From Fibrobacter sp. UWB4 (GTDB taxonomy: Bacteria > Fibrobacterota > Fibrobacteria > Fibrobacterales > Fibrobacteraceae), in contig NZ_MWQI01000001.1 of assembly GCF_002210345.1 (NCBI RefSeq), forward strand, positions 806,001-870,000: a stretch of DNA of 64,000 bases, given 5' to 3'. The notes under the pieces are model-generated. The model did no database searches and was not told the DNA's origin. It worked only from the letters and a program-made list of their open reading frames with translations. Positions within the stretch are counted from its first letter, which is position 1. Each line of letters begins with the position of its first letter. Positions 1-64,000 of the stretch are shown one piece after another. Position numbers and translations under genes: made by a program.

Positions 1-1
1 A

Positions 2-628
2 TATGATGGTAACCTTGCGTATGTCGGCATTTCGGATTTGCAGAAACTGCTTGGCATGGGGAACACCGTGACTGGCATCCAGTTCCGCATCAAGGATCAC
101 TGGAAAGCAGGCGAGGCGGTCGATAGCATGGCGACTTGGCTCTCTTATCCGTACTACGGAATGGATTGGAAGTCCAAGAACATCACGCTCCTCAAGTGGA
201 TGAATTATGAAAAGTTCATTGTGGCGGCGGTGATTTGCCTGATCATTCTCGTGGCGGCGTTCAACATCATCAGTTCGCTTATCATGGTCGTGATCGACAA
301 GACAAAGGAAATCGGCATCTTGCGCAGTATGGGCTTTAGCAAGGCGGGCGTCATGCGCGTGTTCATGCTGATGGGCAGTTTCATTGGCGTGGGCGGTACC
401 GTTGTGGGAGGGACTATTGGTCTTGTGCTTTGCAAGTTGCAGGAGGCCTACCACTTCATTAAGCTTCCGGGCGATGTGTACGTGATTCCGTATTTCCCGA
501 TTTCGGTGCATGCGATTGACGTGATTTTGATTTTTGTGATTGGTATTGTTTTGTGCGTGTCCGCGACGCTTTTGCCGGCATGGAAGGCAAGCCGTTTGGA
601 TCCTGTGGGGGCGATTAGACATGAGTAG
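2..628 (+). CDS. LolC/LolE-family lipoprotein-release ABC permease, C-terminal part
   Basis: This is the 3' end of a gene that runs in from before the window; the frame is open from base 2. The product is the C-terminal half of an FtsX/MacB-fold permease. A transmembrane segment lies near residues 73-95 of the visible part, followed by a basic cytoplasmic stretch with the family signature TKEIGILRSMGFSKAGVMRV, then two more membrane segments, ending in the typical LDPVGAIRHE tail. LolC/E permeases extract lipoproteins from the inner membrane and hand them to LolA. The stop overlaps the ATG of the ATPase gene lolD by 8 bases, which supports a LolCDE assignment over other FtsX-like exporters. 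C and E cannot be told apart from this fragment. Confidence 0.88.
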   Translation, partial: YDGNLAYVGISDLQKLLGMGNTVTGIQFRIKDHWKAGEAVDSMATWLSYPYYGMDWKSKNITLLKWMNYEKFIVAAVICLIILVAAFNIISSLIMVVIDKTKEIGILRSMGFSKAGVMRVFMLMGSFIGVGGTVVGGTIGLVLCKLQEAYHFIKLPGDVYVIPYFPISVHAIDVILIFVIGIVLCVSATLLPAWKASRLDPVGAIRHE

Positions 629-1301
629 TTTATTGCAAACTGTTGACCTTCGCAGGGTTTTCTCCGAGACGGGTGAAGAACTTGAAATCCTTAAGGGCGT
701 GAACTTCTCGATGGACGCGGGCGAGCTTGTGGCGCTCACGGGTTCGTCGGGTTCCGGTAAATCGACTTTCTTGAATTTGGTTGGAATGCTCGATACGCCG
801 ACTTCGGGCGAAATTTTGTTTAAGGGAAAGCCGCTTAGTAAGTTCAATAGCGAAGAGCGCGATATGTACCACCGTTCGCATGTGGGATTTGTTTTCCAGT
901 TCCATCATTTGCTCACTGAATTTACGGCGCTCGAAAATGTCTGTGTGCCGGGCCGCATTCTCGGGACTCCCGAAAAGGAATGCCGTGAACGCGCCGAGAT
1001 GCTCTTGGAAACGGTTGGCCTCAAGGAACGCCTCAAGCATTTGCCGCGTGAACTTTCGGGCGGTGAACGCCAGCGAATTGCAATTGCGCGCGCTCTCATG
1101 AACAATCCGTCGCTTGTATTCGCGGACGAGCCGAGTGGCAACCTGGACGAGGCAAATTCGATGAAATTGAACGAACTCTTTGGTGAACTCAACGAAAAGT
1201 TCCATCAGGCGTTCTTGATTGTGACGCACGATGAAAAGCTTGCGCAGTTTGCCAAACGTCGTGTGATTATGCATAATGGCGTTATTCAGAATGCGGAGTA
1301 G
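621..1301 (+). CDS. lolD: Lipoprotein-releasing system ATPase LolD
   Basis: A 226-residue ABC ATPase with Walker A GSSGSGKST near residue 41, signature LSGGERQRIAIARAL and Walker B SLVFADEPSGNLD. The FQFHHLLTEFTALENV stretch is typical of the LolD/MacB/FtsE group. It would power release of outer-membrane lipoproteins from the inner membrane together with the permease just upstream. I chose the ATG at 621, not an upstream in-frame codon, because it overlaps the permease stop by 8 bases, gives the normal family length and begins with the usual MSSLLQTVDLRRVF. Many lipoproteins lie in this window, so the system has obvious clients. Confidence 0.92.
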   Translation: MSSLLQTVDLRRVFSETGEELEILKGVNFSMDAGELVALTGSSGSGKSTFLNLVGMLDTPTSGEILFKGKPLSKFNSEERDMYHRSHVGFVFQFHHLLTEFTALENVCVPGRILGTPEKECRERAEMLLETVGLKERLKHLPRELSGGERQRIAIARALMNNPSLVFADEPSGNLDEANSMKLNELFGELNEKFHQAFLIVTHDEKLAQFAKRRVIMHNGVIQNAE

Positions 1302-1315
1302 GCGGAAGGTAATTT

Positions 1316-3832
1316 ATGGCAGATATCAACGGTATTTTTTCAGCTAAGGCAAAAGCCGCGCTTCAGGCGGCACGAATTGCGGCCCGTAATCTAGGGAGCG
1401 ATAGCGTTACAGTTGAACATTTATTATTTGGTTTAGTTCGCGAAGATTCGGGCTTTGCTTCTGAAACATTGAAAGCCTTGAAGGTGAATCTGACGGATTT
1501 GAGCGAAACGATCCAACGTGCGCTTAGCACAAGTGGCGGTCTGATGACTGTTGGAGGGGATGCTCATGGCGGCCTTCTGACTTTTACTCCACAGTGCAAG
1601 GCGGTTCTTTACAATGCTGCCAAGATTGCAAAAGAGGAAGGTGTTCAGTTTATTGGTCCTGAACATTTGATGCTTGCCATTTTGCAACAGACTGATTCTC
1701 CGGCTGCGGCAACGCTTTCGACGTACAACGTGACGTTTGAAAACTATCAGGAAATGCTGATGCAAATAAAGCATCAGGCTGATGGTCAGCCGATGGATGA
1801 GGGTCAGCCTGAAGAGGAACCTCGTGAGCGTTATACGCAGACGCGTCAGGCATCTCCGCAGTCCCGCTCCAAGACGCCGATTCTCGAACATTTCGGTCGT
1901 GACCTCACGGCAATGGCTCGCGCAGGCAAGCTCGACCCGATTATTGGTCGTGAAGAAGAAATTGAACGTTTGATCCAGATTCTTTGCCGTCGTAAAAAGA
2001 ACAACCCGGCGCTCATTGGCGAACCGGGCGTGGGCAAGACTGCAATTATTGAAGGGCTTGCACAAAAGATTGTGCAGCGCAAAATCCCGGATTTGCTCGC
2101 GAACAAGCGCGTGGTGACGCTTGACGTTGCCGCAATGGTGGCGGGTACAAAGTACCGTGGCCAGTTCGAAGAACGCGTGAAGGGGCTCATCATGGAACTC
2201 CAGCGCGTCGGCAATTCCGTGATCCTCTTTATTGATGAACTCCATACGATTGTGGGCGCAGGCGGTTCCGAAGGCAGCCTCGATGCTTCGAACATATTCA
2301 AGCCCGCTCTTGCTCGTGGTGAACTCCAGTGCATTGGCGCAACGACTTTTGACGAATACCGCAAGTACATCGAAAAGGACCCGGCTCTTGAACGCCGCTT
2401 CCAGACGATTGTCGTAAATCCGCCGACGGTTGAAGATTCCATCCAGATTCTCGATGGACTTCGCCCGAAGTATGAACAACATCATAATGTGCGTTATACG
2501 CCAGATGCGGTGCGAGCTGCTGTTGAACTTGGCGAGCGCTATATCAACGAGCGCTTCTTGCCGGACAAGGCAATTGACGTGCTCGATGAAGCGGGCGCTC
2601 GCGTACGCCTGAATTCCATCAAGATTCCGCAGGACTTGCAGAACATGGAAGACGAGCTTGGCGAATGCCTCCAGAAAAAGGAAGAAGCTGTCGCCAATCA
2701 GGATTACGCCTCTGCTGCGAAGTTCCGCGCCCGCGAAGAAGAATTGCAGAATAGCATTGCTGAACGCAAAAAGCAGCTTCAGAACGAGGTCTCTGAAACG
2801 CCGATTGTCGATGAGAACGTGATTCGCGATGTCATCAGCAAGATGACGGGAATCCCTGTCCGCAGGCTCGGTGGTGAAGAAGCGAAAAAGCTTTTGCATC
2901 TCGGTGATGAAATCAAGCAGCGCGTGATTGGCCAGGATCAGGCGGTAGATGCGATTGTGAAGTCCATCCGCCGTAGCCGTGCAGGCATCCGCAACAACAA
3001 GCGTCCGATGGGTAGCTTCTTGTTCCTTGGTCCGACGGGTGTCGGTAAGACCGAATTGGCGAAGGTCCTCAGCAAGGAACTTTTTGGAAGTGAAGATTCG
3101 CTTATCCGTATCGACATGAGCGAATACATGGAAAAGCATAGCGTGAGCCGCTTGATTGGTGCGCCTCCGGGATACGTGGGCTTCGAAGATGGCGGTGGCC
3201 AGCTGAGCGAAAAGGTGCGCAAGCATCCTTATTCTGTGGTGCTGCTCGATGAAATTGAAAAGGCTCATCCGGATATTTACAACTTGCTTCTCCAGATTTT
3301 GGACGATGGCATCTTGACCGATAGCTATGGTCGCAAGATCAACTTCAAGAATACGATTATCATCATGACGAGTAACGCCGGTGCCCGCGAAGTCCGCCAT
3401 AGCAGTGGCATGGGCTTTACCAAGATGGGCGAGACTGACGATTACGAACGCATGGAAACCGCCATTCGAGAAGAAGTCAAGCGTGTGTTCTCTCCGGAAT
3501 TCCTGAACCGCGTGGACGAGCAAATCGTGTTCCGTGCGCTTTCCAAGCATGACCTCGTTTCTGTCGTGGACATCCAGATGGGATTCTTGCAGAAGAATCT
3601 TTCCGATCGCGGAATCCTCTTGGAAATGAGTCAGGAGGCAAAGGAATTTGTTGTAAACCACAATTACGATTCTTCGCTGGGTGCACGTCCGATCCGTCGC
3701 TCGATCCAGAATCTGGTGGAAGACGAAATCGCCGAAGGGCTTTTGCTCGGAACGATGACGGACTTTTCCACGATTTCCGTGGGCGTCGAAAACGGCAAGC
3801 TTTCTTTTAAATGTGAGAAAATAAAATCTTAG
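1316..3832 (+). CDS. clpC: ATP-dependent Clp protease ATP-binding subunit ClpC
   Basis: An 838-residue Hsp100 unfoldase. It has a double Clp_N repeat (residues about 1-150), a first AAA+ module with Walker A GEPGVGKT near residue 235, a central UVR-type coiled segment (about 450-485), a second AAA+ module with GPTGVGKT near residue 572, and the C-terminal small domain. The UVR segment and the short middle region point to ClpC, not ClpB or ClpA. ClpC unfolds substrates for the ClpP peptidase in the cytoplasm. It starts 14 bases after lolD and may be co-transcribed with it. A short inverted repeat of a dispersed family follows the gene. Confidence 0.93.
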   Translation: MADINGIFSAKAKAALQAARIAARNLGSDSVTVEHLLFGLVREDSGFASETLKALKVNLTDLSETIQRALSTSGGLMTVGGDAHGGLLTFTPQCKAVLYNAAKIAKEEGVQFIGPEHLMLAILQQTDSPAAATLSTYNVTFENYQEMLMQIKHQADGQPMDEGQPEEEPRERYTQTRQASPQSRSKTPILEHFGRDLTAMARAGKLDPIIGREEEIERLIQILCRRKKNNPALIGEPGVGKTAIIEGLAQKIVQRKIPDLLANKRVVTLDVAAMVAGTKYRGQFEERVKGLIMELQRVGNSVILFIDELHTIVGAGGSEGSLDASNIFKPALARGELQCIGATTFDEYRKYIEKDPALERRFQTIVVNPPTVEDSIQILDGLRPKYEQHHNVRYTPDAVRAAVELGERYINERFLPDKAIDVLDEAGARVRLNSIKIPQDLQNMEDELGECLQKKEEAVANQDYASAAKFRAREEELQNSIAERKKQLQNEVSETPIVDENVIRDVISKMTGIPVRRLGGEEAKKLLHLGDEIKQRVIGQDQAVDAIVKSIRRSRAGIRNNKRPMGSFLFLGPTGVGKTELAKVLSKELFGSEDSLIRIDMSEYMEKHSVSRLIGAPPGYVGFEDGGGQLSEKVRKHPYSVVLLDEIEKAHPDIYNLLLQILDDGILTDSYGRKINFKNTIIIMTSNAGAREVRHSSGMGFTKMGETDDYERMETAIREEVKRVFSPEFLNRVDEQIVFRALSKHDLVSVVDIQMGFLQKNLSDRGILLEMSQEAKEFVVNHNYDSSLGARPIRRSIQNLVEDEIAEGLLLGTMTDFSTISVGVENGKLSFKCEKIKS

Positions 3833-3835
3833 AGC

Positions 3836-3945
3836 TATGGGCTATGAGGTCGGCACGTTGTGCCTCTGAGCACACTCCGCTTTGGGCTTTTCTTATTACA
3901 ATAGCCCATAGCCCATACCTCAAAGGGGCGTAAGCCCCGCGCCCA
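3836..3945. repeat. Dispersed intergenic inverted repeat
   Basis: GCTATGGGCTATGAGGTC is followed about 65 bases later by its near reverse complement, AGCCCATAGCCCATACCTCA. In between lie short GC hairpins (GGCACG..CGTGCC type). A related stretch with the same TATGAGGTCGGCACG and TTTGAGG words lies at about 16855-16925. This is non-coding sequence between clpC and adk, probably a REP/MITE-like element. Confidence 0.55.
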
Positions 3946-4002
3946 TACCCTAATTTTTCTATATTTGTCGCGAAAATTAACAATCAACCTATGAGGTTAT
4001 AA

Positions 4003-4599
4003 ATGTCTCAGATTTCTGCTGTTCTTATCTTCGGTGCTCCGGGTTCTGGCAAGGGCACTGTGGGCGCAAAGCTCGCTGCAACGACCGCTCTCAAGCACCT
4101 CTCCACGGGCGACATCTTCCGTGGCATCGCTCCGTCTAGCGAATCCGGCAAGCTCCTTGCTTCTTACTCCAGCAAGGGCCTCCTCGTCCCGGACGAAGCT
4201 ACCGTTGAAATCTTCGGTCGCTTTGTCGAAGGCCTCGTGAACACGAACAAGCTCAACCCGGAAAAGGACACCCTCCTCCTCGACGGTATTCCTCGCACGG
4301 TTGCCCAGGTCGATCTCATCAAGCCGATCGTTGACGTGAAGCACATCTTCGTTCTCGACATCAAGGACGAAGCTACTATCGTTGCTCGCCTTCTCAACCG
4401 CGCCAAGATCGAAGGCCGTAAGGACGACGCTGACGAAAACGTCATCAAGAACCGTCTCAAGGTTTACAAGGAATCCACCGCTAAGGTTCTCGAAAAGTAC
4501 GATCCGAAGATCATCAGCCACATCGTTGGTGACAACACTCCGGACGAAGTCTTCCTCGACGTGCTCAAGGCTTACGTGGACTTCACGAAGAACGCCTAA
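4003..4599 (+). CDS. adk: Adenylate kinase, short (LID-less) form
   Basis: A 198-residue P-loop kinase with GAPGSGKGT at residues 10-18, the AMP-binding STGDIFR motif, and LLDGIPRTVAQ near residue 88. The lid region is only the short RLLNRAKIEGRKDDADE stretch, so this is the short AK1-like form without the 30-residue Zn-type lid of most bacterial Adk proteins. It interconverts ATP, AMP and ADP in the cytoplasm. The codon use is strongly biased (many C-ending codons), as expected of a highly expressed gene. It stands alone, with a good terminator after it. Confidence 0.9.
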   Translation: MSQISAVLIFGAPGSGKGTVGAKLAATTALKHLSTGDIFRGIAPSSESGKLLASYSSKGLLVPDEATVEIFGRFVEGLVNTNKLNPEKDTLLLDGIPRTVAQVDLIKPIVDVKHIFVLDIKDEATIVARLLNRAKIEGRKDDADENVIKNRLKVYKESTAKVLEKYDPKIISHIVGDNTPDEVFLDVLKAYVDFTKNA

Positions 4600-4626
4600 T
4601 CCGTTCACTGAAATTTGTTCAGAATG

Positions 4627-4658
4627 CACCTTGCCCCGCGGCAGGGTGTTTTTTTTTT
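4627..4658 (+). terminator. Rho-independent terminator of adk
   Basis: A 9-bp stem CACCTTGCC/GGCAGGGTG with one G-U pair and a 4-base loop is followed by ten T residues. Confidence 0.85.
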
Positions 4659-4691
4659 GTGTGGGTGAGTCATATACGAAAAATCTTTAAA

Positions 4692-5249
4692 TTTGACATC
4701 GCGAAATTGGCGGGGCTTTCTTCACCGACTTACTTGCGGCTTGTGAGCGAAGGCTAGAGCAACTTGAGTCGAGTGTCGATGAACCGTATGATTTCGGCAA
4801 TGGGGCTTGCGGGTTTTGAAGCGGACTACTTTAAGGCGCTTGTCAATTTTTGCAATGCCAAGGGTGATGATGCCAAAATGCCGTATTGGAAAGAAATGCG
4901 TCAGATTGCTAAACTGAAAAAAGGTGCGGACGGCTCGTATCGTGAGACCGAAAAGAACGTGACCGCGTCAAAGGAAGGCTTGGCCTATGCCGTACACTCT
5001 ATGCAACGCCAAATGTTGCGACTTGCCAGTGAATCCATCGAACGATTTGAACCGCAAGATCGCAGCGTGTCAAGCGTGACCCTTACGGTCAACCGCGAAT
5101 GTTACGAACGTATTGCTCAAGAAATCGATGCGTTACGCAAAAAGATTGTTGCAATGGCTTCGGAAACAGAAGATGTCGATCAAATCTATTATTTGAATGT
5201 GCAACTGTTCCAGATGACCTGGAAATTAAAAAAAGATGAGGAGGCTTAA
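4692..5249 (+). pseudogene. Decayed TIGR02147/DUF4423 protein gene
   Basis: Reading from 4692, one frame gives FDIAKLAGLSSPTYLRLV-SEG, then a TAG at 4755-4757, then continues in the same frame as SNLS.. and on to the end. That pattern matches the helix-turn-helix part of the TIGR02147 (DUF4423) family, typically about 270-290 residues and abundant in Fibrobacter. The N-terminal 30-40 residues are missing. Comparison with the remembered family layout also suggests loss of about 80 residues in the middle, between YWKEMRQIAK and LKKGADGSY. The C-terminal domain (VTLTVNRECYERI to the end) looks complete. With an in-frame stop, a truncated start and an internal deletion this is almost certainly a pseudogene. 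A TTG-started remnant from 4764 could still be translated. Confidence 0.72.
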
Positions 5250-5250
5250 T

Positions 5251-5640
5251 ATGAATAAAAAGCTCTATACTTTATTTGCTCTCGGAACGCTTCTCTTTGC
5301 GGCATGTTCCGACAATGCATCGATTTCGGGATCGACGAATGTCCCGAATATGGTAAATCCTGACAATGTAATAGTTCCCCGTTCAATGGTGCTATGCAGC
5401 CAAAGGGGAAAGTCTGCGGATTCATCGCAGGATTGCTGGGATGGCGAAATGTGGAACTCTACTTTGCGGGTAAAGATTCTTTAGGTCATGTCCAAAGTGC
5501 AGATTTGAGTGATTTGAATGGACTTTGTATTGAATATTCGGGAAAGTTTGCTCATTTAAAAGGCTTGCGATTCGTGATTGAATCTATGCATGAGACTGAA
5601 GCCGATTTGGAATATGACTTTAATATATTGAGCTTCGGTC
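5251..5640 (+). pseudogene. Broken lipoprotein gene
   Basis: An ATG at 5251 with the ribosome site GAGGAGG starts a lipoprotein signal peptide (lipobox LFAAC, residues 17-21). The frame carries on through SMVLCSQRGKSADSS and DCWDGEMW, then stops at 5484. A second frame, open from about 5394 to 5693, carries on a plausible continuation (HVQSADLSDLNGLCIEYSG). The phase change and the short length suggest a frameshift or internal deletion in a once longer Fibrobacter lipoprotein. It directly follows the decayed TIGR02147 gene, so the pair seems to have decayed together. No function can be given. Confidence 0.55.
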
Positions 5641-5653
5641 ACTATTTTTATAG

Positions 5654-5682
5654 TTGTTTTTTGTATATAAACTTTATATATT
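5654..5682 (+). promoter_or_regulatory. Sigma-70-like promoter of the 5714 lipoprotein gene
   Basis: TTGTTT (5654-5659) and TATATT (5677-5682) are separated by exactly 17 bases. Start of transcription would be near 5689, about 25 bases before the ATG. TATATT recurs as the -10 box of other candidate promoters in this window. Confidence 0.5.
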
Positions 5683-5701
5683 ATGTTACATAAATAACAT
5701 A
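5682..5701. promoter_or_regulatory. Palindrome in the leader of the 5714 gene
   Basis: Perfect 7-bp inverted repeat TATGTTA-cataaa-TAACATA between the -10 box and the AAAGGAG ribosome site. It could be an operator or a small leader hairpin. Confidence 0.4.
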
Positions 5702-5713
5702 AAGGAGTTTTAT

Positions 5714-6658
5714 ATGAATTATAAAAAGATCGGTCTTGGCCTTTCAATATCTGTGGCCATGTGCTTTATGGCGTGCGGCGAAAGTTCCTCTCCGAACGGG
5801 CCTGAAAATCCGAGCGATCCGGAATCTTCAAGCTCTGTTAAGTCCTCTCCGGCATCTAGTTCTGATGTAGCAAGCTCTTCGAGCGTTGCCGAAACTCCTT
5901 CGAGTTCTTCAGTTGAAGAAGCAAAACCTTGCTCTTTTGTTGCAACGGATGATGCCTGGACCGTTTCGTATAAGGGTAGCGATAGCAAGAATAATGCAAA
6001 AATTACGACCGTCTATGAAATTAGCGGCAAAGATCTCGTTATTCGTGATTCTGTCCGGTACACGGGCAGCATGACAAGCATGATGTGCAGCATTGATCCT
6101 GAAGCTACTTATAAATCTGATGATGGAGTCTTTGCTGGCGGGCGTACCTGCGATAGCGATGGAAATACCGTTGTCGAAGTGACGACTACGACTCAGAAGG
6201 ACTTCTTTGCGACCATTTCCCGCGAAGAGTTCTTCAATTCCGTTCAGAAAGCTTGCAAGGCCGCTGTCGATGGCGGCAGTTTCGAAAAAGTCACTTTTAA
6301 TGTGCTGACGAAATGTAGCTTTACCATGGACGATGATGAATGGAGCTATTTCTATAAGGATGAAGATATTAAGGGCGATTCGATTCCCATGAAAAAGCTT
6401 CTGTTCCCAGACCCGGAAGATGGCCGTTATGTCAATATGAAATACTCGATTTATCCGATGTCGCATATTGAATGCGTTTCCAAGAACTTTGCCGATTTCA
6501 ACGGTATCCACTACTGCTCTGCTGATGCTTACTTGAACATCGCTTCTTCTAGCACGACGTTTGATAAGCAAACGCTCTACGATATCGAATTGAAGGCTTG
6601 CAGGGACCATTTATCGCCAGATGTCGGCGTTCCTGATGATAATGGCGCTCAAGATTAA
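5714..6658 (+). CDS. Lipoprotein with two repeated Cys-containing domains
   Basis: A 314-residue predicted lipoprotein. The start at 5714 has an AAAGGAG site 7 bases upstream. The signal peptide ends in lipobox CFMAC (Cys at about residue 21). A Ser-rich linker (about 22-70) with runs of SSSS is the Fibrobacter style of tether. Two related modules follow: one begins CSFVATDDAWTVSYKGSD, the other CSFTMDDDEWSYFYKDED, and both end in a conserved K-A-C-K/R helix. The duplication suggests a surface-exposed two-domain protein. I do not recognise the family and give no function. Confidence 0.75.
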   Translation: MNYKKIGLGLSISVAMCFMACGESSSPNGPENPSDPESSSSVKSSPASSSDVASSSSVAETPSSSSVEEAKPCSFVATDDAWTVSYKGSDSKNNAKITTVYEISGKDLVIRDSVRYTGSMTSMMCSIDPEATYKSDDGVFAGGRTCDSDGNTVVEVTTTTQKDFFATISREEFFNSVQKACKAAVDGGSFEKVTFNVLTKCSFTMDDDEWSYFYKDEDIKGDSIPMKKLLFPDPEDGRYVNMKYSIYPMSHIECVSKNFADFNGIHYCSADAYLNIASSSTTFDKQTLYDIELKACRDHLSPDVGVPDDNGAQD

Positions 6659-6685
6659 TTGATGGAACTTCGTTCATAAAAAATA

Positions 6686-6709
6686 GGCTCCCTTCGGGGA
6701 GCCGTTTTG
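6686..6709 (+). terminator. Rho-independent terminator of the 5714 gene
   Basis: GGCTCCC-ttcg-GGGAGCC hairpin followed by GTTTTG. A second perfect hairpin, GCCACTGG/CCAGTGGC (6720-6742), lies just after it. Confidence 0.75.
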
Positions 6710-6762
6710 TATAAAGAAAGCCACTGGCGATAAACCAGTGGCAAATCTTTTGCAATTAAGCG

Positions 6763-6903
6763 AGTGCTTTGATCTGTGAGCCTCAAGCGACTCGTATTGC
6801 GATTTCATCGCATAAATCGGCGCCTCAACAATAGAAACAAGCAAGCTTGTTTCTGCTGTACTCGGCTTGGGTTTATTTAACGAGTCGTGGAGGCGAAAGC
6901 ACT
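6763..6903. ncRNA. Unidentified multi-stem structured element beside leuB
   Basis: Nested inverted repeats account for much of this gap: AGTGCTTT (6763-6770) pairs with AAAGCACT (6896-6903); GCCTC (6780-6784) with GAGGC (6890-6894); CGACTCG (6788-6794) with CGAGTCG (6881-6887). Inside that long arm sit two hairpins, GCGAT-ttc-ATCGC (6799-6811) and GAAACAAGC-aa-GCTTGTTTC (6834-6853). A further 9-bp stem GCACTTGCC/GGCAAGTGC (6899-6941) spans the leuB stop. It has no coding content and does not look like tRNA, 6S or SRP RNA to me. It could be a small RNA, a complex 3' end for leuB or a mobile-element scar; strand unknown. Confidence 0.4.
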
Positions 6904-6929
6904 TGCCTGTCGTAGGTTCTTAGTTACAC

Positions 6930-8063
<1,134 letters not shown>

Positions 8064-8220
8064 TTAGAGCGTAGAACTTAGAGCCTTGTGCTTAGAAAAG
8101 TTGTTTTATTTGATTCTGGCTTTATGATAATTCGTTGGCTATATTATACACCAAATAAAAAAATTGCCTTTTTTCTGGCTCTAAAATCGAAAAAACGCGT
8201 TGATTGGATTTGTTGAGGGA

Positions 8221-8249
8221 TTGTAGAATCTTGTTGAATTACATATATT
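8221..8249 (+). promoter_or_regulatory. Candidate promoter of the lipoprotein/radical SAM pair
   Basis: TTGTAG (8221-8226) and TATATT (8244-8249) with a 17-base spacer lie about 36 bases before the ATG at 8286. A strong GGAGG ribosome site follows. The rest of the gap 8022-8220 is AT-rich with no other clear feature. Confidence 0.45.
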
Positions 8250-8285
8250 AAGAGGGTATGGTCAGTAACTTTTGGAGGGCTTATA

Positions 8286-8744
8286 ATGTATAATCACTGG
8301 AAAAAGCTTTTGCTTGCTCTGACGGCGTTCTTCTGGAATGCCTGTGATAATAATTCTTCTCCGACGAAATCCAATGATGCCCCTGATTCCAGTTCGAGTT
8401 CATTGACCGATGTGCCTGTTTCTAGTTCTTCTGTCTCTGAAAGTTCGAGTAGTGATGGGCTTTCCGAGGCCGCTCCTCTATATGGAATATTGATGCAAGC
8501 TATCTGCACAAGGACAGAAGGTGATTCTGTCTTAAAGTGTTCTGACGGTGTAACCTGTGTTGAGTCTGTTAGTGAAACGGAAAAGAATAGTTCATGTTCT
8601 GAAACTGGGTTGTGCGCCAAATACGGTGTTGTTATCATCAAGAATAAAACCTACAATTGCGATGACGGCATGGTCTATAATGAATCGGAATTTAGGGCCC
8701 TTTACGAAACGATGACGGTTGCACCAAATTTGGATCGTGAATAA
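8286..8744 (+). CDS. Cys-containing lipoprotein, probable partner of the adjacent radical SAM enzyme
   Basis: A 152-residue predicted lipoprotein with a signal peptide ending FFWNAC (lipid Cys about residue 20), then a Ser-rich linker (about 21-58). The mature domain begins near APLYGI and holds six further Cys residues (ICTRTEG, LKCSDG, VTCVES, SSCSE, LCAKYG, YNCDDG). The pattern of a lipidated, Cys-containing protein immediately before a SPASM radical SAM gene (5-base gap) is that of the rSAM/lipoprotein systems modelled for Bacteroidetes as TIGR04133/TIGR04134. Membership is my inference from layout. If correct, this protein would be the substrate modified before export. No modification chemistry is known to me for this pair. 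Confidence 0.68.
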   Translation: MYNHWKKLLLALTAFFWNACDNNSSPTKSNDAPDSSSSSLTDVPVSSSSVSESSSSDGLSEAAPLYGILMQAICTRTEGDSVLKCSDGVTCVESVSETEKNSSCSETGLCAKYGVVIIKNKTYNCDDGMVYNESEFRALYETMTVAPNLDRE

Positions 8745-8749
8745 AAATT

Positions 8750-9826
8750 GTGCATCTTGGCCTAAAAAAGAAACTTGCGCTTGAGGCGCACCGCCTTTAT
8801 CGTCATAGCGAAATCAAGGCGCATAAGCTCTCGTATTTTTTCTGGGAATGTACACTGCGGTGCAATTTACATTGTCTGCACTGCGGTAGCGATTGCGTTT
8901 CTGAGGCAATCCCTGATATGCCCCGTGAAGATTTTTTCCGGGTCCTGGATAGCCTAGCTCCGCATATTGATCCGGCTGATTTTGCTGTTGTGATTACGGG
9001 CGGCGAGCCTTTGATGCGCGCAGATCTTGAAGAATGCGGCCGAGAAATCAAGAAGCGTGGTTACCCGTGGGGGATGGTAACAAATGGACTTGGGCTAACT
9101 CCCGAGCGCTATACAAGGCTCTTAAATGCTGGGCTGAAATCGCTTACGATCAGTCTTGACGGTCTCGAAGATAATCATAATCTGTTTCGAGGGAATCCGC
9201 ATAGCTTTGAACGCGCTGTACGGGCGATAAACATGGCTGCGCATACCGACGGCATTACGTTCGATGTCATGACTTGCGTGAATCGTAAAAATTTAAAAGA
9301 ACTGCCTAGTATTTTTAATTTGTTATTGAATCTGGGCGTCAAGCGTTGGCGTGTTTCAAACGTGTTTCCCAAAGGCCGTGCCAAGGATAATCCGCTGTTC
9401 ATGCTCTCGAATGATGAGTTTAGGCAGGTGTTTGAATTTATCCGTGAAGCGAAATCGAAAAAGCTCATGAATGTGAATTACGATTGCGAAGGATTTCTCG
9501 GAAGTTACGAGCATGTTGTTCGCGATTATCCGTTCTTTTGCTGGGCTGGCGTGAATATAGCTTCTGTACTATGTGATGGGAGCATTTCGGCATGCCCGAG
9601 CTTGCGGGGCGATTACATCCAGGGGAATATCTATACGGATGATTTTTGGGATGTATGGCAGAATCGCTATCATGTCATGCGGGACCGCAGCTGGGCTAAA
9701 ACTGGCGAATGCGGCGATTGCAAGTATTGGCGCTATTGCGAAGGCTCCAGCCTGCATCTCCGCGACGAGAAAACCAAAGAATTAGCTTATTGCCATGTGA
9801 AACGGCTTGAAGCCACGGGTGTTTGA
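8750..9826 (+). CDS. SPASM-domain radical SAM enzyme (rSAM/lipoprotein type)
   Basis: A 358-residue radical SAM protein. The [4Fe-4S]-SAM motif is CNLHCLHC (Cys 35, 39, 42), with extra Cys residues before and after it. ITGGEPLM is the GGEP motif and LTISLDGLEDNH the usual beta-strand 5 region. The C-terminal third is a SPASM domain with Cys in CWAGVN, LCDGSISACPS, ECGDCKYWRYCEG and AYC, which would bind auxiliary clusters. It most likely modifies a peptide, and the Cys-containing lipoprotein 5 bases upstream is the obvious candidate. The start is GTG at 8750, with no good ribosome site, so translational coupling to the upstream gene is likely. It differs from the AhbC-type enzyme at 50 kb. 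Confidence 0.85.
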   Translation: MHLGLKKKLALEAHRLYRHSEIKAHKLSYFFWECTLRCNLHCLHCGSDCVSEAIPDMPREDFFRVLDSLAPHIDPADFAVVITGGEPLMRADLEECGREIKKRGYPWGMVTNGLGLTPERYTRLLNAGLKSLTISLDGLEDNHNLFRGNPHSFERAVRAINMAAHTDGITFDVMTCVNRKNLKELPSIFNLLLNLGVKRWRVSNVFPKGRAKDNPLFMLSNDEFRQVFEFIREAKSKKLMNVNYDCEGFLGSYEHVVRDYPFFCWAGVNIASVLCDGSISACPSLRGDYIQGNIYTDDFWDVWQNRYHVMRDRSWAKTGECGDCKYWRYCEGSSLHLRDEKTKELAYCHVKRLEATGV

Positions 9827-9859
9827 TCTTCTGTCTTGGATGGCTTTAAAGCTTATTTG

Positions 9860-10771
9860 TTAGCTATGATTGTTGTTGGTGTGCTGCGCTAGTTCTCGCG
9901 GGTGGAAACTGCGGTGTTCGACCTTGATGAATTCTTTGTCGATGTGCGTGTAAATTTGCGTGGTGCCTATGTCGGCGTGTCCGAGCAGTTCCTGCAAAAC
10001 GCGCAAGTCCATTCCCGCTTCCAGGCAGTGCGTGGCAAAGCTGTGGCGGAACGTGTGAGGGGACACTTGCTTGTTCAAGTGCATCGTATGTTGTTGTACG
10101 ATTTTCCAGGCCCCCATGCGGGTCATCGGTTTTCCGTGCGCGTTGAGGATGATGTTGTCTGTAGAAGGGTGGGTGAGGGGGCGGCCCTCTTCGATCCATG
10201 CGCGGAGATTTTCTTTCGCCTTGCTGCCGAGCGGCACTAGGCGTTGCTTGTTGCCCTTGCCAATGGGCATGAGCCAATCGTTTTCAAGGTCAATCTGCGA
10301 AAGCTTGATGCCAAGCGCTTCAGAAATGCGCAATCCGCCGCTGTACATCAGCTCGAACAAAGCGGTATCGCGGAGCGGGTTCTTGCCGTTCGCGGCACTT
10401 TCGAACACACTATCGATTTCTTCACGGGTCAGGTACTGCGGCAGGTAATGCCCAAGCTTTGGCGTCGAAAGCATGGATTCTGTGCTGTAGTCGTACTCGC
10501 CCTCCCTCTGCATGTACTTGAGGAACCCGCGCAAGCTTGAAAAATGCCTCGCCACCGATGTTGGGGAATATTCTTCCTGCCCCGCAGTAAGCGTCAGAAA
10601 CTCATCGAGTTTTTCGGGCTTTAAGTCCTTGAGGTCAATTCCGTTCTCGTCCAGCCATGCGACAAAATGACGCAAGTCTTCTTGGTAGCTCTGTATCGTC
10701 ACCGGGGAAAGATTCCGCTCGACTCCCAAGTGCGAAAGAAAAGCGTCCAGACGGTTGGAATTGAGGCTCAT
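9860..10771 (-). CDS. xerD: Tyrosine recombinase XerD
   Basis: A 303-residue tyrosine recombinase with the SAM-like core-binding domain (about 1-95) and the catalytic domain. The catalytic set is visible: Arg in GGLRISEALG (about 146), Lys in GKGNKQRLVP, HTFRHSFATH (His and Arg, about 239), His in LLGHADIGTT, and the nucleophile Tyr in TQIYTHID (about 273). Length and sequence fit chromosomal XerC/XerD dimer resolution, not a phage integrase. It lies 19 bases after a Cys-rich lipoprotein gene on the same strand, so the two may share a transcript. There is no sign of an attachment site nearby. Whether it is XerC or XerD is uncertain. Confidence 0.85.
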   Translation of the reverse strand: MSLNSNRLDAFLSHLGVERNLSPVTIQSYQEDLRHFVAWLDENGIDLKDLKPEKLDEFLTLTAGQEEYSPTSVARHFSSLRGFLKYMQREGEYDYSTESMLSTPKLGHYLPQYLTREEIDSVFESAANGKNPLRDTALFELMYSGGLRISEALGIKLSQIDLENDWLMPIGKGNKQRLVPLGSKAKENLRAWIEEGRPLTHPSTDNIILNAHGKPMTRMGAWKIVQQHTMHLNKQVSPHTFRHSFATHCLEAGMDLRVLQELLGHADIGTTQIYTHIDKEFIKVEHRSFHPRELAQHTNNNHS

Positions 10772-10790
10772 TTTAGCACGCTATGTAAAT

Positions 10791-12788
10791 TTAATCTTCT
10801 TCGTCTTTTTTTGAGGGCTTAGCGCAGCGGTCTGTAGCCCAGTTGGTCGACTTGAAGCAGGCACTTCTGGTGTAGCAACATCCGTATGCATTTTTATTGC
10901 CAAGATCTTCGCAATGGCAAGCAATTCCGTCACCTTCCTTCTCTTCGTCAACAAGTTCACCGTTAGCGCAGACCACCATGTATCCGCCAGTGTGATAACT
11001 TGTGTTGATGCAGGTTTGGAGGGTATTGTGGCAAACTCCGAAGTAGGTACCCTGGATATTGCATGTTACGTGTCTCGTCTCGTTTGTAAGGTCGAATTCG
11101 AAATCTTCCACGCGTTCATCAGGAGAGGAGACTGGTTTGTGATTATTCCAGTTGTACCCGTGAACGGTTTTGGCGGCCATCTTTTTACTAGGAATCAGTT
11201 CCTTCCATTTCTGTTTCGTCTCGAAACTTCTGAACGGCGGATAGTCGGGGTCTTCTTCGGCAAGGATTTTCTTGCAACGTTCCTCGTCGTAGCAGGGGTT
11301 TGGATTGGAAGGCGCTATGCCCATTGGCTCACCCCAGCAGGGATCACAATCAGAACATTGATCCGTGTCGCATTCGTTCTCCATCTTCTGTGGATCGGTG
11401 CCTTCTCTACAAGCGACGGGACATTTGTAATACTCCTTGTCGAGCGGGTCGAACTTGTTATGGAGCCTTTCCCATTGCCCGTCGACGCACCTGTACATGA
11501 CAGCGTTGTTGTTGATGTCATTGTCGCATCTCAGTTCGCCGTTAAGACATTCGCCGCAGATAGCCTTGTCGGTACGGCACGACTTGTTGCCGCATATGGA
11601 AACGGCCTTCTTGGCTTCGCCGGCGACGCACTCGTAGACGGTTCCCTTTCCGGCTTCATCGTTGGTGCATGTGTGTTCGTAGTTCGTGCACTCGCCGCAA
11701 CCGTTGTCGCGCGGGTCGCAGGATTTTCCGTTACAGCTCTCGGTCACCTTCTTGCCCTTTTCGCAGCGGGTGACTGTCGCCTTAAAGTTTTTGTCCTCGG
11801 TACAGGTCTGCACGTCGTTGAGGCATTCGCCGCAATCCGTGCCCTTTTCGTTACAGGAGACCAAGCCACACGAGCGGTTCACAAGTACCCCCTTCACGCA
11901 TTCCTTGACAATACCGATTCCCGTGGGGCTGTCGGAGCAGGAGTTTGTGAAACTGTCGCTGCACTCCTTTTCAAAGACATCCTTATTTGCACATTCCTTG
12001 CTTTTAATATTGCAAAGAACGCCCTCGTCACAAGTAGTTCCCTTGCAAACGCAGGCTCCGTCTTTCGCGGTACCGCCAGAAGCCTTGCACAAGTCGGCGA
12101 ATGTCGGGGCGGATGCCGCAGAAGATGAGCTGAGCTTGGGCTGGTTTCCGCAAGCGCCCGTGACCGTGTTGCAGACGGCTCCTTCATCACAGACATCTTC
12201 CTTGCAAACGCAGGCTCCGTCTTTCGCGGTACCGCCAGAAGCCTTGCACAAATCGGCGAAAGTCGGTGTTGCAGAGGAGGAACTTGATTTAGAGTTTGAA
12301 GAAGCTACAGAGGAAGAACTTTTTTTGGATGCCGAAGATATATCGGAGGGCTTGCTACGGTTTCCGCAGACACCCGTGATTGTGTTACAGACGGCACCAA
12401 CGTCGCAGAGTTCTTTTTTACAGACGCAAGCTCCGTCTTTTGCGGTACCACCAGAAGCCTTACAGAGTTCCGTAAAATTCGAGAGTTCGTCCTTACCCTT
12501 GGACGAGGAACTGGCCCTGCTACTAGATGATTTTGCAGAACTTAAAGAATCTTTCTTGGAAACAGGAATCCAGTTTTCGTTGTGGCAGTAGTAATCGGCG
12601 TCTTCTTTTTGGGCGTAGACGGTATCGCCTTCGTTTTCATCGCCGCATTTCCCAAGTTCATAGATCGAGTTGACCTCCGTAATGATTTCCCTTGGAAGTG
12701 TCTCGTCGCTGGATTCATCGCTGCAGGCGACTAGAACCGTCGCAACTGCTGTGGCAACGAACAAAATGTTTGAAAGAACTTTCTTCAT
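10791..12788 (-). CDS. Large Cys-rich repeat lipoprotein
   Basis: A 665-residue predicted lipoprotein. The ATG at 12788 is chosen because GGGGAG lies just upstream of it; an in-frame ATG 12 bases earlier overlaps that site. The lipobox is TVLVAC. Ser-rich linkers separate three near-identical modules with the words LCKASGGTAKDGACVC and GAVCNTxTGxCGN (about residues 105-270). Four or more longer Cys-rich modules follow, with the pattern GxCxxCxNxxxxC (GECLN, GECTN, GECLN). The C-terminal third has further Cys pairs and no recognisable fold. It is probably a disulfide-stabilised surface protein. The function is unknown; recombination between the three repeats could change its length. Confidence 0.75.
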   Translation of the reverse strand: MKKVLSNILFVATAVATVLVACSDESSDETLPREIITEVNSIYELGKCGDENEGDTVYAQKEDADYYCHNENWIPVSKKDSLSSAKSSSSRASSSSKGKDELSNFTELCKASGGTAKDGACVCKKELCDVGAVCNTITGVCGNRSKPSDISSASKKSSSSVASSNSKSSSSSATPTFADLCKASGGTAKDGACVCKEDVCDEGAVCNTVTGACGNQPKLSSSSAASAPTFADLCKASGGTAKDGACVCKGTTCDEGVLCNIKSKECANKDVFEKECSDSFTNSCSDSPTGIGIVKECVKGVLVNRSCGLVSCNEKGTDCGECLNDVQTCTEDKNFKATVTRCEKGKKVTESCNGKSCDPRDNGCGECTNYEHTCTNDEAGKGTVYECVAGEAKKAVSICGNKSCRTDKAICGECLNGELRCDNDINNNAVMYRCVDGQWERLHNKFDPLDKEYYKCPVACREGTDPQKMENECDTDQCSDCDPCWGEPMGIAPSNPNPCYDEERCKKILAEEDPDYPPFRSFETKQKWKELIPSKKMAAKTVHGYNWNNHKPVSSPDERVEDFEFDLTNETRHVTCNIQGTYFGVCHNTLQTCINTSYHTGGYMVVCANGELVDEEKEGDGIACHCEDLGNKNAYGCCYTRSACFKSTNWATDRCAKPSKKDEED

Positions 12789-12886
12789 GATTCTCCCCAA
12801 TGATCAGGATAAAGAAATTATTGACAAAAATTTAGATAGAAAAGCCATGCATGTCAATTTTTTTGAAAAAAAATCGCCCTATCCCC

Positions 12887-12915
12887 TTGCCAATCGCTTT
12901 TAATATTTCTAACAT
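12887..12915 (+). promoter_or_regulatory. Candidate promoter of the tRNA-Lys array
   Basis: TTGCCA (12887-12892) and TAACAT (12910-12915) with a 17-base spacer lie 23 bases before the first tRNA-Lys. Confidence 0.45.
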
Positions 12916-12937
12916 TGAGCGCGTCCTAAGCGACTAT

Positions 12938-13010
<73 letters not shown>

Positions 13011-13156
13011 CTAAGCACTAAACCGCAAGGCTAGGTGCTGCAAATACAAAAGCGTCAGACAAAGCTAAGCGTTTTTGAAAGCGAAAGCGGAATCTAACGA
13101 ACTTTGAAACTGCGGCTTTTGATTTTTGCAAAAAGACATTGCTGAAAGGCGACTAT

Positions 13157-13229
<73 letters not shown>

Positions 13230-13375
13230 CTAAGCACTAAACCGCAAGGCTAGGTGCTGCAAATACAAAAGCGTCAGACAAAGCTAAGCGTTTTTGAAAG
13301 CGAAAGCGGAATCTAACGAACTTTGAAACTGCGGCTTTTGATTTTTGCAAAAAGACATTGCTGAAAGGCGACTAT

Positions 13376-13448
<73 letters not shown>

Positions 13449-13450
13449 CT

Positions 13451-13481
13451 AGACTCCATCTAAAAAGGTGGAGTCTTTTTT
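13451..13481 (+). terminator. Terminator of the tRNA-Lys array
   Basis: AGACTCCA/TGGAGTCT 8-bp stem followed by a T run. The stretch 13482-13632 after it is AT-rich and holds only leader sequence for the next gene. Confidence 0.85.
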
Positions 13482-13632
13482 ATATGTTGTTGTAATTTTT
13501 TTTCACATGATGTGTATGGAAAAAGACTTAGGGGTTGTTTTTATATTAGAAACTGGATTATTTTAATATATTTTTTTTATATTTAACCTCAAGTAAGGGT
13601 GTTTGAATACACTATATAAAAAGGGTTTTTGA

Positions 13633-14553
13633 ATGAAAATTGTTCTTCCCGTTGCTGGCAATGGCATCCGCCTGCGTCCGTATACGGAAAATATGCCGAA
13701 ATGCTTACTTCCTGTTGCTGGTAAGACAATCATAGATTGGATTGTTGAAGGTGCTCTTTTTTTGAAGCCTTCCGAGACGATTTTCATAACGGGGTATAAG
13801 GCATCCGTTGTTGATGACTTTTTGAAACGGAAACCGGAATGGGGCGCTGTGCGTACAGTGCTCCAGTCGAATCCGCAGGGGTTAGGCGAAGCGATTAGCC
13901 TTGCTCTTCCGTATGTGAATGATGATGAACCGCTCTTGATTATTCTAGGGGATACGCTGTTTGAGGCAGACTTGTCTATTCTGGACAAGGCTACGGAAAA
14001 TATTCTCTACACGTTCAAGGTTGCAGACCCGAAGCGTTTTGGCGTGGCTGTGACGGATAAGAATGGCCATATTGAACGTCTTGTAGAAAAACCGCAGGAA
14101 TTCGTTTCGGACGAAGCTATTGTTGGTATTTATTATATCAAGGATGTCAAGGCTCTTAAGGATGCCTTGAACTACCTCATGCAGAACGACATCCGTACGA
14201 AGGGCGAATTCCAGTTGACGGATGCGCTTGAGCGTATGATCCAGGGCGGCTGCAAGTTCCGTACGGCTCCGGTCGAAAAGTGGCTGGATTGCGGCCTTGT
14301 CGAGACTTTGCTTGAAACGAATGCGCATGTTCTTGAACGCAATGAAAAGGTGGCTCCGAAGTTTGAAGGGTCTGAAATTATCATGCCCTGCCACTTTGGC
14401 AAGAACGTGGTCGTCAAGAATTCCAAGGTCGGTCCTAACGTGTCGGTTGGGGATGGCTGCGTGATTGAGAATTCTGAAGTCTGCAATGCGATTCTCTGGG
14501 ACAGCGTGAAGGTTCTGGACAAGAAACTTGAAAAAGTTGTGGTCCACGAATAA
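13633..14553 (+). CDS. Sugar-1-phosphate nucleotidyltransferase
   Basis: A 306-residue protein whose N-terminal two thirds is an NTP-transferase Rossmann domain: the start VLPVAGNGIRLRPYTENMPK carries the G-x-G-x-R-x(n)-PK signature, and LIILGDTLFE is the metal-binding Asp region near residue 107. GEFQLTDALERMI and VEKWLDCGLVETLL are typical of RmlA/GalU/ManC-like enzymes. Residues 240-300 look like a left-handed beta-helix (MPCHFGKNVVVKNSKVGPNV). It would make an NDP-sugar for cell-surface polysaccharide. The exact sugar and nucleotide cannot be read from the sequence. It stands alone, between the tRNA array and the NamZ gene. Confidence 0.82.
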   Translation: MKIVLPVAGNGIRLRPYTENMPKCLLPVAGKTIIDWIVEGALFLKPSETIFITGYKASVVDDFLKRKPEWGAVRTVLQSNPQGLGEAISLALPYVNDDEPLLIILGDTLFEADLSILDKATENILYTFKVADPKRFGVAVTDKNGHIERLVEKPQEFVSDEAIVGIYYIKDVKALKDALNYLMQNDIRTKGEFQLTDALERMIQGGCKFRTAPVEKWLDCGLVETLLETNAHVLERNEKVAPKFEGSEIIMPCHFGKNVVVKNSKVGPNVSVGDGCVIENSEVCNAILWDSVKVLDKKLEKVVVHE

Positions 14554-14587
14554 AATCAAAATAGACGCAATATAAGTCTTTGTTTAT

Positions 14588-14609
14588 AAGCCCCTTTTGG
14601 GGGCTTTTT
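14588..14609 (+). terminator. Terminator of the nucleotidyltransferase gene
   Basis: AAGCCCC-ttttg-GGGGCTT stem running into five T residues. Confidence 0.8.
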
Positions 14610-14622
14610 CTACTTTTAAAAT

Positions 14623-15720
14623 ATGGTTACGTTAGCTCTTTCTCATTTTGAAAAAAGTTTCCCGGCGGCTCTTCGTGGCAAGCGCCTGGGTGCGGTTCTC
14701 CATCCGGCTTCGGTCTGTGCCGATTTGAGTTATACGCTTGACTTGCTCAAGGATTTGGACGGCAAGCTCTTTAAGCTTTCGGCTTTGTTTGGCCCGCAGC
14801 ACGGCATCAAGGGACACACGCAAGACAACATGATTGAATGGGAAGGCTACGAAGATCCGGAATTGCATATTCCGGTTTACAGCCTTTACGGTGAACATCG
14901 TGAACCGACCGCAGAAATGCTTTCGCATGTGGATGTGATGCTTGTGGATTTGCAGGATGTGGGCGCGCGTTACTACACGTTCATTTGGACGCTTTTCCTC
15001 TGCATGAAGGCTTGCGAAAAGGCGGGGATTCCGGTTGTTGTTGTGGATCGCCCGAACCCGATCAACTGTGTCGATGAAGAAGGTCCGGTACTTGACCTCA
15101 ATTACACGAGTTTTGTGGGTTTGCATAGCATCCGTACGCGCCATGCAAAGACGATTGGCGAACTTGCCGAACAGTTCAAGGCCGAACGATTCCCGAAGTG
15201 CGAACTTTACGTGATGCACATGGATGGATACGATAAGCGCATGTGGTTTGATGAAACGGGACTCCCGTGGATTTTGCCGAGCCCGAACATGCCGACGCTC
15301 GATACCGCAATTGTGTATCCGGGCATGTGTTTGTTTGAGGCGACCAACGTGAGCGAAGGTCGTGGCACGACGCGCCCGTTCGAAATTTTCGGAGCGCCGT
15401 TTATCGATGCGGTTAAGCTTTGCAAGTACATGAACGGGCTCAAACTCCCGGGCGTGTATTTCCGCGAAAACTACTTCCAGCCGACGTTCCACAAGGGGGC
15501 GGGGCAGATTTGTGGCGGTGCGCAGATCCATGTGACCGACCGCAATTCGTTCCGCAGTTTTGAAATGGCGGTGAAGCTGTTGCAGTACATTTTCAACGAA
15601 TACCCGAAGGACTTTGCGTGGAAGCAGCCTCCGTACGAGTACGAGTTCCACAAGCTGCCGATTGATATTTTGCTTGGCAACGGGACGTTCCGCAAGGAAT
15701 TTATCGAGTCGAGTATTTAA
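14623..15720 (+). CDS. Exo-beta-N-acetylmuramidase NamZ-like (DUF1343)
   Basis: A 365-residue protein matching the DUF1343 family, now known as NamZ exo-beta-N-acetylmuramidases (GH171), which release terminal MurNAc from peptidoglycan fragments. Family hallmarks seen are SALFGPQHGIKGHTQD, PVYSLYGEHREPT, MLVDLQDVGARYYTFIWTL, VVDRPNPIN and the ATNVSEGRGTTRPFE segment near residue 245. No signal peptide is visible at the chosen start, whereas characterised members are secreted. It may act in the cytoplasm, or the start could be wrong. It precedes two peptide-transporter genes, which would fit wall-fragment recycling, but this is inference. Confidence 0.85.
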   Translation: MVTLALSHFEKSFPAALRGKRLGAVLHPASVCADLSYTLDLLKDLDGKLFKLSALFGPQHGIKGHTQDNMIEWEGYEDPELHIPVYSLYGEHREPTAEMLSHVDVMLVDLQDVGARYYTFIWTLFLCMKACEKAGIPVVVVDRPNPINCVDEEGPVLDLNYTSFVGLHSIRTRHAKTIGELAEQFKAERFPKCELYVMHMDGYDKRMWFDETGLPWILPSPNMPTLDTAIVYPGMCLFEATNVSEGRGTTRPFEIFGAPFIDAVKLCKYMNGLKLPGVYFRENYFQPTFHKGAGQICGGAQIHVTDRNSFRSFEMAVKLLQYIFNEYPKDFAWKQPPYEYEFHKLPIDILLGNGTFRKEFIESSI

Positions 15721-15777
15721 TGCTTGTTGGTACTGCCACAAAAACAATGCGAAAATGTGCCGAACCTTGTTTAATCT

Positions 15778-16857
15778 ATGAAACTTAGACTTTCGACAGA
15801 AACTTTGAATCGCCTAAAGCGCTTCCGCAAGAACAAGCGCGCCTTTTGGTCGCTTGTAATTCTGGTGGTGGCTTACCTGCTTTCGCTCACCAGCCCGTGG
15901 ACGGTAAATGACGAGCCGTTCTATTTGCGTTACAACGGCAAGAGCTATTTCCCGGCGTTTGCGCGTTACAGCGAAGCGGACTTTGGCGGCGAATACAAGA
16001 CGGAACAGGATTACGCAAAGCTCTTCGCTGATGTCGCTGAATGCAAGCAGGACGAAGAAGACGGATTCCCGCGAGCTGGTGGCTGCCCCGAGATGTGGAC
16101 TCTCATGCCGCCTGTGCCGCACGATCCGCTGAAGGCGGATCTGAGCGAGGAGGGAACCCCTCCATTTGCGCCGAGCGCAAAGCACTGGCTCGGAACGGAT
16201 AGCAATGGGCGAGATGTCCTCTCGCGCTTGATTCACGGGTTCCGCATTTGCATCAGCTTTAGCTTGCTCTTGACCGTGCTTGGAACGTTCCTTGGCATTG
16301 TGATTGGCGGTATCCAGGGCTATCTCGGGAAGTTCTGGGATACGGGCATGCAGCGTATGATTGAAATCTGGTCTTCGCTCCCGATGCTTTACGTTGTGAT
16401 TCTCATTGGCAGTATTTACGGCCGCAGTTTCTGGCTTTTGATTTTGATTATGGCGGCGTTCAACTGGCTTTCGCTCAGCTATTACATGCGTGCGGAATTC
16501 CTGAAGCTCCGCAGCATGACTTACGTGATGTCGGCGAAGGTGCTTGGGCTTGGACATCGCCATATCTTTTTCAAGGAAATCTTGCCGAATGCAATGACTC
16601 CCGTGGTGACGCTTTTCCCGTTCACGCTTATCGGTGGAATCGGAAGCCTCACGTCGCTCGACTTTTTGGGCTTTGGGCTCCAGCCGCCGACGCCGAGTTG
16701 GGGTGAACTCATGAGTCAGGGCCTTAACAATCTTTACGCTCCGTGGATTTCCGTGAGCACTGTCGCGGCGCTCTTTGTGACCCTCCTCCTTACGACTTTC
16801 GTCGGCGAGGGGGTGCGAGATGCAATGGATCCGAAGTCGGGGGATAGGTATGTATAG
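15778..16857 (+). CDS. Peptide ABC transporter permease (OppC/YejE type)
   Basis: A 359-residue inner-membrane permease of the OppC/DppC class. One membrane segment lies near residues 23-42, then a long periplasmic stretch (about 45-145) as in YejE-type proteins, the conserved HWLGTDSNGRDVLSRLIHGF motif, five more membrane segments, and the cytoplasmic EAA-loop stretch around SAKVLGLGHRHIFFKEILPN. It pairs with the ATPase gene 281 bases downstream on the same strand. The sister OppB-type permease and binding protein are not in the window. Oligopeptides, including muropeptides, are the likely substrates. Confidence 0.87.
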   Translation: MKLRLSTETLNRLKRFRKNKRAFWSLVILVVAYLLSLTSPWTVNDEPFYLRYNGKSYFPAFARYSEADFGGEYKTEQDYAKLFADVAECKQDEEDGFPRAGGCPEMWTLMPPVPHDPLKADLSEEGTPPFAPSAKHWLGTDSNGRDVLSRLIHGFRICISFSLLLTVLGTFLGIVIGGIQGYLGKFWDTGMQRMIEIWSSLPMLYVVILIGSIYGRSFWLLILIMAAFNWLSLSYYMRAEFLKLRSMTYVMSAKVLGLGHRHIFFKEILPNAMTPVVTLFPFTLIGGIGSLTSLDFLGFGLQPPTPSWGELMSQGLNNLYAPWISVSTVAALFVTLLLTTFVGEGVRDAMDPKSGDRYV

Positions 16858-16935
16858 AGGTTTGAGGTCGGCACGGTGTGCCTTTGAGGTATGAGGTCGC
16901 GGCGTTGCCGCTTTGAGGTATGAGTGTCGTAGGAC
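16858..16935. repeat. Dispersed repeat with TATGAGGTC words
   Basis: Successive near-copies of TTTGAGGTCGGCACGGTGTG and TATGAGGTCGCGGCGTTGCC, each with a small internal GC hairpin, in the same family as the element after clpC. This is non-coding. Confidence 0.5.
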
Positions 16936-17036
16936 AAATGCGTAGGTCGAGTGTCGCGGCCAAGCTTGCTTGGACATGACCGAGGCCAGCATTTGGTACT
17001 TGAGCGAAGCGAGAGTACAAGTAGGCAGTAGGAAGT

Positions 17037-17079
17037 GTCATCCTGAGCGAAGGGCGAAGCCCGAAGTCGAAGGATCCAG
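17037..17079. repeat. TCATCCTGAG...GGATCC palindromic repeat
   Basis: TCATCCTGAGCGAAG, a variable GGGC-GAAGCCC hairpin, then GAAGTCGAAGGATCCAGG. It belongs to the family that recurs at 43556, 51389 and inside the tetrapyrrole genes at 52-58 kb. The flanks carry the low-complexity words GTAGGCAGTAGGAAGT (before) and GTGGTTAGTGATTAGTGG (after), also recurrent. Confidence 0.75.
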
Positions 17080-17138
17080 GGAAGTGGTTAGTGATTAGTG
17101 GTTAGGATGTGATGGATAATGTAATGAGAGTTTAGCAT

Positions 17139-18221
17139 ATGAGCAATGCAGTTTTGAGATTACATGATGTTTCGGTGGCGTTCGGGTTTGACAAAAACGG
17201 CAATTCTCGTGACGGCAAGCAGCCGTTGCAAGTGACGGATCGCGTCTCGTTCGATATTTTCCCGGGTGAATTTTTTGCGTTGGTGGGCGAGTCCGGCTGC
17301 GGAAAGAGTGTGACCGCGATGAGTATTTTGCGCCTGTTGCCGTGGCCGAGCGCAAAAATTGTGAACGGCGAGATTTTGTTCGATGTGGGGGCGAATGATG
17401 CGCAGACTCAAGATGCGCGCGACCTCGTGAAGCTCCCGCTCAAGGACTTGCAATCCGTCCGCGGTTCCGAAATTGCCTGCATTTTCCAGGAACCGATGCA
17501 AGCGTTGAACCCTGTCGTCACTATCAAAAAGCAACTCCTCGAAGTTTTCAAGTTCGGCGCAGTCTCGAAAAGTGCGCAGTCCCAGAATGCGCCGTCTAAA
17601 CAGGATTCCGCGCCATCTCGGGGTGCGCAAAACGATCTCCTCGACCTTATCCGCGAGCAGCTTCGCTTGGCCGGTTTCACCGATCCCGACCGCGTCTTAA
17701 ATTCTTACCCGCACGAACTTTCGGGTGGTATGTTGCAGCGCGTTTGCATTGTGATGGCTCTTTTGCCAAAGCCAAAATTGATTATTGCTGATGAACCGAC
17801 AACAGCTTTGGATGTGACCGTGCAGGCTCAAGTTCTTGCCGTGCTCAAGGAAATGGCGGAAAAAACGGGAACTGCCGTTTTGCTGATTACGCACAACATG
17901 GGTATCGTTTCGCAGTATGCCCATCGCGTTGCCGTGATGTACGCGGGACGCATTGTCGAAGAAGGTCTTGTCCGTGAAGTCATCAATCATCCGATGCATC
18001 CGTACACGCAAGGACTTTTGGCGGCGATTCCCGAAAGCCATAGCGACTTGCGCACACTAGCGTCTATTCCTGGTTCCGTGCCGCACCCGAAAGACTTTGC
18101 CAAAGGTTGTCGCTTTGCCGACCGCTGCTCGCATTGTGCTGATGAATGTAAAACAGAAACGCTCCCGCCGAAAGTGGCAGAAGCGAATCACTTTGCTTAT
18201 TGCTTTAATTATGAGAAATAA
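17139..18221 (+). CDS. Peptide ABC transporter ATPase (OppD/DppD type)
   Basis: A 360-residue ABC ATPase with Walker A GESGCGKSVT (near residue 51), signature ELSGGMLQRVCI, Walker B LIIADEPTTALD, and the C-terminal oligopeptide-transporter extension HPYTQGLLAAIP...GCRFADRCSHCADEC, whose Cys residues are typical of OppD/DppD. It energises import through the OppC-type permease upstream. A spacer-like insertion rich in Ser, Gln and Ala (about residues 147-165) lies between the Q-loop and the signature. The gap to the permease gene contains dispersed repeats, so co-transcription is uncertain. Confidence 0.88.
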   Translation: MSNAVLRLHDVSVAFGFDKNGNSRDGKQPLQVTDRVSFDIFPGEFFALVGESGCGKSVTAMSILRLLPWPSAKIVNGEILFDVGANDAQTQDARDLVKLPLKDLQSVRGSEIACIFQEPMQALNPVVTIKKQLLEVFKFGAVSKSAQSQNAPSKQDSAPSRGAQNDLLDLIREQLRLAGFTDPDRVLNSYPHELSGGMLQRVCIVMALLPKPKLIIADEPTTALDVTVQAQVLAVLKEMAEKTGTAVLLITHNMGIVSQYAHRVAVMYAGRIVEEGLVREVINHPMHPYTQGLLAAIPESHSDLRTLASIPGSVPHPKDFAKGCRFADRCSHCADECKTETLPPKVAEANHFAYCFNYEK

Positions 18222-18347
18222 CTGGACCTTTCAACCCTAGCGGGTTTCAAGGTGACGGAGAATCGGCGCGTCTTGGAGTGTTCGTGAGTCGGCGCATGTT
18301 GGGTTGCGCTCGACTCTCGTGGCGCTTGCGATTCCTGTAATTCTTGA

Positions 18348-21300
18348 TTACAGCATTCCCTCTAGCGTTTCGAACAAGATTTCCGGTTTCACGGGCTTGC
18401 TCAAGTGTGCGTTCAGGCCTGCTTGCAAGCTGCGCTGCACGTCTTCATCGAATGCGTTTGCCGTGAGAGCGATAATCGGAATTTTTTTGGCGTCGGGACG
18501 ATCCAGTTTGCGGATTGCCGCTGTCGCTTCGAGACCATCCATTTCGGGCATTCGCATGTCCATGAGAATGGCGTCGTAATAGCCGATTGGTGATTTTTGG
18601 AACATCTCGACGGCTATTCTTCCATTTTCTGCATGTTCAGTAGTCACTTGACGCATTTTGAGGATCTCGATCATAATCTGGGCGTTCACTTCCATGTCTT
18701 CGGCAAGGAGGATGCATCTTCCAGAAAGTTCAGCCTTCGTTTTTTGCGGTGCGGTGTGCTGGCGTTTCTTTTTGAGGATGTCCTTGAGTTCGTCCAAGAG
18801 ATTGTCGGTCAATATAGGCTTTGCGATAAAGCTATCGACGCCTGCGGCATGCGCTTCATCCAAGACATCGTCCCAGTTGTATGCTGTGAGCACGATGATT
18901 GCTGTATCGTCGCTTGTAACTGCACGAATTTGTCGAGCCGTTTCCACACCGTCCATTTCGTTCATCTTCCAGTCCAAAACGACAAGGCTGTATGGGTTGC
19001 ATCTTGCGTGGCGGAGTTTAACCATCTCGACGGCTTCTCGTCCTGATGGGGCTGTTTCGACAGCAATTCCCGACTTTTCAAGAACAACCTTGGCGTGCTG
19101 CAAAGCGACGTCGTCATCATCGACGACGAGGACGCTCATTTCGCTCGGACGGATTTCCACATCATTGCTTTCGACAACATCGGAATGGCCAGAATTCAAA
19201 AGCGTGAGCGTAATCGTAAATGTCGTGCCCTTGCCTTTTTCACTATCGACTTCGATCTTGCCGTTCATCATGTCGACAATGCCCTTGGTAATGGCAAGCC
19301 CAAGTCCACTACTGCCGTACTTGTTTGTCGTTCCCGAGTTTTCCTGGCTGAACGGTTCAAAGAGCTTGGGTAAGTATTCCTTGCTCATGCCGATGCCGGT
19401 GTCGCTAATCTTGAAGGTGAGCGTTGAATTCTTATCGAATTTAGCGGTCTTTTCAATACTGAAGTTGATGCTACCGCCCTTGGGTGTAAATTTGACGGCA
19501 TTTCCGAGGATATTGATGAGAACTTGTCTGATCTTTATGCCGTCGCCAATGTAATAGCTATCGAGTTGTCTTCCGACATTGCAACTGTACTTGAGTCCTT
19601 TTTCTTCGCATTGGCCGTTGAAAATGGTGTTTACTTGTTCAAGAAGCTTGGAGAAGGAGAATTCTTCGTTTCTGATGGTCATGCGTCCGCTTTCGATTCT
19701 GCTCATGTCTAAAATTTCATTGATGAGGCTCAGAAGGTGTTCTGCAGAAGAACCTATCTTTTCGAGATAGTCGCGCATTTTAGGGCTGATGTTTTCTTCG
19801 TGGAGTGCGAGACTGTCAAGGCCGATGATGGCGTTCATCGGGGTGCGGATTTCGTGGCTCATGTTCGAGAGGAATACGGTCTTTGCCTTGTTTGCTTCTT
19901 CGGCGACTTTGAGCGCGTCAATGAGCGTCTGGTTTCTGGCGAGGGATTCGTGCATTTCTTCGTCTATGTCTGAGAATCCGACGCCGATAATGCGGAGCGT
20001 TTCGCTGTTCTCGTCATCTCGTACGCCTGCCATGCGAAGCATTTCGTAGCTTTCCTTGCCGTCGCGGATGACCATGTAGCGTAACGCAATGAGTGCGTTT
20101 TTCTGCAATCTCCTGACAATGTTTGCCGGGTCGATAAATTCAAGAAATTTCTTTTGGTATTCCGGAGCGACGTATTTATGGGCGTATTGAGTAAACGATT
20201 CGCTGAATTTAAACTTGTCACCCTTCTTGAATGGTGTTGGAACGGAATCGTTTTTGCGATAGCAAATAGAGATGTCCTCTTCCAGGTCTACATAAAAAAC
20301 GCTTTGGTAATCTGATGCCATTGCAGTAATCATGTAACTTTGTTCGTTACGCTTGCGCTCCTGGTCGATGAGTTTTTGCTGGAGTTCCAGTTCGTCTTCG
20401 AGTTTCTTTTGTTTGATTCTGTTTTCGGCATCGGCGACTTCGCGTTCCATCTTGAGCTTTGCCGTGCGTTGCGTCTGTATAAGGAAGAATACGAATAAAA
20501 TAATTATAGCGAGCAAAACTATAACAGCGATGATGAGGTTTCTTTCGAGAATACCTTCTGAAATGGAACTCATCTGTTCTGTGGATACGTTGTTACGGAC
20601 AAGGTATGTAAGCATCCAGTCTGTAGATTTGACAGGCATGTAGTAAACGGTTTCTTGCATGCCGTTGTATGTAAATGATGTAGAACCTTGCTTGTGGGCA
20701 GCGAAATCTGCGCGAATCTTGTCAATGGTATAACCGTCTTCAAATGTGGCGTGTTCCATGGCTGTGAACAAGTTTTCATCGTTGGTGAGTCCGCCGAGAA
20801 CCATGCTCTTAAGCGATTTGCCGTCTTTTGTATAAATGTTGCAGGAGGCTGCGCTGTTTGTGTCTAGCTGTAGGGATACTCCTTCAAGTAGACGTGCGAT
20901 GGTAATTTCCATAAAGGATACAACAAGCTTTTTCTTGTTGTAATACTTGTTATTAATAGGGATCGCAACGATAAGTGTCTTGTTTTCGTCTTCGGCTTTT
21001 TTTAGTGAGATTTCTGGTTTGGAAAGATTTTTGTAATCGAAATCGTAAAGATCAATGTCGTTACGTATTCCGTTGGATGTGTAAATGAGACCGTTTGAGT
21101 CGACGAAGGCAAATCTTTCCAAACCATAGACGTGCTTTAAACGATACTGGTATGATTGAAAGTTTTTTTCGCTTGATAAATTTTCTGTTGTCAAAAGTTC
21201 AACGGCGAATTCAAGGCTGTTGATATAGTCTTCAAGTTTTGACTCGACAAACTGTTCTCTACGTCCGGCTAGTTCTTCCATGAACATAGAGCTTATATTT

Positions 21301-21407
21301 TGTACAGCGCTATAGCCTAGGAATATAACACCGACGATTAGGGCTATAGCCATAATGATATTTCCAATGGCTGTTTCTTTTACTCCGTTGCCTTTTTTCC
21401 ACACCAT
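18348..21407 (-). CDS. Hybrid sensor histidine kinase with two receiver domains
   Basis: A 1019-residue membrane kinase. TM1 is near residues 14-36, then a periplasmic sensor domain of about 240 residues (Cache-like, inferred), TM2 near 290-310, a coiled-coil linker and a PAS-like region (about 350-490). The HisKA box NMSHEIRTPMNAIIG has the phosphorylated His at residue 518; the ATPase domain has GNAVKFTPKGG and DTGIGM. Two receiver domains follow, with Asp in VVLDWKMNEMDG (about 811) and LMDMRMPEMDG (about 949). It has no HPt domain. The separate HPt and the receiver-EAL protein encoded divergently would complete a phosphorelay. Confidence 0.9.
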   Translation of the reverse strand: MVWKKGNGVKETAIGNIIMAIALIVGVIFLGYSAVQNISSMFMEELAGRREQFVESKLEDYINSLEFAVELLTTENLSSEKNFQSYQYRLKHVYGLERFAFVDSNGLIYTSNGIRNDIDLYDFDYKNLSKPEISLKKAEDENKTLIVAIPINNKYYNKKKLVVSFMEITIARLLEGVSLQLDTNSAASCNIYTKDGKSLKSMVLGGLTNDENLFTAMEHATFEDGYTIDKIRADFAAHKQGSTSFTYNGMQETVYYMPVKSTDWMLTYLVRNNVSTEQMSSISEGILERNLIIAVIVLLAIIILFVFFLIQTQRTAKLKMEREVADAENRIKQKKLEDELELQQKLIDQERKRNEQSYMITAMASDYQSVFYVDLEEDISICYRKNDSVPTPFKKGDKFKFSESFTQYAHKYVAPEYQKKFLEFIDPANIVRRLQKNALIALRYMVIRDGKESYEMLRMAGVRDDENSETLRIIGVGFSDIDEEMHESLARNQTLIDALKVAEEANKAKTVFLSNMSHEIRTPMNAIIGLDSLALHEENISPKMRDYLEKIGSSAEHLLSLINEILDMSRIESGRMTIRNEEFSFSKLLEQVNTIFNGQCEEKGLKYSCNVGRQLDSYYIGDGIKIRQVLINILGNAVKFTPKGGSINFSIEKTAKFDKNSTLTFKISDTGIGMSKEYLPKLFEPFSQENSGTTNKYGSSGLGLAITKGIVDMMNGKIEVDSEKGKGTTFTITLTLLNSGHSDVVESNDVEIRPSEMSVLVVDDDDVALQHAKVVLEKSGIAVETAPSGREAVEMVKLRHARCNPYSLVVLDWKMNEMDGVETARQIRAVTSDDTAIIVLTAYNWDDVLDEAHAAGVDSFIAKPILTDNLLDELKDILKKKRQHTAPQKTKAELSGRCILLAEDMEVNAQIMIEILKMRQVTTEHAENGRIAVEMFQKSPIGYYDAILMDMRMPEMDGLEATAAIRKLDRPDAKKIPIIALTANAFDEDVQRSLQAGLNAHLSKPVKPEILFETLEGML

Positions 21408-21817
21408 ATAAACAGTCCCTTTAAAAGTTAGATTGTTTTTGTATTAAGTATGCGCAAATATAAGTAACGTTGTGCTAAAAGTTGTCATTGTAATAAAATA
21501 AACAGCAATATTACATAAATGTAAGAAATTTTAATGCAATGACATAATTTGTCACGTAATTTTTTTGAAAAAATAATAAAAAAGAAATACTCATACGGGA
21601 TTTTAATGTTTAAATTTGTCATGCCTTTTAAAAAAATGGCCATTGTGGATGAAAAAATTGAAATGAATTGTGCTTTCCGATGTCGAAATTTATGTGATAC
21701 TACCAACGTCCTATAAATGAATCTTTATAGTGAATAAAATGTAACTAAAAAAACATAATCTGGTTTTTTGTCTAGTTTTTACATTTAGACATATAAATTG
21801 GATTGGAGATTGCCCAC
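21408..21817. other. Divergent promoter region between kinase and EAL genes
   Basis: 410 AT-rich bases with no gene. It must hold the leaders of both divergent genes. The only clear motif is the palindrome TGACA-taatt-TGTCA at 21540-21554, a candidate operator. A GGAG site at 21805-21808 serves the ATG at 21818. Confidence 0.5.
21540..21554. promoter_or_regulatory. TGACA-N5-TGTCA palindrome
   Basis: Perfect 5-bp inverted repeat in the divergent control region. A related TGTCAC-gtta-GTGACA palindrome lies before the CE6 esterase gene (42383-42398). Confidence 0.35.
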
Positions 21818-23530
21818 ATGGATTTTGTTGGACAACAGGGTGTTTTAAAACGTCGTGTACTTGTAGTGGACGATGAAATGGTAAACCGTGAAATTTTAGG
21901 GAATTTCCTTTCAACGGTTTACACAGTCGATTATGCGAGCAATGCGAAAATCGCGCTTGGGATGTTGATGAATCCCGATGTCGAGTATTCACTTGTGTTG
22001 CTGGACTTGATTATGCCAGTTATGAGTGGCATCGAGTTCCTGGAACATCGCATTGAAAGCGATCGTCTCAAGTCGGTTCCTGTTGTCGTAATGACGTCAG
22101 AAAAGGCTTTTGAAATCAAGTGCCTAAAGCTTGGCGCTGCGGATTTTATCACAAAGCCATTCAATTTGCCCGAAGTTGTATTGGCGCGTTGTGAACGCAT
22201 TATTGAGCTTTTTGAAAAGAAAAGTATCATCCGCAATACCGAAAAAGATGTACTTACAGGACTTTTGGCAAAAGACTACTTCTTTGAGTATGTACGCCGT
22301 TCAGAACTATTGGGTAAACAGATTCCCCGTGATGCCTTGGTCTTCGATATTGAGCGTTTCCATTTGGTGAATGAATTTTGTGGTCGCGTTTTTGGCAATA
22401 TGCTTCTTTCCAAAATCGGAGAAGCCTTGATTTCGATTCTTTCGAAGATGAATGCATTTGCATGCCGCGCCCATGCGGATACGTTCTACATTTTCGCCGA
22501 ACATCAAGAAGATTATTCGGAATTGCGTAAAGCTTTGGATTCTGTGATTACAAGCTTCTTCCATATTAGCAATATTCGAATTCGTTACGGAATTTGGGAA
22601 AATGTCAGCCGCGAATTTGAAATTGAGGTCTGGTTTGACCGCGCAAAGATAGCCTGTGATTCCAATCGAGGCAATTCATCGAAATGTATTGCTCGTTACA
22701 ATAATGAGCTACATGCAAAGTATATTTTCGAAGAAACGCTTATTCACGATTTAGATGAAGCCATTGCCAATAGGGATTTGAAGGTTTACTATCAGCCCAA
22801 GTATAGCGTTGTGGGTGATGAACCACGTTTAACGAGTGCTGAGGCGTTGGTGCGTTGGATACATCCGAAACTTGGTTTTATTAACCCTGGCGAATTTATT
22901 CCTTTGTTTGAGTCAAATGGGCTTATCCGTAAAGTGGATAATTATGTATGGAAAGAGACTGCTGCGCAAATTCGCCGCTGGAAGGATTTGTATGGTGAAT
23001 CTATCCCTGTGTCAGTAAATGTTTCTCGTATCAATATTTTGGATCCTGACCTTGAATCAAAACTGGAAGAAATTTGTTCAAGGTATGAAATCTCTACGAA
23101 CGAAATCATGCTGGAAGTCACTGAAAGTGCTTATTCCGAAAATACGAGTAGACTCGTCGAAGTTGTGGACAAGTTGCGTAAAAATGGATTCCGCATTGAA
23201 ATGGATGACTTTGGTGCCGGATATTCATCGTTGAATATGATTACCACAGTGCCGGTTGATGTTTTGAAAATAGACATGTCTTTTGTTCGTAACATGGAAA
23301 AGGACGAATGCAACTTGAAACTCGTTAAAATCATTATCGAAATAGCGAAGTTCCTCAAGATTCCATCTGTTGCCGAGGGCGTTGAAACAGAATCTCAGCT
23401 GAATATGTTGAAAAGTATGGGCTGTGACATTATCCAAGGGTATTACTTTTCTAAACCAGTTCCCGCAATGGATTTTGCATCGTTTATTGAACATGAAATA
23501 AAAGTCAAAAATACGAAAAAGGGGGATTAA
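21818..23530 (+). CDS. Response regulator with degenerate GGDEF and intact EAL domain
   Basis: A 570-residue protein. The receiver domain (about 10-130) has VVDDE and LLDLIMPVMSG. A GGDEF-like domain (about 155-290) has HADTF where the GGDEF motif should be, so diguanylate cyclase activity is unlikely. The EAL domain (about 305-560) keeps EALVRW, NVSRINI, EVTES, DDFGAGYSS, KIDMSF, EGVETESQ and QGYYFSKP, the residues expected of an active c-di-GMP phosphodiesterase. ATG 21818 is favoured over a TTG 15 bases earlier because GGAG lies 9 bases upstream. It is divergent from the kinase and followed by the HPt gene 3 bases later, so it is probably the output of that relay. Confidence 0.9.
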   Translation: MDFVGQQGVLKRRVLVVDDEMVNREILGNFLSTVYTVDYASNAKIALGMLMNPDVEYSLVLLDLIMPVMSGIEFLEHRIESDRLKSVPVVVMTSEKAFEIKCLKLGAADFITKPFNLPEVVLARCERIIELFEKKSIIRNTEKDVLTGLLAKDYFFEYVRRSELLGKQIPRDALVFDIERFHLVNEFCGRVFGNMLLSKIGEALISILSKMNAFACRAHADTFYIFAEHQEDYSELRKALDSVITSFFHISNIRIRYGIWENVSREFEIEVWFDRAKIACDSNRGNSSKCIARYNNELHAKYIFEETLIHDLDEAIANRDLKVYYQPKYSVVGDEPRLTSAEALVRWIHPKLGFINPGEFIPLFESNGLIRKVDNYVWKETAAQIRRWKDLYGESIPVSVNVSRINILDPDLESKLEEICSRYEISTNEIMLEVTESAYSENTSRLVEVVDKLRKNGFRIEMDDFGAGYSSLNMITTVPVDVLKIDMSFVRNMEKDECNLKLVKIIIEIAKFLKIPSVAEGVETESQLNMLKSMGCDIIQGYYFSKPVPAMDFASFIEHEIKVKNTKKGD

Positions 23531-23533
23531 CCT

Positions 23534-23878
23534 GTGATTACTATTGAAAAATTGAATTCTTTTGGTGCTGATACTACAGATGGCCTTGAACGTTGTTTTG
23601 GAAATGAATCTCTGTATTTGAAATTGGTGACTACAATTCCTGAAGATTCTACTTTTGAAAGGTTGAACCAGAAAATTGCTGAAAAAAATCTTGATGGTGC
23701 GTTCGAAGCGGCACATGCGCTAAAAGGTGTGCTCGGAAATCTTTCGCTAACTCCGCTTTATGAGATTGCGGTAGAGATTACGGAACTTTTGCGTAATCGT
23801 ACGCAAATGGACTATAGCGAGCTTTTGGCCAAGTTTTTTGCCAAGAAAGACGAACTTGGCAAGCTCTGTGCTGAATAA
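23534..23878 (+). CDS. Histidine phosphotransfer (HPt) protein
   Basis: A 114-residue single-domain HPt protein with the phospho-His motif AAHALKGVLGNLSL (His about residue 62). It begins at a GTG 3 bases after the EAL gene, so the two are translated together. It would shuttle phosphate from the hybrid kinase's receiver domains to the EAL response regulator in the cytoplasm. Confidence 0.85.
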   Translation: MITIEKLNSFGADTTDGLERCFGNESLYLKLVTTIPEDSTFERLNQKIAEKNLDGAFEAAHALKGVLGNLSLTPLYEIAVEITELLRNRTQMDYSELLAKFFAKKDELGKLCAE

Positions 23879-23881
23879 AAA

Positions 23882-23976
23882 TAGTCAATGGTCATTGGTC
23901 AATAGTCGTTAGAATTATAATCATGAAATTCGTCAAACTATTAACTAATAACTAATGACTAATAGCTAATAACTAC
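23882..23976. repeat. Low-complexity TGACTAA/CTAATAA repeat between convergent genes
   Basis: Runs of about 7-base words such as AACTAAT-AACTAAT-GACTAAT-AGCTAAT, preceded by TAGTCAATGGTCATTGGTC. Related runs lie at 30163-30202 and 38743-38825, also at gene ends. Confidence 0.6.
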
Positions 23977-24662
23977 TTAAATTCTTCGCACCACTTGGGA
24001 ACGACTTCGGTCGCTTTCCCTTGAATGACGACGTCCGTGTACGGGTCGCCATAGGGCGCTTCTAGATTTAAGCAAGTGACTTTTGCGCCGTACGAGTGCG
24101 CAAAGCTCTTGAATCCTGCCGCTGGATACACAACGCTGCTTGTGCCGATGTAGGCGAACTCGTCGCAGTTCATGAGCGCTTCCTGAATTTCGTCCATGTA
24201 CAAAGGCGTTTCGCCGAAGAACACGATGTCCGGGCGCACGGGGCTTCCGCAAATCGGGCATTTGGTGTCCAACGTTTCTTCACCTGTGAATTCAAATTCA
24301 TGCTCGTTCTTTGTGCAACGGAGTTTCATCAAGTCTCCGTGCATGTGCAAGACTCGCTTGCTTCCTCCACGTTCGTGGAGGTCGTCGACGTTCTGCGTTA
24401 CGAGCAAGAATTCGTCGCCGAGGCGCTCTTCGAGCTTGGCAAGCGCGATGTGCGCCGCATTCGGCTGGTGTTCGGGGAGTCCCTTTCGCAAGAAGTTGTA
24501 AAAGTCCTTGACGCGCTTCGGGTCGCGCTTTAAAGCTTCCGGTGTGCAGACGTCTTCGATGTTTTCGTGTTCCCACATGCCGTCGTTTCCGCGGAATGTG
24601 CGGAGGCCAGATTCCGCGCTGATTCCAGCGCCTGTCAGTACGACGAGTCTTTTACGTTTCAT
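23973..24662 (-). CDS. cobB: NAD-dependent protein deacylase, Sir2 family
   Basis: A 229-residue sirtuin with NAD-binding GAGISAESGLRTFRG (near residue 10), TQNVDDLHERGG, catalytic LHMHGDL (His about 115), Zn-site CPICGSPVRPDIVFFGE, and GTSSVVYPAAG. It resembles E. coli CobB, including the apparent single Cys in the first half of the zinc site (LRCTKN). It removes acetyl or succinyl groups from protein lysines, using NAD. It lies 9 bases after the M20 peptidase gene and is probably its operon partner. Confidence 0.9.
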   Translation of the reverse strand: MKRKRLVVLTGAGISAESGLRTFRGNDGMWEHENIEDVCTPEALKRDPKRVKDFYNFLRKGLPEHQPNAAHIALAKLEERLGDEFLLVTQNVDDLHERGGSKRVLHMHGDLMKLRCTKNEHEFEFTGEETLDTKCPICGSPVRPDIVFFGETPLYMDEIQEALMNCDEFAYIGTSSVVYPAAGFKSFAHSYGAKVTCLNLEAPYGDPYTDVVIQGKATEVVPKWCEEFK

Positions 24663-24671
24663 AGATCCTCC

Positions 24672-26045
24672 TTACGAAATGGAAACAAAGAAAAGCGCTT
24701 CTGCAACGATTCCGCTTTCGAAATCGGGCAGGTAAAGGCTTTCATTTTCGCCGTGGGCGTTGCATTCCGGGTCTTCGAGGCCCGTGAGTAAAATCGGAAC
24801 GTTGCCGAGCGTGTTGCGGAAAAGTTCTGCGCCCGGGATGCTTGCGCCGCAGCCGATGAACTTGGTGGGGGAGGCGTAAGCGTCCGCCATGGCGTCGCTC
24901 ATCATCTTGAAGAACGGGTGATTCGTGTCGGTGACAAACGGGTTCGCGCCGTCTTCCTTGTCGATGGTGATTTCCATGTTGTTCGGAACTTGGGCCTTGA
25001 GGAAGTCGGCGAGCATGTCGGTGCATTTCACGGCGTCCATGCCGGGAGCAAGGCGGATGCCGATTCGGGCATAGGCGCTGTCTTGCAGCACGTTGCCGGC
25101 ATTTACGCGGGAGCCTGATTCAATCGTGCTCACGATGATGCTTGGGCGGCGCCACAGCGAAAGCAGAATTTCGTCTTCGGGAACGTTCAATTTCACTTGT
25201 TCAAGAACGCCGCCGTCGTTGCGGAAAATTTCTTCGGTCATGCCGAGCGACTTGTAAGATTCGAGTTCTTCCTTTGTCGGCGGGATAATGTCATCTTCGT
25301 AATGCGGGATGAGGATCTTGCCGTCCTTGTCGGTGAGGCTTGCAATCATGCGGCATAGCGCCTGGGCTGGGTCGGGGATCGGGCCGGACCAGGAACCGGA
25401 ATGGAGCGGTGCCTTTGTCGCGCGGAGCGTCACGTTGATGGCGCTCATGCCTCGGAGTGTCGTCGTGATGGAGGGCGTTCCCTTCGCGAAGTTTCCGAGG
25501 TCTGCGATAATGACGGCGTCGCTCTTCAAAAGTTCTGCATGTTCCGTGAGAATCTTTTCGAAGCCTGCACTTCCTGATTCTTCTTCGCCTTCGATGATGA
25601 ACTTGAGGTTTGGACCATTGCCCTTGAGTTCGCGGCGGACCTGTTCAAGTGCGGCGAGGTGCACGATGATGCCTGCCTTGTCGTCAGCTGTGCCGCGTCC
25701 AAAGAGGCGGTCGCCTTTCTGCGTGGCTGTAAACGGAGGCGTGTCCCACAAAGCTTCACGCATTGGCGGTTGCACGTCGTGATGGGCGTACAAAAGAATG
25801 GTCGGCTTGTCCGGGCTGGTGAGGCTTTCGGCGTAAACGCTCGGACGTCCGCTTGGTGGCATCAAAAACTGGATGTTGGTGAGTCCTGCCTTCGCAAACA
25901 TTTCCTTGACGGCGTTCGCGGAGTCCAAAACAAATTTCTGGTCAAAATTGTCGAAACTGATGGACGGAATGGCTACCAGGCTCGAAAGCATGTCGATATA
26001 GCGAGGCATGTTTTCGTGAATATCTTTCTTGATTTGATTTTGCAT
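24672..26045 (-). CDS. M20-family metallopeptidase (dipeptidase)
   Basis: A 457-residue M20 peptidase. Metal and catalytic motifs are LLYAHHDVQPP (His ligand), GRGTADDKAG (Asp), EGEEESGSAG (catalytic and ligand Glu), the dimerisation domain with LHSGSWSGPIPDPAQ, and a C-terminal HGENESLYLPDFE with the last His ligand. There is no signal peptide, so it is cytoplasmic. It is similar in layout to carnosinase-like bacterial dipeptidases. It would cleave short peptides or N-acyl amino acids. Confidence 0.9.
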   Translation of the reverse strand: MQNQIKKDIHENMPRYIDMLSSLVAIPSISFDNFDQKFVLDSANAVKEMFAKAGLTNIQFLMPPSGRPSVYAESLTSPDKPTILLYAHHDVQPPMREALWDTPPFTATQKGDRLFGRGTADDKAGIIVHLAALEQVRRELKGNGPNLKFIIEGEEESGSAGFEKILTEHAELLKSDAVIIADLGNFAKGTPSITTTLRGMSAINVTLRATKAPLHSGSWSGPIPDPAQALCRMIASLTDKDGKILIPHYEDDIIPPTKEELESYKSLGMTEEIFRNDGGVLEQVKLNVPEDEILLSLWRRPSIIVSTIESGSRVNAGNVLQDSAYARIGIRLAPGMDAVKCTDMLADFLKAQVPNNMEITIDKEDGANPFVTDTNHPFFKMMSDAMADAYASPTKFIGCGASIPGAELFRNTLGNVPILLTGLEDPECNAHGENESLYLPDFESGIVAEALFFVSIS

Positions 26046-26248
26046 AATTTACTCTCTTGTCTAGTAAGAATTATAAAATTTTTCGTGGCATGGCAATAGG
26101 TGGTTTGTTGGCTTTCTACAGATACTGCCTTTAAATAATTTCTTGTATTGTTTAAAAGATTTTACGAAATAAACCTGGAATAAAATTGCGAAAAAAGCGT
26201 GTTAATAAAGCGGTTTGAGATGTTCTCGACCGTAAAAAAGGACATGCT

Positions 26249-27220
26249 ATGACATTGGAGAATGAACAGGTTAAAAATGAAATTCCAGATTCTGTGACAC
26301 GTGACATTGCCCACGAATTCAATGCGATCGTGGATTCTGTTGATGAACAGAGCGACTTTATTCATGATAGGTACTTTAGATTTGCTTTTGCGGATCCTGA
26401 GCGAATGGCTGAACTGCTGAAGCTTTTTTCGCGGCGAAACGCTTCGCTTAGAGAGTTCTTGGACACCATAGATCTCAAAACCCTTCGTGGAACTCCTGAA
26501 AACTTTTCAAGCGACAAGCATACGGGCTCTGCAGACCTAGTTTTTGAGGTCAATCTTAAGGATGGCGGTGTTACGGGACTCTATGTAGGGATTATTGCAG
26601 AGCATAAGTCTACAAGTAAGGATAAGGTGCTTCTTCAAATTTCTGAATATTATCATCATTTGTTCTTGGAACGCAAGAAGGATGTTCCTGTGGTTGCCTT
26701 CATTGTCTATAATGGTGAAGATGAATGGAATCCGTTGGCGAAAACTCATTATGCTGAATATCCCAAGTTCTATCATGATATCGGCTATCCTTTTAAGGCT
26801 GTATTTTTAGATGTTGGACATGCCATTGATGATGCTGAACTGAAGGAATTTTCACCGTTCACACTTGTCGCTCTGACTGCGATGAAGTATATTTTTGATG
26901 TAGAGAAGTTTTCCATATCTTTTCGTGAGGCGGCTGCGCACTTGCTTAGGCTGCAGAATACCGATGAAGGTAGGGATTTTATTAAACAGTCGCTTTCGTA
27001 CTTTTTCTGGAAGTGGCCTTACAAAAGCGAGGTAATCAAGATGGATAGTCCAGAGGCTTTGAAAAATAAGGGCTACGAATCCTTTGGTGAACACTTTTTT
27101 AATGAGGGTGTCAAAAAGGAACGTGAAAGGATTGAGGCTCTAGATGCCAAGAGGGCGGATTATCTTCGTTCAATTGGTGTTTCTGAAGAAAACATTGCTA
27201 CGATGCTTGCTCTCAAGTAG
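26249..27220 (+). CDS. Rpn-family PD-(D/E)XK nuclease (transposase_31 type)
   Basis: A 323-residue protein of the Rpn/PF04754 family. It begins with DFIHDRYFRFAFADPERM, the family N-terminus. The nuclease core is visible as SADLVFEV (Asp near 97) and IIAEHKSTSK (E-x-K). PVVAFIVYNGEDEWNP and the acidic helical tail ending RSIGVSEENIATMLAL are typical. Rpn proteins promote RecA-independent recombination in E. coli. A broken remnant of a related tail occurs at 46580-46754, so the family is present in several copies here. There is no flanking repeat or IS. Confidence 0.85.
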   Translation: MTLENEQVKNEIPDSVTRDIAHEFNAIVDSVDEQSDFIHDRYFRFAFADPERMAELLKLFSRRNASLREFLDTIDLKTLRGTPENFSSDKHTGSADLVFEVNLKDGGVTGLYVGIIAEHKSTSKDKVLLQISEYYHHLFLERKKDVPVVAFIVYNGEDEWNPLAKTHYAEYPKFYHDIGYPFKAVFLDVGHAIDDAELKEFSPFTLVALTAMKYIFDVEKFSISFREAAAHLLRLQNTDEGRDFIKQSLSYFFWKWPYKSEVIKMDSPEALKNKGYESFGEHFFNEGVKKERERIEALDAKRADYLRSIGVSEENIATMLALK

Positions 27221-27257
27221 CGATGTTTAGATAGCCTTATTAAGTCTATAGCTTAAA

Positions 27258-27285
27258 GGCTCCTCGTCAGGGGAGTCTTTTTTTT
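27258..27285 (+). terminator. Terminator of the Rpn gene
   Basis: GGCTCC/GGAGTC stem (one G-U) followed by eight T residues. Confidence 0.8.
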
Positions 27286-27299
27286 CTATTTTACTACAC

Positions 27300-28475
27300 A
27301 TGAGTAATAATTGCATCAACCACGAATATTACATGCGTCCTAGTGACCGTGTTCTTGCGCTTATTCGCCGCATTTTTCACAACAATCCCGAATTTCGCCA
27401 TGATTCTTTGAAGCATGTGGCTCGCTTTGCCCCGATTATTCCGTTCATGGGTGGTCGCCCGGACTTGAGCAAGACTCTGAATCGCGTGGTGACATTTGCG
27501 GACGGTTCGAATCCGCTCCATTTCGGTTGCCCGATTATGCTTGCGGCTGGTGCAAACAAGACGGCGAAACGCATTTGCGATTTTGCCAACATGGGCTTTG
27601 GCGGCATCTCCGTCGGAACGGCAACACGCCACGTCCGCGTGGGAAACACGTACAGACCGCGTATCGGTTTTATCGAGAATGACCGTGCAATTCATAACAG
27701 TATGGGCCTCAACAACGATGGCGTTGATGCGGTGACTCGTCGCGTGAATACCCAGATTACTGCAGCTCACAGGGCTGGCATGTGCGTGGGCATCTCTGTT
27801 GCTGAAACGCCGGGCATTACGGACGAAAACGAAAAGCTTCAGGACATCGTCGAAAGTTTCTCTATCGCTTACCGCGTGGCAGATTACGTTGAAATCAACT
27901 TGAGCTGCCCGAATACGGGGGAAAACCGCCTCGATCTCGACATGACACTTGTCAATAAGATTTTTACGGCCATCACGGATTACCGCAACAAGCAGCCGGT
28001 CCGCAAGGCCATTTATGCTAAACTCAGCCCAGATATGCCCGAAAATCACACGGCGACGATCATGGACATGCTGGTGAAGGTGGGCGTGAACGGCGTCGTC
28101 ATGGGCAATACGTACCCGACAAAGAAGGTCACGGATCTCCCGGTCCACGTGAAGTACGACGATTTGACGCCACTCCGTGCCGATAACGATCGCGGTGGCA
28201 TGTCTGGCCGTCCGCTTTACGAAAATACGGTGCGTAACGTCAAGTTTATTCGTGAACATTACCCGCAGATGAGCGTTATTGCTTGCGGTGGCATTGATCA
28301 CGGCTACAAAATTTACGACCTCATCAAGCTCGGTGTCGATGCTGTGCAGTGCTACTCTGTGGTGGCATTCCGCTGGATGGCGGCCCATGCGATGCGCAAG
28401 GAACTTGAAGAAGCTCTCTCGAAAGACGGTTACAGGACTCTCGCCGATTACGACGCCAAGAATCCGAAGGGTTAA
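27300..28475 (+). CDS. pyrD: Dihydroorotate dehydrogenase
   Basis: A 391-residue FMN barrel enzyme of pyrimidine synthesis. Motifs: PIMLAAGANKTAK near residue 78, GTATRHVRVGN, NSMGLNNDGVD, NLSCPNTGEN at about 200, GVNGVVMGNTYP, GGMSGRPLYENTVRNVKFI and VIACGGIDHGYKIYDLIKLG. Overall layout (GTxTxxPxxGN-like loop, SGRPL) is nearest to class 2, quinone-linked enzymes, though Cys replaces the usual Ser in NLSCPNT. It stands between a terminator and an envelope protein gene. No other pyr genes are near. Confidence 0.85.
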   Translation: MSNNCINHEYYMRPSDRVLALIRRIFHNNPEFRHDSLKHVARFAPIIPFMGGRPDLSKTLNRVVTFADGSNPLHFGCPIMLAAGANKTAKRICDFANMGFGGISVGTATRHVRVGNTYRPRIGFIENDRAIHNSMGLNNDGVDAVTRRVNTQITAAHRAGMCVGISVAETPGITDENEKLQDIVESFSIAYRVADYVEINLSCPNTGENRLDLDMTLVNKIFTAITDYRNKQPVRKAIYAKLSPDMPENHTATIMDMLVKVGVNGVVMGNTYPTKKVTDLPVHVKYDDLTPLRADNDRGGMSGRPLYENTVRNVKFIREHYPQMSVIACGGIDHGYKIYDLIKLGVDAVQCYSVVAFRWMAAHAMRKELEEALSKDGYRTLADYDAKNPKG

Positions 28476-28483
28476 TCACGTTG

Positions 28484-29038
28484 ATGTTCCGGAGCGTTAA
28501 AATATTCCTCGTAGCACTCTTGCTTATGTGTGTCCAGTCTTTTGCTGGATACTTTATTGAGCAGCCCTACGAAGATGCTTCGGCGTCAGATTCGCTCTCG
28601 TCGTTCTCGTTTGGCGGTGAGCTGGAACTCGTTTACTACCTAGGTTCCGTGCATCCTGGCATTTTGCTGAGCGGAGAGTATCGCTTTCATAAGCGCCATT
28701 CGGTGGATCTGTTTGGCGTGGCGATGTTCTCGGGTGATTATCTTGAAATTGGTGCGGATTGGAGATTTTTTTTCCGTGGCACTCGCGAAGATGATTTTTT
28801 GCGCTTGGGCGTTTCTTTTATCTCGTTTGAACGTGATGACCAAAGCTATTTTCCGCCGCGTGTGACGCTTGGATATGGCCGCGATATTCTGTTTTTCAAA
28901 AATGCGAGTTTCTTAAGCCGAATAGAGATCTCTGCAAGTTACATTATCGGCAAGCCGCTTGTTGAAAAGGGTGGTGAATTTGTCAATCGTGAAGCCCATT
29001 TTACAGCCGGCCTCAATATTGGTTTTTACCTGTTCTGA
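28484..29038 (+). CDS. Small outer-membrane beta-barrel-like protein
   Basis: A 184-residue protein with an N-terminal signal peptide (VKIFLVALLLMCVQSFAG) and alternating hydrophobic strands (GGELELVYYLG, GILLSGEYRFH, FLSRIEISASYII), ending in GFYLF with C-terminal Phe, which fits an eight-stranded outer-membrane barrel. I do not recognise the family. The start ATG 28484 is preceded in frame by a TTG 3 bases earlier. It comes directly after pyrD and before a PDZ-thioredoxin gene. Confidence 0.6.
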   Translation: MFRSVKIFLVALLLMCVQSFAGYFIEQPYEDASASDSLSSFSFGGELELVYYLGSVHPGILLSGEYRFHKRHSVDLFGVAMFSGDYLEIGADWRFFFRGTREDDFLRLGVSFISFERDDQSYFPPRVTLGYGRDILFFKNASFLSRIEISASYIIGKPLVEKGGEFVNREAHFTAGLNIGFYLF

Positions 29039-29061
29039 TAAAGCTCTATAGAGGATGTTTT

Positions 29062-29829
29062 ATGTCTAAAGTCGTTCGTGCAATTCTTGCAATTTCTTTC
29101 TTGTCTGTTTCTGCGTTTGCTGGGCCTTGGCTTGGGCTGATTTATAAAAAGTCTCTTTACGAAAATCATTTGGCGCTTCTTGTTTCGGGGGTGCATCCTG
29201 AATCGGGCTGCCTCTCGGCTGGCGTTGTTGCGGGTGACTTGGTCATTGGCTTTGACGGCAAGGATCTGGTCAATGTGGCTCAGATGCAGAATGTCCTGAA
29301 AAGCGCGTCCGTAGGTTCGCATGTGGCTATCGAGATTTTACGCGATGGCAAGCGCATCCCGCTCACGGTAACGCTTACGGAACGCCCGGATGATATCTCG
29401 AGTCTCACGGGTTCTGCGATCGGAAGCAAGATGGCTGAATTCGGCAAGAACTTCTACAAGAACGGCGAAAAGAGGCTTGAGGCCCCGAAGGCAACGCTTC
29501 TGGATTTCTGGGCGACCTGGTGTGGGCCTTGCCGCAAGACGCTTCCTGTGCTCGCACAGATGTACAACAAGTATTCTAGCCAGGGACTCGAAGTCATTGG
29601 AATCTCGTCCGAGCAGACAAAGCCGCTCCTTGCATTCTACAAGAAGCAGCATGCTTCACCGTATCCGCTTTATCGCGATGCGGACCAGGGACTCTGGCGC
29701 CGTTACGGGATCCATGCTGTTCCGACGCTTATGCTTCTTGATTCTAATGGTTATATCAAGCGCGTATGGAGCGGTGCGCCGAGTTTCGAAATGCTTGAAA
29801 AGCTTGTTCTTGAAGTTCTGGAAAAGTAG
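29062..29829 (+). CDS. Secreted PDZ-thioredoxin (TlpA-like) protein
   Basis: A 255-residue protein with signal peptide (AILAISFLSVSAFA), a PDZ domain (about 28-105; GCLSAGVVAGDLVIGFDGK) and a TlpA/ResA-like thioredoxin domain (about 130-255) with active site WCGPC in LLDFWATWCGPCRKTLP and the cis-Pro at VPTLML. It would act as a periplasmic thiol-disulfide protein; TlpA-type domains are usually reductants for particular clients. PDZ joined to thioredoxin is uncommon in my knowledge and suggests client recognition. The window encodes several Cys-rich exported lipoproteins that could be clients (inference). Confidence 0.85.
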   Translation: MSKVVRAILAISFLSVSAFAGPWLGLIYKKSLYENHLALLVSGVHPESGCLSAGVVAGDLVIGFDGKDLVNVAQMQNVLKSASVGSHVAIEILRDGKRIPLTVTLTERPDDISSLTGSAIGSKMAEFGKNFYKNGEKRLEAPKATLLDFWATWCGPCRKTLPVLAQMYNKYSSQGLEVIGISSEQTKPLLAFYKKQHASPYPLYRDADQGLWRRYGIHAVPTLMLLDSNGYIKRVWSGAPSFEMLEKLVLEVLEK

Positions 29830-29851
29830 TTGGTTTCAGATTAGTAATTGG

Positions 29852-29874
29852 GGCGGACGTGTCCGCCTTTTTTT
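29852..29874 (+). terminator. Terminator of the PDZ-thioredoxin gene
   Basis: GGCGGAC-gt-GTCCGCC hairpin followed by seven T residues. Confidence 0.88.
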
Positions 29875-29912
29875 GTAGTAATCTTGATTGAATCGTGCTA
29901 ATGTATTCTGGA

Positions 29913-29947
29913 AATAAAAAAGAAAGCTTCTCATCGAGAAGCTTTCT
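29913..29947 (-). terminator. Terminator of tRNA-Asp
   Basis: On the minus strand, a 12-bp perfect stem AGAAAGCTTCTC/GAGAAGCTTTCT runs into a T-rich tract. Confidence 0.85.
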
Positions 29948-29950
29948 TCG

Positions 29951-30026
29951 CGGGATAGACGAGGCTTGAACTCGCAACCTCCGGCGTGACAGGCCGGTGC
30001 TCTAACCAAAATTGAGCTACCACCCC
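29951..30026 (-). tRNA. tRNA-Asp (GTC)
   Basis: A 76-base cloverleaf on the minus strand: acceptor GGGGTGG/CTATCCC with two G-U pairs, anticodon arm CCGGC-CTGTCAC-GCCGG (anticodon GTC), T arm GCGAG-TTCAAGC-CTCGT. CCA is not encoded. The D loop (AATTTTGGTTA) is slightly unusual. Confidence 0.92.
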
Positions 30027-30132
30027 AGTGGTCTTGTTCTGGTCTTTCAACCGAACGAACCAAATATAAAAAGAATTAATTCATGTGTCAAGGGATAAGG
30101 ATGCTTTTCTTTAATTTTTTTCTTTAAAAAAG

Positions 30133-30202
30133 GAGATGCCCTGTCGGAGCAGGGCATGACACTTTAATTAACTAATAACCAATGACTAATGACCATTGAC
30201 TA
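30133..30202. repeat. Hairpin repeat plus TGACTAA-type low-complexity run
   Basis: GAGATGCCCTG-tcggag-CAGGGCATGAC (30133-30160) is a short palindrome ending in the same ATGAC word as other repeats in the window. It is followed by AACTAATAACCAATGACTAA runs (30163-30202), which abut the stop of the PgpH gene. Confidence 0.6.
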
Positions 30203-32476
30203 TCTCTGTCCAGGGTATTTGACACGCGTATGGTATGTGCCGTCGAGACTGTGGAGGAACGCTTCCTCGAGCTTGGAAAGTTCCTTTACAGACAAATTGC
30301 TTTCGTTGAACTGCCCGTCCATGAACTTGTCGAGAATCGTCTTGTGGATCATGGATTCGAGAGCTTCAGAAGATGTATCTGCCATGGAGCGGCTTGTGGC
30401 TTCGATGACGTCTGCCAGCATAAGAATTGCGGTTTCCATGCTTTGCGGACGCGGTCCTTTATAGCGGAAATCCTCTTCCTTGACTTCTTTACCCGTTTCT
30501 TTTGAAAGTTCCATCGCCTTGTGGTGGAAGAACTTGATGAGTGTTGTGCCGTGGTGTTCCTGGATGCCTGTGGCGACAAGTTCCGGAATCTTGTATTCCT
30601 TAGCAAGAAGGATTCCCTGGGTGACATGCCCAGTAAGGATCTTGACGGACTGGTACGGGTCCAGGTTGTTGTGCGGGTTGACGCCTTGCTTTTGGTTTTC
30701 CGTAAAGTATTCGGGGCGCATCGTTTTGCCGAGGTCATGGTAGAGCGCCATCACGCGGACGAGGAGCGAGTTTGCGCCAATGCTTTCGGCGACGCCTTCG
30801 GCGAGGTTTGATACCTGGATGCTGTGGTGGAACGTGCCGGGAGCGAGTTCCGAAATGCGCTTGAGGGCCGGGCGGTTGAAGTCTGACATTTCCATGAGCG
30901 TAAGCACGGTCGTGATGCTAAATACCTTCTCGACGACATGGATCAAGAGCACTGATGCGACTGCGGTGAAGATGATGATGTTTGCGCTTGCGGCGATGAG
31001 TGTCTGGTAGAACGTCGTGAAATTGAATCTGTTGCGCAGGAGAAGCATGATGCTTATGGAGGCTGCGGCAGCAATGACGCCTGCAATCATGCTCCAGGCA
31101 AACTGTACACGGTAGCGCATGCGGAAAAGCGGGGCAATCACGGCGATGTTCACGACCAGGCTTGTGAGTGTTGCTGCAAGGTCGTAGCCGTTCAGGATTC
31201 CGTAGAAACCGGCGGAGAATGTGGCAAACGCAAGGCCCATGCGGGCATCGTAGAGCACGACGGCGATCACGGGGGTAAATGTAATGGGGTAGAGCCACAT
31301 GAAGTCGATGGCGTCGGGGAGGATGCTTTCTGGCCTGCTGAGTGTACCCGAGAGGTTGTGGATAATCCAGAAGGCGAGGAGCTGCAACAGCGTAAGGAAC
31401 ATGAGACTCCACAGCTGGCGCGGCGTTTTGAACATGGTGCGCGTCGGAGTGTAGAGCCAGAACATGATAAGAAGCGTAATGATGATGACAAAGACGAGAA
31501 CGTTGCCGTAAGGTGCCGTGAGCATCTTCGAGTTTTCTTCGTTCTGCTGGGCCATCTGGAGCGCATCGATCTTTTCAAGGATCTCTTTGGTGATTGGGGC
31601 GCCCTGCGTTACGATTTCCATACCGCGAGGAACCATGCCCTTGATGAGCGTGACCTTGTTGCTCGCGTCGAGCTTGCGGGCTTCGGTTTCTTTCTCGAGA
31701 TAGAATACGTTCGGGCTTGTGAAAACGTAAAGCGCTTCGTAGAAGGCGCTCTGTAGACCCTGTTCCGAGGAGAATGAACTCTGCAACTGGCTGAATGCTT
31801 CGTCGATACGGCGCTGCATTGGCTGGATTTCGCTAATTTCAAGTGTACTTTCTTCGTTGTCCTTGATGAGCGAAATGTTTGGCTTGTTGTAGATGAGGTT
31901 CTTGATCTGCTTGATGTTGTAGCTGTTGCAGAATAGAGTTACTTCAGTTTCTGTTTTGGCAAGGAGCGTGTTCGAAACGCCCTTCTGCATCATCTGGTAG
32001 AACACGGACATCAAGGAATCGCGGGCGACGGCATTTGTGCTGAGCGGCTTGATGGCAGTGATGGAGAGTCTCTGCTTGAGCTGATCGTAGATGCTCGAGG
32101 CTTCCTTGATTTTTTCTTGCATGGAGGCGCTTCCGTCATCCCTGCTACTGCTGATGATGGCCTGCATCTTGCCGTACTGCTCGAGCTTCTTGAGGTACTG
32201 CTGTAGTTCTCTCAGCTGTCGATTCGTTTCGTCGGCGTTGAACTCAAAAATGGCGTTGATCTTGTCGGCGGCGCGGGCCTTCTCGTTCTGGATTTCCTGC
32301 TCGGTCTTCGGGACTTCGAACTTGAACGGGGCGACAATCGTCCTTGTACTGAGCTGTCCCAAGTGCGGGCGCTCGGCGCGGAGTGCGATATTCTTGTCCG
32401 GGAATAAGAGAATGGCGATGAGGATTAAAAGAATCCAGCCAATAAACAGATGAATTTTTTTCTCTTTCTTGTTCAT
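30200..32476 (-). CDS. pgpH: Membrane HD-domain phosphohydrolase, PgpH-like c-di-AMP phosphodiesterase
   Basis: A 758-residue protein with the 7TMR-HDED layout: TM1 at about 9-27, a periplasmic domain (about 30-300), seven membrane segments (about 330-535) and a cytoplasmic HD domain. HD-site residues are seen in [20 protein letters not shown] (about 575-582), GHVTQG and QEHHGTT. PgpH proteins hydrolyse c-di-AMP. It is followed on the minus strand by repeats and preceded by phoH 11 bases upstream; phoH-pgpH order is common in bacteria. The 3' end lies in a repeat-rich gap. Confidence 0.88.
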
Positions 32477-32487
32477 TTACTTCTCTT

Positions 32488-33450
32488 CTATTTTTTTTGC
32501 TCGTTCTGTTCGTAAGCTAGCAAAATGTCCTTGACGAGATGATGACGAAGGACGTCGGTGGCGCTAAATTCGACTTCGGCAATTCCCCGAATCCCTTGGA
32601 GTATTTTCATCGCGTGTTCAAGACCGGATGTTTGGCCTTTGGCAAGATCGATCTGGCTTGTGTCGCCTGTGATAATGGCCTTGCTGTGGGGGCCGAGTCG
32701 GGTGAGGAACATCTTCATCTGGGCGATGGTTGTGTTTTGCGCTTCGTCCAGGATGATGAAAGCTCGTTTGAGTGTACGGCCGCGCATGTAGGCGAGCGGG
32801 GCGACTTCGATGGCGCCCGTTTCTTCGTAGCGCTTGAGCTTTTCTGCGGGCAGGAGTTCGGATAGGCTGTCGTGGATCGGGCGGAGGTAGGGGGCGATTT
32901 TCTCTTTGAGGTCGCCAGGCAGGTAGCCGAGCGATTCGCCAGCTTCGACGGCGGGGCGCACAAGGCAGATGCGTTCGGCTTCGCCGCGTTCAAGGCTTGC
33001 GACGGCAAGCGTTACGGCAAGGAATGTCTTGCCTGTACCTGCGGGTCCCTTCGCGAATATGATATCGTTTTTCTCGACGGCCTTGACCAGTTCTGCCTGT
33101 GCGGGCGTCTTCGCGGAAACGCTGATGCCGAACCTGTTCCTAAAGACAGGGCTGTCGGGAATGAGTTCGGTGTAGCTCGTTTCTGCCGCTTCTTTAGGGC
33201 CGAGCATGCGTTCAAGCTGGCTTGCGTCTAGAATTTCGCCGTTGCGCGCGGCGATCTTGAGCTGGTCGAGTACCGAGAGTACGCCTGACATGTCCGCACC
33301 CTCTTGAGGAACTAGATCTAGCCCCGGAAGTCTTGTGCGTATTTCAACGCAAAAACGGCTCTCCAATAACCGGAAAACCGTTTCACGTTCGCCTGAAATA
33401 ACTCGTTTCAGGTTGTCAGACAGTGAGTAATGCCTTATATTACTCTTCAT
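32488..33450 (-). CDS. PhoH-like ATPase
   Basis: A 320-residue P-loop protein with Walker A AKGPAGTGKTFLAV (near residue 130), RPAVEAGESLGYLPGDLKEK, AFIILDEAQNTT (Walker B) and ITGDTSQIDL, all hallmarks of PhoH-type (YbeZ) ATPases, linked to RNA metabolism and often next to pgpH and ybeY. I chose the ATG at 33450 over longer in-frame starts because MKSNIRHYSLSDN overlaps the upstream lipoprotein stop by only 11 bases and gives the normal length. ybeY is not visible here. Confidence 0.9.
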   Translation of the reverse strand: MKSNIRHYSLSDNLKRVISGERETVFRLLESRFCVEIRTRLPGLDLVPQEGADMSGVLSVLDQLKIAARNGEILDASQLERMLGPKEAAETSYTELIPDSPVFRNRFGISVSAKTPAQAELVKAVEKNDIIFAKGPAGTGKTFLAVTLAVASLERGEAERICLVRPAVEAGESLGYLPGDLKEKIAPYLRPIHDSLSELLPAEKLKRYEETGAIEVAPLAYMRGRTLKRAFIILDEAQNTTIAQMKMFLTRLGPHSKAIITGDTSQIDLAKGQTSGLEHAMKILQGIRGIAEVEFSATDVLRHHLVKDILLAYEQNEQKK

Positions 33451-33796
33451 CTGTAGAAGGTTGCTGAATTGGGAGACCGAGCTTGGTCTTGGCCTCGAAG
33501 ATTTCCTTGCGGAGCTTGTGGTTGTCTTCGTTTGCTGCAACGGCTTCGTCCTGAGTCTTCTTCAGAGTCTTTTCGTTGATGACTTCCTTGGGCGGTTCCT
33601 TCTTGGCCTGTGCTGCCGGCTTGGCGGCTTCAGCCTGGTTTTCGTTGTAACCCGTGTAAGAAGAGGATTCAGAAGCGGATTCATTGCTTCCCGTATAGCC
33701 TGTATCGCTGCTGCCAGAGTTGGAAGAACCTGCGCAAGCCGTGAAAAGTGCTACAGAAAGAGAGGCGAGAACTAAATTCCATTTTTTAAGAGACAT
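33440..33796 (-). CDS. Small predicted lipoprotein
   Basis: A 118-residue protein with a lipoprotein signal (VALFTAC, Cys about 21), a Ser/Gly/Asn/Tyr-rich linker containing repeated TGYxxN words, then a Lys/Glu-rich helix (about 60-118), probably coiled coil. The helix is Lys-rich, as in proteins that touch peptidoglycan or nucleic acids, but no family is recognised. Its stop overlaps the start of phoH, so the three minus-strand genes are probably one operon. Confidence 0.7.
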   Translation of the reverse strand: MSLKKWNLVLASLSVALFTACAGSSNSGSSDTGYTGSNESASESSSYTGYNENQAEAAKPAAQAKKEPPKEVINEKTLKKTQDEAVAANEDNHKLRKEIFEAKTKLGLPIQQPSTDEE

Positions 33797-33878
33797 TATT
33801 AAGCTCCATTCTAGTCTTTGATGGCTAAAATATATATAGTTGTGGCAGAAAAAATGTTAAAAAAGGTAAAATTTGACT

Positions 33879-35255
33879 ATGCAATCACGAAAAAATGACG
33901 CTCAGGCCTACTCTCAGGTCTTTTTGTCGTCCAAAAATTACGATTCCAAGAAAATTTATGCGAAAAGGCGTTTGTCCTTGATGAAAAAATTGGATTCGTT
34001 CTGTGTTTTTGCCGGGATGGCCGTTGAACCGGGGGGCGAGGAAGCCTTTGTTCAAACTTGGACGCGCTTTGTGCAGGATCCGGCTTTTTTGTACCTGACG
34101 GGTGTGAACCAGGCGGGGTGCTATCTGGTGTTTGACCCGCGCGCTTTGCGTTCGACGCTTTTTGTGCCGCGTAAGGACCCGTTCAAGGAATTCTGGAACG
34201 GCAAACGCCTTGGCTTTGTTGAGGGCGAGAATGTTGTTGCCCGCTTGACTGGCGTAGAAGATGTCCGACCGGTTGAAGAACTTTGGGATTTCGTCGAGTC
34301 GCTTGCGAAAAAGTATGCGAACGGCAAGAATGCGGTGGACCATGCTTATGCGTTCTATTACGAGAAGTTCAAGGGCGATCACAACGAAAAGCTCAAGAAT
34401 GATTTGAAGAAGGTTCTCCGCCGCTATAAGTTGAGCGTCAAAAGCTGTGCCGACATGCACTTCGAAGACCGCCTGGTGCTGGAACCGGAACGTATCGCCG
34501 ATGCCCGCGTGGCGCAAGAGATCACGGACGAGGCTTTCCGTGCGCTTTTGCCCGAGATGAAGAACATGAAGACCGAGCGCGATGTGGCTCTGTTCCTCAA
34601 CTACGAGATGCAGCGCCGTGGCGATGGCGATCTCGCGTTCCCGACGATCATTGCGGGCGGCAAGAATGCCTGCTGCCTGCATTACGTGAAGAACGACGAG
34701 CCATTGCGCGATGGCGAACTTGTGCTCTTTGACTTTGGTGTGAGGTTCGGGACGCTTCACAGCGATATCTCGCGTACAATCCCTGTAAACGGCAAGTTTG
34801 ACCCGCTTCAAAAAATGTTGTACGAAATCGTGCTCGAGTCTGCGAAGGTGTACCAGCGCGTGGTGCGTCCGGGCGTTGCGCTCAAGGAAATCGGCATGAT
34901 CTGCTGGGAGTTCATCATGATGGAACTCGACCGCCGCCTTGTAAAGGGGGCGAAGGGGAGTTTCAAGCTCTTGTACGACAAGAGGCCGCATGGGGTGAGC
35001 CACTTTATCGGGGAGCATATCCATGAGGGCGACCCGGGTTCCCGTTCCCTGGATGTGGTTCTTAAGCCGGGGATGCTCATCTCTTGCGAGCCGGGGCTGT
35101 ACGGAGATTTTACGGCGACAATTGACGGCAAGCGTTACCGCGAAAGTATCGGCATCCGCATCGAAGATGATTTAATTATTACAAAAAGCGGTTTTGAAAA
35201 TATTTCAGAGCATATTCCGCGCACTGTAGGGGATATTGAGGCGCTAATGAAGTGA
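33879..35255 (+). CDS. M24-family aminopeptidase P-like metallopeptidase
   Basis: A 458-residue protein with an N-terminal creatinase-like domain (about 1-190, ending in the AMP_N-like region with DPAFLYLTGVNQ) and a pita-bread catalytic domain. Metal ligands are seen in LFDFGVRFGTLHSDISRT (two Asp), GEHIHEGDPG (His), SCEPGLYG (Glu) and IRIEDDLII (Glu). It removes N-terminal residues before proline (Xaa-Pro aminopeptidase) in the cytoplasm. The ATG at 33879 is chosen over a TTG 6 bases earlier. It is divergent from the lipoprotein-phoH-pgpH operon. Confidence 0.88.
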   Translation: MQSRKNDAQAYSQVFLSSKNYDSKKIYAKRRLSLMKKLDSFCVFAGMAVEPGGEEAFVQTWTRFVQDPAFLYLTGVNQAGCYLVFDPRALRSTLFVPRKDPFKEFWNGKRLGFVEGENVVARLTGVEDVRPVEELWDFVESLAKKYANGKNAVDHAYAFYYEKFKGDHNEKLKNDLKKVLRRYKLSVKSCADMHFEDRLVLEPERIADARVAQEITDEAFRALLPEMKNMKTERDVALFLNYEMQRRGDGDLAFPTIIAGGKNACCLHYVKNDEPLRDGELVLFDFGVRFGTLHSDISRTIPVNGKFDPLQKMLYEIVLESAKVYQRVVRPGVALKEIGMICWEFIMMELDRRLVKGAKGSFKLLYDKRPHGVSHFIGEHIHEGDPGSRSLDVVLKPGMLISCEPGLYGDFTATIDGKRYRESIGIRIEDDLIITKSGFENISEHIPRTVGDIEALMK

Positions 35256-35304
35256 TTTTTCTATCTTTTGACAAAAGGACATTTTGCAAAAAAGGGTTTT
35301 GTAA

Positions 35305-38300
35305 ATGTGGAAAGTTAAAGGTTCTGTAAGATTCTTCTTATCTATCCTTGCAACAGCTTTTGTTCAGGCGGGTGTGTTTATTTACGCCCAAAAAATTCTG
35401 TCGGGATCGTTCTTTGCGAAGGATGGTATCATCTGGCAGAACTTCATGCTTCAAATATTCTTCCTCGCGCCATACGTGCTGATGGTGTTCTTTGCGGGGT
35501 TCTTCACCAATAAGTTCTCGAAGAACAAGGTGATGGCGTGGTCGTCACTCATGATGACGCTGTTTGTGATCGCGCAGTCTGTGCTCGTGACGGTCGATTA
35601 CCCGCGAATCGCATTCTGGCTCTCGATCGGGCTTAGCTGCGGATTTGCGATCCACAGTGCGGCTAAGTACGCCATTATCAAGGAAATGTTCGGTGTGCGC
35701 AATTTGAGCTATGCGAACGCATTCCTCCAGATCTTCAGCATTAGCGGTATTATCGCGGCGTCCTGGCTTGCGATTGTCGGCGTGAACCTCATTAACCTCG
35801 ACCAGCTCGTTTCTTACGAAGCCGTGCGTCGCATTACGGAAAAGTCCGTCGTGATTCCGTGGATCTTGACGGCGGTGAGCGTACTTGGTACGGTTGCGAA
35901 CTTCATGATTCCGCGCGTGAAGTTCGAAGACTTGAACGTGAGCGTTGACAAGGTCAAGCGCCACTTGAGTCTCGGTTTCCGTGTGCCGACGCTCCGTGCC
36001 TCCATCATCGCCCTTTCGATGTTCTGGGCTTTGGCTCAGGTGTTCGTGCTGATTTACCAGGACGTGTCCGGTTCTTCGACCGTGAACATGATGCAGGACT
36101 ACATGTCGTTTGCGATTGTGGGACTCATGGTTGGTACGATTGTGGCTGCTCACTTCTCCAAGGACTTTATTGAATCCGGCTTTGTGCCGCTTGGCATGTT
36201 TGGTGCTTCGATCTGCATGTTCCTCGTGCCGTTCCTTGTGCATCCGGTCGCCCTCGTGCTTCTTTACTCCTTGACCGGTTTCTTTGGTGGACTTATCCTT
36301 GTGCCGGTGAATGCGCTGTTGCAGTACAACACACGTCCGAACAACTCCGGTTCCGTGATTGCTCTTGCTAACTTGATCCAGGCTGTGGTGCTTGTGGCGT
36401 TCCTGTTCGTGTTCACGATGATGGTCCGCAACACCGATATTCGTCCGCAGTATTACTTCATTGGTCTTGCCGTGATTTCTGTGGGTGTGTTTATCTGGTC
36501 GATTTACAATTTGCCGCAGGCTATGCTGAGAACGCTCCTTCGCTTTGTGTTCAGCCGCTATAGAATCCGCGTGTTGAACGTGCAAAACATCCCGAACGAA
36601 GGTCCGATTCTCTTGGTCGGTAACCACCACAGCTTTATTGACTGGGCTATGGTGCAGATGGCTTCTCCGCGTCCGCTTTGTATTGCGAGTAACAAGGACC
36701 ATTTTGACAAGTGGTACTTGCGCGCCGTGCTCAAGCGCTTGGGCATGATCCGTATTGATAACCGCAATCCCAAGGTTGCGATGGATAAGATTCATGCTGC
36801 CCTCCTCGCAGGTAAGGCTGTCGTGATTTTCCCGTCGGGCGAAGTTTCCAAGTCTCCGCACGTGGAACCGTTTACGATTGACTATTCCTCCGCTGTCGAT
36901 GGCACGAAGGCTCAGGTAATTCCGTTCTACATCCAGGGCTTGTGGGGCACTAACTACAGTTACAGTTCTTCGAACATGTTTGGAGCCTCTGCGGAGCGTT
37001 CCGTGACTGTTGCTTTCGGCGATGCGCTTCCGGCCGATACTCCGCCGAACGAGATTCGCGCAATTCTCCGCCGCATTTCCATTGATGCTTGGAATTACGC
37101 TGTTTCGTTTGTGCACCCGATTGCCGATAGCTGGATCCGCACATACAAGAAGTATGTGAAGAACGGTCCTGCAATTTATAGCCCGGATGGCGCTCACTTC
37201 TCGGGTTACAAGCTGATGGGCGCTGTGATGGCATTCCGAGGCTACCTCAAGAAGACGCTTGGCAAGCATGAACAGAACGTAGGCATTATGCTTCCGCCGA
37301 GCCCTGCCGGTGTGATCGTGAACCTTGCACTCTGGGTTCTCGGCAAGACGAACGTGAACTTGAACTATACTTCGTCTGTCGATAACGTGAAGTTCTGCTG
37401 CGACCGTGCTGAATGCTCGACGGTTATTACGAGCCGTCAGTTTGTGCAAAAGCTTAAAGGGCGTGGCAACGACTATTCGCAGGTGGCTTCGGACAAGGTG
37501 CTCCTGCTCTATGCTGAAGACATGATGAAGGAAATCCCGAAGGTGAAAATTGCGGCTTTCCTCGTACTTTGCATGATTATGCCGAGCTGGTTGATTCGCC
37601 TTCTTTTCGTGAAGCATCGTTCTATGGATGACAATGCTGTTATCGTGTTCAGCTCAGGTTCCGAAGGAACGCCGAAGGGCGTGGAACTCACGCAGCGCAA
37701 CATGATGGGCAACATCCAGCAGCTCGCCTGTATCTTGAATGTGAGCCGTGGCGACGTGATGCTTTCGGAACTCCCACTGTTCCATAGCTTTGGCCTTACG
37801 GTGACGACGCTCTTGAACCTTACGGAAGGCTGCCCGATTGTGGCTGTGGCTGACCCGACTGACGTGAAGACGATGTCCCGAGTCTGTGCGGAATTCAAGG
37901 TGACGATCATGGTGGCGACCCCGACGTTCTTGCGTGCATTTACGGTGAGCCGTTATGTGCATCCGTTGATGTTCAAGTCTGTGCGTATCATTATTGCCGG
38001 TGCTGAAGCGCTCCGTCCGGAACTCTCGACGGCGTTCCGCCTCAAGTTCGGTAAGGAAATTTACGAAGGTTACGGCTGTACAGAAACAGCCCCGGTGGCT
38101 TCTGTCAATACTGAAAATACGTTGTTCGACGACTACACCACGTTGCAGGTGAACAACAAGCCGGGAACTGTAGGCCCTGCACTTCCGGGAACGCAGTTCC
38201 TGATTGTGGACCCCGAGACGAATGAACCTTTGCCGACGGGCGAAGCGGGCATGATCCTCATTGGTGGTTGCCAGGTGATGAAGGGCTACCTCAAGGATGC

Positions 38301-38730
38301 AGACCGCACGAAGAGCGTGATTGTGCTGAAGGATGGCGTTCGTTACTACCGTACGGGTGACAAGGGCTATCTCGATGAAGACGGTTTCTTGACGATCGTG
38401 GACCGCTACAGCCGCTTTGCAAAGCTTGGTGGCGAAATGATCAGCCTCGGTGCTGTCGAAAAGAAGATCCAGGATACGCCGGTATTGCAGGGCTGCGATT
38501 ACGTTGTTACGGCTATTCCGGATGCCACGAAGGGCGAAAAGATTGTTCTTTTGTACCAGGGCGAAAAGGATCCGAAGGACGTGCTTTCGGAACTTCGCGC
38601 AAGCGGTATGCCGCCTCTCATGCTCCCGTCCGCGGCGTTTAACGTCGATGTGATGCCGAAGCTTGGTTCTGGCAAGGCTGACTTCGTGACCGCAAAGAAG
38701 ATGGCGAAGGAACTGGTGGAGAAGAAGTAG
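35305..38730 (+). CDS. Fused LplT-type MFS transporter, PlsC acyltransferase and acyl-ACP ligase (Aas-like)
   Basis: An 1141-residue three-part protein. Residues about 5-415 are a 12-segment MFS domain like LplT, a lysophospholipid flippase. Residues about 420-600 are a PlsC-type acyltransferase with the HX4D motif in NHHSFIDWAM (His about 442) and FPSGEVSKSP. Residues about 640-1140 are an adenylating ligase with VFSSGSEGTPKGVELT (about 780), YEGYGCTETAP and YYRTGDKGYLDEDG. Together they would flip lyso-phospholipid inward and re-acylate it with fatty acid activated on ACP. In E. coli LplT and Aas are separate proteins; the fusion is known from other phyla. It has no evident operon partner. 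Confidence 0.9.
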   Translation: MWKVKGSVRFFLSILATAFVQAGVFIYAQKILSGSFFAKDGIIWQNFMLQIFFLAPYVLMVFFAGFFTNKFSKNKVMAWSSLMMTLFVIAQSVLVTVDYPRIAFWLSIGLSCGFAIHSAAKYAIIKEMFGVRNLSYANAFLQIFSISGIIAASWLAIVGVNLINLDQLVSYEAVRRITEKSVVIPWILTAVSVLGTVANFMIPRVKFEDLNVSVDKVKRHLSLGFRVPTLRASIIALSMFWALAQVFVLIYQDVSGSSTVNMMQDYMSFAIVGLMVGTIVAAHFSKDFIESGFVPLGMFGASICMFLVPFLVHPVALVLLYSLTGFFGGLILVPVNALLQYNTRPNNSGSVIALANLIQAVVLVAFLFVFTMMVRNTDIRPQYYFIGLAVISVGVFIWSIYNLPQAMLRTLLRFVFSRYRIRVLNVQNIPNEGPILLVGNHHSFIDWAMVQMASPRPLCIASNKDHFDKWYLRAVLKRLGMIRIDNRNPKVAMDKIHAALLAGKAVVIFPSGEVSKSPHVEPFTIDYSSAVDGTKAQVIPFYIQGLWGTNYSYSSSNMFGASAERSVTVAFGDALPADTPPNEIRAILRRISIDAWNYAVSFVHPIADSWIRTYKKYVKNGPAIYSPDGAHFSGYKLMGAVMAFRGYLKKTLGKHEQNVGIMLPPSPAGVIVNLALWVLGKTNVNLNYTSSVDNVKFCCDRAECSTVITSRQFVQKLKGRGNDYSQVASDKVLLLYAEDMMKEIPKVKIAAFLVLCMIMPSWLIRLLFVKHRSMDDNAVIVFSSGSEGTPKGVELTQRNMMGNIQQLACILNVSRGDVMLSELPLFHSFGLTVTTLLNLTEGCPIVAVADPTDVKTMSRVCAEFKVTIMVATPTFLRAFTVSRYVHPLMFKSVRIIIAGAEALRPELSTAFRLKFGKEIYEGYGCTETAPVASVNTENTLFDDYTTLQVNNKPGTVGPALPGTQFLIVDPETNEPLPTGEAGMILIGGCQVMKGYLKDADRTKSVIVLKDGVRYYRTGDKGYLDEDGFLTIVDRYSRFAKLGGEMISLGAVEKKIQDTPVLQGCDYVVTAIPDATKGEKIVLLYQGEKDPKDVLSELRASGMPPLMLPSAAFNVDVMPKLGSGKADFVTAKKMAKELVEKK

Positions 38731-38742
38731 GCGGCGGAGCCG

Positions 38743-38832
38743 CAGTTATTAGTCGGTAGTTGTTAGATTAAAGTTAGGCGGCTACGCCGCGATTATTAAG
38801 ACTGATGACCATTGACTAATGACCAAAAGACA
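38743..38832. repeat. Low-complexity TTAGT/TGACTAA repeat
   Basis: CAGTTATTAGTCGGTAGTTGTTAG, a GGCGGCTACGCCGC palindrome, then GACTGATGACCATTGACTAATGACC. It is the same family as at 23882 and 30163, lying between two genes. Confidence 0.55.
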
Positions 38833-38844
38833 AGAAGGAAAAAA

Positions 38845-39810
38845 ATGAAATCGTTTACTCCCATACGCACGGTGCGTTTCATAGCTTCGCTTATTGCGAT
38901 TTTTGGCATGATTCTTTTTGCCTTTGAACGCGTGTTGACCATGGTTTATGGTATTGCCGCTAACGCCGTGCGGACGGGGAACGGACTCACCGATTCGTTT
39001 ATGGTGCGCTTTGCATCTGAAAATTTTTCCGGGGTCAAGAAGCTTTTGGGCGTTTTGGATCAAGTCAAGGATTTGCTGCCACTTGCAAATAAGGGCTTGC
39101 TTGTCTTGTTTATTGTAAGTGTGACTTTGATGGTGATTGCCGCATTTGGTTTAACTTTCCCGCGCCAGTTTGGCCATGTGCTTGTGGCGATGAAACTCCT
39201 CAAGTGGCAGGGGGGCTTGGCTGCTGTAACCTCTGTGGCTAGCGATGCTCCGCATCCTGTCATTAGTGGAAAGGGAGTCTCGAAAAAGTTCAAGAGTGTA
39301 TCGAAAGGTATCAAGAGGCTGTGGGGCAAAATAGTTGCTTGGTGCAAAAAGGCTGTAGCTGCGATAAAAAAAGTTCAGGTGAAATATTGGATTTTTATTG
39401 GATGCTCGATTGTTTTTATTCTTGTTCTCGTATTCGGTGTCCGCGGTTGCTCGACGGTTAGTGTTTTTGGCGGCTCGCAGGCCGTGACCGATGAACTGAC
39501 GGAACAGGCTTTGTTTTACATTCGTGCACAGAAATCGTATTTTGCAAAGAATAAGGCAATCGGTGGCCCGAAGGCGCTCCAGATGTCGGATTCCCTTACA
39601 ACGGATTATTTTACGTATCGCGTAAATGCAAGCCGCTTTACGGCGACATTGAACAAGGACGTCAAGGATTGCCCTGCCGGGAGTCGCTGGTCGGTGAGTG
39701 CAAAGACCGAGGGCTTCTTTACGGTTGATTTGAAGCTTTATCGCGCAGCACCCAAAGACACCAATTGCGTGTTTATTCATCCTGACTTCAAAAATCTCGG
39801 ACGAAAGTAA
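38845..39810 (+). CDS. Membrane protein with pilin-like C-terminal domain
   Basis: A 321-residue protein. The ATG at 38845 has AAGGA 5 bases upstream. Membrane segments lie at about 12-38 and 80-103, then a basic linker with KKF..KKAVAAIKK, a third hydrophobic segment (YWIFIGCSIVFILVLVFGVR, about 182-201) and a 120-residue soluble domain. That domain opens with LTEQALFYIRAQKSYFAKN and carries FTYRVNAS and CPAG..SVSA words. The hydrophobic segment plus an A-x-x-Y-x-x-x-N-type helix and a two-Cys C-terminus recall type IV pilin-like proteins of Fibrobacter. This is a resemblance only; there is no prepilin peptidase site at the N-terminus. Confidence 0.55.
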   Translation: MKSFTPIRTVRFIASLIAIFGMILFAFERVLTMVYGIAANAVRTGNGLTDSFMVRFASENFSGVKKLLGVLDQVKDLLPLANKGLLVLFIVSVTLMVIAAFGLTFPRQFGHVLVAMKLLKWQGGLAAVTSVASDAPHPVISGKGVSKKFKSVSKGIKRLWGKIVAWCKKAVAAIKKVQVKYWIFIGCSIVFILVLVFGVRGCSTVSVFGGSQAVTDELTEQALFYIRAQKSYFAKNKAIGGPKALQMSDSLTTDYFTYRVNASRFTATLNKDVKDCPAGSRWSVSAKTEGFFTVDLKLYRAAPKDTNCVFIHPDFKNLGRK

Positions 39811-39925
39811 CCCCAAGCGGGTTGTCCCAAGACAACAATTTGCTAGTTGATTCTTGCGCATGAGGGGGCGAGAATATATATTAGTAGTACCCTAGAATGT
39901 TCTAGGGTTGTTTATGGGTGGTGGT

Positions 39926-42256
39926 ATGAAATTTCCGCAGATTATTTGTGTCGCGGCCGTTATGTCGTTTGCTGATGTGACTTGGGTCCCGCAGTGTGAA
40001 GACAACGGCTTTACGTTGATTCGTTTTTCAGAACATTTTGAAGTATGTAAGAAACCGACGACAGATGATGGCTCGGTAAACAATGTCTCAATCCCGACTT
40101 CGGATGCCGACGGCGTACTCCAATCGCTTGAAAAGGTGTATTCGTTCTACATTGATTCGCTTGGCTGGATGCTGCCTTTCCCGAAAAGCCCGGATAAGAA
40201 ACTCAAGAGCAACATCTACGTGTTCGACAACTCCGTGATGGCGGCGCTCTACGGCGGTCAGGATTATGTGAAAGCGTTGAATGGCGAGTATGGACCTGGC
40301 ATGTGGATTGGCGTGGGTTCATTGAAGGATTACTGGGGCACGTCGCATGAATTTGCGCATGGATTGCAAGGTGTTGCTGGCTGGCTTGGCAATAATAGCC
40401 ATTCAGGCTGGATGGCGGAATCGCATGCAAACTGGATGGCGCACCAGTTCAATCCGAATGATGCCCATTGCGCAGAATACTTGATCAATTATCCGTACCT
40501 CTATTACGGTTCTACGCGCGACCGTTATTGCAATTGGCAGTTCCTGGAACATTTGAAGGAGGAATTTGGCGGTGGCAATAAAGGCGCTCACGAAGTCAAC
40601 CGCATCTGGATGGAATCGATTCGCGATGGCGAAGACGGTCGCATGGAACAGACTCCGTTTAGTGCGATGATGATGGTTTATGGCTGGACGCTGGAACAGC
40701 TGAATGATCAGTTTGGCAAGTTCGCGATGAAGAACGCCACGCTTGAGTACACCCCAGCAAAGAAGACTTTGTACAAAAAGTCCTGGGGCGATTATGAGTT
40801 CAAGACTCGTCGAACGCACGATGGCTGGGGCGATCTGTATCGCAGGCATTCGCGTGTGACCATGCTGAATAAGATGAAATGCGAGGATGCAGTCGGAGAT
40901 TGCGCGGACCGTTACATTTCGCCGAGCTACTGGGCGCCGCAGCGCTGGGGGTACAACCTGGTGCGCATTTATCCAGATTCGGCAGGGAAGGTGACGGTCA
41001 AGTTCCGTGGCATTGTGCAGGAAAAGCCGACGGTCAATGGCTACACTTGCTTTGGCGATAACACGGACTATTACAAGGGCAAAACTTACAAGTGGTGCAA
41101 TTACGCACCGGACAAATTGCCGAATCCAGCTTCGGGTTGGACGGTTGGCTTGGTGGCGGAAGGTGCTGATGGTACGCCGCGTTACAGCGAAATGAAGCAC
41201 GGCACAGGATTCAATCTTGAAATCGAAACGAAGGAAAGTGATAAGGCTTTGTGGCTTGCCGTAACGGCGACTCCGACCGAGATGCAGACGATTTTGTGGG
41301 ACCAGTTCTATTACAGCATTTATCGCTATCCGTACATGATTGAAGTTGTGAACGGCGCGCCTGAAGGTTATACGAAAGATTTCTGGAAACCGGCTGGATT
41401 TAACGGAACGACGGCTTCGGGGTATGCGCAACACGCCAATGGCGGAGGCTGGGTCAGCAACAAGGCTAAAGTTGCAGCTACGGCTTATGTGGGTCCCGAT
41501 GCGGTCGTGAACGGCGGTACAGTTTCAGGAAACGCCCGAATCGAAGATTTCGCCGTGATAAACGGCGGAACGATTAGCGATAACGCCGTGGTTCGCGGTC
41601 GAGCGCTCGTGACTGCGGGAAACATCAGCGGCGATGCCGTGCTCGAAGATGATGCCTGGCTTGTGAGCGGCACGATTAGCGGCAAGGCTAAAGTCGGTGC
41701 GATTTCGATTATCGTGAATACGACCGTGACCGACAACGCTCAAGTCTATGGCGTGATGTGGGCGGTAAACGGCAAGAAGCTTTCCGGCACGGCCCAGCTT
41801 CGCGGCGACCTCGAAAACAACTTCACGAAGGAACTTGTGAAGGGCGTGTTCTACGGCATGGTCGATGACGGCATGCTGAACAATGCGAACTACGGTGCAA
41901 ACCTCACGACGCCCCCGACCGATGCGACCGCAAGCATTGAAAATGCCAAGTGGTACGCAGTTGCGGATGATTCGACACAGACTGATCCGGGACCTACAAC
42001 AGGTATTGCTTCTGGAAATGCTTATAAAATGCAGCGCGGGTTAGGAACTCTTTCGCAAAATGCTTCGAATGAATCTCTTGATGTGTTTGATTTGAACGGT
42101 AGACACCTTGGTCTTGTGAAAGTTCTTGCGTCTGAAAACGGTGCGCTTGGCAACAAAACATTGCAAAAATCGCTCCGTGCTGCGGGATTCAACGCGGGTA
42201 TGTATCTTGTTCGTGCAAAACATTCGCAAAGATTAATTCGTGTAAACGTGCGTTAA
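39926..42256 (+). CDS. Secreted DUF6055-like HEXXH protein with beta-helix and sorting domain
   Basis: A 776-residue exported protein; MKFPQIICVAAVMSFADV is a signal peptide. Residues about 20-280 resemble DUF6055 (SLKDYWGTSHEFAHGLQG, SGWMAESHANWMAHQF). HEFAH at 141-145 is an HEXXH zinc-protease motif with a downstream E-S-H-A-N-W that could supply the third ligand, as in gluzincins. Residues about 510-640 are a left-handed beta-helix (SGNARIEDFAVINGGTISDN). The last 70 residues (VFDLNGRHLG...GMYLVRAKHSQRLIRVNVR) look like a type IX-style sorting domain. It is probably an extracellular or surface protease or carbohydrate-related protein. Activity is untested as far as I know. Confidence 0.75.
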   Translation: MKFPQIICVAAVMSFADVTWVPQCEDNGFTLIRFSEHFEVCKKPTTDDGSVNNVSIPTSDADGVLQSLEKVYSFYIDSLGWMLPFPKSPDKKLKSNIYVFDNSVMAALYGGQDYVKALNGEYGPGMWIGVGSLKDYWGTSHEFAHGLQGVAGWLGNNSHSGWMAESHANWMAHQFNPNDAHCAEYLINYPYLYYGSTRDRYCNWQFLEHLKEEFGGGNKGAHEVNRIWMESIRDGEDGRMEQTPFSAMMMVYGWTLEQLNDQFGKFAMKNATLEYTPAKKTLYKKSWGDYEFKTRRTHDGWGDLYRRHSRVTMLNKMKCEDAVGDCADRYISPSYWAPQRWGYNLVRIYPDSAGKVTVKFRGIVQEKPTVNGYTCFGDNTDYYKGKTYKWCNYAPDKLPNPASGWTVGLVAEGADGTPRYSEMKHGTGFNLEIETKESDKALWLAVTATPTEMQTILWDQFYYSIYRYPYMIEVVNGAPEGYTKDFWKPAGFNGTTASGYAQHANGGGWVSNKAKVAATAYVGPDAVVNGGTVSGNARIEDFAVINGGTISDNAVVRGRALVTAGNISGDAVLEDDAWLVSGTISGKAKVGAISIIVNTTVTDNAQVYGVMWAVNGKKLSGTAQLRGDLENNFTKELVKGVFYGMVDDGMLNNANYGANLTTPPTDATASIENAKWYAVADDSTQTDPGPTTGIASGNAYKMQRGLGTLSQNASNESLDVFDLNGRHLGLVKVLASENGALGNKTLQKSLRAAGFNAGMYLVRAKHSQRLIRVNVR

Positions 42257-42324
42257 ATGCTTGATATTGCATAGATTGAGTAAACACATTAAACCCTTGC
42301 AGTTTTGCAATAAAATAAAAATAG

Positions 42325-42352
42325 GAAACCTCGAAACGGGGTTTCTTTTTTT
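42325..42352 (+). terminator. Terminator of the HEXXH gene
   Basis: GAAACC/GGTTTC stem (with weak extension) followed by seven T residues. Confidence 0.78.
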
Positions 42353-42382
42353 GTTATAATTAAAGATAAGGGTTGTATAACT

Positions 42383-42398
42383 TGTCACGTTAGTGACA
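42383..42398. promoter_or_regulatory. TGTCAC-gtta-GTGACA palindrome before the CE6 gene
   Basis: Perfect 6-bp inverted repeat, followed by GCTTTTTG and a GGAGG ribosome site. It could be an operator or an attenuator-like hairpin. Confidence 0.38.
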
Positions 42399-42418
42399 GC
42401 TTTTTGTTTGGAGGACAA

Positions 42419-43495
42419 ATGCTAAAAAAAATCCTTAAGTCCGTTGTTGTTACAAGTGCCGTACTCGGTGCGGTAAGTTTTGCACAGGATCCGAACTTGC
42501 ATATTTATCTTGCTTACGGGCAGTCGAACATGTCCGGGCAGGCGACAGTAACCGATAAAGACCGTGTGCAGGACCCGCGATTCTTGGTGTTGCGAGCCGC
42601 AAATCATTCCAACCAGAAGGTGGGCGAGTTCTATCCGGCCGCACCACCGATGGGGCATAGCCAATCCAAGGTGGGGATTGTTGATATCTTTGGACGCAAA
42701 ATGGTGAAGGAACTTCCGGACAGCATCAAAATTGCCGTTGCGAATGTCGCCATTGGCGGGCAGAGCATCGACTTGTTTGACAAGGACCGCAACAAGTCTT
42801 ACGTTCAAAGCGCAAAGAACAAGGGCGATACCTGGTGGATTCAGTACTTGGACGAATATGGCGGTGATTTGTACAAACGCATTGTGGAGATGGGCAAAAT
42901 CGCAAAGCAGAAAGGCGTCATCAAGGGCTTCTTGTTCCATCAGGGTGAAGCGGACTACCAGATGAACGACTGGCCGAAACGCGTCAAGAAAGTTTATGAC
43001 GACTTAATCAAGGAACTGGAACTGGACCCGGAAAAGACTCCGATTCTCATTGGAGAACTTGCTCCGACTGGCGATTTGGGCTGGCGCAATGAAGCGGTAA
43101 AACAAGCGGCTGACTTAATTCCGAATGGTCATCTGATTTCGGCTCAGGGTTGCCCGGCGCTTAAAGAGGCGAGCTATACTTTGCACTTCACTCGTGAAGG
43201 GTATGAAAAATTTGGCGAACGCTATGCGGAAAAAATGCTTGAAATTCTTAAATCGCAGGAACCAGCTCCGGATTCTTCTAAAATAGATTCCTCGAAGGTC
43301 GTGCGTACAGATTCGACAAGTCGCGATTCTACATCATCGGACAGTACGAACTCTATTCGTAACATGGCTGTTGTTCGTGCCGTAGATTCGCAATCGCCAA
43401 GACTTTTCTATGATGTTTATGAACAAAGTTTGTTCGTGCGCTTCAAGAAAGACGGCGTAGAACATCGCTACCGCTTGACCGGGCGGAAAAAATAG
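42419..43495 (+). CDS. Secreted CE6-type acetylesterase (SASA family)
   Basis: A 358-residue exported esterase. The ATG at 42419 has GGAGG just upstream and a signal peptide to about residue 22. The catalytic Ser is in LAYGQSNMSGQ (Ser36); FLFHQGEADYQ is the second conserved block; LHFTREGYEKFG carries the His. This layout is that of carbohydrate esterase family 6, acetylxylan esterases common in Fibrobacter. A Ser/Thr/Asp linker (about 280-310) leads to a basic C-terminal tail (LFVRFKKDGVEHRYRLTGRKK) like the basic terminal domain of Fibrobacter secreted enzymes. It probably deacetylates xylan outside the cell. Confidence 0.85.
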   Translation: MLKKILKSVVVTSAVLGAVSFAQDPNLHIYLAYGQSNMSGQATVTDKDRVQDPRFLVLRAANHSNQKVGEFYPAAPPMGHSQSKVGIVDIFGRKMVKELPDSIKIAVANVAIGGQSIDLFDKDRNKSYVQSAKNKGDTWWIQYLDEYGGDLYKRIVEMGKIAKQKGVIKGFLFHQGEADYQMNDWPKRVKKVYDDLIKELELDPEKTPILIGELAPTGDLGWRNEAVKQAADLIPNGHLISAQGCPALKEASYTLHFTREGYEKFGERYAEKMLEILKSQEPAPDSSKIDSSKVVRTDSTSRDSTSSDSTNSIRNMAVVRAVDSQSPRLFYDVYEQSLFVRFKKDGVEHRYRLTGRKK

Positions 43496-43518
43496 AATTG
43501 ACGTGATTGTAAAATGAA

Positions 43519-43546
43519 AAACGTCCAGCGAGCGCTGGACGTTTTT
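43519..43546. terminator. Bidirectional terminator between CE6 and trpB2
   Basis: A 10-bp perfect stem ACGTCCAGCG/CGCTGGACGT with T tracts on both strands lies between convergent genes. Confidence 0.85.
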
Positions 43547-43555
43547 GCTTAGATT

Positions 43556-43586
43556 CCTGGATCCTTCGGCGTTGCCTCAGGATGAC
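43556..43586. repeat. TCATCCTGAG...GGATCC repeat, inverted copy
   Basis: CCTGGATCCTTCGGCGTTGCCTCAGGATGAC is the reverse complement of the repeat family seen at 17037 and at 51-58 kb, lying just after the terminator. Confidence 0.7.
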
Positions 43587-43617
43587 TCAACTAAGGCAAC
43601 AGAGTTGCCAAGTTTCG

Positions 43618-44997
43618 TTACACCTTCGGAAGCTGGGCGAGGCTCTTGGCGATGTCTTCATCCGTCGGGATGTAGTCGCTCATTTCGCCGTCGTTGAACT
43701 TTTGGTAAGCCACCATGTCGAAGTAACCCGTGCCGGTAAGACCGAACACAATGTTCTTGGCCTGGCCGGATTCCTTGCACTTGAGAGCTTCGTCGATTGT
43801 TGCACGGATAGCGTGGCTGGATTCCGGAGCCGGGAGGATGCCTTCGGTCTGTGCGAAGAGCTTTGCAGCTTCGAAAACTTTAGTTTGTTCAACAGACGTT
43901 GCACGCAAGAGACCCTGATCGTAAAGTTCAGAGAGAATGCTGCTCATGCCGTGGTAGCGCAGTCCTCCAGCGTGGTTTGCGGACGGAATGAAGCTAGAAC
44001 CGAGCGTGTACATCTTGGCGAGCGGGCAGACCTTACCGGTGTCGCAGAAGTCGTAAGCGTACTTACCGCGAGTGAAGCTCGGGCAGCTTGCCGGTTCCAC
44101 AGCGAGAATATCGTAGTCGGCTTCGCCACGGAGCTTTTCACCGATGAACGGGCTCACGAGACCACCGAGGTTAGAACCACCGCCTGCGCAACCGATGATG
44201 AGGTCGGCCTTCACGCCGATCTTGTCGAGTGCGGCCTTCGTTTCGAGACCGATGACGGACTGGTGGAGGAGCACCTGGTTCAGCACGGAACCGAGAACGT
44301 AGCGGTAACCCGGCTGCTTCACAGCGGCTTCAACAGCTTCAGAAATGGCGCAGCCAAGGCTACCCGTGGTGCCCGGAAATTCGGCGTTGATCTTGCGGCC
44401 GATGTCGGTCGTCATGGACGGGGACGGGGTAACGGAAGCACCGTAGGTGCGCATGACTTCGCGGCGGAACGGCTTCTGTTCGTAAGAAACTTTCACCATG
44501 TAAACCTGGCAGTCCAGTCCGAAGAAAGCGCTGGACATCGAAAGGGCGGTACCCCACTGGCCTGCACCCGTTTCAGTCGTCACGCCCTTGAGGCCCTGCT
44601 TCTTAGCGTAGTAGGCCTGAGCGATAGCGGAGTTGAGCTTGTGAGAACCCGAAGTGTTGTTGCCTTCGAACTTATAATAGATGTGTGCCGGAGTGCCGAG
44701 GGCCTGTTCGAGGAAGTAAGCGCGAACGAGCGGGGACGGACGGTACATCTTGTAGAATGTGCGGATGTCTTCCGGAATTTCGATGTAAGCGGTATCGTTA
44801 TCGAGTTCCTGCTTGATGAGTTCATCGCAGAAAACTGGCTGCAGGTCTTCGAAAGTCACCGGCTTGCCGGTACCCGGGTTCAGAAGCGGAGCGGGCTTCT
44901 TCTTCATGTCGGCGCGGACGTTATACCATGCCTTCGGAAGTTCATCTTCGTGGAGATAAGTCTTGACCTGACCATCGATCTTGAGCGAGTTTCTCAT
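43618..44997 (-). CDS. trpB: Tryptophan synthase beta chain, TrpB2 type
   Basis: A 459-residue PLP enzyme. The long N-terminus, PSPLVRAYFLEQALG and NNTSGSHKLNSAIAQ (PLP Lys in SHK) mark the TrpB2 subgroup, not the TrpA-partnered TrpB1. ETGAGQWGTALS holds the catalytic Glu, and CAGGGSNLGG is the phosphate loop. It makes tryptophan from indole and serine, usually without needing TrpA contacts. The ATG at 44997 has AAAGGA 7 bases upstream. It stands alone, with no other trp gene near, as is usual for TrpB2. Confidence 0.9.
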   Translation of the reverse strand: MRNSLKIDGQVKTYLHEDELPKAWYNVRADMKKKPAPLLNPGTGKPVTFEDLQPVFCDELIKQELDNDTAYIEIPEDIRTFYKMYRPSPLVRAYFLEQALGTPAHIYYKFEGNNTSGSHKLNSAIAQAYYAKKQGLKGVTTETGAGQWGTALSMSSAFFGLDCQVYMVKVSYEQKPFRREVMRTYGASVTPSPSMTTDIGRKINAEFPGTTGSLGCAISEAVEAAVKQPGYRYVLGSVLNQVLLHQSVIGLETKAALDKIGVKADLIIGCAGGGSNLGGLVSPFIGEKLRGEADYDILAVEPASCPSFTRGKYAYDFCDTGKVCPLAKMYTLGSSFIPSANHAGGLRYHGMSSILSELYDQGLLRATSVEQTKVFEAAKLFAQTEGILPAPESSHAIRATIDEALKCKESGQAKNIVFGLTGTGYFDMVAYQKFNDGEMSDYIPTDEDIAKSLAQLPKV

Positions 44998-45180
44998 ATT
45001 GTATCCTTTAAATTTGTGTAACCGCATCCAATTATATTAAATCGAATTTGCGTTGACAACAGCACTTGTGCAAAATGACCAATGTATATGATTAACATTG
45101 ATTGGCTGTGGTGCTTTCTTGAAATTTTAAAATTTTTTAATATATTGTTTCTATCACCATCATAAACATTAGGAGCTCCT

Positions 45181-46493
<1,313 letters not shown>

Positions 46494-46579
46494 AAGGGCG
46501 GAGAAGCACAAATCTTTAAACAGTTTTGTGCTTTGAACAATGAAATGTGATGAATTAGGCAGGGCTTACTGTTATTTGT

Positions 46580-46754
46580 CTACAAGGCCTTGATTTCTTC
46601 GATAGTAAATCCGGTCTGCTTAGAGATAATGTCCAAAGAAACACCATCGTCGCGAAACCCCTTTGCCATCGCTTTTTTTCTCTTCGAATGCCTTAGCCTC
46701 GGCTTCCTTTCTTCCTTCTTCCTTGCTTTCGTGAAGATCAAATTCGTAAGTCAT
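46580..46754 (-). pseudogene. Frameshifted remnant of an Rpn-type nuclease tail
   Basis: From an ATG at 46754 (minus strand) the frame reads MTYEFDLHESKEEGRKEAEA then AFEEKK; after a run of seven A residues it goes out of phase. Removing one A restores a reading ending GFRDDGVSLDIISKQTGFTI-EEIKAL at the stop 46580. That ending is the typical C-terminal tail of Rpn/PDDEXK-family proteins (compare the intact gene at 26249). It is either a degraded fragment, a site of slippage, or a sequencing error. The rest of the 46494-46826 gap shows no other gene. Confidence 0.6.
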
Positions 46755-46826
46755 ATACTTATTCCTTATGAAAGTATCGGTCTTGTAAAAGGACACCTGG
46801 TTGTTTGTTGAACGAAAAATGCAAAA

Positions 46827-47695
46827 TCAGTTTTCTTCGATTATGTCTATATTCTCGATGTTGCTAAAATTTTTCCAATTGCTGTACACATAATTGAATA
46901 TTTCATCTGAATAATTTGGGCTACATATTTTGAGTAACTCTCTACCTGATTGAGTAAGGATTGCCTGTCCGCATTGAATTTTGTTTTCTTTTGGAAATTT
47001 GAAAGAAATACGTACTTCTTTGTTGTTGTAAAAAGCGGATGTGTTTTGAGGTAGCTCAGAACACATATAACCAAAGGTTGCTCCACAAGAAAGAAGACCT
47101 AAAGTATTCAGTCTATTTACGGATCCAAAAGATAGGCCAAATTTTTTACAATTTCGTCATCGAATTCATATAAGAAAATGTGATCGCTGTCATCTATTTT
47201 GAATGCAAATGATGCAACTTTCATAAATGTGGTCGCGTCCTCTTGGCTCATTTCACTTAAAATTCGTAAAGTCGATTTTGAAAAACTCCCGTGATTGTTG
47301 GTTTCTCCCGCTAGAATCTTGGCCCAGATTGTTTGTAATTCGTTGTCAGAAGCGCATTTTGCACGTTCAAAAAAGAATAGTAACCATTCGTTGCTAAGTT
47401 TACTTGGATCTGCAGATTCGCTGATTTCAGGGAATGTTTTATCAAGTATGTTTTCTATATTGGTTTGCTTAATCGATTCTTCTATAATAAATCTTTTCAA
47501 TGCTCTTCGAGAAAGATCGTTAAGCTTTAATTGGTTTGTTGCTGTAATAAGTTCTGCGTCAGCTTCAGCTCTCGCTTTTCTCCTGATTCTAGTCGGTTCG
47601 TATAAGATTCCTGCTGCATTTGCAATCTTGGTGATGAGTGTGTTTATCGGCTCTGCAAGTTTGCCAAGATTTACGAGTGAAAATCCTTCTGCCAT
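46827..47695 (-). pseudogene. DUF2806-family gene broken by a one-base change in an A-run
   Basis: The first frame (47695 to 47117) gives 192 residues: a helical N-terminus (FSLVNLGKLAEPINTLITKI), SNEWLLFFFERAKCASDNEL and QTIWAKILAGETNNHGSFS, the signature of DUF2806. It stops soon after VKNLAYLLDP. A second frame continues as KFGLSFGSVNRLNTLGLL... to 46827. The switch falls at GTAAAAAATTT; adding one A joins them into 289 residues, near the normal family length. It is therefore a recent frameshift, a phase-variable tract or a sequence error. The role of the family is unclear to me; members often occur in defence-like, AT-rich islands. Confidence 0.68.
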
Positions 47696-47981
47696 AATTT
47701 GACTCCATAAAAAGTTTTGCTATTTAGAATCCTCGTCGGAAATATAACCTTTTTTTCTAGTGATGTTGGTGTCTAACCCACACTCTGTATTTCCCAAACT
47801 GGAGTCTGTGGCACTGAGGTTCGATGTGATTTGTATAATAGAATTGCTTGTATGCTGAAATACGCCCTATTTGAAAAAAAATCACAGTTCATGCTAACGG
47901 TTGTTTGCAAAATTTGGCAAAAATGCGTTTTTGCTGGTCTTATTTAGTAAATTGTATTATGTCACATATGTTTATACCCAC
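47696..47981. other. AT-rich gap before higBA
   Basis: This stretch holds no supportable gene. It includes the leader of the DUF2806 gene (minus strand) and an AT-rich run up to the higBA promoter. Confidence 0.5.
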
Positions 47982-48010
47982 TTGACATATACATATTAAA
48001 TAGGTATATT
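47982..48010 (+). promoter_or_regulatory. higBA promoter with overlapping palindromic operator
   Basis: Perfect -35 TTGACA (47982-47987), 17-base spacer, -10 TATATT (48005-48010). An inverted repeat TATAC-N11-GTATA (47988-48008) lies within it, a natural site for HigA autoregulation. Transcription would begin at about 48016-48018, at the start codon of higB, which implies a leaderless or almost leaderless message. Confidence 0.6.
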
Positions 48011-48014
48011 AAGG

Positions 48015-48296
48015 ATGATTCAAAGTTTTGCGGATCGAGAAACTGAACTCGTCTATTATCAAGAATTTTCTAGACGATTGCCGAGTACAATACAGAAGGT
48101 AGCTTTAAGAAAATTAATGATGATAGACAATGCGAAATGTCTTGACGATTTACGAATCCCGCCAAATAATCGTTTGGAATTGCTCCATGGAAGTCGAAAT
48201 GGGCAATATTCAATACGCATTAATGATCAATGGCGAATTTGTTTTTTGTTCAAAGATGGACATTTTTTCGATGTAGAAATAGTTGATTATCACTAG
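48015..48296 (+). CDS. higB: HigB-type toxin (RelE superfamily mRNA interferase)
   Basis: A 93-residue protein of the HigB group: LVYYQEFSRRLPSTIQKVALRKL at the start, DDLRIPPNNRLELLHGSR, and the closing block GQYSIRINDQWRICFLFKDG with the Arg and Trp/Arg residues of the active site, ending VEIVDYH. HigB cleaves mRNA on the ribosome. It comes first, with the antitoxin 9 bases downstream, which is the normal higBA order. The only start is the ATG at 48015, just 4 bases beyond the -10 box. Confidence 0.9.
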   Translation: MIQSFADRETELVYYQEFSRRLPSTIQKVALRKLMMIDNAKCLDDLRIPPNNRLELLHGSRNGQYSIRINDQWRICFLFKDGHFFDVEIVDYH

Positions 48297-48305
48297 GAGC
48301 AAATT

Positions 48306-48602
48306 ATGAGTAAGCATATTGAAACACCGACTATTGGGGAAATTCTTAACGAAGAATTCTTTATTCCCATGGGACTGTCTGCTTATAAGGTCGCTCAGGC
48401 AATCAATGTCCCGGTTTCAAGGATTCAGGATATCCTTCATGACCGTAGGCGAATTACGGTTGATACATCCTTAAGACTTGCCAAGTTCTTTGGAGTTTCC
48501 GACAACTATTTTATTTCTTTGCAAGATGATATTGATATCCGTAATCTTAAAGTTAAATTGGCTGAAGAACTGGATAAAATCAAGACTTTTGTAGTTGCGT
48601 AG
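48306..48602 (+). CDS. higA: HigA-type antitoxin
   Basis: A 98-residue helix-turn-helix protein of the HigA/VapI group: TIGEILNEEFFIPMGLSAYKVAQAINVPVSRIQDIL and TSLRLAKFFG are the family signature. It neutralises HigB and represses the promoter upstream, most likely at the TATAC-N11-GTATA palindrome. The ribosome site is AGGAG in CTAGGAGCAAATTATG. Confidence 0.92.
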   Translation: MSKHIETPTIGEILNEEFFIPMGLSAYKVAQAINVPVSRIQDILHDRRRITVDTSLRLAKFFGVSDNYFISLQDDIDIRNLKVKLAEELDKIKTFVVA

Positions 48603-48644
48603 ATAGATTACTGGGAAAATATATTCTTTCATTTGAAAGATCGG

Positions 48645-49850
48645 CTAATCCAATGAGCGTAATTCGATGTTTTTGTGTTTTTTGAATTCTTTTACGACAT
48701 CATTCCATGGATCTTCTATTTCACCACAATAAGGAATGATGCATAATGTATCAGGATATGCCTGAGCAAATTTTAGGATGTTTTCATTTAGTGAAAAAAC
48801 TACTTCATGTGCATTTGGATGTTGTTTTTGTAAGGGTCGAAATTCTTCAATGATGAAATCGGGATTCCATTGAAATAAATTATAGAATCGCTCATTGAAT
48901 GTAAAGCCTGTGTGAACTTCGTTGCAGAATTGTATTTCGTCGCAATACTGGAAACAGTTTAATTCTATTTTCCCATCATTTAAACTCGTTAAACAAAGGG
49001 CTTTATCATCAAGTTGACTTTCGAAATTAGCCAGCCAATTTAATCTGTCTTTAATTTTATTGATTTGAATATAATTTGATTCGTTTAATATGTACTTTGA
49101 AAAAGGATCGTTTATTGCGTCCTGTATACCATAAGCAAATGATCCCATGGTATGTTTTGCAAAATAATCAAATCCAGGTAAATCGTTAAGATAAATTGGT
49201 TCTTTGCAGAGGAATCTGGAGCCATCTAAGGAATATTCCTGACCATGCATTGATTCTGTGAATGAAACTTCTTCGATTTGGGTGTATTCCCACAAAAAGA
49301 AATCTTTTTTCTTATGACCATATTGTTTTATACCAACTATTAAATAAATTTTCTGGCCTTTCATATTTAAGCAAACTCTTTTTCTTGATACGGTATGCGA
49401 AACGTCGTCTTCAGTTTTGTATAAAAAAGAGTCTTCTCCAGGTAAATAGCCTAAAGCATCATAATTGTGATATTGTACATAGCAATGTTGTTCATTTAAA
49501 TTTTCTTTACGAGGCCACATCCTGTCTGGACTTGGCGGGCACATCATTCGATTGTATTCTGGTTGTAATTCTTCTATTTTGGCGTATTCGTTTTCTGTTA
49601 AGCTTTCTTTATCGCATTCCAAAAGAATTTCAAATTTGAAATTCCCATAAATTCCAGGTTGTGAAACCTGTTGGGTCAGACCGTATTTACAGAATGCTCT
49701 GCGGAGCGGATTTTCTTCATCAATATTTTTGATTTTATCAAGTGATTGTGTATGCTGCTTCCAACGGTTGGAAATATTGATAGACTGGCCGATGTAGCTT
49801 TTGCCATTAACCAAGTTTGTGATTTTATAAATTCCGCAGATTGATTTCAT
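48645..49850 (-). CDS. GIY-YIG nuclease-domain protein with unknown C-terminal region
   Basis: A 401-residue protein. Residues 1-100 are a GIY-YIG domain (GIYKITNLVNGKSYIGQSIN, RWKQH with the catalytic Arg, LTENEYAKIEELQPEYNRM with the metal Glu). The remaining 300 residues match no family I know and have no membrane segment. The gene is AT-rich, unlike its neighbours, and sits next to the TA pair and the broken DUF2806 gene, so it was probably acquired. It could be a homing-type nuclease or a defence effector; this is open. The tail NIELRSLD is followed by an AT-rich gap to higA. Confidence 0.7.
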   Translation of the reverse strand: MKSICGIYKITNLVNGKSYIGQSINISNRWKQHTQSLDKIKNIDEENPLRRAFCKYGLTQQVSQPGIYGNFKFEILLECDKESLTENEYAKIEELQPEYNRMMCPPSPDRMWPRKENLNEQHCYVQYHNYDALGYLPGEDSFLYKTEDDVSHTVSRKRVCLNMKGQKIYLIVGIKQYGHKKKDFFLWEYTQIEEVSFTESMHGQEYSLDGSRFLCKEPIYLNDLPGFDYFAKHTMGSFAYGIQDAINDPFSKYILNESNYIQINKIKDRLNWLANFESQLDDKALCLTSLNDGKIELNCFQYCDEIQFCNEVHTGFTFNERFYNLFQWNPDFIIEEFRPLQKQHPNAHEVVFSLNENILKFAQAYPDTLCIIPYCGEIEDPWNDVVKEFKKHKNIELRSLD

Positions 49851-49897
49851 AGATCTTAAATTACATTTTTATTTAGGAAATAAGGGAATCTTTTGCA

Positions 49898-50045
49898 ATT
49901 TGCGTTAGGGATAGTGACCCCTTGGGGCGGAGACTTGCTTGCAAGGCTCCGTTGCAAGAGTGGCACGGGTGCACCGGTTGTGCGCACGAGACGCCTTGCA
50001 ATATAGCCCGACCTGTGCATGCACGGGGAACGCTCAAAGCGTAAA
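49898..50045. repeat. GC-rich structured element before ahbC
   Basis: Between an AT-rich gene and ahbC lies a GC-rich block with several palindromes: CCCCTTGGGG (49918-49927), CGGAG...CTCCG (49928-49951), TTGCAA words at both ends of a middle arm, and GTGCATGCAC (50015-50024). It ends GGGGAACGCTCAAAGCG. It has no coding frame. On base composition it looks like an inserted element or a structured RNA. I cannot name it. Confidence 0.45.
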
Positions 50046-50156
50046 AAAGATATTTGAAAAAGAGAATCGATTTCTCCGCCGTATAACAATAATTTCAACT
50101 TAAAAACACAAGTTCGGTTTTCTGAGAGTGTGTCGAAAATTTCTAAATTTGGGCGC

Positions 50157-51329
50157 ATGATCAGTATTACTAAGCTTTTGATGGACACCCCGAATTTTGG
50201 GGATTCTCTTCGTTATCAACCTCATGCGCACAAGGCGACAAATGGTGTGGGCGCAGGACGTGGCCCGGTGGTGGTGTGGAATTGCACCAAGACTTGCAAC
50301 CTGAAGTGTGTGCATTGCTATGCCCGTTCAGAGGCGATTAAGTACCAGAACGAACTTACGCACGAAGAGGGAATCAAGCTTATTGATCAGCTTGCGGATT
50401 TTCATGTGCCGGTGATTTTGTTCAGCGGTGGCGAACCGCTTTTGCGCCCGGACTTTTTTGAACTCGCAAACTATGCGGCAAGCAAGGGCATCCGCCCGAC
50501 GATTTCGACGAACGGCACCTGCATCACGCCGGATGTGGCTCAGAAGCTCAAGGCGATGGGCGTTGGCTATGTGGGCATCAGCTTGGATGGTTGCGAAGAG
50601 ACTCACGACAAGTTCCGCGGCAAGCAGGGCGCGTACCAGATGGCTTTGCGCGGAATCCGCAATTGTGTGGCGACGGGCCAGAAGGTTGGGCTCCGCTTTA
50701 CGATTACGAAGTACAACTATCAAGACTTGAACGCCATTTTCGATTTGCTCGAAGCGGAAAACATTGATAGAGTTTGTTTCTATCACCTTGTCTATAGCGG
50801 TCGCGGAAGCGCAATGGTCGATAACGACTTGAATCACGAAGAAAGTCGCAAAGTGATGGACTTGATCATTGATCGCACTTTGGACTTTAAGAAGCGCGGC
50901 GTGAACAAGGAAATTTTGACGGTCGACAACCATGCCGATGCCGTTTATCTGTACCAGCGCATGAAGCGTGAAGACCCGGAACGCGCCGAAAAGATTTTGG
51001 ATTTGATTAAGATGAACGGTGGCAACCGCAGTGGCATGGCATTTGGCAATATCGATAGCATCGGTAATGTGCATCCGGACCAGTTTACGCAATATATCAC
51101 GCTTGGTAACGTTCGCGAACGCAGTTTCGGAGACATTTGGACAGACTTGTCAAATCCGATTATGGCTGGCCTCAAGAACCGCAAACCGCTTTTGAAGGGG
51201 CGTTGTCCGAAGTGTGCTTACTTGAATTTGTGCAACGGCAATTTCCGCACGCGTGCCGAAGCCGTTACTGGTGACTTCTGGGCTGAAGATCCGGCTTGCT
51301 ATTTGACCGATGAAGAAATTGGATTATAA
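50157..51329 (+). CDS. ahbC: AhbC-type radical SAM enzyme (didecarboxysirohaem deacetylase)
   Basis: A 390-residue radical SAM protein. The cluster motif CNLKCVHCYA (Cys about 47, 51, 54) is followed by LFSGGEPLLRPDF and VGISLDGCEETHD. The C-terminal SPASM-like part has CPKCAYLNLCNGNFRTRAEA. The start MISITKLLMDTPNFGDSL and overall length match AhbC/NirJ-type proteins. AhbC removes two acetate side chains from 12,18-didecarboxysirohaem, giving Fe-coproporphyrin III. It is followed by the fused sirohaem decarboxylase gene, which makes its substrate. NirJ (haem d1) is the alternative; the haem genes around it favour AhbC. Confidence 0.86.
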   Translation: MISITKLLMDTPNFGDSLRYQPHAHKATNGVGAGRGPVVVWNCTKTCNLKCVHCYARSEAIKYQNELTHEEGIKLIDQLADFHVPVILFSGGEPLLRPDFFELANYAASKGIRPTISTNGTCITPDVAQKLKAMGVGYVGISLDGCEETHDKFRGKQGAYQMALRGIRNCVATGQKVGLRFTITKYNYQDLNAIFDLLEAENIDRVCFYHLVYSGRGSAMVDNDLNHEESRKVMDLIIDRTLDFKKRGVNKEILTVDNHADAVYLYQRMKREDPERAEKILDLIKMNGGNRSGMAFGNIDSIGNVHPDQFTQYITLGNVRERSFGDIWTDLSNPIMAGLKNRKPLLKGRCPKCAYLNLCNGNFRTRAEAVTGDFWAEDPACYLTDEEIGL

Positions 51330-51333
51330 AAGT

Positions 51334-51434
51334 CGGCAGTAGACAGTAGGAAGTAGGCAGAATAATTCGGAGTTAGGAATTGTTTATGTGTCATCCTGAG
51401 CGTAGAGCCGAAGGCTCGAAGTCGAAGGATCCAG
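51334..51434. repeat. GTAGGAAGTAGGCAG run and TCATCCTGAG...GGATCC repeat
   Basis: GGCAGTAGACAGTAGGAAGT (51334-51353) is followed at 51389-51434 by GTGTCATCCTGAGCGTAG, a GAGCCGAAGGCTC hairpin and GTCGAAGGATCCAG. This copy lies just upstream of the ahbA-ahbB start, outside the gene, although the frame is open through it. Confidence 0.75.
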
Positions 51435-51442
51435 TTATTTTA

Positions 51443-52600
51443 ATGAATGATTTAAATCAAAAGCTTCTCGCGATTATTCAAGACGGCTTTCCGTTGGTGG
51501 AACGCCCGTATTTGCGTTTGGCGGAAATGTTAAATGTCTCGGAACAAGAAGTTTTTGATGCCGTAGAAGGTTTGCGTTCGTCTGGCTTAATTCGTCGCAT
51601 CGGTGGCGTTTACGATTCCAAGAAACTTGGCTTTATTTCGAGACTTTGTGCAGGGAAAGTACTGACTTCGGAAAATGATTTTTCGGCAGAACATCATGCG
51701 CAAACACCGATGGAAAAGTTTGCTGCCGTCGTGAATGACGAACCTGCAATTACGCACAATTACATCCGTAGTCACGAATATAATGTTTGGTTTACGGTCA
51801 TTGCCGAAAACGAATCCGCAATCCAGTCCGTTGTGGACCGCGTTTGTGCAGAAACTGATTTGCATGATGTTCACGTTCTCACCGCCTCCAAGAAGTATAA
51901 AATCAATACGGTGATGTCATTAGACGAGAGACGTGGTTCGGCAGGCTCACCAACCTTGACGAAAGACGAAAGAGGCGAGTGTGCTCCGGCTTTGCGTCAT
52001 TCTGACAACCAAGTCCCGCGTCATTCTGACAACAGTACCATACGTCATTCTGAGCGCAGCGAAGAATCCAGTAAATTCTTGGGAAAACTCACTGACTCAG
52101 ACAAATCCCGTATCCACTTTGCTTGCGACGACATCCCGCATACGCTCACTCCGTTCAAGGACTGGGGTGTTTCTTGCGATGAACTTCGCGAAGACATTGC
52201 TGCTAAACGTATGCGCCGCTTTGGGGCGATCCTCCGTCATCAAGATGCGGGATTCCCCTGCAATGCGATGGTGTGCTTTAGGTTAGACGAGAGACGAACA
52301 ACGAGCGACGAATGTGAATTGAATGAAATGCTTGCGGAATCTCGTCATTCTGAGGACCGAAGGGCCGAAGAATCCAGTAAAATTAAATCTCTTGCGAAAA
52401 AGCATTTTGTTTCGCACTGTTACGAGCGCCCGTCTTTTAAAAGCTTTCCTTACAATTTGTATGCAATGATGCATGCGCAGACGCCCGAAGAATTGGACGG
52501 TTTCATCAAGGAATCCGTGGCTTTGCTTGATAACCCGGAATACGTCGTTCTCCATTCCCTCAAGGAACTCAAGAAAACGAGCTTTAGATTTTTTGCGTAG
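51443..52600 (+). CDS. Fused sirohaem decarboxylase AhbA-AhbB with repeat insertions
   Basis: A 385-residue protein made of two Lrp/AsnC-like halves. The first (about 1-160) has LRLAEMLNVSEQEVFDAVEGL, RRIGGVYDSKKLGF and ITHNYIRSHEYNVWF. The second (about 215-385) has IPHTLTPFKDWGVS, RRFGAILRHQDAGF and HCYERPSFKSFPYNLYAM. In most organisms AhbA and AhbB are separate subunits. They decarboxylate sirohaem at C12 and C18. Between the halves, residues about 160-210 are repeat-derived (RHSDN..RHSERSEESSKF), and a second insertion (RHSEDRRAEESSK) lies inside the second half. The start at 51443 (MNDLNQKLLAIIQDGFPL) is chosen because the preceding residues are repeat sequence. Confidence 0.85.
   Translation: MNDLNQKLLAIIQDGFPLVERPYLRLAEMLNVSEQEVFDAVEGLRSSGLIRRIGGVYDSKKLGFISRLCAGKVLTSENDFSAEHHAQTPMEKFAAVVNDEPAITHNYIRSHEYNVWFTVIAENESAIQSVVDRVCAETDLHDVHVLTASKKYKINTVMSLDERRGSAGSPTLTKDERGECAPALRHSDNQVPRHSDNSTIRHSERSEESSKFLGKLTDSDKSRIHFACDDIPHTLTPFKDWGVSCDELREDIAAKRMRRFGAILRHQDAGFPCNAMVCFRLDERRTTSDECELNEMLAESRHSEDRRAEESSKIKSLAKKHFVSHCYERPSFKSFPYNLYAMMHAQTPEELDGFIKESVALLDNPEYVVLHSLKELKKTSFRFFA
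51920..52070. repeat. Repeat cluster inside ahbA-ahbB (linker)
   Basis: TTAGACGAGAGACG word (also at 52282-52295), then three GCGTCATTCTGA-type units, the last one complete: GTCATTCTGAGCGCAGCG followed by AAGAATCCAG. All lie in frame and encode Ser/Arg/Glu/Asp-rich peptide. Confidence 0.75.
52344..52377. repeat. In-frame GTCATTCTGAG...AATCCAG repeat inside the second half of ahbA-ahbB
   Basis: GTCATTCTGAGGACC-gaag-GGCCGAAGAATCCAG, encoding RHSEDRRAEESSK. It is preceded by a TTAGACGAGAGACG word at 52282. Confidence 0.75.
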
Positions 52601-52624
52601 TCCAATCTTTTCTATCTTTGGACT

Positions 52625-53908
52625 ATGCGCAAAATTTACATGGCAGGCATGAGCCACAAGGTGGCTGAAATCGCGATTCGCGAAAAGTTTTATATCCCGA
52701 TGGATGTAAAGACTGAGGCGTTGACGCATTCTCCGTTTGATGAACTTTTGATTTTGGCAACGTGTAACCGCACGGAAGTCTATGTGGCGAGCGACCGCGG
52801 AATTACGGATGGTGAACTCGTTCGTTATGTGTGTGGACTTGCCCGTCAAGACTACGATGATTTTGCGAAGTTCTTTTATTTTAAGTCGGGTGACGATGTT
52901 GCACACCATGTGATGAATGTGTGTGCCGGTCTTGATTCTGTCGCCATGGGTGAAGATCAAATTTTGCACCAGATTGGTCGTGCGTACGAGACGGCGCACC
53001 AGCTGAATGCAACGGGCAATACGCTGAACAAGCTTTTCCAGAGCGCCATTCACACGACAAAGCGCATTAAGACCGAGACGAACTTGAGCAAGCTCAGTTG
53101 CAATATTCCGTTCTTGGCGATGAAGCAAGTGCAGAAGACTTTTGACGATCTTGAAAATCGTACCGTGTACATCGTGGGGCTTGGCGAAATGGGTTCGCTG
53201 ATGCTCAAGTATGTACAAGAGAATACGACCAAGATTTTTGCAAGTAGTAAGACTTTTGCGAATGCCGAAAAATTTGCGGATGTTCTCACGCCTGTGAAAT
53301 TCGAAGATCGCTACGATGTGCTTGGAAAGTGCGATGTCGTGATTCTCTGTAGCGCTTGCCAGGAACCGATTGTCACGAAAGATGAATTTGTTAAGGCTCT
53401 TCAGGTCGCGGAATCTGCTGAAACAGTTCATTCAACGCGCTTGATTATTGATCTCGGTAGCCCGCGCAATGCTGAAGCTTCTATTGGCGAACTTCCTGGC
53501 GTTGAATACGTTTGTGTTGATGACCTCGAAAAAATTGTTTCTGAGAATCGTCGTTTGCGAATGATTGAACTTGATGCCGCACAGAAAATCTTGAAAGAAG
53601 GTCTTGACGAATTTTTGCATTGGAACCGCATGGATGAGGTATCCAAGCAAATTCATTTGCATGCCGAGAAAATGCTCACGACGGCAAATGAAGAATCTGA
53701 AAAGTTGTTGCGTTCCATGCCGGAACTTTCAGAAGATGACCGCCACCGCATCCAGATGATGTACGAACGCTTTGCGAAGAAAATGGCAAATGACTTTTTG
53801 TATAAAGTCAAGGCCGAAAATTCTCCCGAAGATGTGCAAGTGTTCCTGAAGTGCTTAGATTCGAAATCTAGTCACGCCGTACATGATGCGGAATCTCCTA
53901 GAAATTAG
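52625..53908 (+). CDS. hemA: Glutamyl-tRNA reductase
   Basis: A 427-residue enzyme that reduces glutamyl-tRNA to glutamate-1-semialdehyde, the first committed step to tetrapyrroles. It shows AGMSHKVAEIAIREKF, the catalytic Cys47 in LLILATCNRTEVY, GEDQILHQIGRAYE, an NADPH-binding segment VYIVGLGEMGSLM and the helical dimerisation domain at the end. Length is normal. It lies 24 bases after the ahbA-ahbB fusion and 12 bases before hemC. HemL, the next enzyme, is encoded at the far end of the cluster. Confidence 0.94.
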   Translation: MRKIYMAGMSHKVAEIAIREKFYIPMDVKTEALTHSPFDELLILATCNRTEVYVASDRGITDGELVRYVCGLARQDYDDFAKFFYFKSGDDVAHHVMNVCAGLDSVAMGEDQILHQIGRAYETAHQLNATGNTLNKLFQSAIHTTKRIKTETNLSKLSCNIPFLAMKQVQKTFDDLENRTVYIVGLGEMGSLMLKYVQENTTKIFASSKTFANAEKFADVLTPVKFEDRYDVLGKCDVVILCSACQEPIVTKDEFVKALQVAESAETVHSTRLIIDLGSPRNAEASIGELPGVEYVCVDDLEKIVSENRRLRMIELDAAQKILKEGLDEFLHWNRMDEVSKQIHLHAEKMLTTANEESEKLLRSMPELSEDDRHRIQMMYERFAKKMANDFLYKVKAENSPEDVQVFLKCLDSKSSHAVHDAESPRN

Positions 53909-53920
53909 AGGAGGCTTGCT

Positions 53921-54937
53921 GTGAGTGACTTGAAATTACGTATCGCAACGCGCAAGAGTGCATTAGCTTTGGCGCAAACCACGATGGCGGCAGATGCTAT
54001 TGTCGCTGCGAATGCTGCGAACGCAGAAACGCTGACATATGAACTTGTCTCCATGACAACCGAAGGCGACCGCCGTTTGGACAAGTCGCTGGCAAGCTTT
54101 GGCGGCAAGGGTGTGTTCATCAAGGAACTCGAAATTGCGCTCCTCGAAGGTCGTGCGGATATTGCGATTCACAGCTTGAAGGATATGCCAGCCGAAGTGC
54201 TGCCGCAGTTCAAGCTTGCAGCAGTCCTCAAACGCGAAGACCCGCGAGATGCTTTCCTTTCACGTGGTGGTGCTGCTGGGGTCCGCTTTATGGATTTGCC
54301 GGCTGGCGCTCGCGTCGGTACGGGAAGTATTCGTCGTGTAGTACAGCTCAAAGCGCTCCGCCCGGATTTGGAATATGTGCCGATTCGCGGAAACATCCAG
54401 ACTCGCATTGGAAAGCTTGCAGAACTTGATGGCGTTGTGTTGGCGGCTGCGGGTCTTAAGCGCATGGGCCTTGCTGACCAAGTAACGGAATATTTTAGCA
54501 CGGAACAAATGCTCCCTGCTAGCGGTCAGGGAATCCTTGCGATTGAAACGTTGAATGATGAAACTGCTCAAGAAACGCGCAACTCTCGTCGTACGGACAT
54601 TGTGCAAATTCTCGCTCGTGCAAATGATGTTGCGACATTCTGCATTGCCTCTGCTGAGATGTCGTATTTAAAGGCTCTCAATGCAGGGTGCCAATTCCCG
54701 GTGGCTAGCTTCGCTGAATTTATTTCTGATGATAGTGCTGAAGATCGCGGCACTTGTGGCGCACTCGAAGAGAATGCGCGGACCTTGAAAATCCGCGGCA
54801 TCTACTGGGACGAAAAGTCTAGCCGTCTGCTCCGTGCAGAAAATTCGGGTGCAATTGATTTGAACTCTGCGGACTCTGTCCAACAAGCCAAGAATTTGGG
54901 CGTTGAACTCGCTTGTGCAATTCAAAAACAATTGTAA
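53921..54937 (+). CDS. hemC: Hydroxymethylbilane synthase
   Basis: A 338-residue enzyme that joins four porphobilinogens into hydroxymethylbilane. Motifs: LRIATRKSALALAQ, FIKELEIALLEGRADIAIHSLKDMP, RVGTGSIRRVVQL, RGNIQTRIGKL, and the dipyrromethane cofactor Cys257 in LNAGCQFPVAS. GTG start with GAGGAGG site close upstream. It is followed by a REP-like hairpin and by a convergent deaminase gene. Confidence 0.94.
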   Translation: MSDLKLRIATRKSALALAQTTMAADAIVAANAANAETLTYELVSMTTEGDRRLDKSLASFGGKGVFIKELEIALLEGRADIAIHSLKDMPAEVLPQFKLAAVLKREDPRDAFLSRGGAAGVRFMDLPAGARVGTGSIRRVVQLKALRPDLEYVPIRGNIQTRIGKLAELDGVVLAAAGLKRMGLADQVTEYFSTEQMLPASGQGILAIETLNDETAQETRNSRRTDIVQILARANDVATFCIASAEMSYLKALNAGCQFPVASFAEFISDDSAEDRGTCGALEENARTLKIRGIYWDEKSSRLLRAENSGAIDLNSADSVQQAKNLGVELACAIQKQL

Positions 54938-54945
54938 CTTGCTTT

Positions 54946-54974
54946 GTCATTCCCGACTCCGTTCGGGAATCGCC
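54946..54974. repeat. Short GTCATTCCCGA...TCGGGAATC palindromic repeat
   Basis: GTCATTCCCGACTCC-gt-TCGGGAATCGCC between hemC and the deaminase terminator. It is related to the GTCATCCCCGC..GGGGATC unit inside cobA-hemD. Confidence 0.6.
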
Positions 54975-54989
54975 ATCTTGTATCGCAAA

Positions 54990-55022
54990 AAAAATATCCC
55001 GCGCATTTAGGATGTGCGGGAT
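54990..55022 (-). terminator. Terminator of the dCMP deaminase gene
   Basis: An 11-bp stem ATCCCGCGCAT/ATGTGCGGGAT with one G-U pair. On the minus strand it runs into an eight-T tract; on the plus strand only into AATTTTG. Confidence 0.75.
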
Positions 55023-55085
55023 TAATTTTGTATAGTCAAACCTTTTCGTTATTGCGAGTCGCGAAAAGACGTTGCAATCTACATG

Positions 55086-55643
55086 TTACTTCTTTTCAGG
55101 CTTTGACACAACAGGCTTGATCCGTTTGCCGCAAAGCGTCACGATAATTCCTGCCTGTGCGAACATGTAGTAAGCCGTGTCGCGGCTGTTGTTCAACGTG
55201 GACTTCGGATCGTAATCGTCCTTGGTCACGAACACTTCGGCAACGCCCGAAAGGCTGATGTCCAAAGAGCAGCGTTCGCACGGGAAACCAATCACGTAAA
55301 GCTTGGAACCCGGAGGAACCTTACCGCGGGCATAGTGGAGCGCGTTGATTTCGGCGTGGACCATGAACGGATACTTGTTCGCTTCGAATTCATGGTGGCT
55401 CAAAAGCTCGCCTGAGTCGGCGTCTAGCAAGTCGTAAGCGAGAAGTTGCTTTTCGCGCGTGTACGGAACGGTGTCGTCGTCAAATCCGGCGGGAGCGCCG
55501 TTGTATCCCGTGCTGATAACGCGCCCGTCGGCGCTCACAAGAACGGCACCCATTTGGGTATTTTGGTCTTTGGAAAGGCGTGCCTGGGCACACATCATCT
55601 GCGTATAGACTTCGTCGCGGAGCTTTGATCTAGAACTATTCAT
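55086..55643 (-). CDS. Deoxycytidylate (dCMP) deaminase
   Basis: A 185-residue zinc deaminase. MCAQARLSKDQNTQMGAVLVS, FMVHAEINAL (His ligand and catalytic Glu) and FPCERCSLDI (two Cys ligands) make the site; NGAPAGFDDD matches dCMP deaminase (ComEB-like) over cytidine or guanine deaminases. It converts dCMP to dUMP for thymidylate synthesis. The ATG at 55643 is chosen over a TTG 18 bases upstream. It is on the minus strand, dividing the tetrapyrrole cluster. Confidence 0.86.
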   Translation of the reverse strand: MNSSRSKLRDEVYTQMMCAQARLSKDQNTQMGAVLVSADGRVISTGYNGAPAGFDDDTVPYTREKQLLAYDLLDADSGELLSHHEFEANKYPFMVHAEINALHYARGKVPPGSKLYVIGFPCERCSLDISLSGVAEVFVTKDDYDPKSTLNNSRDTAYYMFAQAGIIVTLCGKRIKPVVSKPEKK

Positions 55644-55697
55644 GCTAAAAAATATAGGCAAAATTTTAATGGCGAAGTTTTTCTAAATTTGGTTTCG

Positions 55698-57437
55698 ATG
55701 GAAAATTCGAATCATTTTGGCAAAGTTTATTTGATTGGCGCGGGCCCGGGCGATCCTGGACTTTTGACCGTGCGCGGAAAGTCGATTCTTGAAAAAGCCG
55801 ATGTTGTGGTTTACGATCGTTTGGTTTCACCAGGCGTACTCTCGTTATGTAATCCGAAAGCAAAGATGGTGGATGTGGGCAAAATGCCGACGCACCACAA
55901 GGTGAAACAGTCCGAAATCAATAAGCTCTTGGTAAAATTTGCACTTGAAATGCCGGGTGCGACTGTTGCGCGTTTGAAGGGCGGCGACCCGTTTGTGTTC
56001 GGTCGTGGTGGCGAAGAGGCTTTGGAACTTGTCGCTGCAGGCGTCGAATTTGAAGTTGTGCCGGGCGTGACCTCTGCCATTGCTGTGCCTGCCTATGCGG
56101 GCATTCCCGTGAGCCATCGTGGAATTGCAACAAGTTTCCATATCATCACCGGGCATGAAAAAGAAGTAGACAGTAGGAAGTCGGAAGTAGGAAGTGATTC
56201 TGTCATCCTGAGCGAAGTGCGTAGCACGAAGTCGAAGGATCCAAGCCAGAATCTCTCGCTAGACTTTGAAAATCTCGCGAAGTGCCAGGGAACGCTCATC
56301 TTTTTGATGGGCATTGCCAATATGGACTTTATCGCACGTCGTTTAATTGAGTGTGGCAAAGACCCGAAGACTCCGCTTGCATTTATCGAAAAAGGGACGA
56401 CCCCGAACCAGCGTACCGTTATGGCTACGCTTGAAACAGCGGGGGAGACCATTGTCCGTGAAAATGTGACGGCACCCGCAATTACGATTATGGGTGGAGT
56501 AGTTGAACTTGGTAAAACTCTTGCGTGGAAAAAGAATTTGCCGCTTTCGGGCAAGCGTTTGGTTGTAACGCGAGCTGCAAAGCAATCTAGTGGGATTACT
56601 GCTCGACTGACAGCCCTTGGTGCCGAAGTCATCGAAACTCCGATGATCGAAACGCGTTCTTTGGGAAAGCCACAAACCGTGTGTCATCCTGAGCGGAGCA
56701 CCGTAGGTGCGGAGTCGAAGGATCCAGGCTTGCAAGGTTCAGTCGATTTCAAATCTCTCGCGAACTTTGACATTCTCGCTTTCACAAGTACGAATGGTGT
56801 TGAAAGCTTCTTTAAGCAGTTGTTCGCTGCGGGTTATGATGTGCGCGTCCTTGCGGGCAAGAAAATTGCGAGCGTAGGGAAGATTACCGAAAAGAAGTTG
56901 CTTGAATTCGGCATCCGCTGTGATTACGTTCCCGAAGACCACACTGGCGAAGGTCTTGGCTTGTTGTTGCGTGACGTGGTTGACAAGTGCGAGCATGTCA
57001 TCCTGAGCGAAGAGCGTAGCTCGGAGTCGAAGGATCTAGTAGAGTCTCGTATTCTTCTTTTGCAAGGCAATCTCGCAGACGATACTTTGCTCAAACTCTT
57101 GCCGAAAGCAACTCGTTGGACGGTTTACGAAACGCTTCCGGTCGCTGAACTCCCGGATTGGAAACGTGAAGCCATCGCCAGTGCCGATGCCATCGTCTTC
57201 GCTAGCTCCAGCGCCGTCGAGAATTTTAGCAGTGTTATCCCTGCGGCCTCATCTGTCATCCCCGCGAAGGCGGGGATCTCCTTTGACCTTTGCCCCCATA
57301 CGTCTTTCTGCATAGGTCGCATGACTGAAGCTTCCGCGAAAAAGCATGGCTTTGAAACGATCACCTCAGACGAAACGACGATGGATTCCCTTGTGAAAAA
57401 AATTGTGGAATATTACACGATGGGGGAGAATGCTTAA
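55698..57437 (+). CDS. Fused uroporphyrinogen-III C-methyltransferase and uroporphyrinogen-III synthase (CobA-HemD)
   Basis: A 579-residue two-domain protein. Residues about 10-270 are the SAM-dependent methyltransferase (VYLIGAGPGDPGLLTVRG, VVYDRLVS, RLKGGDPFVFGRGGEE, GIPVSHRG, FLMGIANM, PAITIMGGVVEL), which makes precorrin-2. Residues about 280-579 are HemD (RLVVTRAAKQSSGIT, AFTSTNGVESFF, LLLQGNLADDTLLKLLP, VFASSSAVENF). Four repeat insertions add peptides at loop positions: VILSEVRSTKSKDPS, CHPERSTVGAESKDPG, VILSEERSSESKDL and VIPAKAGIS. The ATG at 55698 is preferred over a TTG 9 bases upstream. It overlaps the next gene by 1 base. Confidence 0.9.
   Translation: MENSNHFGKVYLIGAGPGDPGLLTVRGKSILEKADVVVYDRLVSPGVLSLCNPKAKMVDVGKMPTHHKVKQSEINKLLVKFALEMPGATVARLKGGDPFVFGRGGEEALELVAAGVEFEVVPGVTSAIAVPAYAGIPVSHRGIATSFHIITGHEKEVDSRKSEVGSDSVILSEVRSTKSKDPSQNLSLDFENLAKCQGTLIFLMGIANMDFIARRLIECGKDPKTPLAFIEKGTTPNQRTVMATLETAGETIVRENVTAPAITIMGGVVELGKTLAWKKNLPLSGKRLVVTRAAKQSSGITARLTALGAEVIETPMIETRSLGKPQTVCHPERSTVGAESKDPGLQGSVDFKSLANFDILAFTSTNGVESFFKQLFAAGYDVRVLAGKKIASVGKITEKKLLEFGIRCDYVPEDHTGEGLGLLLRDVVDKCEHVILSEERSSESKDLVESRILLLQGNLADDTLLKLLPKATRWTVYETLPVAELPDWKREAIASADAIVFASSSAVENFSSVIPAASSVIPAKAGISFDLCPHTSFCIGRMTEASAKKHGFETITSDETTMDSLVKKIVEYYTMGENA
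56164..56244. repeat. In-frame repeat in the CobA domain
   Basis: GTAGACAGTAGGAAGTCGGA (from 56164) then GTCATCCTGAGCGAAG-tgcgtagcac-GAAGTCGAAGGATCC (56202-56242). It falls between HEKE and the LAKCQGTLIFLMG strand, a loop position. Confidence 0.82.
56683..56728. repeat. In-frame repeat in the HemD domain, copy 1
   Basis: GTCATCCTGAGCGGAG-caccgtaggtg-CGGAGTCGAAGGATCCAGG, read in a different frame from the CobA copy (CHPERSTVGAESKDPG). Confidence 0.82.
56997..57039. repeat. In-frame repeat in the HemD domain, copy 2
   Basis: GTCATCCTGAGCGAAG-agcgtagct-CGGAGTCGAAGGATCTAG, encoding VILSEERSSESKDL between two HemD lobes. Confidence 0.82.
57254..57280. repeat. In-frame GTCATCCCCGC..GGGGATC palindrome in HemD
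   Basis: GTCATCCCCGCGAAGGCGGGGATCTC, encoding VIPAKAGIS near the C-terminal lobe of HemD. Confidence 0.78.
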
Positions 57438-58408
57438 TGAAAGCCATTCTTATTATCGCTCATCATTGCATTTTGCCAGGTGCGTACAAAGGATTCGAAG
57501 AAATCCTCGACCGCTTGCATCATGATTTGCCCGGTACGCGCGTGGCGAGCACGAGTTTGTTGGATTTGGAAAACGACCTCCGTACGCTTTTGCGCGAAGA
57601 TGTGGAATCGGTGACGCTTCTGCCGTATTTGCTGTTGAACGGTCAGCATTCCAAAAACGATGTGCCGCGTGTTGTTGCAAAATTGCAGGCTGAATTCCCG
57701 CAAATTCCGATTACGCTTCTGCCTTGCCTTGGCGATTGGAAAGAATTTTCGAGTATGGTGGTTGCTGGAGTCCGCTCCGCTCAGAACGCGTGTACTTGTG
57801 CCCCTTTGTCATCCTGGAGCCACGAATGTGGCGATAGGATCCACTCAGAGCGAGCCCATAGCTCAAACCTCTTTTCCATCGAGTTGAATCTTGAAGGGCG
57901 TAACGTTCTCGTTGTGGGCGGTGGCCGCATTGCACTCCGCAAGGTGAAAACGTTAATCCCGACAGGTGCTCACATCACAGTAGTCGCTCCGCAATTCGAC
58001 CCCGAATTCAATGCGCTTTGTTGTCATTCTGAACGAAGTGAAGAATCCAGTTGTTTCTCGAATTCAGCATCTGTAGAACCCTCTTCTATCACACTAAAAC
58101 AGCGCCCGTACGAACCGCTTGACTTACGTTGCGTTTTCATGGTATTCATTTGTACCGATCAGCCCGCTGTCAATGCGCAAGTTTCTAACGATGCCCGCGC
58201 TCGTCGCATTCTCGTGAATAACGCTTGCGATTACCTCGACGGCGATTTCATTGTGCCTGCCCGCATGGACTTTGGCGAAAACATTGCCGTGACCGTCTCC
58301 ACGCAGGGCCGCGCTCCCTCGCTCGCGAAAAAGCTCAAGCAGAAAATCCAGACCGAATGGGCCGATGACCTTGAGCAAATTGAAAAAGATTTTAATTGTT
58401 CTTTTTAA
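57437..58408 (+). CDS. Fused CbiX-like chelatase and precorrin-2 dehydrogenase (sirohaem synthase)
   Basis: A 323-residue fusion. Residues about 1-115 resemble short CbiX/SirB chelatases (ILIIAHHCILPGA, VTLLPYLLLNGQHSKNDVP, PITLLPCLGDW), which insert metal into sirohydrochlorin. Residues about 150-323 are the Met8p/CysG-N dehydrogenase (FSIELNLEGRNVLVVGGGRI, ALRKVKTLIPTGAHITVVAP, FIVPARMDFGENIAVTVSTQ, GRAPSLAKKLKQKI). The product order precorrin-2, sirohydrochlorin, sirohaem feeds AhbA-AhbB. Repeats are inserted between the two domains (57807-57847) and in a dehydrogenase loop (58022-58050, CHSERSEESSCF). The start overlaps the cobA-hemD stop by 1 base, so coupling is likely. Confidence 0.85.
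   Translation: MKAILIIAHHCILPGAYKGFEEILDRLHHDLPGTRVASTSLLDLENDLRTLLREDVESVTLLPYLLLNGQHSKNDVPRVVAKLQAEFPQIPITLLPCLGDWKEFSSMVVAGVRSAQNACTCAPLSSWSHECGDRIHSERAHSSNLFSIELNLEGRNVLVVGGGRIALRKVKTLIPTGAHITVVAPQFDPEFNALCCHSERSEESSCFSNSASVEPSSITLKQRPYEPLDLRCVFMVFICTDQPAVNAQVSNDARARRILVNNACDYLDGDFIVPARMDFGENIAVTVSTQGRAPSLAKKLKQKIQTEWADDLEQIEKDFNCSF
57807..57847. repeat. Repeat in the CbiX-dehydrogenase linker
   Basis: GTCATCCTGGAGCCACGAATGTGGCGATAGGATCCACTCAG, a diverged member of the TCATCCTG...GGATCC family, read in frame. Confidence 0.7.
58022..58050. repeat. Repeat in the dehydrogenase domain
   Basis: TGTCATTCTGAACGAAGTGAAGAATCCAG in frame, encoding CHSERSEESS, in a surface loop position before LKQRPYEPLDLR. 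Confidence 0.78.
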
Positions 58409-58477
58409 TGTTTTTTGGTTTTTTGACAGAAAAATGACAAAAACAATTTGTATTTTGGTATAAAAAAAGAGGATGAA

Positions 58478-59617
58478 ATGAAATCAATAGAATTGTTTGC
58501 TGGTGGTGGTGGTCTTGCTTTGGCGTCATCTTTATCAGGTTTTAGACATTCTTTTCTTGTTGAGTGGGATAAAGATTCTGCGAAGACTCTTGCGCATAAT
58601 TTTTCTGGTCTCAATTTACGTTCATCTTCATCTATATTCAATGGTGATATTCAGTCTATAAATTTTTCTGATTATTCAGGGAAAATAGATTTATTGTCTG
58701 GAGGACCTCCATGCCAACCCTTTTCAATTGGAGGAAAGTCCAAAGCTTATAATGACAGACGTGATATGTTTCCTGAAGCAGCCCGAGCCTTATCAGAAAT
58801 CAAGCCCAAAGCTTTTGTTTTTGAGAATGTTCGAGGATTATTGCGAAAAAATTTTTCAAAGTATTTTAATTATATACTTCTGCAATTAACTTATCCTGAA
58901 ATAAGTAAACGAGAAAATCAAACGTGGGAAGATCATCTTGCTATTTTAGAGAAACATCAAACAAGTCGTTCTTTTTATAATGGGTTGAAGTATAATGTTG
59001 TGTTTAGATTAGTTAATGCTGCGGATTATGGTATCCCTCAAAAGCGAGAACGTGTTTTTATCGTTGGTTTTCGAAGTGATATTAAGGGTAATTGGAGCTT
59101 CCCCGAAACAACGCATTCTAAAGAATCTCTTGAGTACTCCAAGTATGTGACAGGAGATTATTGGAAAAGACATTCGTTGCCTTTTCAGAGAAAAAGTGAT
59201 TGCACATTAATGATTCCTTTTGAAAATGGAAAGAAACCTTGGGTCACTGTTCGAGATGCCCTTTCAGATTTGTTAGATAACAAGGTGAATGGAAAAATAA
59301 TTCCAAATCATGTTATTCAACCAGGTGCTAAGCAATATGTGGGGCATACCGGAAGTTCTTTGGATGAACCTTCTAAAACGATAAAAGCCGGTGCTCATGG
59401 TGTTCCTGGTGGTGAGAATATGATAATTCTTGATGACGGGTCTGTCCGTTACTATACAGTTCGTGAAGCTGCTAGAATACAGACCTTTCCAGATACTTAT
59501 GAATTTCCATGCTCATGGACAGAAAGCATGCGACAAATAGGTAATGCAGTGCCTGTTCAGTTAGGTAAAATTGTCATAGACTCTGTTGCAAGGATGTTAA
59601 AAAATGCAAGAATCTAA
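58478..59617 (+). CDS. DNA (cytosine-5) methyltransferase of a type II restriction-modification system
   Basis: A 379-residue C5 methyltransferase. Motif I SIELFAGGGGLALA, catalytic Cys in GGPPCQPFSIGG, motif VI FVFENVRGLL, PQKRERVFIVGF (motif VIII), and IGNAVPVQLGKIV at the end. The ATG at 58478 has AGAGGATGA just upstream. It protects the site cut by the nuclease whose gene overlaps its 3' end by 14 bases. The pair is AT-rich compared with the haem genes on both sides, indicating recent transfer into the cluster. Confidence 0.92.
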   Translation: MKSIELFAGGGGLALASSLSGFRHSFLVEWDKDSAKTLAHNFSGLNLRSSSSIFNGDIQSINFSDYSGKIDLLSGGPPCQPFSIGGKSKAYNDRRDMFPEAARALSEIKPKAFVFENVRGLLRKNFSKYFNYILLQLTYPEISKRENQTWEDHLAILEKHQTSRSFYNGLKYNVVFRLVNAADYGIPQKRERVFIVGFRSDIKGNWSFPETTHSKESLEYSKYVTGDYWKRHSLPFQRKSDCTLMIPFENGKKPWVTVRDALSDLLDNKVNGKIIPNHVIQPGAKQYVGHTGSSLDEPSKTIKAGAHGVPGGENMIILDDGSVRYYTVREAARIQTFPDTYEFPCSWTESMRQIGNAVPVQLGKIVIDSVARMLKNARI

Positions 59618-60209
59618 AATATTTAATCCGCTAGATAAGGAAAATTTAGGGAAAAGCGTATCTTCAGCCATTCTTTCGCAACCTGTTTACTCGTTGTCTG
59701 ATTTGAAAGAATTTGTTGGTGCTGGTGTATATGCTATTTACTATAAAGGATCTTTCCCTTTGTACAAAAAACTTTCAAAGAAAAATCAATCTGAATATCT
59801 TTGGCCTATATATGCTGGAAAGGCTGTTCCTCAAGGTGCTCGAAAGGGCAATTTAGTTTTAGATTCTTTGTCGGGAAAAGATTTATTCAAAAGATTAAAT
59901 GAACATCGCAAATCTATTGAAGCTTCTGAAAATTTAGAAATAAAAGATTTTTATTGTAGGTATTTGATTGTTGATGATATTTGGATACCTCTTGGGGAAT
60001 CTGTTTTAATACAGCAGACTAAGCCTCTTTGGAATAATGTTATTGATGGATTTGGAAATCATGATCCTGGTAGTGGTCGCGGGAAACAATTGCGTTCTCC
60101 ATGGGATATGCTTCATCCCGGAAGAGAATGGGCAAAAAAGCTGCCCGTTGGTAAATCAGTGTCCGAAATTGAACAGTCTGTTAACGATTTTTTTAATGCC
60201 AATTTCTAA
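59604..60209 (+). CDS. Eco29kI-like type II restriction endonuclease
   Basis: A 201-residue protein resembling Eco29kI, a GIY-YIG restriction enzyme that cuts CCGCGG. Visible blocks are GVYAIYYKGSFPLYKK, YLWPIYAGKAVPQGARKG, LFKRLNEHRKSIEAS (catalytic Arg region), DDIWIPLGESVLIQQTKPLWN and NHDPGSGRGKQLRSPWDML. The family resemblance is strong by memory; the CCGCGG target is inherited knowledge, not shown by the sequence. It overlaps the methyltransferase by 14 bases. A short AT-rich gap (60210-60263) then leads to hemB. Confidence 0.85.
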   Translation: MQESKIFNPLDKENLGKSVSSAILSQPVYSLSDLKEFVGAGVYAIYYKGSFPLYKKLSKKNQSEYLWPIYAGKAVPQGARKGNLVLDSLSGKDLFKRLNEHRKSIEASENLEIKDFYCRYLIVDDIWIPLGESVLIQQTKPLWNNVIDGFGNHDPGSGRGKQLRSPWDMLHPGREWAKKLPVGKSVSEIEQSVNDFFNANF

Positions 60210-60263
60210 GTGTAGTTTACTTTTTATCCTAAAATTTATCACATATAACATAGATACTAAATT

Positions 60264-61229
60264 ATGATTATTCGTCCTCGCCGTTTACGTAGAAATGAAG
60301 TTATCCGCAACATGGTTGCAGAAACTGCTGTGAATCCCGATGCCCTCGTTTACCCGATGTTCGTGGTTGAAGGAACGGGAATCAAAGAAGAAATTCCGTC
60401 CATGCCGAACCAGTTCCGGTTCTCGATTGATGAAATCTTGAAGGAACTCGAAAGCTGTGTTGCGCTTGGCATCAAGTCTATTTTGCTGTTCGGTATTCCG
60501 AATCACAAGGACGAGATGGCGACTTCGGCATACGATAACGATGGCATTGTGCAACGAGCCGTGCGCGCTATCAAGGCAAAGTTCCCGAATTTGTATGTGA
60601 TTACGGACGTGTGCCTTTGCGAATACATGAGCCATGGTCATTGCGGCATCATTAAGGATGGCGATGTGGATAACGATCCGACGCTTGAACTTTTGGCAAA
60701 GACTGCGGTCTCTCAGGTGGCAGCCGGTGCAGACATGGTGGCTCCGAGTGACATGATGGACGGTCACATCACGGCTCTCCGCGAAGCTCTTGACAATGCT
60801 GGCTTTACGAATACGCCGATTATGGGTTACAGTGCAAAGTTCGCAAGCGCTTATTACGGCCCGTTCCGCGATGCGGCTGATTCCGCTCCGCATTTTGGCA
60901 ACCGCAAGAGTTACCAGATGGATGTGCGCAATGGTCGCGAAGCGCTCCATGAAGTAGAACTCGATCTTGAAGAAGGTGCAGATATCGTGATGGTAAAGCC
61001 TGGCCTCGCATTCCTCGATGTGCTTCGCCAGACGGCTGAAATCAGTAATGTGCCAGTTGCTGTGTATAACGTAAGTGGTGAATATTCGATGGTCAAGGCC
61101 GCTGCAAAAATGGGCTGGATTGATGAAAAATCGATTATCCGTGAAAACATGATTGCGTTCAAGCGAGCCGGTGCCGATATCATCATCACGTACCACGCTA
61201 AAGAAATCTTGGAAAATAAAATTCTGTAA
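60264..61229 (+). CDS. hemB: Porphobilinogen synthase
   Basis: A 321-residue enzyme condensing two 5-aminolaevulinates to porphobilinogen. DVCLCEYMSHGHCG is the zinc-type Cys site, PSDMMDGHITALR, IMGYSAKFASAYYGPFRDAADS (Schiff-base Lys region), DIVMVKPGLAFLDVL (second Lys) and VAVYNVSGEYSMVKAA. Length is normal. The stretch behind its stop (61230-61303) carries a CTCCGGCGGGCATGAC repeat remnant before mscS. Confidence 0.94.
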   Translation: MIIRPRRLRRNEVIRNMVAETAVNPDALVYPMFVVEGTGIKEEIPSMPNQFRFSIDEILKELESCVALGIKSILLFGIPNHKDEMATSAYDNDGIVQRAVRAIKAKFPNLYVITDVCLCEYMSHGHCGIIKDGDVDNDPTLELLAKTAVSQVAAGADMVAPSDMMDGHITALREALDNAGFTNTPIMGYSAKFASAYYGPFRDAADSAPHFGNRKSYQMDVRNGREALHEVELDLEEGADIVMVKPGLAFLDVLRQTAEISNVPVAVYNVSGEYSMVKAAAKMGWIDEKSIIRENMIAFKRAGADIIITYHAKEILENKIL

Positions 61230-61283
61230 GGGAGATGCTCGCTTACTTCGGCTGCGCTCAGCACAGGCTCCGGCGGGCATGAC
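61230..61283. repeat. GC-rich palindromic remnant after hemB
   Basis: GGGAGATGCTCGCTTACTTC..GCTCCGGCGGGCATGAC, ending in the CATGAC word shared with the other short repeats of the window. Confidence 0.55.
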
Positions 61284-61303
61284 AATTAAAAAGGGATGCA
61301 GTA

Positions 61304-62116
61304 ATGAAAGAATTTGATTTGTTCTTGAAAAATCTTGGCGTTTCAAATGCTCTTGCTCAGGACATCATTGAAATTGCGATCGTGCTTGTTGCTATCGTCA
61401 TTGTTTTGGCGATTATCAAGTTTATTCTTAGTTTTGCCATTAAGAAGGGCGCTGACGAGTCGGTAAAGCCGCTACTTTATTCGCTATTCTCTTATGCGAT
61501 TTATATTGTCGGCTTGCTCATGATTCTGCACATCCTCGGTGTGAACACTGCTGGAATCGTGACGGTGATCGGTGCGGCATCTCTTGCTATCGGCCTTGCT
61601 TTGAAAGATACGCTTGGCAACATAGCTTCGGGAATCCTCTTGCTATTCCTCCATCCGTTCCGTGCTTCGGACTATATTGAATGTGGTTCCTTGAAGGGAA
61701 AAATTGTGGGCGTGGGCCTTTTCAACACGACGCTTATTTCGCTGGATGGTCTTTACGTTTCTGCTCCGAATAGCACTTTGTGGGGTTCGCCGATTATAAA
61801 CTACAGCCGTAATCCGACTCGCCGTTTGGATTTGTCTTTTGGCATTGATTACGCTGATTCTGCGGAAAAGGCGATGAACGAAATGAAGCTGCTTGTCGAT
61901 AATGATCCCGATGTTTTAAAAAATCCGGCTCCAGCATTCTTTGTCTCTGCGCTTGAGGATAGCTCGGTGGCGGTCAATTTGAGAATTTGGGTTAATACAT
62001 CTAAGTATTGGGATATGCGTTGCAAGTACATGAAGCAAGTCAAGGAACGATTTGACGAAGTCGGTATTTCCATCCCGTTCCCGCAGCGCGTGGTACATAT
62101 CGTTAAGGAAGGATAG
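61304..62116 (+). CDS. mscS: Small-conductance mechanosensitive channel MscS
   Basis: A 270-residue inner-membrane channel. Three membrane segments (about 20-45, 60-82, 88-110) lead into the pore helix with ALGLALKDTLGNIASGILLL-type residues (IGLALKDTLGNIASG), then the MscS beta domain with VGVGLFNTTLISLDGLYVSAPN and the alpha-beta end. It releases solutes on hypo-osmotic shock. It lies between hemB and hemL with no evident link to haem synthesis. Confidence 0.92.
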   Translation: MKEFDLFLKNLGVSNALAQDIIEIAIVLVAIVIVLAIIKFILSFAIKKGADESVKPLLYSLFSYAIYIVGLLMILHILGVNTAGIVTVIGAASLAIGLALKDTLGNIASGILLLFLHPFRASDYIECGSLKGKIVGVGLFNTTLISLDGLYVSAPNSTLWGSPIINYSRNPTRRLDLSFGIDYADSAEKAMNEMKLLVDNDPDVLKNPAPAFFVSALEDSSVAVNLRIWVNTSKYWDMRCKYMKQVKERFDEVGISIPFPQRVVHIVKEG

Positions 62117-62125
62117 ATAATTTAT

Positions 62126-63412
62126 ATGAATCACTCTTTAAGCGAAAAGTTGTTTGCAGAAGCAAAAACGCTCATGCCGGGTGGCGTGAACAGTCCTGTA
62201 CGTGCGTTTAGCAATGTGGGGGCGACGCCTCCGTTTATCAAGCGAGCCAAGGGCAGCCACATTTACGATGTGGATGGCAACGACTACATTGATTACGTGG
62301 GCAGCTGGGGCCCGATGCTCCTGGGCCATGCGCACGATGCTGTAATTAAGGCGGTTGCCGACACGGCTCAGAATGGACTCAGCTTTGGCGCTCCGTGTGG
62401 CTTGGAATCGGAACTCGCGAAGCTCGTGATGAGCCTTGTGCCGAGCGTCGAGATGATTCGCATGGTGAACAGTGGAACCGAAGCGACGATGAGTGCAATT
62501 CGTGCGGCTCGCGGTTTTACGGGTCGCGATAAGATTGTGAAGTTCGAAGGTTGCTATCACGGCCATAGCGATAGCTTGCTCATCAAGGCGGGCTCGGGAA
62601 TGCTCACGACGGGCAAGCCGAGCAGCAAGGGTGTGCCTGCGGACTTGGCAAAGTACACGCTCACGCTCCAGTACAACGATGTGGCGGGCGTTAAGGAACT
62701 TTTCGACAAGATTGGTGACGAAATCGCAGGTGTGATTGTAGAACCGGTGGCTGGCAACATGGGCGTTGTCCCTGCGAAGCCGGAGTTCTTGCAGACGCTT
62801 TCTGAAGAAACTAAAAAGCATGGCGCTTTGCTCATTGTCGATGAAGTCATGACCGGTTTCCGTGTCGGCATCCATTGTGCACAAGGTCTCTATGGCATTA
62901 AGCCGGATCTCACCACGTTCGGTAAGATTATCGGCGGTGGCATGCCGGTGGGCGCATATGGCGGCCGCTTGGACGTGATGCAGCAAATTGCGCCGCTTGG
63001 TGGAATTTACCAGGCGGGCACACTTTCGGGCAATCCGGTCGCGATGGCGGCAGGTCTTGCAACGATGCGTGAACTTTCAACGCATCCTGAACATTACGTG
63101 CATGCCGAATCCATGACAAAACGCTTGATTGCAGGGCTTAAGACCGCTGCAACCGAAGCGGGCATTCCGCTTGCGACAAACCAGGTCGGTTCCATGGGCT
63201 GTATCTTCTTTACCGAAGGGCCGGTCACATGCTTTGCCGACGTGCAAAAGTCCGACTTGGAACTCTTCCGCCGTTACTTCCTTGGAATGCTCGATGAAGG
63301 ATTCTACTTTGCGCCGAGCCAGTTTGAAGCCATCTTCGTGAGCGCCGCTCACACCGAAGACGAAATCGACCGCACCATTGAAGCCGCTCGAAAAGTGTTT
63401 AAAGCGCTGTAG
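62126..63412 (+). CDS. hemL: Glutamate-1-semialdehyde 2,1-aminomutase
   Basis: A 428-residue PLP enzyme that makes 5-aminolaevulinate from the HemA product. [15 protein letters not shown] at the start, [39 protein letters not shown] and the PLP Lys267 in [16 protein letters not shown] are all present. It begins 9 bases after mscS and closes the tetrapyrrole cluster. Confidence 0.95.
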
Positions 63413-63499
63413 TTCTGGAATGTTAAATTTTTATTATTTATTTTGATTGAATTATGTTATATATTATGGGTATCATAATCAACAAGATGGAGAATAAAA

Positions 63500-63799
63500 A
63501 TGAAAAAAATCATGATTCTTGCAGCTATTGGAAGTGCGGTCGTTCTCTCTGCTTGCGCTGCCGCTTCTAAAGCCTCGTCGGTTGTTACTGATGCCAGCGA
63601 TTGTACGGTTTCTAGTACCGATAACTCGGCTACAGCCACAACGAAAGGTGGCTCCGTTACATTCACGCAGACTGAAAACGGTTATTCCATGACTTATGGC
63701 GGTGTCCTAAGCTCCCTTGAACCAAAGGAATTTGATGTAAAGGTAGGTAAGGAACAGCTGCTTGATATGGCAAATAAATACTGCGCTGATAACAAGTAA
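63500..63799 (+). CDS. Small predicted lipoprotein
   Basis: A 99-residue protein with a lipoprotein signal peptide (GSAVVLSAC, Cys about 19), an Ala/Ser/Thr-rich stretch, then VTFTQTENGYSMTYGGVLSS and a closing helix with a last Cys (ANKYCADNK). GATGGAGA precedes the ATG and TATATT (63460-63465) may be the -10 box. No family is recognised. It is strongly positioned as a single gene between hemL and a bidirectional terminator. Confidence 0.75.
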   Translation: MKKIMILAAIGSAVVLSACAAASKASSVVTDASDCTVSSTDNSATATTKGGSVTFTQTENGYSMTYGGVLSSLEPKEFDVKVGKEQLLDMANKYCADNK

Positions 63800-63808
63800 A
63801 GTTTAAAA

Positions 63809-63839
63809 AAATCCGACTTCTTTAGAAGCCGGATTTTTT
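63809..63839. terminator. Terminator after the small lipoprotein gene
   Basis: ATCCG-a-CTTC-ttta-GAAG-c-CGGAT hairpin with a T tract on the plus strand and an A tract before it, so it can act both ways. Confidence 0.82.
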
Positions 63840-63887
63840 AATGTCGCCCGCCCGTCTGTCTGCGACGGGACGTTTTTCGTTATTTCA

Positions 63888-63996
63888 TGTCATCCTGAGG
63901 CGAAGCCGAAGACTACTCAGAAGGCGAGTGTTGCAAAAATGAGTGAACTCATTTTTATAACCGAGCCGAGGAGTAGGGGCTTTGCCCCATCCAGTT
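63888..63996. repeat. Compound TCATCCTGAG...CATCCAG repeat at the window end
   Basis: TGTCATCCTGAGGCGAAGCC, then an inserted TGAGTGAACTCA palindrome, then GGGGCTTTGCCCCATCCAG. It is a longer, nested member of the same repeat family, outside any gene. 63840-63887 holds only a CCCGTCTG..GACGGGACG hairpin. Confidence 0.6.
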
Positions 63997-64000
63997 ACTT

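Follow-up and report, generated by a model that had tools for sequence, protein, structure and literature searches.

PlpX of Pleurocapsa is a proven splicease, a SPASM radical SAM enzyme that excises tyramine at X-Y-G. It falls within IPR026482, and is encoded with precursors of the Nif11 or nitrile-hydratase-like type and with the small protein PlpY (PMC11002830). Its natural sites are MYG or LYG, and PlpX tags have sequences such as RPGYGLPI (PMC10533398). Protease inhibition has been described for the spliceotide products (PMC11117315).

A second system, TIGR04133/TIGR04134 of Bacteroidota and Treponema, comprises an enzyme and an adjacent lipoprotein with YG after its lipobox. Both are modelled families without known product, and no paper naming either was found in the openly accessible literature. 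The 2022 survey of spliceases by Scott et al. (Chem) may cover the TIGR04133 family already. Here we compare these systems with a gene pair from Fibrobacter sp. UWB4, lying in a stretch of 64,000 nucleotides that we call the window.

The gene pair of the window

The initial annotation described a lipoprotein with six cysteines in its mature domain, followed after 5 bases by a SPASM enzyme. This pair is real (Table 1). The enzyme matches the NCBIfam model TIGR04133 at 593.1 bits (cut-off 425, E 1e-178) over model positions 1-350 of 350, and both Radical_SAM (PF04055) and SPASM (PF13186) are above cut-off. The CxxxCxxC motif is formed by C38, C42 and C45 and is followed by GS, and the SPASM cysteines are conserved; radical SAM and SPASM domains with CxxxCxxC are what is expected of a splicease. 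The structure of the enzyme, predicted with rows from the genome loci only, is closest in fold to the RiPP maturases SkfB and SuiB. It has an N-terminal helix (5-24), and no separate RRE domain was seen in its secondary structure.

Table 1. Features of the lipoprotein-enzyme pair, in window coordinates.
Feature	Position	Strand	Basis
Lipoprotein, 152 aa, predicted substrate	8286..8744	+	ORF list and homologues
Lipoprotein signal peptide and lipobox Cys20, MYNHWKKLLLALTAFFWNA followed by C	8286..8345	+	inspection and 20-row alignment
Ser-rich disordered linker, residues 21-62, mostly pLDDT < 50	8346..8471	+	predicted model
Predicted splice site 1, L65-Y66-G67 (APLYGILMQA), at the end of the disordered linker	8478..8486	+	motif and predicted model
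Small Cys domain, rich in beta structure (strands 72-145), containing a CDDGxxYxxxEF element	8499..8720	+	predicted model
Predicted splice site 2, K112-Y113-G114 (CAKYGVVIIK), directly ahead of a predicted strand	8619..8627	+	motif and predicted model
TIGR04133 radical SAM/SPASM enzyme, 358 aa, GTG start	8750..9826	+	profile match

The GTG start of the enzyme is correct, since relatives align from the same residue, where they have ATG (MHLGLKK.., MQLSLKK..). The lipoprotein gene has a good Shine-Dalgarno sequence (ggaggg, 8274-8279) while none is visible for the enzyme gene, so that co-transcription and translational coupling of the two genes are plausible from the sequence. The single promoter that had been proposed for both is unsupported. 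A promoter search gave 4 matches where 3.4 were expected, i.e. chance level, with none distinguishable from chance, and the best of them (8259-8287) overlaps the start codon of the lipoprotein. No small PlpY-like gene is present between the two genes or directly after them.

By inspection the lipoprotein has the n, h and c regions of a bacterial signal peptide ending in a lipobox cysteine. In an alignment of 20 lipoproteins H4, W5, L10, W17 and C20 are invariant, and no other part of the substrate is as well conserved as the signal peptide; the tryptophan at -3 of the lipobox is uncommon, yet conserved. The signal peptide may double as a recognition leader. Six cysteines lie beyond Cys20. No NCBIfam or Pfam model matched the lipoprotein, nor did any Pfam model match its homologues; a structural match for its domain was found neither in Pfam nor, at a significant level, in the PDB. 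The filing of the pair under TIGR04133/TIGR04134 holds for the enzyme, while in the profile search the lipoprotein had no TIGR04134 match at E<=1 (cut-off 39.8 bits). Among the genomes of the phylum that were searched, the TIGR04134 cut-off was passed in two, in one of which (G056) the match is beside the enzyme. The window also encodes a large lipoprotein at 10791-12800 (-); it has three near-identical Cys-rich repeats of the TFADLCKASGGTAKDGACVCKEDVCDEGAVCNTVTGACGN type and matched no family significantly.

The search of the phylum covered 61 genomes, of which 37 belong to the genus of the window, including its own. The enzyme is present at an identity of at least 73% in 34 of these 37. Outside the genus it was found at 71% identity in a single genome from the same order, and at 56-57% in two others, one from the same class and one from the same phylum. 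One genome that is 99% complete (G008) has neither the enzyme nor any detectable lipoprotein; the other two that lack the enzyme have a completeness of 74-77%, and a lipoprotein of the family persists in one. The suggestion that such a system would be new in Fibrobacter fails, because the enzyme is nearly universal in the Fibrobacter genomes searched and scores above the public TIGR04133 cut-off. A second locus in the genome of the window (G000:C8, L041) encodes an enzyme that is 82% identical, along with four lipoproteins containing YG.

The Tyr-Gly motif of the partner lipoproteins

Partners in Fibrobacter were collected as the lipoproteins around Fibrobacter-type loci with W-x-[AGSN]-C (FFWxxC) at the end of the signal peptide. 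There are 140 distinct proteins, with 1 to 15 per locus, and all are on the strand of the enzyme where the locus includes one. Their mature parts are strongly divergent, but Tyr-Gly is retained in 137, with 370 YG overall. When each mature sequence was shuffled, only 56.6±5.3 proteins had one or more YG (maximum 75), and there were 72.7±8.0 YG. YG is the most enriched dipeptide in these lipoproteins (5.1x), occurring 12.7 times per 1000 residues compared with 2.4 in 53 other predicted lipoproteins of the same loci. It is typically preceded by P or A at -2 and L, K, E or D at -1, and G is followed by V, I, P, C or A and then often by P. The layout of radical SAM enzyme and lipoprotein that had been recognized in the window is borne out in Fibrobacter-type loci: each of the 46 enzyme copies examined there adjoins a YG-bearing partner on the same strand. 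At the sole locus without a detected lipoprotein (L076) the adjacent partner has AEYGCPS and PLYGVPQ.

Attention had earlier been drawn to the six cysteines of the lipoprotein. A modification based on these, such as a thioether ring of the sactipeptide or ranthipeptide kind, would accord with the Cys-rich nature of many Fibrobacter partners and with the presence among the nearest solved folds of SkfB, which is a thioether-forming maturase. However, the number and spacing of the cysteines vary while YG is kept, and the partners in Bacteroidota are mostly poor in cysteine. Partners that have the lipobox cysteine alone or only one more still contain 3-4 YG (L071 1333-2058, L073 1711-2409 and L072 11896-12588), and those at L071 include proteins with no cysteine beyond the lipobox. 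A Cys-centred modification as the common feature is thus ruled out, and cysteine chemistry as the activity of the enzyme is extremely improbable; it is YG, overlooked in the initial annotation, that points to the mechanism.

In each of the three loci L071, L072 and L073, 11-15 FFWxxC lipoproteins and two copies of the enzyme are encoded in a single run of genes. These lipoproteins are strongly divergent among themselves, resembling a diversifying surface repertoire.

A scan of named genomes yielded 580 relatives that were confirmed, and we kept 80 of them, mostly from Bacteroidota. On reading these TIGR04133 loci, about 74 of the 80 have a YG partner. The remaining six or so have none nearby (L138, L153, L181, L183, L191 and L195), some being at contig ends. 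In the Bacteroidota and other named loci YG is present in 76 of 78 partner lipoproteins, compared with 34.8±4.2 on shuffling (maximum 46). Partners with X-Y-G, as expected for a splicease, are therefore found far above the shuffled frequency both here and in Fibrobacter. The usual form is [EM]-Y-G-[TVS]-P. It precedes the TIGR04134 domain, and a median of 10 residues separates its tyrosine from the lipid cysteine. Annotated examples are SCYGMP in Treponema saccharophilum and CEYGSP in Parabacteroides; a Phocaeicola partner with CEYGTP is unannotated. The Fibrobacter system has the same enzyme family, adjacency and YG after the lipobox. It differs in the FFWxxC signal peptide, the Ser-rich linker, the replacement of the TIGR04134 domain by a Cys domain, the multiple YG, and a number of partners that can reach 15 per locus.

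Across these loci the partners vary in almost everything except the signal peptide and the motif. They include short lipoproteins of 66-91 residues (L165, L168 and L145), proteins that contain little beyond the motif (L145, L156 and L185), and a secreted partner with no evident lipobox (L145, LYGCPYADY). The motif can be repeated in tandem, as KYGVITPP three times (L082), as KYGVP repeats (L081), or as KYGV and PAYGV repeats. From their sequences, the tandem arrays and very short partners look like multi-core substrates.

It could be argued that YG serves only in docking or structure, for export or domain folding, with the enzyme acting elsewhere or on another substrate, and YG does often directly precede a structured domain, both in the predicted model and in the TIGR04134 partners. 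Yet the motif persists in tandem arrays in linkers, in lipopeptides of 66-91 aa, in Ig-like domains, in Cys domains and in a secreted protein that has no evident lipobox, and it also occurs in the partners of related enzymes (see below). A common structural role in such unrelated contexts is therefore unlikely, and we regard this explanation as a whole as highly unlikely.

In T. saccharophilum (L112 2806-3450, -) the pair adjoins a gene for a recombinase of the master DNA invertase Mpi family, so that its expression might be phase-variable.

Related enzymes and their partners

In a maximum likelihood tree that included PqqE and MftC, and in which the PlpX family would be represented by TIGR04103 from Nostoc rather than by a PlpX sequence, TIGR04133 and its distant homologues are sister (91/78) to a TIGR04103/TIGR03913 clade. 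The latter comprises TIGR04103 (Nostoc), TIGR03913 and a close relative (Azospirillum, Aureibacter), an Agathobacter enzyme and a second type of Fibrobacter enzyme. On removal of the long PqqE and MftC branches and addition of a Tropicibacter sequence, the group is separated from NirJ, NirJ1, NirJ2, TIGR04347 and TIGR04053 at 100/99. CxxxCxxCGS (HCGS) is present in all 24 rows of the group and in none of the other rows. The MftC, PqqE and NirJ/AhbC/AhbD examples compared share the radical SAM/SPASM architecture but have no HCGS. The window enzyme scores alike against AhbD (137 bits) and TIGR04103 (136 bits).

The Nostoc TIGR04103 enzyme is nearest in the tree, and shares HCGS and 28-30% identity with that of the window. 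Its locus has a Nif11 precursor ending in ALYGLPPELF and a 71-aa gene behind the enzyme, matching the layout of PlpX. PlpX thus seems to belong to TIGR04103, judged from this layout and from the InterPro number IPR026482, which would correspond to TIGR04103, rather than from sequence; the literature search found no text equating the two. PlpX and the window enzyme have in common the SPASM radical SAM architecture and a partner with X-Y-G, and the PlpX tags resemble the YG sites of the TIGR04133 partners. Unlike PlpX, the window pair has no PlpY and no Nif11 or nitrile-hydratase-like leader; its predicted substrate is lipid-anchored, and tyramine excision is here proposed by analogy.

The TIGR03913 GDL-motif/DUF1843 system has an enzyme of the HCGS clade and peptides with MLYGG, KPYGV or QPYGA, some having no YG (e.g. 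MYM). It is unlike the window in that the peptides are of 56-64 aa and arranged in trios, there is no lipoprotein, and the enzymes are longer (474-518 aa in three examples). Just downstream of enzymes that are 37% identical to that of the window (L085-L088) is a gene for a zinc-ribbon protein of ~260 aa with ILYGPPIKI or AIYGPPIRI; the distant TIGR04133 homologue at L085 scores below cut-off. No clear partner was found for the Tropicibacter HCGS enzyme.

Two further kinds of locus were noted in the HCGS group. An unannotated ORF of 35 residues (MFNLEELSLEFVKISELKTSKNLFGPVMYGTGVRM; L197 2809-2916, +) with PVMYGTG immediately precedes an HCGS radical SAM gene on an Agathobacter rectalis plasmid, and is possibly a splicease precursor in a human gut Firmicute. 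Two Fibrobacter genomes have a second type of HCGS enzyme that is closer to TIGR04103 (L205 6004-7461, - and L206 5663-7120, -), adjoining a protein with many KYGYP repeats (L205 7541-8368, - and L206 7257-8252, -); no NCBIfam model matched that of L205.

YG would be the candidate target whatever the chemistry, and another radical reaction at its tyrosine or a neighbor might occur without excision of tyramine, e.g. decarboxylation, a crosslink as for MftC and PqqE, epimerization, or an ether or C-C bond. MftC and PqqE are related radical SAM/SPASM enzymes that perform other chemistry on peptide tyrosine, and the identity to the PlpX-like clade is low (28% with Nostoc TIGR04103). Nevertheless X-Y-G, with X often L, M, K or E, is the motif of PlpX, and the nearest clade in the tree is TIGR04103/TIGR03913. 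A crosslink is further disfavored in Fibrobacter, where context counts reveal no fixed partner residue at any position around YG. Overall a different reaction at the tyrosine appears rather unlikely.

Proposed action on lipoproteins

We therefore think it probable that the window enzyme is a splicease of lipoproteins, working without a PlpY-type partner, and that its sites are L65-Y66-G67 and K112-Y113-G114; the chemistry is proposed from that of PlpX. Since a [4Fe-4S] enzyme would be cytosolic, as lipoprotein biology suggests, it should act before Sec export, binding the newly made lipoprotein probably with the aid of the strongly conserved signal peptide. It would then cut the tyrosine out of the protein chain at YG, leaving a reactive keto group. 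The product would be exported, lipidated at Cys20 and displayed on the surface with at least one backbone alpha-ketoamide in or beside the surface linker. The likely use would be as a tethered electrophile, most plausibly as a protease trap or as protection against proteases.

More tentatively, such proteins in Bacteroidota, Fibrobacterota and Treponema may constitute an unrecognized and widespread class of surface lipoproteins with backbone alpha-ketoamides made by a PlpY-free splicease, serving as tethered covalent protease traps or attachment groups; in Fibrobacter they would have diversified into arrays of as many as 15 lipoproteins, each with several splice sites. If these are splicease systems, a rare chemistry of cyanobacterial peptides becomes a common modification of the surface lipoproteins of gut and rumen bacteria, and its substrate motif is defined and hence testable. 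Because spliceotides are reported to inhibit proteases (PMC11117315), a role at the interface with host or rumen is likewise testable. For labeling, too, a PlpY-free splicease that acts on exported proteins would be useful.

The window additionally encodes a NirJ1/AhbC-like radical SAM protein (50253-51242, +), and a NirJ2-like one lies elsewhere in the genome (G000:C1:875612). This suggests a siroheme route to heme or heme d1.

Follow-up and report, generated by a model that had tools for sequence, protein, structure and literature searches.

Why do three neighbouring tetrapyrrole genes of Fibrobacter sp. UWB4 carry palindromic repeats that are read as protein, and how could such segments have come to lie there? 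The genes are found in a stretch of 64,000 nt, here called the window, which was followed up in the window's own genome and in other genomes of the genus.

Palindromes in the tetrapyrrole genes of the window

The original prediction held that palindromes are inserted in frame in these three genes and that they are read in more than one frame. Both statements were confirmed: eight full palindromes, all on the + strand, lie within the open frames of ahbAB, cobA-hemD and cbiX-sirC, and they use two of the three sense frames (CHPERS.. and VILSE.. types). The features of the window are the following.

17038-17077, +, copy that is intergenic by coding score
43559-43585, -, palindrome match at an ORF edge, near the ORF start
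51391-51432, +, palindrome 10 bases 5' of the ahbAB ATG (51443)
51443-52600, +, ahbA-ahbB fusion, siroheme decarboxylase type (Pfam PF22451, and PF17805 twice)
51997-52029, +, pair of bare heads of the element (TCATTCTGA, starting at 51997 and again at 52021), translated as RHSDN
52045-52069, +, ahbAB linker 1 palindrome, peptide RHSERSEES
52345-52375, +, ahbAB linker 2 palindrome, peptide RHSEDRRAEES
52625-53908, +, hemA (our reading, by homology), no copy within the gene
53921-54937, +, hemC (our reading), no copy within the gene
54947-54971, +, dRS3-like palindrome TCATTCCCG..CGGGAATC, intergenic
55698-57437, +, cobA-hemD fusion, uroporphyrinogen III methyltransferase and synthase (Pfam PF00590, TP_methylase; PF02602, HEM4; structure model m4b876c59a815)
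56163-56200, +, low-complexity agtagacagtagg-type repeat in CobA-HemD linker 1, with a similar intergenic stretch near 51335
56203-56242, +, CobA linker 1 palindrome, peptide VILSEVRSTKSKDP
56684-56725, +, HemD linker 2 palindrome, peptide CHPERSTVGAESKDP
56998-57037, +, HemD linker 3 palindrome, peptide VILSEERSSESKDL
57256-57278, +, HemD linker 4 palindrome, TCATCCCCGC..GGGGATC, 8-bp stem and 4-base loop, peptide VIPAKAGI
57437-58408, +, cbiX-sirC fusion (Pfam PF01903, CbiX; PF13241, NAD_binding_7)
57809-57842, +, cbiX-sirC linker palindrome, TCATCCTGG..ATAGGATC, in frame
58024-58048, +, sirC loop palindrome, peptide CHSERSEES
60270-61214 (span of the Pfam match), +, hemB, no insert
63890-63910, +, incomplete copy, palindrome match with head and inner stem, lacking the GGATCC tail

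The stretch 51993-52070 consists of one full copy and the two bare heads. The relatives said to lie between genes fared unevenly: that at 17038-17077 is intergenic by coding score; that at 51391-51432 precedes the ahbAB ATG, though the frame of ahbAB is still open across it from a TTG at 51380; the match at 43559-43585 lies near an ORF start; and that at 63890 is incomplete.

Architecture, abundance and relatives of the repeat

The main repeat follows the pattern YGTCAT-YCT-GA-[stem]-GA-AGR-ATCC-AGTNAA. The genome-wide count that had been proposed gave 159 matches in the genome of the window (a few overlapping at one place) and none for the reversed pattern, which argues against chance. Of the 61 genomes of the genus, 60 have the pattern, the count per genome ranging from 0 to 246, and the reversed control gave 0 in all 61. 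Out of the 159 matches, 96 distinct copies among those listed were surveyed, most of which lie outside genes. Their 5' border is sharp: position -1 is always G (100%), position -2 is a pyrimidine (C or T) in 95% (the TC after these YG tag bases is fixed by the search pattern), and nothing is conserved further upstream. At the 3' border CC is followed by AGT, the A being found in 97% of the 96 copies and the CC being fixed by the pattern. The element is laid out as a YGTC tag, a 5-bp outer stem (ATYCT/AGRAT), a GA facing another GA, an inner stem that varies, and a tail of the CCAGTNAA type in which about 11 bases are conserved; the core takes up 25-50 bases and the whole unit, with tag and tail, about 40-56. 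The stem starts with complementary AT, the AT..AT itself being part of the search pattern, and it covaries: its Y-R pair is complementary in 95 of the 96 copies, and 23 double-change cells were counted in the 29-base class versus 7.0 +/- 2.0 in shuffles.

Of 85 distinct copies that could be parsed, 59 have a triloop, and in 44 of these 59 its tip is GNA. The apical GNA loop is usually closed by C-G, and some copies contain exactly GCGAAGC. Among 127 other hairpins GNA and TNC together account for 17, in a comparison of unlike with unlike, as family copies were read on their own strand with an inner stem of at least 2 pairs and the others had a stem of at least 6 and no set strand; 13 hairpins of the latter kind near family members gave 3 GNA and 3 TNC. 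As described in PMC4686876, DNA mini-hairpins with GNA or GNNA loops, for example d(GCGAAGC), are extraordinarily stable as short synthetic DNA; the Fibrobacter repeat shares the apical GNA loop, here as the tip of a genomic repeat in a predicted fold. Plain thermodynamic stability as an explanation is unsupported for seven of the nine window copies, which by nearest-neighbour DNA folding did not outdo shuffled sequences (|z| about 1 or less), the outliers being the copies at 57256 (z -3.8) and 57809 (z -2.4). Close opposite-strand pairs are visible among the matches listed.

The repeats had been likened to the Rickettsia palindromic elements (RPE), which PMC2229807 describes as Rickettsia-specific and 105-146 bp long (Ogata 2000, 2002), with protein-coding palindrome insertions in 19 reading frames. 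The likeness holds for behaviour, as in both cases a palindrome is read in frame in conserved protein genes and is also found between genes. On the other hand, the Fibrobacter units, at about 40-56 bases, are unlike RPE in size, occur in other taxa and refill the same loops across the genus, and their tag and tail resemble those of CGTC-tagged REPs. The Fibrobacter elements are thus RPE-like in behaviour, yet they are not RPEs. The CGTC-tagged REP superfamily includes Neisseria dRS3 and R. conorii RPE-4 and RPE-6 (Di Nocera 2013, PMC3733652); in that account head-to-head dimers predominate, families 1-4 have an 8-9 bp stem and a 4-5 base loop, and no mobiliser or dedicated transposase is known. 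With these REPs the Fibrobacter repeats share the CGTC/TGTC tag, a CCA tail, some intragenic copies and the lack of a dedicated transposase; their stems also start with AT, as the search pattern required. The copy at 57256 fits CGTC-1 as given there, whereas the main family, with its 5-bp outer stem, GA/GA, variable inner stem, mostly triloops and tail of about 11 bases, is unlike families 1-4. The word 'Fibrobacter' is absent from the main text of PMC3733652, and no description of these repeats in Fibrobacter was found among the titles and abstract openings listed from the open-licence PMC literature. The repeat is best read as a new CGTC-tagged family of mobile hairpins that resemble REPs and are kept in tolerant loops.

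Linkers of CobA-HemD and other genes across the genus

Length variation in CobA-HemD falls almost wholly within four linkers, which over 41 Fibrobacter loci span 6-95, 13-65, 10-73 and 0-50 aa, and 12 of 14 control segments have one single length over the same loci. These loci include L052 (from G026, a genome of another family of the order, and cut by a contig end), without which the minima 6 and 0 become 7 and 10 and which was excluded from the counts of linker enrichment and linker classes; the 41 loci are not 41 species, because L110 is identical with L035 as a stretch and there are several close relatives among the rest. The inserts represent 18 classes of linker, family, strand and frame, and the reversed control yielded 0 over 33 distinct genes. 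Related species have different extra peptides at these positions, and each enzyme is otherwise much alike among them. At the HemD linker 3 site the element is absent in L034, L289, L290 and L291; L042 and L046 have short linkers without repeats; and a nested copy is found within linker 2 of L039. Many Fibrobacter loops are long without the main repeat, often being filled by other repeats of the genome. Equally long unrelated loops in repeat-free homologues would have counted against the original prediction, and in part this is the case: long loops do occur within Fibrobacter and in single outsiders (longest 24/56/68/52 aa), but the medians of 62 non-Fibrobacter homologues are shorter (8/18/11/15 aa vs 19/31/20/24 in Fibrobacter).

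In the predicted structure 418 of the 579 CobA-HemD residues have a pLDDT of at least 90, and the fold comparison returned CysG/SUMT and HemD structures, as expected. The copies had been placed at loops or linkers, and the model agrees: all four inserts, at approximately residues 169-182, 329-343, 434-447 and 520-527, fall within or next to stretches of low confidence that are mostly coil, and the third extends into a predicted helix (443-449). A further pLDDT dip, at residues 61-70, has no insert. The core is conserved, with dN/dS of 0.045-0.092 (0.071 and 0.092 in two comparisons with dS not near saturation).

The clustering in one pathway that had seemed striking is a real enrichment. Of 25 genus genomes, the window's included, 3 had no CobA-HemD match; the remaining 22 contain 17 strict copies in CobA-HemD vs 0.57 expected from an even spread (30-fold), or 14 vs 0.48 without the window's genome. 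A second set of 31 genomes with a match, of which 30 were used (G064 had no locus), gave 8 strict copies vs 0.77 expected (10-fold), and the richest three of that set (G053, G060 and G047) have no strict copy in CobA-HemD. All 25 strict copies in this gene are in sense orientation. Over 419 kb there were 60 intragenic calls, of which 55 fall in the tetrapyrrole cluster and the remaining 5 are chance hits. Copies are present in hemA, in a variable loop (28 of 30 loci readable), and in hemC of other species, and five neighbouring tetrapyrrole enzymes are affected across the genus.

Exclusive targeting of the pathway was nevertheless rejected. No inserts were found in 29 hemB loci of the genus, with a span of 942-948 bases, or in 7 loci of the radical SAM gene; LigA has a similar repeat-filled loop, in which 8 of 8 copies are antisense; and copies occur in genes of nine other families, with Dus, HsdS-type, LysE, PP-loop, aminotransferase, topoisomerase, helicase, NUDIX and FeoB domains. 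The clustering is wider than first noted in that it takes in hemA and hemC of other species, and narrower in that hemB is spared.

Origin and possible movement of the inserts

Our preferred explanation, with a probability of about 0.7, is that the segments belong to a short, mobile but non-autonomous repeat which has spread through Fibrobacter genomes and is kept in tolerant linkers. Each copy would be a potential DNA hairpin. Two of the three frames of the consensus are open on each strand and encode polar peptides; therefore, an insertion whose net length is a multiple of three can persist in a gene if it lands in a tolerant surface linker. A few linkers of the tetrapyrrole genes and LigA would accept almost anything and be refilled repeatedly, also by other repeat families, with the enzyme core meanwhile under strong selection. 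We infer that the copies transpose at all, and that tolerance rather than benefit retains them. Several observations count against this explanation: no target-site duplication, transposition event or mobiliser was found; seven of the nine window copies fold no better than shuffled DNA; the three richest genomes of the second set lack strict copies in CobA-HemD; tolerance alone does not account for a cluster so much hotter than its surroundings; and the locus-specific strand (25/25 sense in CobA-HemD, 8/8 antisense in the LigA loop) is not obviously predicted by random insertion plus tolerance.

It is quite possible, at somewhat less than even odds, that species mainly swap linker content through homologous recombination of the conserved flanks, in which case new insertions would be rare and the hot loops would be old polymorphisms that are reshuffled. 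The linkers are mosaic, as L033 and L043 have the linker 1 insert in common and differ in linkers 2 and 3, and L034 and L043 share linker 2. Ahead of a gapped stretch fitting linker 1, L110 and L114 show 93-100% identity in 13 windows of 60 bases, and mostly 83-95% thereafter; between L041 and L110 a hemA loop is replaced with 95-100% identity on either side. Recombination is opposed by the nested copy in L039, by the abundance of the main repeat between genes, and by the 18 classes together with several distinct hairpin sequences at one linker, which imply many origins. Insertion is not always separable from recombination, because the filled/empty pairs are mostly diverged or have the whole linker replaced; in hemC, L114 and L041 form a filled/empty pair with a net difference of +45 bases and flanks 95% and 98% identical. 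We consider selection for the inserts unlikely, be it as flexible tethers aiding a tetrapyrrole enzyme complex and the handover of unstable intermediates. Such a role would suit the five affected neighbours and the excess of copies over an even spread in 52 genomes, but the content, length and presence of inserts vary freely among species, down to the short, repeat-free linkers of L042 and L046, LigA has the same kind of loop, and neither hemB (29 loci) nor the radical SAM gene (7 loci) has any. A sequencing or assembly artefact, or decaying pseudogenes, is extremely improbable: many of the relatives are metagenome-assembled genomes, but the inserts are also seen in G000, G048 and G066 (at most 20-30 contigs, 99-100% completeness), and the open frames and low core dN/dS speak against decay.

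If the repeats move, what moves them? REPs as described in PMC3733652 combine a hairpin and tag with high copy number and intragenic copies, and the Fibrobacter repeats share the hairpin architecture and high copy number with GTAG REPs, which go with RAYT transposases. Mobilisation by RAYT is nonetheless very doubtful, since the tag is YGTC rather than GTAG and no link to a Y1 transposase was found. The window's genome has two Y1 (PF01797) matches, both of which look like IS200-type elements, and no repeat copy lies within 1.5 kb of either. A PF01797 match is absent in 41 of the 61 genus genomes, including five of the six with the highest copy number (several of them incomplete), and across all 61 the number of copies shows no correlation with that of Y1 matches (rho 0.002). 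dRS3 has been linked to Piv-type recombinases (IS110); that candidate was rejected, with zero PF01548 matches in the window's genome, and no parent insertion element emerged from the two families searched. Carriage by phage was likewise set aside, one 28-base form having 0 exact matches in viral contigs. As the genus genomes span 0 to 246 matches, an association search for the mobiliser is feasible.

Protein-coding palindromes have been known since Rickettsia (PMC2229807); here, one genus has many insertions at the same loops of core-constrained enzymes, and therefore the rules by which mobile DNA turns into protein become countable and testable. The GNA tip hints, in a testable way, at folding of the DNA strand itself during movement, and the copies may move as single-stranded DNA by a mover other than Y1. 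More tentatively, and in our judgement improbably, the repeats may represent a new class of mobile hairpin built on a stable GNA tip, moved single-stranded by a non-Y1 system and with orientation-specific landing loops in certain enzymes, in which case nature would still be running, in Fibrobacter, an experiment that turns mobile DNA into protein linkers. As regards position-specific targeting, four hemA loci are clearly distant from cobA-hemD; the loop is long but of unrelated sequence in L245, L248 and L249, and short in L234. In LigA, a second variable run of 10-62 aa is located near the C-terminus (reference position 715), and two tagged matches in LigA ORFs (L272 and L276) lie outside the repeat-filled loop.

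Distribution and structure of the repeat

In the 3.58-Mb genome of the window, TCATYCTGA-N6..36-GAAGRATCC matches 159 times, a few of the matches overlapping, and not once when it is read backwards. Of 61 genus genomes, 60 contain a slightly looser pattern (between 0 and 246 matches per genome; reversed control, 0 in all 61). A stricter one, which includes the YGTC tag and the tail, was found in 61 of 67 genus genomes, in 3 of 27 genomes from the family's other genera (with 1 or 2 copies apiece) and in none of 56 elsewhere in the phylum, its reversed control giving 0 in all 150 genomes. Among 96 scored copies the base preceding TCAT is always G and the one before it is C or T in 95%, with no conserved bases further upstream of the tag; CC is mostly followed by AGT, and conservation declines within about 11 bases. 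Copies outside genes amount to 77 of the 96 by a loose coding score and 81 by a strict one.

At the outer stem's variable position the bases pair in 95 of 96 copies (70 C-G, 25 T-A), and GA faces GA between the outer and inner stems. Among the 14 distinct sequences of the 29-base class, 23 cells are changed on both sides, as compared to 7.0 ± 2.0 in shuffles, and all slid versions score far worse; in this test the outer letters are partly fixed by the search pattern while the inner four pairs are free. The tip is GNA in 44 of 59 distinct triloop copies, 34 with a C-G closure, versus 9 of 127 other triloop hairpins taken for comparison (stems of at least 6) in the DNA examined (Fisher, 6e-21), whose strand is arbitrary, GNA and TNC together making 17 of 127; thirteen comparison hairpins close to family members include 3 GNA and 3 TNC. 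GNA and GNNA loops on G-C stems are described in PMC4686876 as extraordinarily stable, nuclease-resistant DNA mini-hairpins, and the tip may point to folding of the DNA strand. Standard DNA folding energies, however, count against such folding, as only 2 of 9 window copies stand out.

The tetrapyrrole cluster and other genes

The tetrapyrrole genes of the window, named by our own reading where there is no Pfam match, are:

51.4-58.4 kb, ahbAB, hemA, hemC, a deaminase-like gene (opposite strand), cobA-hemD and cbiX-sirC
60270-61214, hemB

The original prediction of in-frame palindromes in three of these genes was borne out by eight full copies (two in ahbAB, four in cobA-hemD, two in cbiX-sirC), and two bare heads lie ahead of the first full palindrome of ahbAB. 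Over 19 loci, the 419 kb surrounding the cluster contain 82 tagged palindromes, of which 60 were assigned to genes: cobA-hemD has 31, ahbAB 8, cbiX-sirC and hemC 6 apiece and hemA 4, the remaining 5 being chance hits of the loose pattern. The match span of hemB is 942-948 bases across 29 loci, and the radical SAM gene has no copy in 7 loci.

Strict copies in CobA-HemD number 17 in 22 genus genomes (in 8 of them) versus 0.57 under even spread, 14 versus 0.48 with the genome of the window left out, and 8 in 30 further genomes (in 6 of them) versus 0.77; these figures are inflated by shared ancestry, but even spread is a lenient null for a gene because most copies lie outside genes. All 25 are sense. 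Some tagged palindrome occurs in CobA-HemD of 20 of the 30 further genomes, whereas G053, G060 and G047, three that are among the richest, lack a strict one in this gene.

The clustering in one pathway that had been considered striking holds insofar as hot loops are densest there among the genes tested. However, the hemA variable loop (7-54 amino acids) carries the repeat in 5 of 28 loci, a LigA loop of 2-55 amino acids at residue 120 carries a tagged palindrome in 8 of 30, all antisense, and 14 further intragenic copies lie elsewhere in the genome of the window (topoisomerase, a helicase and FeoB, 2 each; Dus, HsdS type, LysE, PP-loop, LigA, aminotransferase, NUDIX and one unscanned ORF, 1 each); the hot loops are therefore a feature of the genus. 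The LigA loop (loci L250-L279) is just ahead of the Pfam adenylation match, its palindrome on the strand opposite to that in CobA-HemD. The hemA loops of L119, L245, L248 and L249 have in common the peptide DVVFExxCSKVAEHPG, which suggests another mobile or exchanged segment.

The linkers of CobA-HemD

CobA-HemD was aligned from 41 loci belonging to the genus and its order, together with 62 others. Of the 14 segments between anchors, 12 have a single length across all 41 rows, and length varies at four linkers, the first in CobA and the others in HemD.

CobA-HemD linkers: length range and median (amino acids) in the 41 rows, where the minima 6 and 0 come from the truncated outsider L052; median and maximum in the 62 others; number of distinct linker DNAs that contain one or more tagged palindromes
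Linker 1: 6-95, 19; 8, 24; 12 of 30
Linker 2: 13-65, 31; 18, 56; 19 of 32
Linker 3: 10-73, 20; 11, 68; 5 of 32
Linker 4: 0-50, 24; 15, 52; 8 of 30

The linkers contain the main repeat and relatives with other stems (CCCCG, TTGCGAG, TTCTGG, TGCCGG), the rest being further sequence, in part other repeats of these genomes. Tagged hits are 45 sense and 2 antisense and fall into 18 classes of linker, family, strand and frame; 33 distinct CobA-HemD genes read backwards gave 0 hits and the 62 outside genes 2. The predicted model of the window protein (mean pLDDT 87.5) falls in confidence at all four linkers, its CobA part resembling siroheme synthase CysG 6pr4_A (Z 31.3, rmsd 1.4, 237 aligned) and its HemD part uroporphyrinogen III synthase 3re1_B (Z 18.3, rmsd 2.8, 242 aligned). 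The core has a dN/dS of 0.045-0.092 (472 codons, six comparisons, dS above 1 in four); judged by codon comparison, the cores are under constraint.

Both insertion and recombination were considered as sources of linker content. The hemC genes of L114 and L041 have a net difference of 45 bases between flanks 95% and 98% identical, which the simplest alignment resolves into the element, a portion of its tail and three other bases; at the 56998 copy the window reads VVDKCEHVILSEERSSESKDLVESRI where L289 and L291 have VVDDESRI. In hemA of L041 and L110 the whole linker is swapped, and because whole linkers are replaced between nearly identical flanks, recombination has probably moved linker content too.

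Other elements share these loops. In linker 2 of L039, L040 and L115 a TCATTCTGG..ATAGAATC element is nested within a TCATCCCCGC..GGGGATC element, and a GTCCCGGA..TCCGGGATAAACTC-type palindrome lies inside the main repeat in several genomes (L126 linker 3, G060:C1:80313, G160:C1:68263). A repeat of a second kind, TTAGACGAGAGACG.. (peptide LDERR..KDER), occupies the same loops at 51920-51980 and 52283-52313 and linkers 1 and 3 of CobA-HemD in many relatives; many relatives also have CAAAGCACCGAAGGTGCGACCTC (peptide QSTEGATS), a small GAA-tipped hairpin, recurring at both linker 3 and linker 4. In L121, from a horse-faeces Fibrobacter, linker 1 is occupied by the tandem repeat NSQF.IQNSKLNDSGKG.

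Known elements and candidate mobilisers

Y1 transposase matches occur twice in the genome of the window, neither with a repeat copy within 1.5 kb, and IS110 gives no match. Across 61 genomes copy number bears no relation to Y1 matches (rho 0.002), which are absent in five of the six richest genomes, and no viral contig of the collection contains the one 28-base form of the repeat that was looked for. The CGTC REP superfamily, to which dRS3, RPE-4 and RPE-6 belong, was found in a 2013 survey in five phyla, intragenic in some species, with no dedicated transposase (PMC3733652). The Fibrobacter repeat has the same tag, an AT-started stem and the CCA tail; since its stem and loop lengths fall outside those of the four described CGTC families, we file the main family as a related new one. 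The proposed resemblance to Rickettsia palindromic elements, one of which, according to PMC2229807, decorates a guanylate kinase that is active with altered substrate affinity, is retained for the way in which the repeat works, but it is shorter and not an RPE. The GNA tip seems to be new, as does the way in which the same loops have been filled repeatedly across the genus.

Two other arrangements were observed in the window. Between cbiX-sirC and hemB (58448-60209) a cytosine methyltransferase-like ORF is followed by a 201-amino acid ORF, perhaps a small restriction-modification island within the tetrapyrrole cluster. The stretch 12938-13500 contains seemingly head-to-tail copies of a roughly 219-base unit (marks on the + strand at 13004, 13223 and 13442, and on the − strand at 12938, 13157 and 13376).
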